This document shows positions 1-37,214 of a stretch of 37,214 bases of DNA, one piece after another. The position numbers and the translations under genes are program-made. This DNA is from Candidatus Sumerlaeota bacterium (lineage in GTDB: Bacteria; Sumerlaeota; Sumerlaeia; JAFGJS01): positions 1 through 37,214 of the forward strand of contig JAFGJS010000158.1 of the NCBI GenBank assembly GCA_016928995.1, in the 5' to 3' direction. How positions within the stretch are numbered: position 1 is the first letter of the stretch; every line of letters starts with the position of its first letter. The notes under the pieces were generated by a model. That model did no database searches. It was not told the origin of the DNA and was given only the letters and a program-made list of their open reading frames with translations.

Positions 1-40
1 CTCCTTTTCGTTCCTCTGAATTTTCGAACGAAAACCGGAG
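1..40. other. Imperfect hairpin at the window edge
   Basis: CTCC plus TTTTCGTTC (1-13) can pair with GAACGAAAA (26-34) and GGAG (37-40), leaving a 2-nt bulge and a 12-nt loop. It could be a terminator for a gene outside the window, but no T-run follows it on the + strand. Its role is unknown. Confidence 0.3.
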
Positions 41-80
41 AAAAATCCACCTTAATGGCTGTCCAGTTTTTGGGGACAAT

Positions 81-114
81 TATAATAGAGTCATTCAATC
101 GTAAAGGAAAAATG
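81..114 (+). promoter_or_regulatory. Possible -10 box and ribosome site for the first lipoprotein gene
   Basis: A perfect TATAAT lies at 81-86, with no convincing -35 upstream. An AAAGGAAA ribosome site (103-110) sits just before an ATG at 112. That ATG is in the wrong frame for the lipoprotein (frame of 131) and reaches a stop near 188. The arrangement suggests the natural start is ATG 112 and that the sequence carries one extra base between 112 and about 135. Confidence 0.4.
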
Positions 115-130
115 GAATATAAATCGCTTC

Positions 131-1612
131 TTGTGTTTGAACTCAATCGTATTCGTGGTTTTGGTATCGGGTTGCACATCGGTGCATAAGGTTTATCGAA
201 TCGAGGATGCGCCGAAAGACGCAGTTGTCTATGCTTTGCCCATGAACCTGGTCGAAGTGAAGATCCCCATCAAGATGGTCAGCAAGGAACCCGGAAAATA
301 CAAGGATTTCTCAGAGATTCTTATTGGACAAGATCCTATAAAAGAGAAATCGAAGGAGTATTCCCTCGCGAATCCTGTTGAGATCGATACAGTGGCAGTT
401 CCTGATCCAGATGAAATCTTCGGGATTAAGATCAAGAAAGGCCCGCTGCAGCAGACCGAGATGATTCTCAAACTGAGTGAGATAGGTTTTCTGACTGAAG
501 GTAAAAGCAAGGTCGATGACATGACTATCGATCTGACCGTCAAGACTATTGAAGTTGCAGCTGGTATCGCTGGCAGAATTCCCATATTTGGTGAAGTCCA
601 ACCCTTCGATGAGATGAGCACCTCAACTATAGAAAACAAGGCAACAGAAATTGATGAGAAGATTAGTAAAGATAAGAATGAGAAGGTTAACGCGCTAAAG
701 CCAACTGCCAAGGAAGCAGTTATACTCGCTGCTAAACTTGAAACTATTCGCAATCGTCGCGAAATATTACTTAATTTCGCATATCAACCGCCCAACATGC
801 CTGCTGAGACTCTTAATAGGCTCCTTGAGGAATACGAGAAGGAAGAACTAAAAATACTCAAGCAGTTTACCGGCACGAAAACAGAAGAGACATGGGTTGC
901 TGTTTTCGAGATTCGACCGGACTTTAATGTCAATAGTAACGATAGTAACGATCAAAAATCAAAAAGCATTGATCTGCTTACAATCGATGAAAAAAATGGC
1001 ATTAAATTTATTCATCCGACAAAAAACATTCCGAAGTATGAAGATAAAAGCAAGCATTCGGAAAAAAGTGAGAATTCGCCTATAACTATCAGCCTCATCG
1101 AGAACCAATCTACTTCTCAAAATACAATAGCCCAAAAACTAGCATCCACTCCTTGCGATCAATCCGTTCTTACCTACATAGGGGGATTACTAGGTTGTAA
1201 ATCCGCAAGTGGATTCTACTATCGGATTCCGGGATGGGCTGAATATACAGTTCATAAGAGGAAATCCGCCGATTCGGATGCTTCAGGCAATATTGTTGCG
1301 AAAAAGGTAGTTCGTATTGCACAGTTCGGGACGACCCGTACCTTGCCTAAGTCCACCGGAAGCTGGACGGGCAACTCCTATCATCTGAAGTTATATGAGA
1401 ATTCGGGGGCGCTTGAGGAGATCACGGTGGGGGGCGACGCCTTGACGACGGAGCAGGTCGAAGCGGCTGGCGCTGCCGTTGATGCGACGTTGGATATTGT
1501 CGATCCTGTGAAGCGTATTGAGAGGAGAATAGAATTGATCCAGAAGCAGAATGAGTTGAATTCGTTGCTCAATCCGGCTCCTTCAGAAGAGCCGGCTTAC
1601 TCAGATGATTAA
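131..1612 (+). CDS. Putative outer-membrane lipoprotein, DUF4831-like
   Basis: A 493-residue protein of unknown function. It starts with a hydrophobic stretch ending in a lipobox (VLVSGC, Cys at residue 15), so it is probably lipid-anchored in the envelope. The first third (VYALPMNLVEVKI, PGKYKDFSEILIG, VAVPDPDEIFGIKI) resembles the DUF4831 pattern of a beta-rich exported domain; this match is from memory and moderate. The middle is Lys/Glu/Asn-rich and likely flexible; the last third (from about residue 335) has a second globular region with two Cys. The only in-frame start near the signal is TTG 131. The upstream ATG 112 with its ribosome site would give MEYKS followed by the same hydrophobic core if one base were removed, so the true N-terminus is probably about six residues longer. 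Base composition is AT-richer than dnaN next door. Confidence 0.7.
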   Translation: MCLNSIVFVVLVSGCTSVHKVYRIEDAPKDAVVYALPMNLVEVKIPIKMVSKEPGKYKDFSEILIGQDPIKEKSKEYSLANPVEIDTVAVPDPDEIFGIKIKKGPLQQTEMILKLSEIGFLTEGKSKVDDMTIDLTVKTIEVAAGIAGRIPIFGEVQPFDEMSTSTIENKATEIDEKISKDKNEKVNALKPTAKEAVILAAKLETIRNRREILLNFAYQPPNMPAETLNRLLEEYEKEELKILKQFTGTKTEETWVAVFEIRPDFNVNSNDSNDQKSKSIDLLTIDEKNGIKFIHPTKNIPKYEDKSKHSEKSENSPITISLIENQSTSQNTIAQKLASTPCDQSVLTYIGGLLGCKSASGFYYRIPGWAEYTVHKRKSADSDASGNIVAKKVVRIAQFGTTRTLPKSTGSWTGNSYHLKLYENSGALEEITVGGDALTTEQVEAAGAAVDATLDIVDPVKRIERRIELIQKQNELNSLLNPAPSEEPAYSDD

Positions 1613-1772
1613 GTGAGGATGATGTCATTGCTTGTTCGAGAATGAGCGGAGATGATTGAGCTAGACGGGGAGCGGGAAACGTTGCCCTCTTCCTGTTTTA
1701 CGAAGCATGTAGAAAAGAGGCTATAGAAGCCGATATGGCCAATCAGATAAGCCCTTGAAAGGAGACGCTACA

Positions 1773-2423
1773 ATGAATGATTTCAATGGTTTCGTGTTTT
1801 CCAAGCTCGACTTGATCGGCAGCAAGTCCGAAGGGCCAAAATACTACCTCCAGCAGTTCGACTATGATGAAATTCCCATTACGAAGCAGGCGGAACTGTG
1901 GAAAGAGGATCCAACCTTACAGAAAGCATTAGGAACCAAGGCCACGATTTCCGGCGAGATGCATGAAGGATTTCTGCATTACAAGAAGATCGTGCCCTAT
2001 GTTCCCGATAAAGCCTCTATGGATGTGGAGACGGGATTAATCGTCACTCTCAAACCTGAGGCTGAAAAATTGACTCTGAACAAAATGCCGTCGGTCTCAG
2101 TTTCTTCCACACCGTTCAATATTGCATTGGAAGTCCAGTGGCCCTTCAGAAGTATATGGAGGGGAATCTGTCCCACATCGCAGATTTATGACTTCTTTGT
2201 GGAATTCGATGGTAAGATTGTCTGGCAATGGAGTCGAGACAAGGTTTTTTCCCAAGTTTTGAAGCCTGTGTCGATATCGGGAGGAGCCCCTCATGTCTTT
2301 GCTGAGACATGGCATGTCGATCCAGAGACGATCACGTCCGAAGGTGTATACACTATTCGCGGCCTTTTTATCGCTTCTAATCAGGAAGATGAGAAACAAA
2401 TAGAAATCGTCTTTGTGCATTAA
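1773..2423 (+). CDS. Hypothetical protein (216 aa)
   Basis: I do not recognise this protein. The start chosen is ATG 1773, preceded by AAAGGAG at 1758-1764 with 8 nt spacing; an in-frame TTG at 1755 would lie upstream of that ribosome site. No signal peptide or membrane segment is visible. The C-terminal half (residues ~110-216) is rich in beta-strand-like segments with aromatic residues (VQWPFRSIWRGICP, FFVEFDGKIVWQWSRD, EGVYTIRGLFIAS), suggesting an immunoglobulin-like or carbohydrate-binding fold, but this is only an impression. It follows the lipoprotein gene by 160 bp on the same strand and shares its AT-rich composition, so the two may be one acquired segment. Confidence 0.6.
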   Translation: MNDFNGFVFSKLDLIGSKSEGPKYYLQQFDYDEIPITKQAELWKEDPTLQKALGTKATISGEMHEGFLHYKKIVPYVPDKASMDVETGLIVTLKPEAEKLTLNKMPSVSVSSTPFNIALEVQWPFRSIWRGICPTSQIYDFFVEFDGKIVWQWSRDKVFSQVLKPVSISGGAPHVFAETWHVDPETITSEGVYTIRGLFIASNQEDEKQIEIVFVH

Positions 2424-2446
2424 ATAAACGTAGCTCTGCTCAAGTT

Positions 2447-2463
2447 GGGAAAGACGTTTTCCC
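2447..2463. terminator. Weak convergent hairpin between gene 2 and dnaN
   Basis: GGGAAA (2447-2452) and TTTCCC (2458-2463) form a 6-bp stem with a 5-nt loop, lying between the ends of the + strand hypothetical gene and the - strand dnaN. There is no long T-run, so termination is only a guess. Confidence 0.25.
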
Positions 2464-2480
2464 TCATGGAAACCACTAAT

Positions 2481-2511
2481 GTTCACCAAGGAGGCACGGA
2501 GACGCATCGAG
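2481..2511 (+). repeat. Dispersed 'ACCAAGGAGGCACGGAGACGC' type repeat
   Basis: The segment belongs to the short ACCACGGAGRCACGGAG class of intergenic repeats seen in many environmental bacterial genomes (recalled, not searched). Related copies in this window are at 29700-29797 and 36798-36834. It lies a few bases downstream of the dnaN stop. Confidence 0.45.
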
Positions 2512-2517
2512 AATCGG

Positions 2518-3645
2518 TCATTCGTCCTGCGCGCCGTCGGCGAGGTCGGCGAGTTTGATCGGCATGATCACAAACAGCGTGCTGTCGTCTCCGGCGCCCT
2601 GGAACACGGCGGGCGAGACGGATTTATTGGCCTTGAGCTGCACGTCTTCGGCGCCGATCACGCGCAGCACTTCGCTGACGAAACGATGGTTGAAGACCAT
2701 CTCGAAATCCTCGCCGTCGTACTCAATCGGCAGGCTGCCGGCATACGAGCCTACGTCGTAGGTGTTCGCCTCGATGTGCAGTTCGCCGTCGGCGAAGCGG
2801 AATTTCACGGAGTTATTCTTGGCTTCCGCGATGATCGCCGCCTGACGGATGGTGTTGGAAAGCTGGGACTTGTTCATCGCCAGCGTCTTTTCGAATTCCT
2901 GCGGGATCACACGGTTGTAATTTGGATACGCCCCGTCCAGTTTATTGGTCACATACACGACGGATCCCAGGTTGAAGGCCAGCTGTCGCTCGCCGATCAG
3001 GATCTGGCAGGTTCCGCTGTCTTTCAGGGCGCCCATGACTTCGCTCATGATTTTATGCGGCACGATCGCGTTGATCTGCGCGTCGCCGGTGTGCGCCTCC
3101 ACCTCGGCCTGCATGAAGCCGAGCTTCTTGCCGTCCGTGCCGACGCATTTGAAACTGAGCTCGTCGATGTCCAGGTACGCCCCCAGCAGCACCTTGCGCG
3201 GATCGCGCGTGGGGATGGCGAAGACCACCGATTCAAAGGCTTTTTTGAGCACCGGTTGCTGGATTTCAATCGTGGCTTGCGGCTCGAATTCCGGCCAGGC
3301 CGGAAAGTCGATGGGATCGAGCGTGGCTAGTTGGTAGCGCATTGAAGCGCTGCAAACAGTGACTTTATCTTCGACGACTTCAAGCGTAATGTCGCCGTCG
3401 GGAAGTTCCTTGACGAGACTGGTGAAGGTCGTGGCCGGGACGGTGAAACTGAATTTCTCATCGGCCTGTGCGGGAACGTTGCACCGCACGCTGGACTCCA
3501 GGTCGCTGGCGGTGATGATGATCCTTTCGCCTTCCGCTTTGATCAGCAGGTTGCTCAGGATCGGCAGGCTGCTTTGCGCATTGACCAGCCGGTGCACCGC
3601 CTGCGTGGCGAATTCCAGGTCTTCGTTTTTGATCACCAGTTTCAT
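2518..3645 (-). CDS. dnaN: DNA polymerase III beta subunit (sliding clamp)
   Basis: At 375 residues this is full length for a bacterial clamp, which is a dimer of three-domain subunits that encircles DNA and tethers Pol III, MutS, ligase and other partners. Recognisable family segments occur in order: N-terminal MKLVIKNEDLEFA, LPILSNLLIKAEG and LTASDLE-like ITASDLESSVRC, then the domain 1-2 linker TLDPIDFPAWPEF (~residues 128-140), LLGAYLDI-type segment (~173), LDGAYPNYNRVIPQ (~237-250) and the C-terminal VIMPIKLADL, equivalent to the hydrophobic partner-binding end of the E. coli clamp. The ATG is well defined by the conserved start. The gene stands alone: dnaA, recF and gyrB are not adjacent, unlike the classic oriC-proximal order. 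A consensus DnaA box is in its leader. Confidence 0.97.
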   Translation of the reverse strand: MKLVIKNEDLEFATQAVHRLVNAQSSLPILSNLLIKAEGERIIITASDLESSVRCNVPAQADEKFSFTVPATTFTSLVKELPDGDITLEVVEDKVTVCSASMRYQLATLDPIDFPAWPEFEPQATIEIQQPVLKKAFESVVFAIPTRDPRKVLLGAYLDIDELSFKCVGTDGKKLGFMQAEVEAHTGDAQINAIVPHKIMSEVMGALKDSGTCQILIGERQLAFNLGSVVYVTNKLDGAYPNYNRVIPQEFEKTLAMNKSQLSNTIRQAAIIAEAKNNSVKFRFADGELHIEANTYDVGSYAGSLPIEYDGEDFEMVFNHRFVSEVLRVIGAEDVQLKANKSVSPAVFQGAGDDSTLFVIMPIKLADLADGAQDE

Positions 3646-3665
3646 CGGGAACCGTCCTTGTAACG

Positions 3666-3674
3666 TGTGGATAA
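3666..3674 (-). promoter_or_regulatory. Consensus DnaA box upstream of dnaN
   Basis: The minus strand reads TTATCCACA, a perfect DnaA-binding 9-mer, 20 bp upstream of the dnaN start. A weaker relative (GTTTCCACA) is at 3987-3995, and an AT-rich stretch is at 3749-3783. It may mediate DnaA control of dnaN, or be a relic of an origin; one good box alone does not make oriC. Confidence 0.45.
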
Positions 3675-3843
3675 AAGCCCATCGACCCTCGGCGCCACCA
3701 AACGCGCCAGCATAACGGTCTGAATTAATGACAAACTAGCGGCTGTGGTGCAAAAAGCAATATTTTTTTCAAACAACTTTTCAGGGGGAATGGCGATTTC
3801 CGCTGACAAAGCAGCCTATGCTCCAATATGGTTTTCAGGATAA

Positions 3844-3973
3844 AAGCCCGTTGAAAACGTATTGCCGGACAGAATTGTAGCGCTGGCGTCTCGCCGGCTT
3901 TAACCAAATACAATATCCAATATTTCCCCAAAGCCAGCGTGACGCTGGCGCTACGTATGTTTCAATGGGTTGA
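3844..3973 (-). mobile_element. MITE-like inverted-repeat element, copy A
   Basis: The left end AGCCCGTTGAAAACG (3844-3858) is matched by a degenerate inverted right end (GTTTCAATGGGTTGAT, about 3958-3973). Inside are two GC-rich palindromic blocks, GCTGGCGTCTCGCCGGC and GCCAGCGTGACGCTGGC. Read on the minus strand, the whole 130 bp aligns with the element at 16319-16447, block for block, so it is the same family in opposite orientation. It has no coding capacity. It lies between dnaN and the next + strand gene. Confidence 0.65.
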
Positions 3974-4044
3974 TAAAATACCGATTTGTGGAAACGTCTC
4001 GCCCGTCTTGTTGTCCAAAACATCAAGCGGTTAGACTAAGAGGC

Positions 4045-4497
4045 ATGAGCGATATGGGGTTCATATTAATGCAATTCGGCCGTGCTAAAGGGCTTTTGCC
4101 TGAGGAGATGCTTGCGCGTGAGCAGCGGCGGTTTCGGGCGGTTTCGAGCAAGTCGGCGCCGAGCTATCGCATCGGTTGCAATTTGCCGCCGCTTTGGCGG
4201 CTCTCGCTGCTTGTTACGGACCGGCGCTGCTTGGCGCTGGCCGATTTTTTCTTTCATTGCATGTCGCAGGAGGTTGTCATGTGGTATCCGGGCTGCAATC
4301 CGGAAGGCGATCCGGAGACCATCACCGGCGTTTCCTGCGAAAGCGGCTTGTTTGGGCGCTGCTTGGAGCTTCGCTCGCATAATCCCTTGCGGCAAAAACA
4401 GCGCTGGCTTTGGTCGCCCGAGCTGACCTTTCGCTTCTTCATGAAGAATCCTGAGCGCATCGAGGCGATCATCCGGCAGGAGATGATGCAAAAGTGA
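4045..4497 (+). CDS. Hypothetical protein (150 aa)
   Basis: I do not recognise a family. The protein is soluble-looking, with many Arg and Cys residues and two aromatic patches (LALADFFFHCMSQEV, WLWSPELTFRFF). The C-terminus is a probable amphipathic helix (ERIEAIIRQEMMQK). Start is uncertain: ATG 4045 has AAGAGG almost touching it, so ATG 4054 (spacing 10) is equally plausible. An open frame extends further upstream into the inverted-repeat element but has no ribosome site. The stop overlaps the next gene's GTG start, which supports this strand over the long antisense frame at the same place. Confidence 0.5.
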   Translation: MSDMGFILMQFGRAKGLLPEEMLAREQRRFRAVSSKSAPSYRIGCNLPPLWRLSLLVTDRRCLALADFFFHCMSQEVVMWYPGCNPEGDPETITGVSCESGLFGRCLELRSHNPLRQKQRWLWSPELTFRFFMKNPERIEAIIRQEMMQK

Positions 4498-4958
4498 ATA
4501 TACGAAGACATATCTTTCCCATCATAGTTTTTTTGATATTATGTTGTATTATTTATACACAGTATCCTTGGGTGGGCTCCATTTTCTGGTCGAAAGTGGA
4601 CTTGCCTGAGGTTGCAGAAATAAAATCAATTCGAGTGCACTATCCGATGTCTAGTGAGCATGATTTCGAAGTATCACCGAGTGATTACCAAGCGATAGTC
4701 GATCTATTTCGACAGGGGCGGAAGATCAGGCGGATTTCAAAATGGATTCATGAAAAAGTAATTGAAATAAACCTTCAAGACGGCACAGAGATCAATATAG
4801 TGATCTGTTCACGTGATGCTGTCGTGCCATTTTATGTCAATTCGAATTATTATCGCGGGTGCAAAAGAACACAGTTGGATAGAGTGCTTGATCAATGCTT
4901 GGAGAACAATCGAGAAAATCAAGAATCTTCGGTTGATACATCAGTAGAAGCTGATTAA
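4494..4958 (+). CDS. Small membrane-anchored hypothetical protein
   Basis: A 154-residue protein of unknown function. The N-terminus MNIRRHIFPIIVFLILCC (residues 1-18, continuing to about 25) is a basic stretch followed by a hydrophobic segment, so it is a signal anchor with the remainder outside the cytoplasm. The outer part has alternating beta-like stretches (IKSIRVHYP, KVIEINLQDGTEINIVI) and ends in a polar Glu/Asn tail. The GTG start overlaps the previous stop (GTGA), so the two genes are translationally coupled. It is clearly AT-richer than dnaN or uvrC, which may mark recent acquisition. Confidence 0.6.
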   Translation: MNIRRHIFPIIVFLILCCIIYTQYPWVGSIFWSKVDLPEVAEIKSIRVHYPMSSEHDFEVSPSDYQAIVDLFRQGRKIRRISKWIHEKVIEINLQDGTEINIVICSRDAVVPFYVNSNYYRGCKRTQLDRVLDQCLENNRENQESSVDTSVEAD

Positions 4959-5367
4959 TTATTGATGTTACGCCTGGCCTTGTTCGAATGTCGTCCTGCG
5001 TCGCTGTTTTGCTCTGGACGCCCGCTGAAGCGGGCAAGTCTGGAGCGCAACGGCGCTTTGCCCCCGAATAAATTCAGGGTTTAACCTATTTCACGCCGGC
5101 GAATGCCGGCAACCGGCGGCTGGAGAGATGTCGTGCTTAATATCAGTTATGAATCAAAAAGTCATAGTAAATTGCATCCGTCCGCTAATCCAATCATTCT
5201 ACTTTGGCCGAATCAGTGAAGCCCGGCTCACGTGATTGCTATGCATTGATGGTTTCATCAATTGATTTGACACTAAGCCCTCCTGTATGGTGTTTTGGTA
5301 GCTCTGAAAATTTGCTTTGAGGGCGCAATCGCGCTTGTTCGGCAAGCGTCCGGAAAGGGGCATGGTG
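4959..5367. other. Hairpin-rich intergenic stretch
   Basis: I see no gene here. It holds two perfect GC-rich palindromes: GCCCGCT-GA-AGCGGGC at 5020-5035 and GCCGGC-GAAT-GCCGGC at 5095-5110. Their style matches the internal hairpins of the inverted-repeat elements at 3844 and 16319, so this may be a decayed relative. A TTGACA hexamer at 5267-5272 has no good -10 partner. A ribosome site AAAGGGG is at 5354-5360 before the next gene. Confidence 0.4.
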
Positions 5368-7161
5368 ATGAGTATCAATGGGATAGCCATAAGCAGCATC
5401 AGGCAAGCGTATGCCTTTCGCGTAGGCTTGCGGATATTCATGCCGGTCCTGGCGTCGATCGTTTTCACGGGCTGCGCCAATATGCAGAGCTCCACCCAGC
5501 GCGTCGGCAAGGATCTGCTGGTGACGCTGTCCTATCCGGTGCACGCCCCGTTCGCCAGCGCGATGGACACCGCTGAGGAAATCAAGGAGAAACCGCTGAC
5601 TGCGATTCCGGCGTCGCCGCTGATCTTCACAGCGGAGTTCGTCAAACATACTTACGCCACCGTTCCATATCTCGCTGACGCACCGTTTTATCCGCTGTAT
5701 TTGTTTTTCGGTCCCAAGCCAATCGAGATTTACGATACGAAAGAATTTCCCTACAAGCTGCAGAGTGAGCAATTGCAGGGTGGAGGCCGTCGCGCCGCGC
5801 GTAGCGCCATGGCGCTGGTCTGCTCGCCGGTGGCGTCGGCACTGGGCACGAGCAAGGACGCGGCGACGTATTGGAATTCTCAGCCGGTGCTGCGCTATAC
5901 GCATACGCCGCTGCTTGTGCCGTTTCAATACACCAAGCACTGGCTCTACTCTCTTGTCTACGGTTTGGATTACGCTTTTTTTCCGCTGTGTATGTTGTTC
6001 AAGAGCGAGCCAATGAATCTCTATGACTGGGATCAGTATCCGTTTTACGTCGAGCCGCCGCTGAACAAGACCGCGAATCGCTTTTACAAGGACGCCAACG
6101 TCGCATTGTTCGCTCCGTTTGGCATTCCGGCGCACACCGGCGCGGATATCGGCCGTTTTTATCAGAAGCATCCGGTCGCCGCGGTCATCACCGCGCCGTT
6201 CTACGCGCCGTTTCTGCTAATCAAGCACACGACCTATCACTTCGTGTATATCCTCGACGCCGTGTTCTATCCTTTTTACTTTTTGAATCTGACCGGAATG
6301 ACCGACACGTATGAGTTGTATATCACTGGCGAATTGCAGACGCATCCGGTGCAGGAGAAAATTCTCGGGCAGCAGCTCATCGGCTCGATGATCATTATTA
6401 TGTCCGCCACGGCGCAGGCCGCCGCTCAATATAATTATCAGAACAATCCGACGCAGTATAATTATCAACAGGTGCAGACCACGCAACGCGACTCGCAGGC
6501 CAATACGATTGTTGCGGGGACGTATTTCCAGCAGGCCGAGGCGATGCAGGAGGCGTTGAGGAACGTGCGCGGATTCCGCCGGCCCAAAACCGCGATGGAA
6601 TTTTTACGCTATCTGGGGCAGGGCCGGGAGGAGATGGAGAAACTGGAGCAGGGCCCCGAATTGACGCGCGCGGACGCCACTGGCGGCGCGTCGCCCAGGA
6701 TGATGCAGCGCTACCGCGACGTGATGAACGAGGTGCTGTATCATCGCGAGTTGAAGTTATTCGATGAGTGCCGCAAGGAAATCTTGCAGAATTTCGGCTC
6801 GCTGGAGCTTCCTCCGAGCAACGTCAACGCGCTATCGACGCAGCAGGACATCGAACTGATTTTGAAAATTCAAGATGAATTGATGCAAGCCTACATGGCC
6901 ATTCCGGGCACGCGCGCGGCGAGCGTGATGATGGAGGATCAGCTGGCGCTGGCGTGCGACCGCATCCTCGATCTGATCGATCAGGAGTTGAAGAAAGACG
7001 ATTCGCCGTGGAGTTCCATGATGAAACGCTGGCGGAAAAAGGTCGTGCATATCAAGCATCGCGATTACACGCAGGACATCATCATGGTCGAAATACGCAA
7101 ATTGCTGGTTGAAGGTTATCTGACGATTTATGAATTTCAGGCCGTGCAATCGGCGCATTGA
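5368..7161 (+). CDS. Large lipoprotein with three ~95-residue tandem repeats
   Basis: 597 residues; function unknown. The N-terminus has Arg 18 and Arg 22, a hydrophobic core, and lipobox FTGC with Cys 36, so the protein is probably an envelope lipoprotein. Residues ~83-320 contain three related units about 96 residues apart, each with an aromatic-rich core: KHTYATVPYLADAPFYPLYL (92-111), KHWLYSLVYGLDYAFFPLC (190-208) and KHTTYHFVYILDAVFYPFYF (286-305), followed by an LYD or LY motif. These look membrane-interacting. The C-terminal ~230 residues are helical and charged (REEMEKLEQGPEL and onward). ATG 5368 was chosen because AAAGGGG lies 8 nt before it; ATG 5362 is nearly on top of the ribosome site. 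The CsgG-like lipoprotein follows by 49 nt on the same strand, so the pair is likely an operon for an envelope assembly. Confidence 0.75.
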   Translation: MSINGIAISSIRQAYAFRVGLRIFMPVLASIVFTGCANMQSSTQRVGKDLLVTLSYPVHAPFASAMDTAEEIKEKPLTAIPASPLIFTAEFVKHTYATVPYLADAPFYPLYLFFGPKPIEIYDTKEFPYKLQSEQLQGGGRRAARSAMALVCSPVASALGTSKDAATYWNSQPVLRYTHTPLLVPFQYTKHWLYSLVYGLDYAFFPLCMLFKSEPMNLYDWDQYPFYVEPPLNKTANRFYKDANVALFAPFGIPAHTGADIGRFYQKHPVAAVITAPFYAPFLLIKHTTYHFVYILDAVFYPFYFLNLTGMTDTYELYITGELQTHPVQEKILGQQLIGSMIIIMSATAQAAAQYNYQNNPTQYNYQQVQTTQRDSQANTIVAGTYFQQAEAMQEALRNVRGFRRPKTAMEFLRYLGQGREEMEKLEQGPELTRADATGGASPRMMQRYRDVMNEVLYHRELKLFDECRKEILQNFGSLELPPSNVNALSTQQDIELILKIQDELMQAYMAIPGTRAASVMMEDQLALACDRILDLIDQELKKDDSPWSSMMKRWRKKVVHIKHRDYTQDIIMVEIRKLLVEGYLTIYEFQAVQSAH

Positions 7162-7210
7162 AACAGCGGCGCGGCCTTGGCATCCATGACGGGGGAGAGA
7201 TTGAACTGAG

Positions 7211-8224
7211 ATGAATCACACACGGGTATACACACTGCGAGTTTGCCGCAAATTTATGTTGAGTTGGGCGCTGCTGCTCTGTTGCATCGGATGCAGCCGC
7301 TTTGAGATTGTGCAGACCACGATTCAGGTTCCTCCGCAGAATCCGGAATCGCTCGGCAAAATTCATCGCATGGCGTTGATCGATTTCGGCTCGCAAAAAT
7401 TTCCCGCCATCGCGGACAACATCACGAACAAACTTTTGCAGCGCCTGCTCAAGGTCAAAGGTCTTGAATTGGTCGAGCGTGAGAAGGTCAAGGCGCTCAT
7501 CGACGAGCAGAAATTTTCGCAGACTGATTATGTCGATCCCAATGAGGCGATTGAGATGGGTCGCATGCTCGGCGTGGATCATTTCATGATGGGGACCGTG
7601 CTGTCTTATCGCGCATACGATGAGCAGGGCAACTTCACTGACATGGAATCCGTGCAGAGCGGGACCAATGTGATCTACGTCGATGGCCGTCCCGTGGCTG
7701 TGCCGCAATGGAGTCAAGTTCCGATCAACCGGAATTTCAAAGTGCGCAACGTGGAGGTCAGCGTCAATTTCCGCGTTGTGGACGCGCAGACCGGCGCCGT
7801 CCGCATGGCCAACAGCATCACCCGCACCTACACCAGCCAGCGCGCCGTGGATGGACGCGCCCTGCCTGCGCAGGATCAGTTGCTCGACGATTTGCTGGAG
7901 CAATGCATCAGCGAAATCATGACCCACTTTGAATATCACCAGGCGCGCATCGAGAAGAGCCTTTCCACTCGCGCGGGATTGGCCAAAGGCAACAAGTATC
8001 TGCAGAACGGATTGCTGCCGGAGGCTGAAGCTTACTATCGACGGATTTTGGAGCGTCATCCCGACAATGCCGATGCGAATTACAATCTTGGCGTTGTGCT
8101 CGAAATCAAACACGACTACGAGGGCGCCGTTGAACATTACCAGAAGGCCGTCATGGCGGATGACGGATGCAAAATCTTCCAGCAGCGCCTTCGCATCGCC
8201 CGCGCCGCCCTGCAGCGGCAGTGA
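7211..8224 (+). CDS. CsgG-family lipoprotein with C-terminal TPRs
   Basis: 337 residues. The signal ends with lipobox CIGC (Cys 28). Residues ~50-230 fit the CsgG/HfaB family: IHRMALIDFGSQKFPAIADN, LELVEREKVKALIDEQKF, GRMLGVDHFMMGTVLSYRAY, then VSVNFRVVDAQTGAVRMANS. CsgG itself is the outer-membrane secretion pore for curli subunits; other family members are periplasmic or outer-membrane assembly factors. Residues ~252-325 are two TPR-like helical hairpins (KGNKYLQNGLLPEAEAYYRR, NLGVVLEIKHDYEGAVEHYQ), a fusion not found in curli CsgG. No curli subunit genes (csgA/B/E/F) are visible nearby. It follows the repeat lipoprotein by 49 nt. It ends 13 bp from the convergent uvrC stop, with no terminator visible between them. 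Confidence 0.85.
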   Translation: MNHTRVYTLRVCRKFMLSWALLLCCIGCSRFEIVQTTIQVPPQNPESLGKIHRMALIDFGSQKFPAIADNITNKLLQRLLKVKGLELVEREKVKALIDEQKFSQTDYVDPNEAIEMGRMLGVDHFMMGTVLSYRAYDEQGNFTDMESVQSGTNVIYVDGRPVAVPQWSQVPINRNFKVRNVEVSVNFRVVDAQTGAVRMANSITRTYTSQRAVDGRALPAQDQLLDDLLEQCISEIMTHFEYHQARIEKSLSTRAGLAKGNKYLQNGLLPEAEAYYRRILERHPDNADANYNLGVVLEIKHDYEGAVEHYQKAVMADDGCKIFQQRLRIARAALQRQ

Positions 8225-8237
8225 AATCCGCGTGTTC

Positions 8238-10094
8238 TCATTCGTGGTGTAAAAATGTATGAATTTGCCGGGCGAGCGCAGGATTGATCCCTTCGGCCTG
8301 CGTGAGTTCCTCTTCGCTGGCGGTTTTGATGCGGGCGAGGCTGCCGAAATGGTTGAGCAGTGCGCGGCGGCGTTTGGGGCCGACGCCGGGGATTTCATCG
8401 AGGATCGAGCGCAGGTTGGCCTGGCTGCGCAGTTTTTTATGATACGTGATAGCGAAGCGGTGCGCTTCGTCGCGAATGCGCTGCACGAGATACAGCGCGG
8501 GCGAACCATGCGGCAGGATCACCGGATTTTTGCGGTTGGGCAGGAACAGCCGCTCCTCGGTGCGGTATTTGCTCCGCTCCATCCGCTTGCGCAGCGCGTT
8601 GGGCATGTCTTTCAGGCGGCTCTTGGCCAATCCGGCGAAAGGGATGCCGCTGACGCCGAGTTCATGCAACGCCTCCAGCGCGCTGTTGAGCTGTCCCTTG
8701 CCGCCATCCACGATCACCAGGCCGGGCATGTCTTCGCCTTCGCGTTGCAGGCGGCCGTAGCGGCGTTGGATTACTTCCTTCATCATCGCGAAGTCGTTCG
8801 AACCTTCCACGCTTTGAATCTTGAAGCGCCGGTAGCCGGCTTTGTCCGGTTCGGCGTTCTTGAAGCGCACGAGCGAGCCGACGGAGAGCGTTCCCTGGAT
8901 GTTCGAGATGTCGAGGCATTCGATCACGCTGGGGAGTTCTGGTAGTTTCAGCGCCGTTTGCAGTTCGCTCAGCGTCGCCTCCGCGTCGCGCTCCGCCACG
9001 GTGAGTTTGTGGATTTGATCTTCCGCATTAGCCAGGGCGAGCCGGACCATCTCGCGCATGCGCCCTCGCTCCGGGGCGCGAAGATGCACGGGGCCTTCGC
9101 GTTTTTGCGTCAGGATTTCCTCAAGCGCCGCGCTGGACGCCGCCGGATGCGAAAGCAGAATTTCTCGCGGAATTTCGCGCTCTCCGCCGTAGAATTGCAT
9201 CAGGAATTCCGACATCAGCATTTCCAACTCCTGGCCGACGTCTTTAAAATCATAGCGGCGGCTTTCACCCAGAAATCCATTGCGGTAATGATGCACAGCT
9301 ACGGCGTGTCGCCCTTCGCCTGTGGCGATCGCCACGACATCCTGATGCGTCGATGGATCAGTAACAACGGTTTGCTTTTCCTGCATGTTGGCGACCATGC
9401 GCAGCCTGTCGCGGAGTTCCATGGCCCGTTCGAATTCGAGGCGCGCTGAATGCGTTTCGATTTCCTGCTTCATCCGCCGGGTCAGCTCGTCGCGCCGCCC
9501 CAGCAGGAACAGCCGCACTTGCTGCACGAGTTCAGCGTATTCCTCGCGCGTCGCCTGGCCCACGCATGGCGCGCAGCACTTGCCCACATCATGCAGGATG
9601 CACGGCCGTGCGCGGTTGTAAAAGTCGCCGTCCTTGCAATTGCGCAAGGGAAAGAGCTTTTGCAGGTTGCGGATCGTCTGGCGCACGGCGCGCGCCGAGC
9701 TGAACGGACCGAAGTACAGCGCACCGTCATTCAGCCTTTTACGCGTGAATTCGATTTTCGGCCAATCGGATTTTGGATCGATGCGGATCAGGAGAAAATT
9801 TTTATCGTCGCGCAGGTTCACATTGAAATGCGGCTGATGTTTTTTGATCAGCTCGTTTTCCAGCAGCAGCGCCTCTTTTTCATTGACCGTGACGATGGTC
9901 TGGATCGAGCAGACCTTGCGCAGGAGGAACGAGATTTTCACCCGTTCGTCCTGGCCGGTGAAGTATTGCCGCAGCCGTGCGCGCAGGTTTTTCGCCTTGC
10001 CGACGTAGAGCGGCCGTTCCGTGCGGTCCAACATCAGATAGACGCCCGGCTGTGTCGGGTACTGGCTGAGATCGTCGAGTGCGAGTCGAGTCAT
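8238..10094 (-). CDS. uvrC: UvrABC excinuclease subunit C
   Basis: 618 residues, full length for UvrC, which makes both incisions in nucleotide excision repair. An N-terminal GIY-YIG nuclease domain (residues ~12-95; PGVYLMLD and PLYVGKAKNLRARLRQYF) makes the 3' cut. A cysteine cluster (ILHDVGKCCAPCVG) follows at about 165-180. A UVR motif (~205-240; SARLEFERAMELRDRLRMV) is the UvrB-binding helix pair. The RNase H-like endonuclease domain (~385-540; ECLDISNIQG, VIVDGGKGQLNSAL, AHRFAITYHKKLR) makes the 5' cut. Tandem helix-hairpin-helix motifs end the protein (ILDEIPGVGPKRRRALLNHF). Start ATG is fixed by the conserved N-terminus. It appears monocistronic. Confidence 0.97.
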   Translation of the reverse strand: MTRLALDDLSQYPTQPGVYLMLDRTERPLYVGKAKNLRARLRQYFTGQDERVKISFLLRKVCSIQTIVTVNEKEALLLENELIKKHQPHFNVNLRDDKNFLLIRIDPKSDWPKIEFTRKRLNDGALYFGPFSSARAVRQTIRNLQKLFPLRNCKDGDFYNRARPCILHDVGKCCAPCVGQATREEYAELVQQVRLFLLGRRDELTRRMKQEIETHSARLEFERAMELRDRLRMVANMQEKQTVVTDPSTHQDVVAIATGEGRHAVAVHHYRNGFLGESRRYDFKDVGQELEMLMSEFLMQFYGGEREIPREILLSHPAASSAALEEILTQKREGPVHLRAPERGRMREMVRLALANAEDQIHKLTVAERDAEATLSELQTALKLPELPSVIECLDISNIQGTLSVGSLVRFKNAEPDKAGYRRFKIQSVEGSNDFAMMKEVIQRRYGRLQREGEDMPGLVIVDGGKGQLNSALEALHELGVSGIPFAGLAKSRLKDMPNALRKRMERSKYRTEERLFLPNRKNPVILPHGSPALYLVQRIRDEAHRFAITYHKKLRSQANLRSILDEIPGVGPKRRRALLNHFGSLARIKTASEEELTQAEGINPALARQIHTFLHHE

Positions 10095-10429
10095 GATGCC
10101 TGATTATCGGCGCTCGATACGGTCAATGCAACGAATATGCGATCAGCCGATGAACGCCGATCGCCTTTTTTTACGATTGTGGGAGGATGTGGCGTCCGAC
10201 TAAATTCTTGACTTGGAAGGGCTTGATACAAGATTTTGAAACAATATGAAATACCTGAAATCTATGTTGTATGTCCGTGAAATACTGAAATATCCCTGAA
10301 ATACCTGAAATATAAGGTGTCTCCATAATTGCACTGGATAAATTAAGGGTTGTTGTATGCTTTAACCAGAACAATACGATTATCGATTTTCTTGTACGCC
10401 GCTGAATCGATGACTTCGCCGGATTCATT
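10095..10429. repeat. AT-rich gap with TGAAATA repeats
   Basis: No gene seen in this 335-bp stretch. Between 10246 and 10312 the unit TGAAATA(C)CTGAAAT recurs three times (about 10247, 10278, 10297) in imperfect direct repeats. They may be slippage repeats or protein-binding iterons; function is unknown. The rest is AT-rich, separating the uvrC start from the stop of the glycosyltransferase-phosphoesterase gene. Confidence 0.4.
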
Positions 10430-13114
10430 TTAAGCCGTTAAGGCAATGCCATCTGGCGTGACATCCATGATCATAAAGGATCTTTGTTTATTGTATCCGA
10501 AGGCTCGAGATTCAAATTCGGGCCACTTTCCTCCATCTAATTTACCGCCTCCGCCCGTGGTGATGTAAACAGTGTCGTTGTAGACTTTAGATCGTTCATA
10601 AAAGTGGTTGTGGCCGGCAAAAACGAAATCGACGCCATATTCTTGAATTATAGGCGTCAGAATTCGACTGCGGCTTTTCGATGGACCGTGGGCGAGCTCC
10701 GAGCCGAGTATTGGATGATGCATCAGCAGAATTTTCCATTTCGACGTGCAGAGGGACAACTGGTTTTTGAGCCAATCGATTTGAACCGGATCAATCCGCA
10801 TTATTTCGGAATCAATGCAAAAGAAGGTCAGTTCATCGTCGCCGAATGTTTCCGTGTAATATCGCATGCCGTGCATGCCGAATTGCGGCATCTTGATTTC
10901 ATCATCGACAAAACCATTGTAATAATCGTGATTTCCCAGAACGGCATGGATTGGAATGCGGTCGGCGATGATGGATTCATAAGGCGACAGGAAACATGCT
11001 TGGATGACTTTGGCATAATCGCCTTTTGCGTATGCGTTGTCGCCCAATAGTAAGACGCTTGTGATTCTTTTGCTCTTGCTTTGAAGATAAATTTGCTTGG
11101 CGACTGCATAATTATGGGAATTATCAATGCCGGTGTCGCCTGTGAACGCAAATCGAAAAAAGCCTGGTTGTTTCAACATCTGCTGATTTGGAGATTTCTT
11201 GAACAAGATCAGATGTTCATCGGCGACAATGTCCTCGTATACTTTTCGATATCCAAGATTCGATAAAGACTGGGACTGCTCCGCGGCGTTCAGTTTGTCG
11301 GTTAATAGCAGCTCAGGCAGCTGATCTGGCTGCGATGGAAGCAGTTGTCCGGGTTTGATTCGATCGACTGTGTATTGTCCGTCGATTCGTTTTTGTTGAT
11401 TGACATTGTCGCCAAGCACTCCCAGGCGTTGTTCGCTTCCTTGATCATGAATATAATTGTTTAATATTTTGTTGAAATATAGCGATGTATCCATGTGTGA
11501 CATTGCAGGATTGATCGCCGAATATTGAACAAAGCTGAGCAGCACCGCGACAATCGCCATGTTGAGAAACAGCGTCTTCGAGGATTTGATGCTTCGATAA
11601 TGCAATATCAATACGATTATAATAAGCAGGCCGGAAAATAAGGCTATTGCCGCGCCAGTGAACGACAAGTGAAACTGATGGGACCAGATTAAGAAGGGAT
11701 TGGCCATGAATGTTATCGATCCGCCGATTAAAACAAGAGCGATCGATGAGCTCAAAACCAGATATGTTCCGATCAGCCATTTATGATTAAAATTTTTGGA
11801 ATGTGACGCATCGTATGTCCAGCTGAGAGAAAATGAAAGTCTGAATGCGCACAACACGCCCCATAGCAGTACGATCAATAGTGTGGGAAAATGAAGTTGA
11901 GAAGAGCAAACCGCTCGAAGGCCGGGCAGCAGTTTATCGCTGTAGCTCGACGAGAAAAGAACCAGCAAAAAACAGATGAGCAAGATTGAAACGATCAGGC
12001 TTTGTTTTTTGTCAGTCATTATAGGGGGCTGGATCATTCCGCCCAATGCCAGAATCGCCGTAGTTGTCGTAATCAGATGCGCAAATCTTGCCTGGGGCGA
12101 GCAGATGAGCAGCAGCATGAACATGGCGCCCAATTCCATCAGCAACTCCGGGCGCGGTGAAACATCGTCTCCGGAAAACCAGAACAGCGCCAATGTGATC
12201 ATCGCAAAGAATCCGCAGATTGTCATCGCGACAGTTTTGGCTTGTTTTGAACTCAGGTTGAGCGATCCTGCTTCAGAGTCGTGACGATATCCTCCGGATA
12301 TAATTTTTTCATCGCATAAAAGAGTCTGCAATGAAGTCATCAGCGAATGTCCGACCAGCACGTTGTGACTGACCATGCCGTCCACTCTTGCCGCGCCCTG
12401 TTGCTTCCATTCTTTGAGCATATGATAATGATGAACGGGCCCGAACCAGAGCGAAGGGGCGATCAGCACCCAGAAGAATAGCGCCAGCGCCAGTTTCCCG
12501 GCGGTTTTCCATTGCCGTTTGGCGATGAAATAAACGGTGAAGAACACGGGCATGTATTTCAAAATACCCAAGCCCAGGATCAACGCGCCCAACCATGTCT
12601 TACGTTTGCAGAGAATGATCCACAAGCCAATGACGGTCAGGCTGTAAACAGGAAGGTTCCATTGCCCCAGTTTAATATTATCCCAAATAAAACGGCCGGC
12701 GATCAGCAGCATAAAAATCCATGCGAGTTTGCTGAAACGTTTGCCGGACAATTCCTGATGCGCTTGAAGCGCCAGAAGCAGCAGCATGACATTGACGCCG
12801 ACCCACACCCCTTGCGCCAGGGGAATCGGCATGATCGTCAGCGGCGCGAGGATCATCATGTTGAAAGGAAGATACTTATAATTCTTGCCTAGTTCATCTA
12901 CGTTATAGGGATTGCCGCCTGTTTTCTCAAGTTTTGCCGCTGCCAGCGAGTAATTGGTCAGGTCTCCGCGGATTTTCCACTTCGCGGGATCACTGGATAA
13001 CTTGGAGTCTTTGATCACCGCCAATGTCGTGACTACGGCGAAAAGCAACAACCATTTCCATGCGCGATTCCAGATGAATATTTTATGCTGAGCGCCATTC
13101 GGATCTGTATTCAA
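10430..13114 (-). CDS. Membrane glycosyltransferase (GT87-like) fused to a metallophosphoesterase
   Basis: 894 residues, apparently a two-domain fusion. Residues ~18-530 contain a dozen or more hydrophobic segments. The early DLTNYSLAAAKLEKTGGNPY (51-70) and the following YLPF resemble the catalytic loop of DUF2029/GT87 enzymes, GT-C transferases using polyprenyl-phosphate sugars. Residues ~653-894 are a calcineurin-like phosphoesterase with the complete metal set: GDTG (659-662), GDNAY (691-695), GNHD (727-730), HHP (799-801), GHNH (834-837) followed by YERS. This order is that of purple-acid-phosphatase-like enzymes. Residues 531-650 are a soluble linker region. No hydrophobic segment follows ~530, so the phosphoesterase sits on the same side as that linker, probably outside. 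Start is TTG 13114 with GGAG upstream. Composition is AT-richer than uvrC. Confidence 0.85.
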   Translation of the reverse strand: MNTDPNGAQHKIFIWNRAWKWLLLFAVVTTLAVIKDSKLSSDPAKWKIRGDLTNYSLAAAKLEKTGGNPYNVDELGKNYKYLPFNMMILAPLTIMPIPLAQGVWVGVNVMLLLLALQAHQELSGKRFSKLAWIFMLLIAGRFIWDNIKLGQWNLPVYSLTVIGLWIILCKRKTWLGALILGLGILKYMPVFFTVYFIAKRQWKTAGKLALALFFWVLIAPSLWFGPVHHYHMLKEWKQQGAARVDGMVSHNVLVGHSLMTSLQTLLCDEKIISGGYRHDSEAGSLNLSSKQAKTVAMTICGFFAMITLALFWFSGDDVSPRPELLMELGAMFMLLLICSPQARFAHLITTTTAILALGGMIQPPIMTDKKQSLIVSILLICFLLVLFSSSYSDKLLPGLRAVCSSQLHFPTLLIVLLWGVLCAFRLSFSLSWTYDASHSKNFNHKWLIGTYLVLSSSIALVLIGGSITFMANPFLIWSHQFHLSFTGAAIALFSGLLIIIVLILHYRSIKSSKTLFLNMAIVAVLLSFVQYSAINPAMSHMDTSLYFNKILNNYIHDQGSEQRLGVLGDNVNQQKRIDGQYTVDRIKPGQLLPSQPDQLPELLLTDKLNAAEQSQSLSNLGYRKVYEDIVADEHLILFKKSPNQQMLKQPGFFRFAFTGDTGIDNSHNYAVAKQIYLQSKSKRITSVLLLGDNAYAKGDYAKVIQACFLSPYESIIADRIPIHAVLGNHDYYNGFVDDEIKMPQFGMHGMRYYTETFGDDELTFFCIDSEIMRIDPVQIDWLKNQLSLCTSKWKILLMHHPILGSELAHGPSKSRSRILTPIIQEYGVDFVFAGHNHFYERSKVYNDTVYITTGGGGKLDGGKWPEFESRAFGYNKQRSFMIMDVTPDGIALTA

Positions 13115-13167
13115 TTGTCCGCTCCGTTTTATTTAGTGCGCAATCCGATTTGCTGTGTCACCCTCGA

Positions 13168-14610
13168 TCAGCTGTCTTCCATCAAAAAGCAAAGGCTGAC
13201 ATGGAATAAATTGCGTTTGGGCAGTTTGAAATAGACTTCAAGATTCAAATGTTGAGCAAACGAATCGACGATGGACAAACCCAAGCCGGCATGATTGTCG
13301 CCGGAACGTGAAGCGTCTTTGCGCCAAAGCGGTTCGCATAGATGCGGCAGGTCGTCCTCGACAAGCGCGTCGTTGGTGTTTTCCAGCAGCACTGTGACGG
13401 CGTTGTGTTCGCTGCGCAATTCGCAAGAGATCGCGCCTTTAGCCGGGCAATGTTCGATGGCGTTGTCGATCAGATTGTTGATGATGCAACCAAGCATGTG
13501 TTGGTTGCTCCTGACTTCGCAGCGTTCCGGGAGTTTCAGGCTGAGTTGTATTTTTTTCGAGGCGAGACATTCCTGTTGCGCGCTCCATATCAGCCGGATC
13601 ATTTCTGCCAGATCCAAGACGGCATATTCAATCCGCTGCCGGTCGCCTTCCATGCGCGCCAGCGTCAACATCGTTTCGACGATTGATTCCATCCGGAGCG
13701 ACACGGCCTGCGATTCCTTCAGCGACTCAAGCGCAAACTGCCGGTTGTCGGGCCATTTGAGCGCAACATCCGCCATCGCCCGCAATTCCGCAATGGGCGT
13801 TTTCAATTCATGGGCCATGTCCGCCGTTAAACGTTTTTCCCGCTGAAACGCCTGATGCAAACGCTGAAGCAAATCGTTCATCCGCCGGTAAATCGGCAGC
13901 AGTTCGTTGGGAACGCCCGTCTCCTGAAAACGACGGTCCAGGGACTTAGAGTCGATTGTCCGCATTTCTTCGGCCAGCGTGTTTAACGGCTGCAAGCCGG
14001 ACAAGATCAACCAGGGGACAAGCGATCCGATTACGGCCGCCATCGCCCCTCCCAGCAGAAGGCTTCCCAGCAACAGCGCCCACAGGTTGCGATCCAGCTC
14101 CGACCGGTCGCGTGCGAGCATAATATCGACCGCGATTCCATTTGTTCTGACGGAAGGCTCAGCGCCTTGATGCGATCCATCCTTCCGGTCTTTTCCGTCT
14201 ATCTCGGGATAAATGCGCATGCCGACAGCTCGGCCCGGACGCCCATCGGGCAATTTCAGATTCCAATATTCTTCAATTCCGAGGCGGAAATTTCGACGAG
14301 GCAGTTCGCTTTGCTGGAGCGAAGGAGAGCGTTCGAGCGTTTGGCCGTCTTCCAGCCAGAGTTGAAAATACTCCGGCTGTTCGCTGCGCTCGTATTCCGG
14401 CATCAATTCGCCTTTGAAATCCAGTTCGACGCGTTCGCGTTCTTGTTCCAGCATTTGGGCGAACGCATGCACTTTGGTGTTCAGGTTCAGATCGAATTGT
14501 TCAATCAGCCAGAAACGGACGATTAAAAACATCAGAAGGTTGCCGGTCAGCAGCAGGGATAATACTCCCAGCAGAAGATTCCTCGTCAAGCGGCGGCGTA
14601 TTGAGCTCAT
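13168..14610 (-). CDS. Sensor histidine kinase
   Basis: 480 residues. Transmembrane helix 1 (~10-36), an extracytoplasmic domain (~37-175), transmembrane helix 2 (~177-205), a HAMP linker (SGLQPLNTLAEEMRTID), HisKA with phospho-acceptor His 267 in ADMAHELKTPI, then the ATPase with N-box NNLIDNAIEH (378-387) and G2 box GLGLS (442-446). The usual DxGxG box is replaced by ENTNDAL, as in some PhoQ/QseC-like kinases. The ATG overlaps the regulator's stop (ATGA, 14610-14607), which decides the start against a longer upstream frame. Its input domain is unlike any I recognise. The operon is PepSY protein, response regulator, kinase. PepSY partners suggest an envelope or metal/peptide stress input, but that is inference. 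Confidence 0.93.
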   Translation of the reverse strand: MSSIRRRLTRNLLLGVLSLLLTGNLLMFLIVRFWLIEQFDLNLNTKVHAFAQMLEQERERVELDFKGELMPEYERSEQPEYFQLWLEDGQTLERSPSLQQSELPRRNFRLGIEEYWNLKLPDGRPGRAVGMRIYPEIDGKDRKDGSHQGAEPSVRTNGIAVDIMLARDRSELDRNLWALLLGSLLLGGAMAAVIGSLVPWLILSGLQPLNTLAEEMRTIDSKSLDRRFQETGVPNELLPIYRRMNDLLQRLHQAFQREKRLTADMAHELKTPIAELRAMADVALKWPDNRQFALESLKESQAVSLRMESIVETMLTLARMEGDRQRIEYAVLDLAEMIRLIWSAQQECLASKKIQLSLKLPERCEVRSNQHMLGCIINNLIDNAIEHCPAKGAISCELRSEHNAVTVLLENTNDALVEDDLPHLCEPLWRKDASRSGDNHAGLGLSIVDSFAQHLNLEVYFKLPKRNLFHVSLCFLMEDS

Positions 14611-15284
14611 GATTCTTCTGCCGTCAGCAGATAGCCCATCCCGCGCCGGGTTTGAATCAGTTCGGGCTCGTTTGCGCAGTGCAGTTTTTTCCTCAGCGAG
14701 CAAATGGCGGAATCCACGACGTTGCTCATCAAGTCCTGGCGGTCGTCATACAGCGATTGTTCGATTTCCGTCCGGCTGACGATCTGCCCTGCGCGCAGCG
14801 CGAGATACTCCAGCAGAGCGTATTCGCGGGGCTGAAGCGCGATGGAGCGCCCCGCGCGAGTCACTTCACGCCGCAATGTGTCGAGCGAAAGATCACCGAT
14901 GTAAATTTTGGGATTCTTCGACGCATACTTGCGGCGAATCAGCGCTTCCACACGCGCCAGCAATTCGTCAAACGCGAATGGCTTGGTCAGATAATCGTCC
15001 GCTCCGGTCTTCAGGCCTGTCACGCGATCTTCCACCGTGTCCTTGGCGGTGAGGATCAACACATGCGTCTGACGCCCCTGGTCGCGCAGACGCCGTAAAA
15101 CCGTCAGGCCATCCAATCCCGGAAGCATCAGATCCAGGATGACCACGTCATACTCATTGGATTCCGCCAGCCACAAGCCCTCCTCGCCGTTGCATGTGAT
15201 ATCGACAGCGTAACCCGACTTGCGCAGTCCTTCGCCGATGGCGCGCTGCAAGCGCTTGGAGTCTTCAACCAGCAAGACTTTCAT
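14607..15284 (-). CDS. OmpR/PhoB-family response regulator
   Basis: 225 residues. The receiver domain has the acidic pair at E7-D8, phospho-acceptor D51 (VVILDLMLPG), T79 and K101 (DYLTKPF). The C-terminal winged helix (~128-222; GDLSLDTLRREVTRAG, LQPREYALLEYLA, VVDSAICSLRKKL, IQTRRGMGYLL) is the DNA-binding OmpR type. It overlaps the kinase start by 4 nt. It is preceded by a strong intercistronic hairpin at 15313-15347 and the PepSY gene, all on the same strand. AGGATTCTG upstream of ATG serves as ribosome site. Confidence 0.96.
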   Translation of the reverse strand: MKVLLVEDSKRLQRAIGEGLRKSGYAVDITCNGEEGLWLAESNEYDVVILDLMLPGLDGLTVLRRLRDQGRQTHVLILTAKDTVEDRVTGLKTGADDYLTKPFAFDELLARVEALIRRKYASKNPKIYIGDLSLDTLRREVTRAGRSIALQPREYALLEYLALRAGQIVSRTEIEQSLYDDRQDLMSNVVDSAICSLRKKLHCANEPELIQTRRGMGYLLTAEES

Positions 15285-15312
15285 TTCAGAATCCTTCCGA
15301 AATCAGCGAATT

Positions 15313-15347
15313 GCGGTCCGTCCGGCATATGACGCCGGACGGACCGC
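15313..15347 (-). other. Perfect 14-bp stem-loop between PepSY and regulator genes
   Basis: GCGGTCCGTCCGGC (15313-15326) and GCCGGACGGACCGC (15334-15347) flank a 7-nt loop. On the minus strand it lies 44 nt after the PepSY stop and 28 nt before the regulator start. No U-run follows, so a classic terminator is unlikely. An mRNA-stability or processing hairpin, lowering regulator and kinase expression relative to the PepSY protein, is more likely. Confidence 0.7.
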
Positions 15348-15391
15348 GAATTTACATACATTTCTCAGATCGCTGACGAATCCCACACGGA

Positions 15392-15949
15392 TCAGTCATC
15401 ATCCTCTTCGCCGTCTTCCTCGTCATCGTCATCATCGGCTTTGCCGTTGCCGCCGTGATCTTCGTCTTCGTCATCATCTTCTTCGATTTTTTTGCCCTTG
15501 GCGTCGTATTTGAATTCCGTCGTTTTCTCGCCCTGCTTGATTTTGGCCGCGTAGCAGATCGCTTCGCCTTTGACTTCTTTCATCACTCTGACGATTCTCG
15601 CTTCGCCGGCTGACTTTTTAACAGCCTCCTGCACCTCCGCCGGCGCATCCTCAAGGTCCACTTCGGTTTCCGACTCCACTACGTTCCCCTGAGCGTCCAT
15701 CGAGAGTTCCACCATCTTGCCTTCGACGGTCATTTCAACTTCATACTGCAGCTGACCGTCTTCCATTTCTTGCTTGATTGCCACAATTTCGCCCTCGCCG
15801 AGATTCTTTTTTACAGTCTCCTGAACTGCGGCCGGCAGCTGATCAAGCGAGGGGCCTTTCGCCTTCGTCTCGGCGGCTCTGGCGGACAGAGAAAACATGG
15901 CGACAACCACAAACGCCAGACTTGTTTTAAACACGGATGAATAATGCAT
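15392..15949 (-). CDS. Exported PepSY-repeat protein with acidic tail
   Basis: 185 residues. A Sec signal peptide (residues 1-25, cut after ARA) is followed by two PepSY-like repeats of about 60 residues: LDQLPAAVQETVKKNLGEGE with QYEVEMTVEGKMVELSMDAQ (~35-90), and LEDAPAEVQEAVKKSAGEAR with YAAKIKQGEKTTEFKYDAKG (~97-150). The last ~35 residues are almost only Asp and Glu with a few Gly/Lys/His, a likely cation-binding tail. PepSY proteins are often encoded with two-component systems and sit in the periplasm; here it may be an input or buffering partner of the kinase. Ribosome site AATAGGAG lies 8 nt before ATG. Confidence 0.85.
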   Translation of the reverse strand: MHYSSVFKTSLAFVVVAMFSLSARAAETKAKGPSLDQLPAAVQETVKKNLGEGEIVAIKQEMEDGQLQYEVEMTVEGKMVELSMDAQGNVVESETEVDLEDAPAEVQEAVKKSAGEARIVRVMKEVKGEAICYAAKIKQGEKTTEFKYDAKGKKIEEDDDEDEDHGGNGKADDDDDEEDGEEDDD

Positions 15950-15977
15950 CTCTCATGCTCCTATTAAGAATTTTTTT

Positions 15978-16027
15978 ACATTAGACGATCTTGCCATTCT
16001 TCGTCAATTGGATCGATTTTGTCCAAT
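15978..16027 (-). promoter_or_regulatory. Promoter and operator-like repeat for the PepSY two-component operon
   Basis: On the minus strand TTGACG (16007-16002), an 18-nt spacer and TAATGT (15983-15978) form a sigma70-like promoter about 30 bp before the PepSY ATG. Overlapping and upstream of the -35 lie inverted arms ATTGGA (16007-16012) and TCCAAT (16022-16027), and wider arms CGATCTT (15986-15992) and AAGATCG (16034-16040). These could be the regulator's own site. Confidence 0.4.
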
Positions 16028-16040
16028 CTTATTAAGATCG

Positions 16041-16318
16041 CCTCAACCATGCCGTCCAAATTTAGCAGAGCAACATTATCGGAAGGTTATCGAAAGAAAT
16101 AAAATGATGATATGACAATCCATTGGAAGATCGCATCATTATTTACCTGCGCTGACCTTATATTGTGCGCGGTTAGCGATAGGGCCGCTTTGGTCCGGTA
16201 CGAGGATGTGCATATAGGGATTGTTGGAGTCCAGCGTATCAGCGACAATCATCCTTACGTGACGGAATACAGCCTCAATCGCACAAGATTTTCATCGCTT
16301 TTTTTTATCGCGCGTTAA
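16041..16318. other. Gap with a doubtful 68-codon frame
   Basis: An ATG at 16112 opens a 68-codon frame with a hydrophobic start (ASLFTCADLILCAV) that stops at 16316-16318, right at the edge of the inverted-repeat element. It might be the truncated 5' end of an exported protein, but there is no ribosome site and no family resemblance. Nothing else is seen here. Confidence 0.25.
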
Positions 16319-16447
16319 CAGCCCGTTGAAAAAGGGTCGAGCCAGCGTCCCGCTGGCATTTTGTGAAATGCAAAGCATTGATTTTATTCATGCCGGCGAG
16401 ACGCCGGCGCTAAGATTTTACGCCGCAACGACTTTTTCAACGGGCTG
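16319..16447 (+). mobile_element. MITE-like inverted-repeat element, copy B
   Basis: Perfect 16-bp terminal inverted repeats, CAGCCCGTTGAAAAAG (16319-16334) and its complement (16432-16447), bound a 129-bp element. Inside are GCCAGCGTCCCGCTGGC and GCCGGCGAGACGCCGGCGC hairpins in the same order as in copy A (3844-3973) read in reverse. No coding capacity. The right end abuts the next element directly. Confidence 0.75.
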
Positions 16448-16641
16448 ATAGAATGGCGCTCACTTAAGCCTTTCTTCAATCCTGCGCTGCTGGCGCTCCG
16501 CTGGAGCGCAATATTTTAGCTGCTTCGCAGATCCGGGGCTACGGCTCTTCGAGCCGGACCCCGGGCTACTCGCTAGGGCTGCTCTGCAGCCATTTCCGCA
16601 GAATACAAAGCGTATACCGGCTTAAGTTGGCGCCATTCTAT
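16448..16641. mobile_element. Second MITE-like element abutting copy B
   Basis: Terminal inverted repeats of 23 bp (16448-16470 and 16619-16641; 21 of 23 positions match) bound a 194-bp hairpin-dense core. The core includes GCGCTCC-GCT-GGAGCGC and a long CCGGGG...CCCCGG arm pair enclosing CGGCTC-TTC-GAGCCG. TGAT occurs at both edges (16446-16449 and 16641-16644), a possible 4-bp target duplication shared with the end of copy B. It ends 20 bp from the stop of the isomerase gene and could also act in 3'-end formation for it. Confidence 0.65.
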
Positions 16642-16660
16642 GATATCCCTTTAATTCCCT

Positions 16661-17437
16661 TTATTCCACCAGGTTTTCCTTGATGTAGTCGAAGCTGATT
16701 TTAAGCGAATCGAATGGATCGCCGGGGCAGGTGTCTTGCTCGACGATGAACCATTTGCAGCCGGCGGCTTCGGCGGCGGGGATGATCTTATCCCATTCCA
16801 GGTTGCCCTGGCCGATCTCGGCATATGTGGCTTTATGTTCGATAGTGGTCTGGTAATCCTTCATGTGCAACAGGGGCAGCCGGTTGTTGAGGCGTTGAAT
16901 CCAGCTGACGGGATTGCCGCCGCCGTGCTGCACCCAGTAGGTGTCCAGTTCGCCTTGAACGAGCACGGGATCGGTCTCATCGTAGAAATGTTCGAGCACG
17001 AGTTTGCCGCCGATGCGGACGAATTCGACGTTATGGTTGTGATAGGTGAAGACGATGCCGGCGTCCTTGAGCACGCGGCCGGTGTTTTCGAGTTTTTCGC
17101 ACATGAACTTGACGCCTTCTTCGCTCTTGAAGAGGTCCATGTTGTGCGGCCAGGGATAGGCGGTGTATTTGCACCGGAGCGCGTTGAGTTTTGCGGCGAC
17201 TTGCTCGGGGCGCTCGATCAGCTCGACGCCGGGCTCGTGCGTGGCGCAACAGACGAGGCCCTCGCCCTCGATGATGTCCGCGAGTTCGGTGGGATCGATC
17301 TTTGCAGCCATGCCGCTGATCTGGACGGCCTGATAGCCGATCTTGCGCAGTTTCTTCAACGATTCCACCACGCCTTCGCGGTCTTTGATGAAATCGCGAA
17401 TGGTGTAAGTGATGGCCGCCACTTGTTCGATTTTCAT
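16661..17437 (-). CDS. Sugar phosphate isomerase/epimerase (xylose isomerase-like TIM barrel)
   Basis: 258 residues, typical size for the AP-endonuclease-2/IolE-like family that isomerises or dehydrates sugars and cyclitols with a divalent metal. Visible barrel signatures are the N-terminal strand VAAITYTIRDF, GYQAVQISGM, VFTYHNHNVEF (His pair), a Glu-Asp pair in VQGELDTYWVQHGG, LHMKDY and the C-terminal FIVEQD. The ribosome site AAGGAG is 8 nt before ATG. It lies 56 bp downstream of the Gfo/Idh/MocA gene on the same strand. The pairing is common and suggests joint conversion of an oxidised sugar or cyclitol; the substrate cannot be read from sequence. Confidence 0.9.
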   Translation of the reverse strand: MKIEQVAAITYTIRDFIKDREGVVESLKKLRKIGYQAVQISGMAAKIDPTELADIIEGEGLVCCATHEPGVELIERPEQVAAKLNALRCKYTAYPWPHNMDLFKSEEGVKFMCEKLENTGRVLKDAGIVFTYHNHNVEFVRIGGKLVLEHFYDETDPVLVQGELDTYWVQHGGGNPVSWIQRLNNRLPLLHMKDYQTTIEHKATYAEIGQGNLEWDKIIPAAEAAGCKWFIVEQDTCPGDPFDSLKISFDYIKENLVE

Positions 17438-17493
17438 GAAATGATCTCCTTATGTTGAATCGGTTTTGTTCAATGTTTTCGATAGGTCCTGAA

Positions 17494-18651
17494 TCAACGG
17501 TTGAATGAATCCGTAATGTCTGGCGGTTTGATTTTGACGATCTTTTTTTGGTGCGTGGACTCAGCGGCTTTTTTCTTCAGGATGCGCTCGACTGCCGCGC
17601 CATTGATCGGCAGCGACACGGTCTTGCCCTGCTCGGAAGAAAGAAAGATGGCGTTGGCCAGTTCCACGGAACGCATGCCTTCCGGTCCGGGAGAGAGCAG
17701 CGGCGCGCCCTTGAGGATCGCATCAACGTAATTCTGCAGCATTTTTTTGTGCTGCGGCTCGTATCCCCTGGTGGGAATTTCAATCTCCCAGACTTCGGGC
17801 AGGCCGAAGATTTCGCGCGTGGTTTGGGAAAATTCCGAGACGGCGGTTTCCGTACGCCAGAATTTCAGGCCGTTGTTGCACACTTGCACACGGCCGTGCT
17901 CCGCGTTGATTTCCAGCCGGTTCACGCCGGGATGCTCGCCGGTGGAGGTGATGAACACGCCGGTGCAGCCGTCGTCGTATTCCATGTAAGCGGTCACTTC
18001 GTCTTCCACTTCGATGTCGTGGTGCTTGCCGTAATGGCAGAACGCGCGCACGCGATCCGGCATGCCGAAAAGCCATTGCCACTGGTCCAGCTGATGCGGG
18101 CATTGGTTGACCAGCACACCGCCTCCTTCGCCTTTCCAGGTGCCGCGCCATTCCGCCGACTGATAGTAAATCTCCGGGCGGAACCAGTCCGTGATCACCC
18201 AGCAGATGCGATGGATCTTGCCCAGCTGGCCTTCGTCGATCAGCGCCTTGAGTTTCTCGAAACGCTCGTCGATGCGCTGGTTGAACATCGCGGAGAAAGC
18301 CTGTCCCTTCGTTTTTTTGTGGGCGGCGATGATCCGCTCGCAATCCTTTTTATGCACGGCGAGCGGCTTGTCGATCAGCGCATGCAGACCCTGCTGGAAG
18401 GCGTCGATGCCCATCGGGGCATGGAAGAAGTGCGGAGTAGCGACGATGACGGCGTCCACTTCGCCGGAGCGATGCATCATTTTGTAATCGGTGAATTGCG
18501 GGATGCCGGGGTAGCGCTTGAGTTCGGCGTCGATGACGGAGCATACGCCGCCCAGCACGGCGCCGTTGATTTCGCCGTTGAGCAGGAGTTGAGCGTACAT
18601 GCGGCCCATGTTTCCCAGGCCGGAGAGTCCGATGCGGACGGGTTTTGTCAT
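17494..18651 (-). CDS. Gfo/Idh/MocA family NAD(P)-dependent oxidoreductase
   Basis: 385 residues. The N-terminal Rossmann fold has GLSGLGNMG (residues 8-16), then VDAVIVATPHFFHAPMGIDA, and the family's EKP-like signature as IDKPLAVHKKD with the catalytic Lys. The C-terminal alpha/beta domain carries GGGVLVNQCPHQLDQWQWLFG, whose His pair is the usual catalytic region. Members oxidise hydroxyls of sugars, inositols or glycosides using a bound nicotinamide cofactor. The Lys-rich C-terminus (LKKKAAESTHQKKIVKIK) is a family-untypical extra tail. AGGAA precedes ATG by 4-5 nt. Likely operonic with the downstream isomerase. Confidence 0.93.
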   Translation of the reverse strand: MTKPVRIGLSGLGNMGRMYAQLLLNGEINGAVLGGVCSVIDAELKRYPGIPQFTDYKMMHRSGEVDAVIVATPHFFHAPMGIDAFQQGLHALIDKPLAVHKKDCERIIAAHKKTKGQAFSAMFNQRIDERFEKLKALIDEGQLGKIHRICWVITDWFRPEIYYQSAEWRGTWKGEGGGVLVNQCPHQLDQWQWLFGMPDRVRAFCHYGKHHDIEVEDEVTAYMEYDDGCTGVFITSTGEHPGVNRLEINAEHGRVQVCNNGLKFWRTETAVSEFSQTTREIFGLPEVWEIEIPTRGYEPQHKKMLQNYVDAILKGAPLLSPGPEGMRSVELANAIFLSSEQGKTVSLPINGAAVERILKKKAAESTHQKKIVKIKPPDITDSFNR

Positions 18652-18792
18652 GTCGTTCCTATTATGCGGTCAATGCGAAAATATTGCTGCTCATCGCCCT
18701 GCCGGATTGCGCCAATGAGCGCACTATGAAAACGTTTGCGGATGTTACGCGGCGTTTTGGGTTGGTTGCAAGCAATTTCGGGCAAAACGGCT

Positions 18793-19149
18793 TCAAACGC
18801 CGAATAGCTTGCTGCGGAAGAGGAAGAAAACCGCGCCCAGGATGCAAAAACCAGCCCAAAGGTAATCCCAGGTGAGCTTTTCCCGAAGATAGAGCAGTGA
18901 GAACGGAACGAAAATCGAGAGGGTGATGACTTCCTGTAGAATTTTGAGCTGGCCGACGGATAGGCTTTGATGGCCGATGCGATTGGCTGGGACTTGGAGC
19001 AGGTATTCGAACAGGGCGATGCCCCAGCTGACGAGTGCGGCGACGATCCACGGTTTGGCGGACATATTGCGGAGATGTCCGTACCAGGCGAAGGTCATGA
19101 AGATATTGCTGCAACAAAGCAGCAGGATGGCGATGATGCTGTGCTGCAT
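18793..19149 (-). CDS. DMT-like small membrane protein, DUF486 family
   Basis: 118 residues with four hydrophobic helices. The first (MQHSIIAILLLCCSNIFMTF) followed by AWYGHLR is the DUF486 signature. Then come the EYLLQVPANRIGH segment, LKILQEVITLSIFVPFS and a final helix. The family is a half-size relative of drug/metabolite transporters; the substrate is unknown. ATG 19149 gives the family's usual length; a start at 19203 would add 18 residues that do not look like family sequence. Neither start has a good ribosome site. It is divergent from murJ. Confidence 0.85.
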   Translation of the reverse strand: MQHSIIAILLLCCSNIFMTFAWYGHLRNMSAKPWIVAALVSWGIALFEYLLQVPANRIGHQSLSVGQLKILQEVITLSIFVPFSLLYLREKLTWDYLWAGFCILGAVFFLFRSKLFGV

Positions 19150-19393
19150 AATGCTTTGCGGGCGGCCTCTTTTCGAGAATGCGATCAAAACGGCGGTAAG
19201 CATGCACGCGGCGAAAACGAAATCAAGAGGGAAATGCAGGATGCAATGAGGATTTATTTTCCGATCAGCAGCCGGTAATGCATCGCTGTTATGGGGTATG
19301 ATTATTCGATATTGCAGTTGCTTTTTTGGCCGATGTAGCTTTGTTTTATATTGTTATGGCTTTTAATCGGATGACACTGGTTTTCATCGAAGG

Positions 19394-21034
19394 ATGAATA
19401 ATTCGGATAAAAAAACGCTGCTGGGTTCGACGGGGCTGGTGGGAGCGTTTACGCTGCTGAGCCGGGTGCTGGGCTTTGTGCGCGATGCGATGATGACGCA
19501 CTTCCTTGGCTCCTCCGGCGCGGCGGCGGTTTTTTGGATCGCGTTTCAGATTCCGCATTTCTTGCGGCGCGTGGTCGGGGAGGGATCGCTTTCGGCGTTC
19601 ATTGTGCCGGTGTATAGCGGCATTGAGCGGGAGCGTGGCGAGGCTGACGGCTGGAACTATGTCAGCAATGTGTTCAATGTGTTCGCCGTAGTGACGCTGA
19701 TCCTGAGCGCGGTGTTGGTTCTGGTTCCCCAGCCGCTTTTCTTTCTCTATGGCGGCAGCAAGTATTTCTACGAATCCGGGCTGGAAGAGCAATGGCGCCT
19801 CGGCGTGCGGCTCACACGCATCATGATGCCATTCGTGATGCTGCTGGCCTTGACGTCGCTGTTGATGGGCGTGCTGCATGCGCGGCGGCATTTCCTCGCG
19901 CCGTCAATGGGTTCGATCATTGTGAATCTGATCATGATTCTATGCGGCTGCGCGTTCGCCGTAATCGCTGGAAATCCATCGAATCCCTTAATCGATAGAA
20001 TGGATGCGTTGCCTTCATTCGAGAATCGATTCGTTGTGGTGATCGCTTGGGCGGTGATACTGGGCGGCGTGCTTCGCGTGTTGATTTTGCTGCCTCCGCT
20101 GCTCAGCCGAGGCTGGCGTTGGCGGCCTTTGTTCAACTGGCGCGATCCGGGAGTGATCGAACTGGCCCGCAAAATGGTTCCGGCATTCGTGGGGCTGGCG
20201 GTGTACCAGTTCAATCTGATGGTGAACATGACGCTGGCGGCCTGGATCAGCGATGCGGCGGTGAGCTACATCACGTATAGTCAGCGATTGATGCAGCTGC
20301 CGCTGGCGATCCTGGCGACGGCGATGGCGACGGCGATCTTGCCGCAGCTCACGTCGTATGTGCTGGAGCAGCGCAAGGTGGAATTGCGCGGGCAGCTGGA
20401 TTTTGCCTACCGGATTCTGGCGGTCGTTTATCTGCCGGCCACGGTGGGGTTGATCGTGCTGGGCGGGCCGATTGTAAAGTTCATTTTTCAGAGCGGGGAG
20501 TGGACCGCCGCTGATTCGGCCGGGACGCATTTTGCGTTGATTTTTTATGCGCTGGGTTTGCTGGCGGTGGGGATTCAACAAATCCTGACGCCAGTCTACT
20601 ATGCGCAAAAGGATATGGTATCGCCAGTGAAGTTCGGAGCGATCTCTGTCGCGGTGAATCTGACGCTGTGTTTGATTTTAATGCAGACGCGGCTGACCTA
20701 TGGCGGATTGGCGCTGGCTGGAACATTGAGCGTGATGTTCAACGTGTGCTTGCTGCATCGCGGGCAGCGTGAGTTGATCGGGCCGTTTTTCACGGCGCGG
20801 ATGCTGCATTCGCTCTGGCGGACGGCGCTGGCCGCGTTGATTATGGGCGCGGCGTGCTATTGGGGTTATGGCTGGACGGCGCGCGCGCTGCACGTGGAAG
20901 GACGCCTGACCGTTGCGATGGCGGCGCTGGCCTGGGTCGCGGCCGGAATCATGATCTATGTGGCTGCTTGCTGGCTTCTGCAGTTGAAGGAACTCAATAG
21001 CGTCATGGATATTCTTCGCCGGCGCAGGAAATAA
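19394..21034 (+). CDS. murJ: Lipid II flippase MurJ (MviN)
   Basis: 546 residues with about 14 transmembrane helices, matching MurJ, which flips lipid II across the inner membrane for peptidoglycan synthesis. Signature segments are STGLVGAFTLLSRVLGFVRD (12-31; the Arg residues line the cavity), FQIPHFLRRVVGEGSLSAFI (the GEGSLS motif, usually GEGA), and LMGVLHARRHFLAPS. Mid-protein KMVPAFVGLAVYQFNLMVN and YSQRLMQLPLAILATAMATA follow the usual MviN order. AAGG touches the ATG, an unusually short spacing, but the N-terminal family motif fixes the start to within a few residues. It converges on the recQ-like gene. Confidence 0.96.
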   Translation: MNNSDKKTLLGSTGLVGAFTLLSRVLGFVRDAMMTHFLGSSGAAAVFWIAFQIPHFLRRVVGEGSLSAFIVPVYSGIERERGEADGWNYVSNVFNVFAVVTLILSAVLVLVPQPLFFLYGGSKYFYESGLEEQWRLGVRLTRIMMPFVMLLALTSLLMGVLHARRHFLAPSMGSIIVNLIMILCGCAFAVIAGNPSNPLIDRMDALPSFENRFVVVIAWAVILGGVLRVLILLPPLLSRGWRWRPLFNWRDPGVIELARKMVPAFVGLAVYQFNLMVNMTLAAWISDAAVSYITYSQRLMQLPLAILATAMATAILPQLTSYVLEQRKVELRGQLDFAYRILAVVYLPATVGLIVLGGPIVKFIFQSGEWTAADSAGTHFALIFYALGLLAVGIQQILTPVYYAQKDMVSPVKFGAISVAVNLTLCLILMQTRLTYGGLALAGTLSVMFNVCLLHRGQRELIGPFFTARMLHSLWRTALAALIMGAACYWGYGWTARALHVEGRLTVAMAALAWVAAGIMIYVAACWLLQLKELNSVMDILRRRRK

Positions 21035-21083
21035 GCTCGGATGCGCATTCCCTTTTTTTAATCGGATTTGAATTGTCGGACGG

Positions 21084-21108
21084 GCCGGACCTGTCAGACT
21101 TGTCCGGC
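21084..21108. terminator. Inverted repeat between convergent murJ and recQ-like genes
   Basis: GCCGGAC (21084-21090) and GTCCGGC (21102-21108) pair around an 11-nt loop in the 90-bp gap between converging genes. There is no T-run on either side, so terminator function is uncertain. Confidence 0.35.
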
Positions 21109-21124
21109 TTGCTTCGCGAAGTTT

Positions 21125-23446
21125 TCATTCGCTTTCCGTGTCGCGTTCGATGTTGCGGATGACGGCGAGGGTGATCTGGATGTGGTGGAGCGAAACGGCG
21201 CCGTCAAGCAGGTAGAAAAGCTGCTTGGGCTGCTTATCGAGGCCGAAGTTATGGGCGGCGGCGTGGATGCGGGCGAAAAGCGGAGGCGGCGTCCAGGGCT
21301 GGGCTGTCTTCAGGTTGTTTTCCTGGATGTATTCGAGCAGGAGCCGGAGCGCGCCAGCCGGGGTTTTGCGGATGGCCTTGGCGACGTCTTCCAACGGGTG
21401 GCGAGCGTAGAACATTTCAAAGGCGCGTTCCTTCGCAATATTTTCACGCTCCTGTTTATCGGCGTATGGTCCGATGCGCGGCCGGATTTTATGCGGACGC
21501 CGCTGAGCTGATTCTGTCTGTTGTGTTGAGGGTTCGTCTTGTTCGCTGCGAGATACGGCGGCCGAGCGTTGAGGCGCGTTGGGATCGACATCCAGGCGCA
21601 GAGAGTTCTTGCGGCAGTAATCGACGATGAAAGCAATGAATTCGTCGGCGTATTTCTCGGCCTTGGACGGACCGACGCCGGAGCACTGGAGAAAGCCGTC
21701 AAGACTGGACGGACGGCGGCGGGCCATGTCGCGGAGCGCGGCGTCGCCGAAGATCATGGCGGCGGCGATGCGTTCGATGTCCGCGATGCCGCGACGAACC
21801 TTATGCAGGTGATCGAACAATCCGCGATCCACTCCTTCCCAGTCTTTTTCCGTGAGCCGCTCGACTTTGGGCTTTTTGATCACGCCGCCCCAGGAGGTGG
21901 TTTTCAGTTTTACCGGCTCAGGTTGAGCGACAGCTGATTCCAGCGTAAGCGCCACGATTCCAACGCCTGTTTGAGGTTCGAAGAGGGGGAGCGATTCAGC
22001 GGTCTTCAGCGCCTTCCAGCCTTGCTGGGTCAAGGTGAGCGGGTCGTTTTCCGTGCCGCCTTGCAGGCATTGCCGGGCGATGAGCTGCTCGATGAAATCG
22101 CGCGCGTCCGAGGCGCTCCAGGGCGCCAGGGCGGAGAAATGCGGACCGGGCACATGTTCGCTCCGGGCCACGGCATCGTCGTTTTCACCGGCGAGGAGTT
22201 TGGCGGTGAAGGCGGCGTCATGCTCGCCGTTTAATGCGGCGACGCACTCGAGGATTTTCTGGGCGGTCTCTCCAGCGTCGCGGATGAGGGGAAGGCCGCC
22301 AAGGCAGATGTCGCACGCGCCGCAGTTGGGCGAACCCGACGGAAGGCCGAAGTAACTTGATAGCGTGTTGTGGCGGCAGCCGATGCCTTTGCAGAATTGG
22401 AAGATCGCATCGAGCCGGGCGAGCGCCGGTTTCTTCTCGGTGTTTTCCAGGCTGGCATGATTGAATTGCCAGTAGCCGAAATCCGTGAGGGCGAAGATCA
22501 GGGCGCGCTCGGAGTTTGGGCCGCCTTGAGCGAGCAGCGCGGTTTCCTGCTGAAAACGTTCGAGCGACGGCGGCATGCCGGCGTGGATCGTGACGCGCGG
22601 AGCTCGATGGAGCGCGGGCAAGGGGAAGCCGGTCAGCGTGACCAGCGTGTCGATGCGTCCGGCTTCATAAGCCTCGATGTGCAGATTGCGCTGGCGCTCG
22701 GGCATGGCCGGCATGACAGCCGCGACCTTGTGGCGTTTACGCGCGAGGAACGCAGCGAGCGGCTCCGCGTCGTTGGGACGCATAACGTAAATCAGACCGG
22801 GCTTGCCTGCATTCCGGGCGATGATCGCTTCGGCCTGGCGCGGAAGTTCAGCGGTCTTTTCGACACGCAGCAGCACTCCGGGCAAGACAGCGGGCGCCGC
22901 GATGCGTTCGGGCCGCTCCAACTGCAATGTCCGTTCGATCCAGGCTTGCGCTTCCGGAGTCTGATGCGGACTGCATGCGCAAATCGCGGCATCGGGGAAG
23001 AATTGCCGCAGGCGCTTGAGCGCCTCGTGATCCGCGTGAAACTCGCCGCAGGCGCGCACGGCGCGATGGGCGTCTTCGATGATGATTTGCGCGGGCGCGG
23101 AGTGGCGCAGCAGGTCGGCGAAACCTTCCGATACGGCGCGATGCGGAGTGACGCATAGGATGCGGAGCGATCCGTCGCGCAGGCGTTTGCGCGTTTCGAT
23201 TTGCTGCTGGAAGGACGCGCCGCCGCCCAGCATCGCCACGGAGTCATCCAGCTGCTCCAATGCCGCGTCGTCCAATCCTTTGGCGCGGATGAGCAGGACA
23301 AGTCCGGCGAGCTCGTGCGCGCATTCGAGACAGAGCTCGAGCGCCTGTTGTCGCGAGGCCAAGAGCAGAACGTCCTTGCCTGCCTGCATCGCATCGCGCA
23401 GCCGGTCGCGGCATGTGGCGTCAATGTTATCTGAATGCTGATTCAT
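21125..23446 (-). CDS. RecQ-family protein with degenerate ATPase; intact zinc and HRDC modules
   Basis: 773 residues. The layout is that of RecQ: helicase lobes 1-2 (~1-340), zinc-binding RQC (~345-490), HRDC (~535-615) and an extra C-terminal domain (~650-773). The zinc site is plain: C357, then C375, C378 and C381 in NCGACDICLG after SYFGLPSG, at the same spacing as the four E. coli RecQ zinc cysteines. HRDC has GVGPSKAEKYADEFIAFI. The ATPase is not intact. The Walker A position reads GKDVLLLASRQQALEL (23-38) with no GGGKS, and DEAH is EDAH (124-127) within IIIEDAHRAV. So ATP-driven unwinding is unlikely; it may bind structured DNA or serve as a partner. The last ~80 residues contain a helix-turn-helix-like HPLEDVAKAIRKTPAGALRL. 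It lies 70 bp downstream of fabD. Confidence 0.8.
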   Translation of the reverse strand: MNQHSDNIDATCRDRLRDAMQAGKDVLLLASRQQALELCLECAHELAGLVLLIRAKGLDDAALEQLDDSVAMLGGGASFQQQIETRKRLRDGSLRILCVTPHRAVSEGFADLLRHSAPAQIIIEDAHRAVRACGEFHADHEALKRLRQFFPDAAICACSPHQTPEAQAWIERTLQLERPERIAAPAVLPGVLLRVEKTAELPRQAEAIIARNAGKPGLIYVMRPNDAEPLAAFLARKRHKVAAVMPAMPERQRNLHIEAYEAGRIDTLVTLTGFPLPALHRAPRVTIHAGMPPSLERFQQETALLAQGGPNSERALIFALTDFGYWQFNHASLENTEKKPALARLDAIFQFCKGIGCRHNTLSSYFGLPSGSPNCGACDICLGGLPLIRDAGETAQKILECVAALNGEHDAAFTAKLLAGENDDAVARSEHVPGPHFSALAPWSASDARDFIEQLIARQCLQGGTENDPLTLTQQGWKALKTAESLPLFEPQTGVGIVALTLESAVAQPEPVKLKTTSWGGVIKKPKVERLTEKDWEGVDRGLFDHLHKVRRGIADIERIAAAMIFGDAALRDMARRRPSSLDGFLQCSGVGPSKAEKYADEFIAFIVDYCRKNSLRLDVDPNAPQRSAAVSRSEQDEPSTQQTESAQRRPHKIRPRIGPYADKQERENIAKERAFEMFYARHPLEDVAKAIRKTPAGALRLLLEYIQENNLKTAQPWTPPPLFARIHAAAHNFGLDKQPKQLFYLLDGAVSLHHIQITLAVIRNIERDTESE

Positions 23447-23516
23447 AAGCGTTGATTGATCGCGCGTTGAGCGATTGATAAATGCGGTTTGGGATCGTCC
23501 TTCGCGCGACGCCGCA

Positions 23517-24434
23517 TCAACCGAGTTCGAAGTCGATGTTTTCCACCCGGTCGCAGTTGATGAGGCTTGGGGCGTTTTCCATGCGCTTGAACAAGCCGCA
23601 AAGCACCTTGCCCGCGCCCGCTTCGATCACGGCGTCGGGCTTGGCGTCGAGGATCATTTTCATGGCAGCGATCCAACGGACGGGCGAGGTGATCTGACGG
23701 GCGAGCGAGTCCTTGATCGCTTCGACTCCGATCATGGCCTGGGCGTCGGCGTTGTTGATGAAACTGCAATTGGGCGGCTGAAGGTTCGCGCGGTCGAGCG
23801 CGGCGCGCATTTTATCGGCGGCGGATTGCATCAGGGGGCTGTGGAACGCGCCGCTGACGGGGAGGATCAGCGCGCGCTTGGCGCCGGCCTCGCGGGCTTG
23901 ATCGCAGACTTGTTTGACCGCCGCTTCTTCGCCGGAGATGACCAGCTGGCCGGGTGAGTTGTAGTTGGCGATGCCGCAAACGCCATCGGCGGCCTCGCAG
24001 ATGATTTGCAGTGGCTTTTCATCGAGTCCGAGCACGGCGGCCATGGCGCCGGGATGCTGGACCGCGCAGGCGGCCATGAGCTCGGCGCGCGTCTGCACGA
24101 GGCGCAGGCCCGTGGCGAAGTCGAACACACCTGCGGCGTAGAGCGCGGAGTATTCGCCAAGGCTGTGGCCTGCCACGACGCGAGGGGTAATGCCCTTGGC
24201 CTGGAGCGCGTCGAAAACGATGGCGCTGTGGATGAACAGGGCCGGCTGGGTGTTGTGGGTGTCTTTCAATTCGTTTTCGGAGCCTTCAAAGCAGATCTGG
24301 CTGATCGGGCGTCCGAGAACTGCGTCGGCCTCCTCGAAACGTTGCCGTCCGATAGCGGTTTTATCGCGCCAATCCTGGCCCATGCCGACGCGTTGCGATC
24401 CCTGGCCGGGAAAGACGAATGCGAGATTGCTCAT
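23517..24434 (-). CDS. fabD: Malonyl-CoA:ACP transacylase
   Basis: 304 residues, typical of FabD, which loads malonyl groups onto acyl carrier protein in type II fatty-acid synthesis. N-terminal AFVFPGQGSQRVGMG is the family start, GHSLGEY (89-95) holds the nucleophile Ser 91, and SGAFHSPLM has the catalytic His; the C-terminal VIEAGAGKVLCGL closes the family pattern. ATG 24434 was chosen over a frame start ten codons upstream because CAGGAG lies 10 nt before it and the family starts there. No other fab genes (acpP, fabH, fabG, fabF) adjoin it, so it is separated from the usual cluster. Confidence 0.96.
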   Translation of the reverse strand: MSNLAFVFPGQGSQRVGMGQDWRDKTAIGRQRFEEADAVLGRPISQICFEGSENELKDTHNTQPALFIHSAIVFDALQAKGITPRVVAGHSLGEYSALYAAGVFDFATGLRLVQTRAELMAACAVQHPGAMAAVLGLDEKPLQIICEAADGVCGIANYNSPGQLVISGEEAAVKQVCDQAREAGAKRALILPVSGAFHSPLMQSAADKMRAALDRANLQPPNCSFINNADAQAMIGVEAIKDSLARQITSPVRWIAAMKMILDAKPDAVIEAGAGKVLCGLFKRMENAPSLINCDRVENIDFELG

Positions 24435-24621
24435 GCTGCTGTTGCTCCTGAACTTCAGTGACATTATGCCGGTCTTTGTGCTTGCTTCATGTTTCGACAG
24501 CCCAAGAGGAATATCGAAGCGAAGGCGTTATGGTCAAATGGTTTTTGTGTTCTGCTAATTCTTTGAATTGCTGGGCGAAGGAGCGGGAAGGTTTGAGTTT
24601 ATCACTTATGCCATTGCCGTT

Positions 24622-25872
24622 CTATGCAGGATTTTTTTGCGTCTTGCGCGGGATGAAGCAGGCGAGGACCAGCGCGACGCAGGCGAGCACGGCGAGCGTG
24701 GCGAGACCGATGCTGTAGCGCTCCGGACCGCGATCCTGGAATATTTTCATCACCAGTCCCCAGATGCCGAGTCCGAAGATGGCGGAGAAGCGGCCGGTCA
24801 GCGCGTTGAAACCGAAGAACGTGGCCGTTTGCTCCTCTGGCACGAGCGTCAGCAGCAGCGGCCGGGTCACGGTCCAGGCGCCGGCGAGACCGAAGCCGAT
24901 GAACACGGCCGCGACCTGGATGAGGCGGTGCTGCGTGTCGAGGACGAGCAACAGTAGCGTGGCGATCCAGAGCACAATGACGCCCAGCAATGCGTTTTTT
25001 GGGTGATACTTTTCGGCGAGCCAACCGATGGGCCAGGCCGCGAGCATGGCCGCCACAATGCCCAACGTCAGGAATCCCTTGCATTGTGCATCTGAGAATT
25101 GCGCGGCCTCGTTCAGGTAGAGCCCCAGGTTGGCGTAAACCGCATTGACGCCATTGAGGAAGAGGAACGAGACGATGAGGAAAATCCAGGCCTGCCGATG
25201 CTCGCGCAGCGCCTGCCAGGTTTGGCGCAGGTTTTCGCGCAGACCGCCATTCTGTTTTTCATGCATCGGCGGACCTTCCGGCGCCAGCAGCATGCAGGGG
25301 AGTGCGAAGATCAGAAAGAATACCGCCGTCCAGATAAACGCGTGCGGCGCATTCACGACGCCATCCGAGCCCTGCGCCAGCCGGCCGACGATGTGCAGTC
25401 CGGCGATGGATCCGAGGTAGCCCACGCCCACGCCAATGCCGGAGATCTGATTCTGCCGATCCGGCGGCGCCACGTAGGTCAACAGGCTGTCGTAGAACGT
25501 GCTGGCCAGGTAGTAGGCCGCGGCGGCGCAGATGAACAGGCCCAGCGCGGGAATCGCGGACGGCGCAAAGGCCAGGCTGGCCGTGGCCACGATGCAAAGG
25601 ATCGTGCTCAGATTCAGCAGCCATCTTCGCCGGGCATGCGCGTCGGCCCAATGCCCCAAGGGCGGCGCAATGATCAGCACGATGGCCATCGCTCCGATCA
25701 GCGCGTAGTTGTAGCTGTAATCCGCGACGTCCTGTGTGTCATTCAGCCAGACGGGAAAGTAGAGCGTGATGATGTTCAGCGAAAAGATCGTGTTCGCCAG
25801 ATCATACAACGCCCACGCCCCGGCGCGCACCGGGCTAGTGGGAGGAAGAATCGGTTTGGAAGAATGGGCCAT
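24622..25872 (-). CDS. MFS transporter, UMF1/Atg22-like
   Basis: 416 residues with 12 predicted membrane helices. The N-terminal AWALYDLANTIFSLNII is the signature of UMF1 (unknown major facilitator) and Atg22-like proteins, and the cytoplasmic loop GHWADAHARRRWLLN between helices 2 and 3 is the MFS motif-A equivalent. The midpoint loop (MHEKQNGGLRENLRQTWQALR, split here for length: MHEKQNGG and LRENLRQTWQALREH) separates the two six-helix halves. Substrates of UMF1 proteins are unknown; eukaryotic Atg22 exports amino acids from vacuoles. The gene lies between fabD and the corrinoid cluster and could serve either neighbour or neither. Confidence 0.88.
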   Translation of the reverse strand: MAHSSKPILPPTSPVRAGAWALYDLANTIFSLNIITLYFPVWLNDTQDVADYSYNYALIGAMAIVLIIAPPLGHWADAHARRRWLLNLSTILCIVATASLAFAPSAIPALGLFICAAAAYYLASTFYDSLLTYVAPPDRQNQISGIGVGVGYLGSIAGLHIVGRLAQGSDGVVNAPHAFIWTAVFFLIFALPCMLLAPEGPPMHEKQNGGLRENLRQTWQALREHRQAWIFLIVSFLFLNGVNAVYANLGLYLNEAAQFSDAQCKGFLTLGIVAAMLAAWPIGWLAEKYHPKNALLGVIVLWIATLLLLVLDTQHRLIQVAAVFIGFGLAGAWTVTRPLLLTLVPEEQTATFFGFNALTGRFSAIFGLGIWGLVMKIFQDRGPERYSIGLATLAVLACVALVLACFIPRKTQKNPA

Positions 25873-25920
25873 GCTGCGCCTTTGCGGATTGAATGATCAG
25901 CGTTCGATTATAAGACGGCG

Positions 25921-26943
25921 TCAACTCGCCCGGTAACGGCGGCCGGCGCGCATGAAGGCGTGGATGTTCTCCAGCGGCGTCTCCTGCGGCAGGTCACAGC
26001 CCGTGCTGAGGATGAAGTTGGAGTACGGCGCCATTTTTTTCAGCAGGTTGGTCACTTCCGCTTCCACGTCCTGCGATTTGCCGGTGAGCATGCAGCCGGT
26101 CGGATTGATGTTGCCCATCACGGCCACGTCCTCGGGCAGTTTTTGCGCGACCGCCGGAAGATCGACGCCGGCCACGGGCGAGTCGAGGCTAACGGCGCTC
26201 ACTCCGGCGCCGGCCATCTGATCCAGCAAGTGCATGGTGTTGCCGCAGGTGTGGTAGACCGTGGCCACGCCGGTGTACTTGCAGCTCTCGATGATGTGGC
26301 GGATATAATTCGCGGAGAACGCGCCAAATTGCTCCGGTCCAAGCATCACGGCGCTGGGTTCGAGCACGCAAAGCACCTGGGCGCCGGCGGCGATGAGCAG
26401 CCGCGCATATTCCTGGATTCTTTCCGTGGCGTACTGGCAAACTGCGTGCAGCTCGTCAGGCTTCAGGACGGTGGCCATGGCCGCCTCGCCAGCTCCCATC
26501 ATCAGCGCCGCGAGGGTGTATGGACCCGTGACATAGGCGCCTTTCAGGATCGAATCGGGAAGGCCGATGCACATCAGTTTCATCGTTTCAACATAACCCA
26601 GCAGCCGTGTGTCGAAGGCGATGTTGACCTGCGCGCGTTGGGTGAGTTCATCCACGGAAAATTCGCCCTGGACAACGGTGGCGGACTCCGCCTGGGGAAA
26701 GACGGTGTAGCGTCCGAGCGCGTTGGCCTCGACGGCCAGGTCCATCAAGGGGAAGATCACATCCGGCTCGAAAGCCTCGGCGATCGCCTTCATCACCTTG
26801 AAGTGCTCGCCATAGTTCTGCTGCGCGAGTTTAATCGTACAGCCGGTCATGTTGAGTCCGGGGAATCCAACCAGCGGCACAACCAGGCGGCGGCCTTCAT
26901 TTTGCGCTCTGCGAAATTTCTCGCGAAAAGGATTTTGCGTCAT
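25921..26943 (-). CDS. UroD-like methyltransferase (MtaA/CmuA type), copy 1
   Basis: 340 residues. This is the uroporphyrinogen-decarboxylase superfamily, in which corrinoid methyltransferases such as MtaA and CmuA use zinc held by a His-x-Cys pair and a later Cys. All three are visible: H231 and C233 in VYHTCGN, and C316 in LSTGCDLPQETPLENIHAF. Other barrel strands are FPLMDLAVEANALG (64-77), GAYVTGPYTLAALM and MGNINPTG. True UroD keeps other catalytic residues and not this zinc set, so heme synthesis is unlikely. It likely moves methyl groups between a corrinoid protein and a substrate or thiol. It is 39 bp downstream of copy 2, and the corrinoid protein gene is divergent from the pair. Confidence 0.9.
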   Translation of the reverse strand: MTQNPFREKFRRAQNEGRRLVVPLVGFPGLNMTGCTIKLAQQNYGEHFKVMKAIAEAFEPDVIFPLMDLAVEANALGRYTVFPQAESATVVQGEFSVDELTQRAQVNIAFDTRLLGYVETMKLMCIGLPDSILKGAYVTGPYTLAALMMGAGEAAMATVLKPDELHAVCQYATERIQEYARLLIAAGAQVLCVLEPSAVMLGPEQFGAFSANYIRHIIESCKYTGVATVYHTCGNTMHLLDQMAGAGVSAVSLDSPVAGVDLPAVAQKLPEDVAVMGNINPTGCMLTGKSQDVEAEVTNLLKKMAPYSNFILSTGCDLPQETPLENIHAFMRAGRRYRAS

Positions 26944-26982
26944 CGAATGTGCTCCAGGTTGTTACACTCGCATTGTGCCTGC

Positions 26983-27969
26983 TTATGCGTAGCGGCCGGC
27001 GGTTCCATGCTTGATGAATTCTTCGCAGGCATATTCCTGCCACATGGGATCCAGGCCGATGGAGGTATTGTCCCAGTAGTATCCGGCGAGAAATCCGCCG
27101 CGGCCCTTCCAGAGTTTGTCCAGCATTTCCCGAGCCTTGGCGCGGATGATCTCCTCGTCGCGCTTCTGCAGCGTCTTCTGGATATCGACTGGGCACCAGA
27201 AGGTGATCTTGCCATTTTCCTGGTATGAGGCCAGCGTGTCGATGCCGTGAAGGTCGGGCTGGTCGAATTGCAGCAGATCGACGCCCGCTTCCATCAAGCC
27301 GGGGATGATTGCCGCAATCATGCCGCAGGAGTGCATGAAGACCTTGAGATTGAGTTCGTGCGCGATGCCGCAGAGTTTCACGAAGCGCGGAAAGAACTCT
27401 TGCCGCCACATGTCCGGGCTGATCAACAGCTGCGTCTGCGTGCCCCAGTCCTCCAGCAGCATGACGCAATCGCAGCCCTGCGCGGCGTAGTTCCGGATCA
27501 TGTGCTCCAGCATCACGTCGATGCGGTCGTGCAGTTCATGCATCCGGTCCGGCTCAAGGAACAGGTCCATCAGGTACTGATCAAGCTTGCGCATCTTGCG
27601 GGCGATATTGAAGGCGAATCCGGGCAGGTCGCCGATGAGCCACTTGTCAGGATGATCGGCGCGGCGTTTGGCCACGCAGGCGTAGTCTTCCGGCTTGGAG
27701 TAGTCGGGGAATTCGTAGGAGTCCAAGTCTGATATGTTCTGCAGCACGCCTTTGACGACTTCGCCTTTGGATGTTTTGTCAATTCTGGCCCAGAGGTTGC
27801 CCCATTCATCGGTGCGTTCCCAGCGCCCGCCGCCAATCTCGCGCCAATCGGTGGAATGGGTTTGGGCGGAGCATCCGCCGCTGACGATGTCGGAGTTCTT
27901 GAAAGATCGGGCGACGCGTTCCGGTCCTTCGAAGTCAAGCGTGAGTCTTACGATTTCTCGAGCTGTCAT
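26983..27969 (-). CDS. UroD-like methyltransferase, copy 2
   Basis: 328 residues. Zinc-type residues are H213 and C215 in FMHSCGM; a possible third is C259 in ITFWCPVD. The segment MLLEDWGTQTQLLISPDMWR (170-189) is typical of the subgroup of UroD-like proteins associated with corrinoid proteins. N-terminal REIVRLTLDFEGPERV is the normal family start. ATG 27969 has AAGGAAG 6-12 nt upstream; a frame upstream to 28149 has no ribosome site and runs through the promoter region. The substrate is unknown. By analogy with methanol, veratrol-type ether and chloromethane systems, one UroD-like enzyme demethylates the substrate onto the corrinoid and the other may pass it on. Which does which cannot be told. 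Confidence 0.9.
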   Translation of the reverse strand: MTAREIVRLTLDFEGPERVARSFKNSDIVSGGCSAQTHSTDWREIGGGRWERTDEWGNLWARIDKTSKGEVVKGVLQNISDLDSYEFPDYSKPEDYACVAKRRADHPDKWLIGDLPGFAFNIARKMRKLDQYLMDLFLEPDRMHELHDRIDVMLEHMIRNYAAQGCDCVMLLEDWGTQTQLLISPDMWRQEFFPRFVKLCGIAHELNLKVFMHSCGMIAAIIPGLMEAGVDLLQFDQPDLHGIDTLASYQENGKITFWCPVDIQKTLQKRDEEIIRAKAREMLDKLWKGRGGFLAGYYWDNTSIGLDPMWQEYACEEFIKHGTAGRYA

Positions 27970-28020
27970 GTAGTCTTCCTTTGCATGATTGCCGCGACAA
28001 ACACTGTCCGGCCGATTTTG

Positions 28021-28049
28021 ATTATTTTTAAACGTGATGATCAAATCAA
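28021..28049 (-). promoter_or_regulatory. Possible promoter for the UroD-like pair
   Basis: On the minus strand TTGATT (28049-28044), a 17-nt spacer and AATAAT (28026-28021) lie about 50 bp before the copy 2 start. The spacer contains a TGATCA palindrome. Only sequence resemblance supports it. Confidence 0.35.
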
Positions 28050-28111
28050 CGATATTTATATTTTTTATCGGAGAATGTTTTGCCATCGAAATAGATTTGC
28101 CAACGAAGTGC

Positions 28112-28141
28112 TTGACGGGCGGCGATCTGGAATGAATTAAT
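28112..28141 (+). promoter_or_regulatory. Possible promoter for the corrinoid protein genes
   Basis: TTGACG (28112-28117), 18-nt spacer and ATTAAT (28136-28141), about 125 bp before the corrinoid ATG. I see no cobalamin riboswitch B12-box in the leader that follows. Confidence 0.3.
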
Positions 28142-28266
28142 TGTGCCATTATGTGCAGTCCTGAAATGGAATGCGCGGTTGATCGCTGAAGAGCAATGCC
28201 CGGCGCCGTCCGCTTGGCGCGAGCGAAAAATACTTAATCGATTTTGCAATTGCACGGAGGAAGAAG

Positions 28267-28941
28267 ATGGACCAGGTGCTCGGACAGATCGCAGTATGCG
28301 TTGAACGTGGAAAAATCAATATGGCTTCGCCGTTTCCGCCGGACTTGGCCGGTCAGAACGGCGCCGAGGAACTGACGCAAAGCGCGTTGGATGCGGGGCT
28401 TTCCGCTGAGGAAATCTTGAACCAGGGATTGATTGTGGGGATGCAGAAGATCGGCGAGAAATTCCGCAACAATGAGGCGTTCGTGCCGGACGTGCTGCTG
28501 GCGGCCAAGGCGATGAACGCGGCAATGAAATTGCTGGAGCCTTTGTTCAAGGCCGACGCAAATCGATTCAAAGGGACGCTGGTGATGGGCACGGTCGCGG
28601 GCGATTTGCATGACATCGGCAAGAACCTGGCGTCAATGATCATTCAGGGCGCGGGGTGGAAAGTCGTGGACATGGGCGTGGACGTCTCCACGGAGAAATT
28701 CCTGGACGCGATCAAGGCAAACGAAGGCTGCGTGGTGGGCATGTCGGCGCTGCTGACGACGACGATGGCCAACATGGAACAGACCGTCCGGGCGATTAAA
28801 GAGGCGAGTCCTGCGACCAAGGTGATCGTGGGCGGCGCACCACTGAGCCAGGAATTCGCGGACAAGGTGGGCGCCGATTGTTACTGCCCCGATCCGCAGC
28901 GTGGCGCCGAGTTTCTCGAAAGCCTGTCCGCCGGCGCCTGA
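28267..28941 (+). CDS. Corrinoid (B12-binding) methyl-carrier protein
   Basis: 224 residues. The N-terminal four-helix cap (~10-95; LTQSALDAGLSAEEILNQGL) and C-terminal Rossmann-like B12 domain (~100-220) have the MtaC/MttC/MetH-B12 layout. The cobalt ligand motif DxHxxG is D113-L-H115-DIG118 in GDLHDIGKN. The nucleotide-loop segments GMSALLTTT and GGAPLSQEFADKVGAD are intact. The corrinoid is methylated by one partner and demethylated by another. GGAGG is 6 nt before ATG. It precedes the activation-domain gene by 15 nt, and is divergent from the two UroD-like methyltransferases across a 297-bp gap. Confidence 0.95.
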   Translation: MDQVLGQIAVCVERGKINMASPFPPDLAGQNGAEELTQSALDAGLSAEEILNQGLIVGMQKIGEKFRNNEAFVPDVLLAAKAMNAAMKLLEPLFKADANRFKGTLVMGTVAGDLHDIGKNLASMIIQGAGWKVVDMGVDVSTEKFLDAIKANEGCVVGMSALLTTTMANMEQTVRAIKEASPATKVIVGGAPLSQEFADKVGADCYCPDPQRGAEFLESLSAGA

Positions 28942-28956
28942 GTTTCGAATGATACA

Positions 28957-29664
28957 ATGAACGATCCCGGCATTTCAGATCAAACCATCGAAACGGTGAT
29001 TGCATTTGACGAGATTGCCGTTGATGCAGCGTCGTTGATTCAATCAATGGGCTACATCGACTCGGCATGCCCGGAGCCGGTGCGGCTGACGGTTGAGGAG
29101 GCGCTGCTCGAAGCGGCGCCGCATGTTGATATCCGCGGAGGCTATCGGATTTTGCCGGATGATGTGCGGCTGGAAAATTCCGGCGAGATCGAATGCGGCG
29201 CTTGCCGTTTTAAAGTGGGCAAGGTCATCAAGGGGCAACTGCGCAGGGCGCGAAGGCTGGCGTTATTTGCGATCACGATCGGCGATGCGCTGGAAACGCA
29301 GGCGCGTGATTTATTGCGCGGCGATGATCCAGTCAAAGGCTATGTGCTGGATGCTACTGCGTCGCTGATCGTGGAGAGCGCGGCGGACCGGCTGCATGAG
29401 CAGTTGCGCAACGCGGCTGCCGAATGGGGCTGGAAGACCACGAATCGTTTCAGTCCGGGGTATTGCGGCTGGCCGGTCGAGCAGCAGCACATCCTTTTCG
29501 CGCAACTGCCTGCGAAATTCTGCGGCATCACGCTGTCGGAAACGGCCTTGATGCATCCGATCAAGTCGGTCAGCGGCGTCATCGGCCTGGGTGACGGCGT
29601 TGCCTATCATCCCTACCCGTGCGATTTCTGCAACCGCCAGGATTGCTACAAGCGTAAACGCTAG
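28957..29664 (+). CDS. Stand-alone MetH-activation-domain-like protein
   Basis: 235 residues related to the C-terminal reactivation domain of methionine synthase MetH, which binds S-adenosylmethionine and re-methylates oxidised cobalamin. The SAM-binding segment of MetH (RxSxGYxxxP) is seen as RFSPGYCGWP (164-173) after the long helical stretch LFAITIGDALETQARDLL. The C-terminus carries C222-x2-C225-x4-C230 (PCDFCNRQDC), absent in MetH, which could bind metal or an iron-sulfur cluster and may bring in an electron. Such proteins accompany corrinoid methyltransferases in anaerobes. No ribosome site is obvious; the 15-nt distance to the corrinoid stop suggests translational coupling. Confidence 0.85.
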   Translation: MNDPGISDQTIETVIAFDEIAVDAASLIQSMGYIDSACPEPVRLTVEEALLEAAPHVDIRGGYRILPDDVRLENSGEIECGACRFKVGKVIKGQLRRARRLALFAITIGDALETQARDLLRGDDPVKGYVLDATASLIVESAADRLHEQLRNAAAEWGWKTTNRFSPGYCGWPVEQQHILFAQLPAKFCGITLSETALMHPIKSVSGVIGLGDGVAYHPYPCDFCNRQDCYKRKR

Positions 29665-29699
29665 ACCGGATTATCCATTCAGGAATCTTCAAAAAAAAT

Positions 29700-29797
29700 C
29701 TCACGCGAAGGCGCAAAGTCGCGAAGGCCGCTATTAGATATTCACAGAACATGGAATTTGTTCTCCGTGTTCTCTGTGTACTCTGTGGTGAATTTTT
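29700..29797. repeat. Two dispersed repeats in the convergent gap
   Basis: 29700-29729 resembles the CTCACGCGAAGGCGCAAAG repeat class. 29761-29796, read on the minus strand, matches 36798-36834 almost base for base (about 34 of 36): AATTCACCACAGAGTACAC and onward. Both are non-coding and lie between the activation gene and the homocysteine methyltransferase stop. Confidence 0.5.
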
Positions 29798-29809
29798 TTT
29801 TATATTCTA

Positions 29810-30685
29810 TTAAATTTTTCCGATTGCTTTCGCGATGCAACGGATGTGATCCGGCGATGTGCCGCAGCATCCGCCGACCAGACTGGCGCCTGCCGTGATG
29901 CATTCCTGAATTCCAGCGGCGAAGTCTTCCGGCGTCAGATCAAATACGGTATGGCCGTCCGCCAGACGCGGCTTGCCCGCGTTGGGCTGGGCCATGATCG
30001 GGATGCTGACGGCTTGTTTCATGAAACTCACGATGACGGCGGTTTCGCGAGGATCGAGATCGCCGCAGTTCGCGCCGACGGCTGCCGCACCGGCATCGGC
30101 CATGGCCACGGCGATTTCCCTGGCGGTATTGCCCATGATCGTCCGGCCGCCGTTGGCTGTGGTATTGAAGGAGAGGGAAGCGAGCACGGGGACGTCTGCG
30201 ACATCGCGGCAGGCGCGGACTGCGCAGAGCGCCTCGCGCAGATCGAGCATAGTCTCGACGATGAAGCCGTCAACGCCTCCGGCGAGCAGGAACTCAGCCT
30301 GTTCCTTGAATGTCTCGCAGCATTGATCCTCGGTGTATTCCCCATAGGGTTCGAGCAGTTGGCCGGTCGAACTGATGTCGCCCAGCACATAACGCCCTTC
30401 GCCCGCCGCATTTTTAGCGATCCGCGCGCCAGCGAGATTCACCTCTTTCACATCGATGTTCACGTTGTGCGTTTCAAGATAGATGCGATTCATCGTCAGC
30501 GTGTTGGTGATGAGCAAGTCGCAGCCCGCTTCGCAATAGCGCTTGTGCACCGCGAGCACCTCGTCCGGATGTTGAATGCAGTTCTGGCCGCCCATATCCA
30601 GTCCGGCGAGAGCCAGTTGCGTGCCCATCGCTCCGTCGATCAGGATCGGCGTTGTCGCAGTCGCAATCAATTCAGCAAGCTTCAT
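29810..30685 (-). CDS. Homocysteine S-methyltransferase family protein (MetH/BHMT N-domain)
   Basis: 291 residues, the size of the single homocysteine-binding barrel. IDGAMGTQLALAGLD (16-30) and NTLTMNRIYL are family motifs. The zinc cysteines are C207 in GANCGD and C273-C274 in GGCCGTSPDHI, equivalent to the three MetH ligands. So it should activate homocysteine (or a similar thiol) as the methyl acceptor, probably with the corrinoid protein as donor. ATG 30685 has AAGGAG 10 nt upstream; upstream extension to 30796 has none. It converges on the activation gene and is 145 bp from it. No pterin-binding (folate) module is encoded nearby. Confidence 0.93.
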   Translation of the reverse strand: MKLAELIATATTPILIDGAMGTQLALAGLDMGGQNCIQHPDEVLAVHKRYCEAGCDLLITNTLTMNRIYLETHNVNIDVKEVNLAGARIAKNAAGEGRYVLGDISSTGQLLEPYGEYTEDQCCETFKEQAEFLLAGGVDGFIVETMLDLREALCAVRACRDVADVPVLASLSFNTTANGGRTIMGNTAREIAVAMADAGAAAVGANCGDLDPRETAVIVSFMKQAVSIPIMAQPNAGKPRLADGHTVFDLTPEDFAAGIQECITAGASLVGGCCGTSPDHIRCIAKAIGKI

Positions 30686-31060
30686 CTTCGGTGTTCTCCT
30701 TGGCAGTGCCACAAGCAAATTTTTTTCGATCATTGAATTTGTACTCCTATGCTTTGAGATGCAAGCGAAAGTTCTTTTTATATCGGCGATCTGCATTGAT
30801 TGCGACGAAGTGTAGCGTTCGCTTGCTTGATTCGCGTCAGATTGACGCGGCGATGCGGAAGAGTGTGTAATCTTGGAGCGCTATTTTCTCGTAATAAGTG
30901 GCGGAAGTTTTTGTAAATCCTTTAATTCCAAACCCTTTTCAATTTTGGCGCCTTAATTGCAAAAAAATGATGGCAGTTAACGCTTTGGTAGCCATGCCGG
31001 CAGGCCTACCGAGGAAGGTCAAAAAAAGAAGGTTCAGCTCGCAAAAGGAGGTTTGCGAAA
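30686..31060 (+). promoter_or_regulatory. Structured leader of the Hsp20 operon
   Basis: There is no gene in this 375-bp stretch. A 24-bp imperfect palindrome at 30987-31010 (10 of 12 pairs; TGCCGGCA core) precedes a perfect hairpin 31039-31058: TCGCAAA, loop AGGAGG, TTTGCGA. The loop is exactly the Shine-Dalgarno sequence of the next gene, with ATG two bases after the stem. Such an arrangement could gate translation by temperature or ribosome access; no CIRCE or ROSE pattern is seen. Confidence 0.55.
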
Positions 31061-31858
31061 ATGAATCAGACAGACAAACCCAAACGTCATGCACCGGTTC
31101 GATGGACGGTTGTGTCATTGATGCTTGCGCTGGTTGTCATTGGCGTCGTGACCGTGGCGGGCCTTCACGCGATTCAGGCCAAGGAGGATGATCACACGAT
31201 CCTGTCGCCCGGGCAACCTGGAATCATCCAGCGCATCGAAACTATCCTGCGCAATGATGAGAAGGAGGCGCAGCAGCGCATCAATGAGACATTGAAAGCC
31301 CTGGAAGAGGCGAAGCAGAGCGAAAAGGCTCAAGCGGCGCCGGCTGATAACGATCCATTCGGCAACTGGGCCTTATTCCAGTCGCCCTTTGCCGATAAGG
31401 GCTGGGATCCATTCGGCGAAATGAATCAGATGCGCCGCAACATGGAGCGCGTGTTCAACGACTCTTTTTCGCGCATGCGCCTGGGAGCGCCGTCTTCGCT
31501 GACGGATGAAGTGATGGCATGGTCGCCTCAGGGCGAATTCGAAGAGACCAACGACGCCTATATCTATCGCTTCGATGTGCCCGGTGTGGATAAAAGCGCG
31601 GTTAACGTCACCCTGGAAGGCAATCGTCTGACCGTGGAAGGGCAGCGTGAATCGCGCATCGAGAAGGAGAATAAAGATAATAATTTCTACCTTCGCGAGA
31701 TCCAACAGGGGCAATTCCAGCGTGTGACGACCGTGCCCCGCGACGTCGATTTGAACGGTAATCTCAAATCGAAACTTGAGAATGGCGTGCTCACTGTGAC
31801 GCTGCCCAAACTGAAGGGTGTGAAGAAGACCGACGCCCAAAAAATCGAGATTCAATGA
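31061..31858 (+). CDS. Membrane-anchored or exported Hsp20 small heat shock protein
   Basis: 265 residues. A basic start (KPKRHAPVR) and a hydrophobic helix (~15-38; VVSLMLALVVIGVVTVAGLH) make a signal anchor, possibly cut after IQA, so the chaperone would act at or outside the inner membrane. Residues ~55-92 are charged and probably coiled-coil. The alpha-crystallin domain (~155-250) has the usual YIYRFDVPGV, VNVTLEGNRLTVEGQRE and LENGVLTVTLPK strands, and the C-terminal IxI motif is IEI (262-264). Typical bacterial Hsp20 is ~150 residues and cytosolic, so the N-terminal half is unusual. The next Hsp20 gene starts 17 nt after its stop. Confidence 0.9.
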   Translation: MNQTDKPKRHAPVRWTVVSLMLALVVIGVVTVAGLHAIQAKEDDHTILSPGQPGIIQRIETILRNDEKEAQQRINETLKALEEAKQSEKAQAAPADNDPFGNWALFQSPFADKGWDPFGEMNQMRRNMERVFNDSFSRMRLGAPSSLTDEVMAWSPQGEFEETNDAYIYRFDVPGVDKSAVNVTLEGNRLTVEGQRESRIEKENKDNNFYLREIQQGQFQRVTTVPRDVDLNGNLKSKLENGVLTVTLPKLKGVKKTDAQKIEIQ

Positions 31859-31875
31859 TAAAGGAGGACGCTCTC

Positions 31876-32454
31876 ATGAACATGAACATGAATAAACTTG
31901 CACCCTGGAACTGGTTCAAAAAGGAAGATGAGACCCATGATGCCGCCCTGCCTGTTCGGAGGGCGGCGGGGGAGGCGCGTCCCGCGCATCCTATCGAACA
32001 GATGCATCGCGAAATGGATCGAGTATTCGACGACTTTTTTCGCGGAACTGGCGTTTCGCCTTGGCGGCATTCGTCGCTCGCATCGCCGGGATGGAACGAT
32101 AACGGCTGGCTCAAACCCAGCGTGGACATCTCGGCCACGGATCAGGAATACGCGATCAACGTGGAACTGCCGGGCGTCAGCGAGAAGGACGTGCAGGTCG
32201 AACTTTCCGGCGACACGTTGCGCATCAGCGGCGAAAAGAAGCATGAGAAAGAAGAGAACGGCAGGGATTTCTACAGCGTCGAGCGCTCCTATGGCGCCTT
32301 TCAGCGCGTGCTGGCCATACCCGATGATGCTCAGGAGGACGGCATCAACGCCGCCTTTAAGAACGGCGTGATGACGATCACGATACCACGCAAGGAGCCT
32401 GGACCGGGATCGAAAGCGAAGCGGATTGAGATCAAGTCCGGAAATTCGCCGTAA
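31876..32454 (+). CDS. Hsp20/alpha-crystallin small heat shock protein
   Basis: 192 residues, no signal, presumably cytosolic: an ATP-independent holdase. The alpha-crystallin domain (~80-172) has PSVDISATDQEYAINVELPG, VELSGDTLRISGEKK, the dimer-loop segment RDFYSVERSYGAFQRV, and FKNGVMTITIP; a C-terminal IxI (IEI, 184-186) follows. AAGGAGG at 31861-31867 with 8-nt spacing selects ATG 31876 over an upstream ATG at 31855 that overlaps the previous stop. It is co-transcribed with the membrane-anchored Hsp20 and ends at the terminator at 32471. Confidence 0.96.
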   Translation: MNMNMNKLAPWNWFKKEDETHDAALPVRRAAGEARPAHPIEQMHREMDRVFDDFFRGTGVSPWRHSSLASPGWNDNGWLKPSVDISATDQEYAINVELPGVSEKDVQVELSGDTLRISGEKKHEKEENGRDFYSVERSYGAFQRVLAIPDDAQEDGINAAFKNGVMTITIPRKEPGPGSKAKRIEIKSGNSP

Positions 32455-32470
32455 AATTGAATCCGGACCG

Positions 32471-32513
32471 AAAAACACACGCCGGGTTATCGCTTGCCCG
32501 GCGTGTGTTTTTT
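32471..32513 (+). terminator. Strong rho-independent terminator after the Hsp20 pair
   Basis: A perfect 16-bp stem, AAAAACACACGCCGGG (32471-32486) with its complement (32497-32512), a 10-nt loop and a T-run inside and after the stem. The A-run at the base makes it bidirectional, so it can also stop the - strand lipoprotein transcript coming from the other side (its stop is at 32524). Confidence 0.9.
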
Positions 32514-32523
32514 GCGTGAGAAA

Positions 32524-32938
32524 CTATTTAGCTGGCTTAGCTGGTTCAACCGTATTGACCGATTCGTCCGTATCGCTGGGTGTTTCCTTTTTGGAATATG
32601 TTTCCGGCTCTGGATCGTATCCCAGTACGCCGAAGCCGATTTCAAAGGGAAGGAGTTTGACCTTGGCGCCGATGAAACTGACGCCGACTCCGCCGATCGG
32701 CCAGATGTCCAGCGAGACAATGTCGCCCCAGCGATCATCGTCGGAAATGACGCCCGCCTCAAGGATCATGCCATCGTAAGGCCGGATGCCGTTGCCGGCC
32801 ATGTAACTATACAAGCACGCCATCCGACTTGATTTGTGGCGGACTATTTTCCATGCCCACGGTGATGCTGGCGCAGCCAGCCAAACTGACGCAGAGCAAT
32901 CCTGCGACTGCGCATTGAATCCATCGATTTCTCCTCAT
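32524..32938 (-). pseudogene. Frameshifted small lipoprotein
   Basis: On the minus strand ATG 32938 with AAGGAA 7 nt upstream opens a 43-codon frame with a textbook lipoprotein signal (RWIQCAVAGLLCVSLAGC; Cys 22), stopping at TAG 32809-32807. The next frame over continues from there as a 95-residue stretch (YSYMAGNGIRPYDGM, WGDIVSLDIWPIGGVGVSF, VKLLPFEIGFG) ending at 32524. Skipping one base around 32810-32815 would join them into a ~137-residue lipoprotein. It is either a recent frameshift or a sequencing error. The LDIWP and LLPFEIG pattern is vaguely like YceK/YidQ lipoproteins; I am not sure. The C-terminal tail is Pro/Thr/Glu-rich. Confidence 0.6.
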
Positions 32939-33100
32939 CTCCGGTTCCTTTCGATTTGCATGATGATAGTATTACAGCATCGATTTTGCTTGTCAGTATC
33001 CGTCCGAACCGCCGGGCGTCTGCGACAAAATGATGCCATTGATTTTGAGACGCGGATAGGCGCCGATGTTACATTTCGGATTTTATGAGCCCAATGCGCC

Positions 33101-34099
33101 TTATTCTTCCGTGGCGTTTTTCTTGAAGCCGATCTTGACCAGGTCGTGCAGGCGGATCATGCCGACGCATTTGCCGTTTTTTGTGGTGTTGATCACGGGG
33201 AGCACGGAAATCTGGCTTTTGCGGTTCTCCATGAGTTCGAAGGCGCGCACGGCCGGATCGTTTTCCAGCACGGTGCGAGGGTTGGCGGTCATGATGTCGC
33301 TCGCCTTAAGCGTGGCATAATCGACTTTGCGCATGAGCAGACGGCGGATGTCGCCGTCGGTGATGATGCCCAAGAGGCGGCGGCTGCGCATGTTTTCCAC
33401 GATATTCACGCCGCCGAGAGGAGTCTCGGTGAGTTTGGTGATGATCTGCGAGAAGGAAGCCTCGGGCCGCAGCATCGGATTTTCCGCGCCGGAGTGCATC
33501 AGGTCTTTCACTTGCAGCAGCAGCTGCCGTCCGAGCTGCCCGCCGGGATGGAACATGGCGAAGTCGCTGGAGCAGAATCCGCGGCATTCGGCGATCACCG
33601 TGGCCAGCGCATCGCCACAGGCCATAGCGACAAGCGCGCTGCTTGTCGGCGCAAGGCCCAGATGCCCGGCTTCGCGCGGTTTGCCAGTGTTCAGCGTCAC
33701 ATCGCTCATGCGCGCCAGTTGACTCTCGGGATCGCCGGTAAGCGCTACGATCTTCGCCCCGATGCGCCGGACATGCGGGATGATCTCCAGCGTTTCGGCG
33801 GTGTAGCCGCTGGCGCTGATCGCGAGCACGACGTCCTGTTTGTTGATCACGCCCAGGTCGCCGTGGATCGCGTCGGAAGAGTGCATGTACACGGACGGGG
33901 TGCCGGTGCTGGAGAGCGTGGCGGAGATTTTCTGCCCCACGAGGCCGGATTTGCCCACGCCGGTGACGACGACTTTGCCCTTGCTGTTGAGAATCAGTTC
34001 GATGGCTTTAGTGAAGCGGGTGTCCACGAGTTCAATCGCGCAGTCCAGCGCTTCGCGCTCCTGCCGCAGGAATTTTTTGACTTTGTTTACGTTTTTCAT
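33101..34099 (-). CDS. kdsD: Arabinose-5-phosphate isomerase (KdsD/KpsF family)
   Basis: 332 residues. An N-terminal SIS sugar isomerase domain (~30-165; VVVTGVGKSGLVGQKISATL, HSSDAIHGDLG, VLAISASGYTAET) is followed by two CBS domains (~200-258 and ~268-325; VKDLMHSGAENPML, GIITDGDIRRLLM, SDIMTANPRTVL). It converts ribulose-5-phosphate to arabinose-5-phosphate, the first step to KDO in LPS or capsule, so the cell should have an LPS-type outer membrane. No kdsA, kdsB, kdsC or lpt genes lie beside it. There is no clear ribosome site; an AT-rich stretch (TATATAAATCG) lies just before ATG. Confidence 0.93.
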   Translation of the reverse strand: MKNVNKVKKFLRQEREALDCAIELVDTRFTKAIELILNSKGKVVVTGVGKSGLVGQKISATLSSTGTPSVYMHSSDAIHGDLGVINKQDVVLAISASGYTAETLEIIPHVRRIGAKIVALTGDPESQLARMSDVTLNTGKPREAGHLGLAPTSSALVAMACGDALATVIAECRGFCSSDFAMFHPGGQLGRQLLLQVKDLMHSGAENPMLRPEASFSQIITKLTETPLGGVNIVENMRSRRLLGIITDGDIRRLLMRKVDYATLKASDIMTANPRTVLENDPAVRAFELMENRKSQISVLPVINTTKNGKCVGMIRLHDLVKIGFKKNATEE

Positions 34100-34156
34100 G
34101 GTTTCGATTTATATAATTCAAAAGATGGAATCGCTCAGCGCAATGGATCGCTCAAA

Positions 34157-34246
34157 TCAACGTTGCTTTGTCCCGATGAATATGACGATGGCCGTGACAA
34201 CCAGGGCGGCGACAAAGCCCAGACATAGGAGTGGAATAAGCGACAT
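34157..34246 (-). CDS. Possible 29-residue single-helix membrane protein
   Basis: ATG 34246 on the minus strand, with AAAGGA 9 nt upstream, encodes MSLIPLLCLGFVAALVVTAI and nine more residues ending TKQR: one hydrophobic helix with a basic end. A TTG further upstream would extend it with a basic segment (RQIRKGLRW). It lies between the esterase and kdsD genes on the same strand. Small size and lack of homology recall keep confidence low. Confidence 0.35.
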   Translation of the reverse strand: MSLIPLLCLGFVAALVVTAIVIFIGTKQR

Positions 34247-34357
34247 CCAGCGCAATCCTTTACGAATCTGGCGGTGGATGAAGCTGCAAAACCGTGAATG
34301 GAATTGCAAGGGCTAATTCGGAATCAGGGCGAAACGTTCGTAAGAACGCTAGCAGCC

Positions 34358-35533
34358 TCAGTTTTTTTTCGCCGCGGTCAAATCCGGCTCTAATCGCAAC
34401 TGATCACAGAGGAATTCGATGATTTGTTCATGCCGGATTGGAGCTTCACGATAACCCAGAATGCATTCGACGCCTGCCGCGTCCATTTTTTGCTTGAACA
34501 GCTCGCCGAAGCGCGGGTGATGGATGATTTTCTGCAGCGGTGTTTTCGCGGGCAGGGGCGTCGCGTCCAGCTCGCCGTTGTAACTGAGCAGCATCGGCGG
34601 ATCGTCTGGCGTGACGAAATCAATCGCCGAAGCCTGTTGACAGAGTTCGCGTCCTGCCGTGGTCTGGAAGTCCTCGGCTGAGGTGAAGCCGAAAAACTGG
34701 AACGCGATCCGCGGCATTTCGTCGCCGCCGATCTCCTGACGGATCCGCACCGGATCGTTAAAGGTCTGTCCATTGATCGCGACGACGCAGGCAAGGCGAG
34801 TGCTTAGCTTCAGCACGGGATCGTGCTTATTGTCCGGTTCAGCCATGTCATCCTGCACGGCGATCCAGATGGCCATGTTGGCGCCGGCGGAGGTTCCCAT
34901 CGCCGCGATGCGCTTGGGATCGACATTCCAGCCGATGGCGCGTGAGCGGACGTATTGAATCGCGCGGGCGCCGTCCTTCATTGGCGTGGGAAAGGGATTG
35001 CCGGGCGCCAGGCGATAATTCGCCGAAACCAGCGAGATGCCATGATTCAGGCAATCTTGAATCAAACGCGGATTCGAGCGTATCCCTTGTTTGCTTCCGC
35101 CCATGAATCCGCCGCCGTGGAAGTAAATCAGCAACGGCGTGGGCAAATCCGACGGCGCTTTCCAAAGGTCCAGTTTCTGCAATCCGTGAGGGCCGTAACG
35201 CACCTCTTCATAGGTAGGTTGCAGCTGCTTCGGCAGTCGGCCGGCGCGCACGTCCTCCAGATGCAGCCGCAATTCGTCTTGCGTCAGCACACCGTCGCCG
35301 TCGCGGTCCGCCCAGGGGAAATTCTTCAGCCGCCAGGCCATCATGGGATTGTTTTGCGAGGTGACCGCCTCCTCCGCATGCGCCGGAAGAGCAAGCAGGA
35401 TCGCGTATAGCAGCGTCAGGGCGACGCGCGACGCGTTGACGCACAGATGCAGAGCGCCGCTGCGTAAATGATGGTTAGATAAGTTGAACCTCATGACAAT
35501 CGAGCGAGATGGACCGGCGCCGTTGGGCGTCAT
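34358..35533 (-). CDS. Secreted alpha/beta-hydrolase (esterase) with an EF-hand
   Basis: 391 residues. A signal peptide ends at ALPAHA (about residue 53). An EF-hand loop follows, DRDGDGVLTQDE (76-87), with all standard Ca2+ ligand positions. The hydrolase (~105-380) is of the hormone-sensitive-lipase/BD-FAE group: oxyanion HGGGF (139-143), nucleophile Ser 215 in GTSAG, Asp 323 in GELDATP and His 368 in RHEQ as the likely triad. It would hydrolyse esters, perhaps acetylated polysaccharides, outside the cytoplasm. The start overlaps the methyltransferase stop (ATGA); an internal ATG at residue 14 gives a more normal signal length, and neither has a clear ribosome site. Confidence 0.88.
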   Translation of the reverse strand: MTPNGAGPSRSIVMRFNLSNHHLRSGALHLCVNASRVALTLLYAILLALPAHAEEAVTSQNNPMMAWRLKNFPWADRDGDGVLTQDELRLHLEDVRAGRLPKQLQPTYEEVRYGPHGLQKLDLWKAPSDLPTPLLIYFHGGGFMGGSKQGIRSNPRLIQDCLNHGISLVSANYRLAPGNPFPTPMKDGARAIQYVRSRAIGWNVDPKRIAAMGTSAGANMAIWIAVQDDMAEPDNKHDPVLKLSTRLACVVAINGQTFNDPVRIRQEIGGDEMPRIAFQFFGFTSAEDFQTTAGRELCQQASAIDFVTPDDPPMLLSYNGELDATPLPAKTPLQKIIHHPRFGELFKQKMDAAGVECILGYREAPIRHEQIIEFLCDQLRLEPDLTAAKKN

Positions 35534-36186
35534 GATTTGCCGTTGCGGAACATCGTATGCACCACCGCCGGCGGCATATTGACAAAGATATTTTTCGTGC
35601 GTCCATTAAGATCGCGCATACGCTGCTTCACGATGCGGTCCACAGCGGCGATCCGGTTGCGTTTTTCGCCGAAGGTGACGCCTTTTTTGAATTTGCGCAT
35701 GCCCATATAGGTGTAAAAGCAGAGCGGGCAATCCGGCTTCAGAGTTTGCAGCATGGCGTCGAACAGTTCGTCCACCAGCGCCGGGGCGAAATTATTGATC
35801 GGCAGACCGGAAACGACTGCGTCAAAGGCGATGTTGCGCTGCAGCACGTTTTGCACCGGCTCATTCACCACTTCGAAGCGCACCTGACGCTCCTCGGCCA
35901 ATGGCCCCAGGCTTTTCATCAGATGCTCCGCCAGCCGTTGATTCAACTCATAGGCTACGAGCTCATCGCCCGCGCGCAGGCTCATAATGAGTTGTTTGGT
36001 GATCGGACCGGTTCCCGGACCGGCCTCAAGGACGCGGTAAGGCTGGCCATTGCCGTTTCGCGCCTGTTTCACCTGGCGCGCCATCTCATTCGCCAGAAAG
36101 CGGGAACTGGGAGTCACCGACCCCGTATGGTAAGAATCGCGCAACATTTCCTTCAAAAAAGCCGTACGTTCTTTAAGCGAAAGCAT
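35530..36186 (-). CDS. SAM-dependent methyltransferase, PmtA-like
   Basis: 218 residues. Residues ~14-35 (MLRDSYHTGSVTPSSRFLAN) are the family start found in PmtA-type phospholipid N-methyltransferases and the related rRNA-dimethylase fold. SAM motif I is LEAGPGTGPIT (53-63), the acidic end of strand 2 is YELN, and VVSGLPINNF (124-133) resembles the SGLPxxxF motif of PmtA. So phosphatidylethanolamine methylation is plausible, unproven. ATG 36186 has AAGGA 10 nt upstream. A longer frame starting at 36345 is only the antisense of the tRNA gene. It overlaps the esterase start by 4 nt. Confidence 0.82.
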   Translation of the reverse strand: MLSLKERTAFLKEMLRDSYHTGSVTPSSRFLANEMARQVKQARNGNGQPYRVLEAGPGTGPITKQLIMSLRAGDELVAYELNQRLAEHLMKSLGPLAEERQVRFEVVNEPVQNVLQRNIAFDAVVSGLPINNFAPALVDELFDAMLQTLKPDCPLCFYTYMGMRKFKKGVTFGEKRNRIAAVDRIVKQRMRDLNGRTKNIFVNMPPAVVHTMFRNGKS

Positions 36187-36272
36187 AAAATTGAAATCCT
36201 TGACAAAGTTCGAAGCAACACTGATACTCCCCCTCCTTTGCACAGACAAGCAAAATTTTGCCTCCACAATAC

Positions 36273-36349
36273 GTGCCTGTAGCTCAGTTGGATAGAGCGC
36301 TTGCCTCCGGAGCAAGAGGTCGTGGGTTCGAATCCCGCCAGGCACGCCA
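36273..36349 (+). tRNA. tRNA-Arg (anticodon CCG)
   Basis: Full cloverleaf: acceptor GTGCCTG / CAGGCAC, D-arm GCTC / GAGC, anticodon stem CTTGC / GCAAG with loop CTCCGGA (anticodon CCG, reading CGG Arg), variable AGGTC, T-arm GTGGG / CCCGC with TTCGAAT loop, discriminator G and an encoded CCA (36347-36349). Its 3' side is followed by transposase debris. Confidence 0.97.
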
Positions 36350-36472
36350 CCTTATAATCTGCAGCACTCTTTTCCAAAACACGAATTTGAAAAGCGACTC
36401 CCTTGGAGCCATGTGGCATGATTCGGTCGCCAATCTGAAAATCTGTCACACCAACTGAAGAGAGTCCGTACA

Positions 36473-36577
36473 ATGATAAAGGCCGCCAGTTTATTTAGTC
36501 AATTGCTCAAACAGATTCCACGCTCCGCGTTCAACGCGCTGGCCCGCGAGCACGCCACCGAGCGCAGCGCCAATTAA
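36473..36577 (+). pseudogene. 5' fragment of an IS4-type transposase (DUF4372)
   Basis: A 34-residue frame, SLFSQLLKQIPRSAFNALAR followed by EHATERSAN and a stop, matches the N-terminal DUF4372 domain found in IS4-family transposases, where the sequence usually goes on with KGFSCWDQF and the catalytic core. Here it breaks off within the conserved ERxAKG at the edge of a REP-like palindrome, so only ~10 percent of the gene remains. Confidence 0.75.
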
Positions 36578-36603
36578 GGGAATTACGGGGACCCTACTTA
36601 ATT
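36572..36603. repeat. REP-like palindrome
   Basis: AATTAAG (36572-36578) and CTTAATT (36597-36603) flank GGAATTACGGGGACCCTA, a palindrome of the kind found next to REP-associated transposases. It lies directly upstream of the RAYT fragment and overlaps the stop of the IS4-type fragment. Confidence 0.6.
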
Positions 36604-36643
36604 CTTGGCTTGTAAGGCCGTTTTACAAAAGATTGCAGGTATC

Positions 36644-36760
36644 ATAGCCCGTCTTTCTCGCATCTGCATTCCCGGACTGCAGCATCACGTGACCCAACGC
36701 GGCAACCGCCGCCAACCGGTTTTTTTCCGCGATGACGACTATGCCCTCCAGCTGCGCCTG
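36644..36760 (+). pseudogene. 5' remnant of a REP-associated tyrosine transposase (RAYT)
   Basis: The frame reads IARLSRICIPGLQHHVTQRG and on to FFRDDDYALQLRL, the conserved N-terminus of IS200-like Y1 REP-associated transposases (usually MxRxxRIxxPGxxHHVTxRGN). The usual Met is ATA here. The later HxH (HUH) metal motif and catalytic Tyr are missing because homology stops after ~39 residues. The gene is dead. Confidence 0.8.
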
Positions 36761-36797
36761 ACAAACGTGACATGGGCATCTTGCTTATGTTTTCCTT

Positions 36798-36834
36798 AAA
36801 ATTCACCACAGAGTACACCGAGAACACCGAGAAC
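36798..36834 (+). repeat. Dispersed 'TTCACCACAGAGTACAC' repeat, + copy
   Basis: The sequence is nearly identical to the minus strand of 29761-29796. It follows the RAYT remnant directly and precedes a non-coding stretch to 36900. Confidence 0.55.
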
Positions 36835-36900
36835 CATCGATATCGACTTCTCTTAACTGTTTTATCACAATGTGAGACGATCACTGAAATGCATCAGTTC

Positions 36901-36930
36901 CTGCGGGAGGGCTGGGGAGCCCTCCCGCAG
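36901..36930. repeat. Perfect 13-bp hairpin
   Basis: CTGCGGGAGGGCT (36901-36913) and AGCCCTCCCGCAG (36918-36930) around loop GGGG. It lies 58 bp past the stop of the - strand lectin gene and could protect or end its mRNA, although no U-run follows it on either strand. Confidence 0.55.
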
Positions 36931-36988
36931 GGGAGTGGTTTACCGCATGATGAACGATCTGTCAAAAACACTGGTTACAGGCATGGCG

Positions 36989-37214
36989 TCATTTGACGGA
37001 CCATTGCTGATTCGTGCCGCCCCAGTAAGCCCAGGTGCCGACATTGGAACCGCTCGATGTGCCATAAGCGTCGAGGCACTGACCGGTTGAGAGAACCGGC
37101 GTAATGCGATAGTAGCCGCTGCCGACATCGGTGAACATAAAGCGTTGCGTCGTGCCGCCCCAGTAGGAATACAGCGCGATGTTCGTGCCGTTGCCCGTGC
37201 CCCAGTTCCACACA
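36989..37214 (-). CDS. 3' end of a ricin-type beta-trefoil lectin protein (partial)
   Basis: Only the last ~74 residues are in the window; the gene runs off the right edge. Two trefoil units are visible: NGTNIALYSYWGGTTQRF and, after YYRITPVLSTGQCLDAYG, SSGSNVGTWAYWGGTNQQWS. These are QxW-type repeats of the ricin B carbohydrate-binding fold, often a C-terminal module of secreted glycosidases. The catalytic part, if any, is out of view. The stop is TGA at 36991-36989. Confidence 0.85.
   Translation of the reverse strand, partial: VWNWGTGNGTNIALYSYWGGTTQRFMFTDVGSGYYRITPVLSTGQCLDAYGTSSGSNVGTWAYWGGTNQQWSVK

Follow-up and report, generated by a model that had tools for sequence, protein, structure and literature searches.

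Dead helicase domains and the RecQ family

Pseudo-helicases with new roles are already known in superfamily 1 (SF1), where AddB and RecC contain helicase domains from which most or all of the motifs are gone and which, alongside an active helicase, serve in Chi recognition (PMC4824097). What RecQ proteins, and RECQL4 among them, accomplish non-enzymatically and apart from their motor is a long-standing question. The RECQL4 K525A mouse shows that a RecQ protein can fulfil its physiological role when ATP-dependent helicase activity is missing (PMC6636780), but the mutation was engineered into an enzyme that is otherwise active, and the protein is not a natural pseudo-helicase. A natural RecQ with an erased motor and normally evolving zinc-binding and HRDC domains would separate the non-enzymatic work of those domains from that of the motor. 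In the literature that we searched, a coverage that leaves subscription papers mostly outside, we found no earlier report of a bacterial RecQ pseudo-helicase.

Here we describe a candidate from a Candidatus Sumerlaeota bacterium, encoded in a 37,214-nt stretch of contig JAFGJS010000158.1 that is hereafter called the window. The gene (21125..23446, minus strand) is a complete open reading frame of 773 codons with an ATG start and zero internal stops. Its product is best viewed, with a probability of about one half, as a lineage-specific RecQ pseudo-helicase that would act as a non-enzymatic accessory or scaffold beside the active RecQ of the same genome. With the bacterial RecQ family (TIGR01389; E. 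coli RecQ, 1oyw) it shares the domain order, the zinc Cys4 site, the HRDC core and the predicted fold; unlike that family it has a degenerate motor, has lost contacts in the winged-helix and HRDC domains, and matches TIGR01389 (residues 70-608, E 3.9e-60) with 203.9 bits, below the 640.2-bit cut-off for the curated RecQ family. It resembles AddB and RecC in a helicase fold that is kept (here as a prediction), in lost motifs and in having an active helicase alongside; however, those are SF1 proteins and stable subunits of a known complex, whereas the present protein belongs to SF2/RecQ.

A RecQ-lineage protein with a degenerate motor

The order RecA1-RecA2-zinc-winged helix-HRDC is collinear with that of RecQ. 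The zinc-binding domain (residues 331-384, 22295..22456, minus strand; PF16124, 7.8e-10, 39.8 bits against a cut-off of 25), the RQC winged helix (residues 385-490, 21977..22294, minus strand; PF09382, 7.9e-12, 45.4 bits) and the HRDC domain (residues 537-612, 21611..21838, minus strand; PF00570, 6.6e-18, 64.9 bits) follow one another as in RecQ, all above their Pfam cut-offs, which places the protein in the RecQ lineage. The defence gene DpdF, which we considered as a candidate identity, was rejected, as the PADLOC DpdF models concerned fit the genome's active RecQ far better (763 bits versus 244).

In the two RecA-like motor domains (residues 1-330, 22457..23446, minus strand) Pfam does not detect a DEAD domain, and its Helicase_C match, at 13.4 bits, stays below the threshold. 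The Walker A position (ASRQQAL, residues 30-36, ~23339-23359, minus strand) reads ASRQQALE against LPTGGGKS in the other RecQ of the genome, and thus lacks the GKS/T signature. Alignment to active RecQs further showed that the DEAH box has become EDAH (residues 124-127, ~23066-23077, minus strand), the aromatic-rich loop CISMWGHDFRP has become RAVRACGEFHA, motif III has changed from TATAT to SPHQT and motif V from ATVAFGMGIDK to TLTGFPLPALH, while motif VI, QETGRAGRDG in active enzymes, is QETALLAQGG (residues 300-309) with its arginines gone. Motifs 0 and Ia are likewise degenerate and motif IV is changed in part. Only 31 of 95 near-invariant motor columns are kept, as against 85-95 in 30 active RecQs, and the motor has lost 11 of 16 conserved basic residues. 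In the AlphaFold model the helix after the first strand starts at residue 32 without a preceding glycine-rich loop, and hence no P-loop is expected. As judged from these comparisons, the motifs for ATP binding, hydrolysis and DNA coupling are absent from the protein.

A sequence-only reading of this DNA had described a lost Walker A and EDAH in place of DEAH; both are borne out, and the degeneration extends to the further motor motifs listed above. Its broader picture of a dead motor joined to retained zinc and HRDC domains is supported by the motif alignment, the Pfam matches and the identity ratios given below. That reading had also allowed that orthologues with an intact Walker A would point to a sequencing error. 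This does not apply here: about two-thirds of the roughly 95 near-invariant motor residues are changed, and sequencing error is excluded for that reason. A frameshift is excluded by the in-frame coding signal in every domain.

The protein is predicted to fold as two RecA-like lobes followed by zinc, winged-helix and HRDC domains. In the AlphaFold2 model (mean pLDDT 71.6, pTM 0.50) the RecA lobes and the HRDC domain are confident, with many blocks at 80-96, and the tail is poorly defined. The best 50 Foldseek matches of this model all belong to the RecQ family; it aligns to 1oyw with E 3.5e-30 and to RECQL5 (5lb8) with an rmsd of 3.4 over 402 columns. As the other members of the thin 15-sequence alignment behind the model are active RecQs and pull it towards the RecQ fold, we treat the model as supporting rather than independent evidence.

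Retained and lost features of the zinc, winged-helix and HRDC domains

All four cysteines of the zinc site (C357/C375/C378/C381) are present, and 8 of 8 near-invariant positions of the zinc domain are kept. In the winged helix the LSTYG motif (L-S-T-x-G) is replaced by G-P-H-F-S, and the net charge is -8 compared with -6 to +7 in active RecQs. Alignment via 1oyw places Ala404 at the position of E. coli R425, which in E. coli RecQ is part of the pocket for the SSB C-terminus. The HRDC domain keeps its core and the basic residues R551, R578 and K595, but in the alignment to the solved HRDC structure 1wud Ala563 takes the place of the tyrosine that contacts ssDNA, E. coli Y555, which lies in the motif VPPY. 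In E. coli RecQ the Y555A change abolishes ssDNA binding by the HRDC domain, which has been inferred to be able to dock on the RecA core as well (PMC4464074).

Thus, the view that the zinc site, winged helix and HRDC domain are fully preserved holds for the zinc cysteines and the HRDC core, and fails for the winged helix and the HRDC tyrosine. By the same token, to speak of selection on the DNA-binding parts goes further than the residues allow: the fold and the zinc residues are kept, but residues of the motor, winged helix and HRDC domain that contact DNA or SSB are lost. These observations bear directly on the function first suggested for the protein, that of a passive binder of DNA structures whose zinc, winged-helix, HRDC and HTH_40 domains would hold forks, junctions and G-quadruplexes without unwinding them. 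The normal rate of change in the HRDC and zinc domains, the three retained basic HRDC residues and a slightly basic linker and tail are compatible with such a role; the alanine in place of the ssDNA-contact tyrosine, the loss of LSTYG and of the R425 equivalent, the acidic winged helix and the missing basic residues of the motor are not what it would lead one to expect, and we consider it rather unlikely.

The C-terminal tail and the origin of the gene

The tail of about 100 residues (residues 669-773, 21128..21442, minus strand) had been taken for a new C-terminal extension of ~120 residues. Sequence profiles instead indicate that it is probably a diverged form of the HTH_40 domain shared with active RecQs of the class, so that the tail would be inherited: a profile of active-RecQ tails, two of which were scanned by Pfam and are HTH_40, matches it at 2.6e-13 (50 bits). 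The putative domain stands at the same place as in the several active RecQs of the class that carry an HTH_40-type tail; the present protein differs from these in its dead motor and in a match to the HTH_40 model itself (PF14493) of 15.5 bits, below the 27-bit gathering cut-off.

The sequence-only reading had advised checking whether the genome also encodes an active RecQ, and one was found on another contig. This protein of 741 residues (L002:1456-3678, contig C29, minus strand) has intact motifs and matches the DEAD and Helicase_C models with 90.7 and 88 bits respectively. It is without HTH_40; its last ~50 residues instead contain a helix-turn-helix resembling GcrA and sigma region 4, for which the Pfam matches fall just below the cut-off. 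It is also the closest relative of the pseudo-helicase found anywhere, at 33% identity overall and 54% between the two HRDC domains. A tree built from the C-terminal half places the two proteins side by side with weak support (88/66). This fits an origin by duplication within the lineage, and on the best reading of the sequence relationships the pseudo-helicase is a paralogue, specific to this lineage, of the RecQ that the genome encodes elsewhere.

Searches for an orthologue with a dead motor returned only ordinary RecQs or nothing in a genome collection of 84,980 species, in the whole class (39 genomes), in 386 genomes across the domain, and in two further phyla, viral contigs and plasmids; no other genome searched belongs to the same family as the source genome. 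As a consequence of this result, any selection on the dead form has to be judged by a single sequence.

Constraint versus decay

We compared the rates of change of the individual domains by an identity ratio, namely the mean identity to 41 active RecQs, all 41 of which have an intact motor, divided by the identity among those RecQs. The two RecA domains have ratios of 0.43 and 0.46, the winged helix 0.73, the tail 0.82, the zinc domain 0.91 and the HRDC domain 0.99. The branch leading to the pseudo-helicase has a length of 10 for the motor (apparently the maximum of the program) against a median of 0.32, and of 1.78 for the C-terminal part against a median of 0.63. By these measures of sequence the zinc and HRDC domains change at the pace usual for RecQs.

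A gene that is slowly dying after duplication, a pseudogene in transit that is open merely by chance, would explain both the very divergent motor and the presence of the gene in one genome only among those searched. We therefore compared it with simulated neutral decay, in which four active templates were decayed to an equal loss of invariant residues in 240 runs. The simulated genes acquired 5.5-6.8 stops on average and in 0 of 240 runs remained free of them, whereas the 773 codons of the pseudo-helicase contain neither a stop nor a frameshift despite the loss of about two-thirds of the invariant motor residues. The non-invariant motor positions score 0.24 against the RecQ profile, where neutral decay gives about -0.25 to -0.41 with an sd of about 0.2-0.26; this is moderate evidence that the fold is kept, as the observed value lies only ~2-3 sd from neutral and the best neutral draw of one template, 0.316, exceeds it. 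Codon periodicity is normal and the coding signal stays in frame through every domain, with normal codon usage in each. Together with the normal rates of the HRDC and zinc domains and the RecQ-like AlphaFold model these results make a dying duplicate improbable, and it is likely that the protein is a folded and maintained pseudo-helicase.

Proposed function

A retained RecQ pseudo-helicase with the features described would not bind ATP productively, translocate or unwind, and would instead work as a non-enzymatic accessory. Its dead RecA lobes could provide a rigid platform, with the zinc/HRDC part docking on a partner: the active RecQ, a different repair factor that binds RecQ, or a DNA structure that is held passively. 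Given that both the arginine of the SSB pocket and the ssDNA-contact tyrosine of the HRDC domain are lost, we favor docking on a protein over simple binding of ssDNA. The first candidate partner is the genome's active RecQ, which the pseudo-helicase may recruit, restrain or position at repair intermediates. The docking mechanism is the uncertain step of this proposal. More tentatively, the protein might be a natural bacterial RecQ pseudo-helicase that acts in trans with the active RecQ, and so, within SF2, a possible parallel to the inactive helicase domains of AddB and RecC.

Gene neighborhood

The gene for malonyl-CoA:ACP transacylase, fabD (23517..24464, minus strand), lies upstream on the same strand across a gap of 70 nt, and murJ (19394..21034, plus strand) is the convergent downstream neighbor. 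Neither hints at a function for the pseudo-helicase, and in a positional orthology check neither was found to be a common neighbor of other RecQs of the class. The remark that the gene sits beside fabD rather than DNA-metabolism genes is thus right for its immediate neighbors; the contig also carries the nucleotide excision repair gene uvrC (8238-10094, minus strand), at a distance of ~11 kb. The genome has a single murJ, and the fabD of this contig is its only stand-alone copy. This makes mis-binning unlikely, and although the genome was assembled only to a draft in 161 contigs, a sequencing, assembly or binning artefact has a negligible probability in view of the intact frame, the spread of the changes over the whole motor and a nearest relative in the same genome.

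Apart from fabD, the genome has a single malonyltransferase-like match (G000:C66:13528-14421), which lies inside an open frame of 2232 aa, by its length probably a polyketide synthase. Elsewhere in the window, a single open reading frame (10430-13114, minus strand) combines a GT87 glycosyltransferase domain with a calcineurin-like metallophosphoesterase domain in an unusual-looking fusion. The region 25921-30796 encodes two URO-D-family proteins close to a homocysteine S-methyltransferase, which suggests a methyl-transfer gene cluster.

Follow-up and report, generated by a model that had tools for sequence, protein, structure and literature searches.

Gene content and layout of the locus

The window analysed here is a 37,214-nucleotide stretch of a Candidatus Sumerlaeota genome. 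It contains five neighbouring ORFs that all match their families above cut-off in a Pfam profile search. The minus strand encodes UroD2 (26983..27969; 328 aa), a UroD-fold methyltransferase and the proposed donor-side enzyme, and UroD1 (25921..26943; 340 aa), an MtaA/MtbA-like methyltransferase. An MFS transporter gene (24622..25872, minus strand; PF07690/PF11700) follows UroD1 after 48 bp in the same direction. Beyond a divergent intergenic region (27970..28266), the plus strand encodes the stand-alone corrinoid protein Corr (28267..28941; 224 aa) and the stand-alone MetH-type reactivation protein Act (28957..29664; 235 aa). The homocysteine S-methyltransferase HMT (29810..30685; 291 aa) is again on the minus strand. 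A first-pass annotation had reported these five ORFs and their motifs, all of which we recovered at the same coordinates; its single regulated unit resolves into three, namely UroD2-UroD1-MFS, Corr-Act, and HMT, which is convergent with Act. The MFS gene is probably part of the UroD2-UroD1 unit, and its family and spacing make donor uptake a possible role. The divergent region contains a promoter-like site on the minus strand (28049-28021), but with five such sites against 2.6 expected the signal is weak, and promoter and terminator scans of the locus were near the shuffled background. Rfam showed no riboswitch in front of the genes, and its sole match in the window is a tRNA at 36273.

Corrinoid protein, reactivation protein, and homocysteine methyltransferase

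Corr has the cap and B12 domains of MtgC/MtbC-type corrinoid proteins (PF02607, 68 bits; PF02310, 88 bits) with the DxHxxG motif (GDLHDIGKN), and it matches 1y80 (E 7.6e-53). Its scores all fall below the curated cut-offs (MtgC, 195 of 370 bits; MtbC, 163 of 350; TIGR02370, 173 of 215). The N-terminal extension, CxxxGK(I/V)N...(Y/F)PPD, is common to relatives at 50-64% identity. Since Corr is closer to MtgC/MtbC-type carriers (195 bits) than to the MetH B12 module (127 bits), the set does not amount to a MetH in which a single module has been exchanged, the reading given in the first-pass annotation.

Act matches PF02965 with 44 bits (cut-off 25). The first match of its AlphaFold model is TM0269 (1j6r; TM 0.74/0.87), followed by MetH reactivation domains, so that Act combines the TM0269 fold with the AdoMet RxxxGY motif (RxSPGY, here RFSPGY); its C-terminus carries C222-x2-C-x4-C230. 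In a genome of the same class (L080), the Act homologue lies beside an 809-aa ORF with the HMT domain first and a Corr match downstream (E 1e-32), apparently a MetH without its activation domain.

HMT matches PF02574 with 214 bits (cut-off 22) and has the three zinc cysteines of homocysteine S-methyltransferases in its GANC and GGCC motifs. HMT genes adjoin Corr or Act in many relatives, often with a gap of only 0-170 bp to Corr. The window HMT is at most a putative orthologue of the cluster HMTs, an HMT tree neither joining it to them nor setting it apart. A second free HMT, on contig C113, could serve instead of the one in the window.

Two UroD-like methyltransferases with different metal sites

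Both UroD1 and UroD2 combine the UroD fold with a His-Cys metal site and a link to a corrinoid protein, as in UroD-superfamily corrinoid methyltransferases. UroD1 matches PF01208 with 180 bits, and its top NCBIfam match is a methylcobalamin:CoM methyltransferase (127 bits, under the cut-off of 244). In a sequence search of solved structures, its nearest relative is MtaA (4ay7, E 1.7e-14). The zinc triad H231/C233/C316 is of the thiol-type HCC form, which is kept in 65/65 homologues, and the UroD proteins neighbouring UroD1 have HDG, HCH, HD- or HC(G/W), never HCC.

UroD2 matches PF01208 with 47 bits. It starts at the ATG at 27969, with AGGAAG ahead of it, and the motif H213/C215 is numbered from that ATG. 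The third Cys ligand is absent: the window protein has W at the aligned position and two orthologues have G (HCW/HCG). D300 is conserved in a five-sequence alignment. A sequence search against solved structures gave no match, but a fold search with the AlphaFold model (pLDDT 93.5) did, with a tie between MtaA (4ay7, Z 25.9) and UroD structures as the closest solved fold. Searches against plasmids returned weak, partial matches only. Close orthologues of UroD2 (70% and 66%) sit away from corrinoid genes.

HCC sites have been assigned to S/Se-methyltransferases and loss of a Cys to O-methyltransferases (PMC10418091). The two proteins, both described as UroD-like in the first-pass annotation, are not equivalent: UroD1 is thiol-type and UroD2 is not. 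Because UroD1 is always HCC while its partner UroD varies and is never HCC, the metal sites suggest one constant thiol-side enzyme combined with an exchangeable donor-side UroD.

Genome background

UroD1 and UroD2 are the only methyltransferase-like UroD-family proteins in the genome. The other homologue is an ordinary, full-length HemE on contig C37, and we therefore rejected a role of UroD1 or UroD2 as a heme enzyme. A complete MetH (1266 aa, all four modules) is encoded on contig C137, so the five-gene set does not make up for a missing methionine synthase, and the earlier idea of a stand-in for MetH was dropped. PF00809 occurs only on contigs C33 and C137, and the genome has no pterin-binding proteins other than FolP and the intact MetH; a stand-alone methyl-corrinoid:folate methyltransferase is absent from this 92%-complete genome. 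MetH and Corr are the only corrinoid proteins of their type. Given this inventory, the partners available to Corr are UroD1, UroD2, and an HMT. These findings bear out the core of the first-pass proposal, in which a corrinoid methyl-transfer unit has a homocysteine module as acceptor and lacks a folate module.

Conservation across genomes

Anaerobes from several phyla carry this kit. Across 74 UroD1 loci from many phyla, the commonest non-UroD neighbours were HMT and Corr (8 loci each) and Act (7 loci), with the window counted among them; at 47 of the 74, no Corr, Act, HMT, or UroD2 gene was detected nearby, many contigs being short. Corr, HMT, Act, and a second UroD lie in one direction at six loci (L131, L170, L176, L274, L275, and L285), and four others have variant gene orders (L177, L271, L279, and L286). 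The genes are co-located independently in Ignavibacteriota/Bacteroidota, Fibrobacterota (Chitinispirillaceae), and Cloacimonadota, and Planctomycetota and Spirochaetota have partial sets; most relatives in the genome's own class are without the full set close together. Of the 50 UroD1 genomes, 47 encode a related corrinoid protein. In counts not corrected for phylogeny, relatives of Corr (E<=1e-45) occur in 44/50 UroD1 genomes vs 16/78 distant genomes, and Act (E<=1e-5) in 30/50 vs 13/78. In a Calditrichota genome (L281), the neighbours of the Corr gene are apparent metF, pterin methyltransferase, and fhs genes, an arrangement suggesting that folate is the acceptor there.

The first-pass annotation had held that a complete metH elsewhere, together with a lack of conserved co-occurrence, would speak against a joint system. 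A complete metH is indeed present, but the gene families do co-occur.

Proposed mechanism and alternatives

We put the probability that the locus is a corrinoid demethylation system with homocysteine as the methyl acceptor at roughly 55%. From the parts, their folds and motifs, and their conserved association we infer the catalytic steps, their direction, the type of donor, and the partner of UroD1. UroD2 would bind the methyl donor, which is probably an O-methyl compound and may be imported by the MFS protein, and pass the methyl group to the Co(I) of Corr. Methyl-Corr would dock on HMT, where zinc-bound homocysteine would be converted to methionine. Corr that has been oxidised to Co(II) would be reactivated by Act through reductive methylation with S-adenosylmethionine, like the C-terminal domain of MetH. 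UroD1 may be a second methyl port on Corr, most likely transferring surplus methyl to another thiol or taking methyl from an S-methyl compound. Counting against the homocysteine model are the convergent orientation of HMT with Act, the second HMT on C113, and the intact MetH that already makes methionine, and likewise the UroD2 orthologues distant from corrinoid genes, the 47 UroD1 loci with no detected partner gene, and the folate-type neighbours of Corr in L281.

The orientation of HMT, which implies its own transcript, also fits a considerably less probable reading in which UroD2, Corr, and UroD1 form the working path and HMT has a separate role. UroD1, like MtaA/MtbA of methanogens, would methylate a small thiol (sulfide, methanethiol, or other), and the methyl group would be lost as methanethiol or dimethyl sulfide. 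The MtaA-type HCC site in all UroD1 homologues and MtaA as the nearest solved relative agree with this, and Holophaga foetida is an example of a sulfide-methylating, O-demethylating anaerobe. HMT, however, is among the commonest UroD1 neighbours and adjoins Corr in many relatives. The reading we find hardest to credit is that the five genes sit together by coincidence with no joint action: the lack of a closely spaced full set in most relatives of the class would fit it, but the independent co-location in Ignavibacteriota/Bacteroidota, Fibrobacterota, and Cloacimonadota, and in part in Planctomycetota and Spirochaetota, speaks against it.

Two further alternatives keep methionine as the product. 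It is improbable, but would suit the HCC site of UroD1 and the types of parts present (at least two UroD proteins, a corrinoid protein, and no folate methylase), that the genes make up a type 1 mlp-like cluster serving methyl-selenium/methyl-sulfur salvage, in which both UroDs demethylate S/Se-methyl compounds and the methyl group ends in methionine, an end point proposed for such clusters (PMC10418091). UroD2, however, lacks the HCC site that type 1 Mlps have, a few Mlp1 proteins excepted; Act stands in the place of the Ram/RACE activase of mlp clusters; and the window genes are divergent. A back-up methionine synthase that still draws on methyl-tetrahydrofolate, Corr being loaded from folate by a UroD protein (MetE superfamily), appears very improbable. 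UroD and MetE have a common fold, and a distant UroD1 homologue (41%; genome G167) lies beside what by eye appears to be a MetF-like gene followed by a formate-THF ligase-like gene. Against this, HCC sites bind thiols, an intact MetH is present, and the Corr gene in L281 has a true pterin-binding methyltransferase-like gene beside it. We know of no UroD-family folate methyltransferase.

Candidate methyl donors

Three Melioribacteraceae loci have genes for a GH115 alpha-glucuronidase and a GH43 xylosidase with the set directly after them, and this gene order makes 4-O-methylglucuronate from xylan the probable donor there. Xylan of hardwood and grasses carries this sugar acid as a major side chain. 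The genome of the window has one GH115, a lone gene on a short contig where no neighbouring sugar-acid genes were recognised, so we do not carry the xylan reading over to the window. Among the donors named in the first-pass annotation (ether, betaine, or halide), an ether is favoured by gene context, and in relatives only. In the open-access literature we found no report of a corrinoid system that demethylates methylglucuronate or methyl sugars, and no anaerobic enzyme that demethylates 4-O-methylglucuronate.

Tentatively, and against the odds as we judge them, the loci may represent an undescribed, widespread anaerobic demethylation of sugar methyl ethers with a core of UroD1, Corr, Act, and HMT and interchangeable donor enzymes. 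UroDx, with its HDG site, would strip the 4-O-methyl group from glucuronate freed by GH115 in Ignavibacteriota/Bacteroidota, and UroD2 would do the same on another methylated sugar or alcohol. The Melioribacteraceae xylan loci (GH115-GH43-Corr-HMT-UroDx) point to a testable, apparently undescribed removal of methyl ethers from sugars, and they provide named candidate genes; as the lineage has a cultured relative (L275 comes from a Melioribacter roseus MAG), the question becomes open to direct testing.

Comparison with known systems

Corrinoid O-demethylases, split MetH, mlp clusters, and MtgBCDE supply known parts, the combination of which we did not find described. Type 1 mlp clusters (Kountz & Balskus, PMC10418091) likewise have at least two UroD-family methyltransferases near the methanogen SCMTs, a stand-alone corrinoid protein, no folate methylase, and methionine as a proposed end point; in the window, no tetrahydrofolate methylase lies within 20 kb. 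In those clusters the activases are of the Ram/RACE type, the Mlps are HCC, and the genes run in one direction, whereas the window has MetH-type activation by PF02965 (none of six locus proteins matches RACE), only one HCC protein (UroD1; UroD2 is HCW), divergent genes, and a PF02574 HMT in the conserved set. The split methionine synthase/MtgBCDE systems of Phaeobacter (PMC5764234) and Ruegeria pomeroyi (PMC12478193) share a stand-alone corrinoid protein that serves demethylation and methionine synthesis and a separate PF02574 module. They load from betaine via the MttB-family MtgB and have a pterin-binding MtgD and RamA-like/DUF1638 activation; the locus has a proposed UroD loader, PF02965 activation, and no protein of the MttB or MtgD family. 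UroD-type O-demethylase and haloalkane systems (Odm, Vdm, MtvB, MtoB, and CdmB; PMC13222342) share a UroD-fold methyltransferase I with a non-HCC metal site and a corrinoid carrier, but they transfer methyl from aromatic ethers or haloalkanes to tetrahydrofolate via a pterin-binding methyltransferase II and have an ATP-dependent activating enzyme.

The methanogen SCMTs MtaA, MtbA, and MtsA have the fold and HCC site of UroD1, but UroD1 is far under their family cut-offs and use of coenzyme M is not indicated. Act has the fold of TM0269, the separate reactivator of the Thermotoga MetH. Its partner TM0268 holds the methionine synthase modules on a single chain, whereas the corrinoid, homocysteine, and activation modules here are three separate ORFs, and the unit has no folate module (PF00809). 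PF02965 reactivation, known from MetH, would extend to demethylase-type corrinoid proteins. On a broader view, the pattern suggests a modular kit that joins corrinoid demethylation with methionine synthesis and that swaps its donor enzyme while retaining the carrier, reactivator, and acceptor.

Two kinds of UroD in a divergent gene set

ORF calls and family matches confirmed that all five genes named by the first-pass annotation are real and lie where it put them in the window. The two UroD-fold methyltransferases, UroD2 (26983-27969) and UroD1 (25921-26943), are encoded on the minus strand in this order and followed by an MFS transporter (24622-25872), with intervals of 39 and 48 bp. The stand-alone corrinoid protein Corr (28267-28941) and the MetH-type reactivation protein Act (28957-29664) are encoded on the plus strand, with 15 bp between them. 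The homocysteine S-methyltransferase HMT (29810-30685, minus strand) is convergent with Act, and its position and analogy suggest that it participates in the unit. Two adjoining ORFs beside the unit (31061-32454) resemble Hsp20-type small heat-shock proteins and have no clear link to it.

The zinc and corrinoid residues claimed previously were all recovered, and UroD2 has no third zinc-binding Cys. We aligned about 90 UroD-family proteins and compared their zinc-ligand columns. His-Cys-Cys (HCC) is kept in all 65 UroD1 homologues, and the neighbouring UroDs have HDG (13/13 of the UroDx partners found in relatives), HCH (seven), HD- (one), or HDN (one); the pattern of UroD2 is HC(G/W). HCC is associated with S/Se methyltransferases, and missing Cys ligands with O-methyltransferases (PMC10418091). 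The UroD2 model (pLDDT 93.5) has methanogen MtaA and UroD tied as closest folds. The pairing of a constant, apparently thiol-type UroD with a variable, apparently non-thiol-type UroD is our best clue to the logic of the system.

Conserved company across genomes

Scanning about 85,000 genomes for UroD1 yielded 74 loci from Lentisphaerae, Bacteroidota/Ignavibacteriota, KSB1, Latescibacterota, Hydrogenedentota, Spirochaetes, Actinomycetota, Cloacimonadota, Planctomycetes, Atribacterota, one Bathyarchaeon, and others. When all neighbouring ORFs were clustered without prior expectation, the top clusters after the UroDs were HMT (8 loci), Corr (8), and Act (7), the window being counted in each. Whole-genome searches of 50 UroD1 genomes recovered a Corr relative (E<=1e-30) in 47 of them and Act (E<=1e-5) in 30. 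Corr at E<=1e-45 occurred in 44/50 UroD1 genomes versus 16/78 distant controls (Fisher p 2e-14, kinship ignored), and Act at E<=1e-5 in 30/50 versus 13/78 (p 8e-7, kinship ignored). The fetched Corr loci included more Corr-HMT-Act-UroD sets, apart from UroD1, and the relatives nearest the window's Corr have in common a distinctive extension at the N-terminus, CxxxGK(V/I)N...PPD.

Elsewhere, UroD1 lies beside apparent cobalamin synthesis genes (CobT/CobS) and also beside a RACE-like corrinoid activase (L126:2-3003 and L129:8545-10998), neighbours that are independent hints of a corrinoid role. A 107-aa ORF (L112:2942-3265, genome G083) joins about the first 86 and about the last 20 residues of a UroD1 homologue, and thus corresponds to a UroD1 that has lost a large internal segment in frame.

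Reactivation and methyl fate

The AlphaFold model of Act, built from 12 homologues (pLDDT 87), best matches TM0269 and then MetH reactivation domains. Its conserved motifs are RxSPGY, for AdoMet, and C-x2-C-x4-C in the C-terminal part. In a same-class genome (G033, L080:4922-8086), an Act homologue adjoins an 809-aa apparent MetH that lacks an activation domain, starts with HMT, and also contains a Corr-like stretch. Because of this modelled fold, these motifs, and this neighbour, Act is very probably a MetH-type corrinoid reactivator rather than a Ram/RACE protein. Reading by eye placed apparent MttB-family methyltransferase genes beside Act and HMT (L077:6154-9471) and beside Act (L073:6688-9026), which suggests that the reactivator-acceptor pair serves several donor enzymes, here of another class.

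The host MAG (4.55 Mb, 92% complete) encodes a complete MetH (1266 aa), one further free HMT (contig C113), and HemE (C37). Its only pterin-binding proteins are FolP and MetH, and its only PF02607 proteins are MetH and Corr; thus, no known-type enzyme for methyl transfer from Corr to folate was found in this 92%-complete genome. It also carries one GH115 alpha-glucuronidase (L204:4483-7317, C26), beside a sigma-factor-like gene and outside any polysaccharide locus. At one Calditrichota locus (L281:7996-13873), genes read from sequence as Corr-MetF-(MetV-like)-pterin methyltransferase-Fhs suggest that folate is the acceptor for this close relative of Corr, so methyl fate would vary among genomes.

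Xylan loci and the methyl donor

Three loci, two from Melioribacteraceae (L139:35-10993 and L170:2045-11008) and one from a Melioribacter roseus MAG (L275:3270-11357), encode in one direction a GH115 alpha-glucuronidase, a GH43 xylosidase, Corr, HMT, (Act,) and UroDx(-UroD1). L139 and L170 both hold UxuA and a D-mannonate oxidoreductase-like gene, with XylA/XylB also in L170 and GH88 and a TRAP transporter also in L139. The glucuronate side chain of xylan may carry a 4-O-methyl group; the GH115 product is (4-O-methyl)glucuronate. GH115, treated in PMC3879575, frees glucuronate from xylan. The economical reading, and a candidate corrinoid route, is that 4-O-methylglucuronate is demethylated by this system ahead of the Uxu pathway in Melioribacteraceae. 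As all three loci come from one family, they are evidence from a single lineage, and they do not establish which donor the window's system would use. Other loci (L131, L133, and L140) hold an arabinonate-dehydratase-like enzyme, an FAH-family protein, and an aldehyde dehydrogenase; a sugar-acid MFS transporter adjoins UroD1 in L131 and L133.

Comparison with known systems

We found no description of this combination in the mostly open-access literature searched. Among published systems, those most similar are type 1 mlp clusters, the split MetH/MtgBCDE known from marine bacteria, and O-demethylases of the UroD type. The window's locus lacks a tested defining feature of each of the first two, and it differs from the O-demethylases in acceptor and reactivator. 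On these grounds, we file it as a putative corrinoid demethylase variant with homocysteine as acceptor and MetH-type reactivation.
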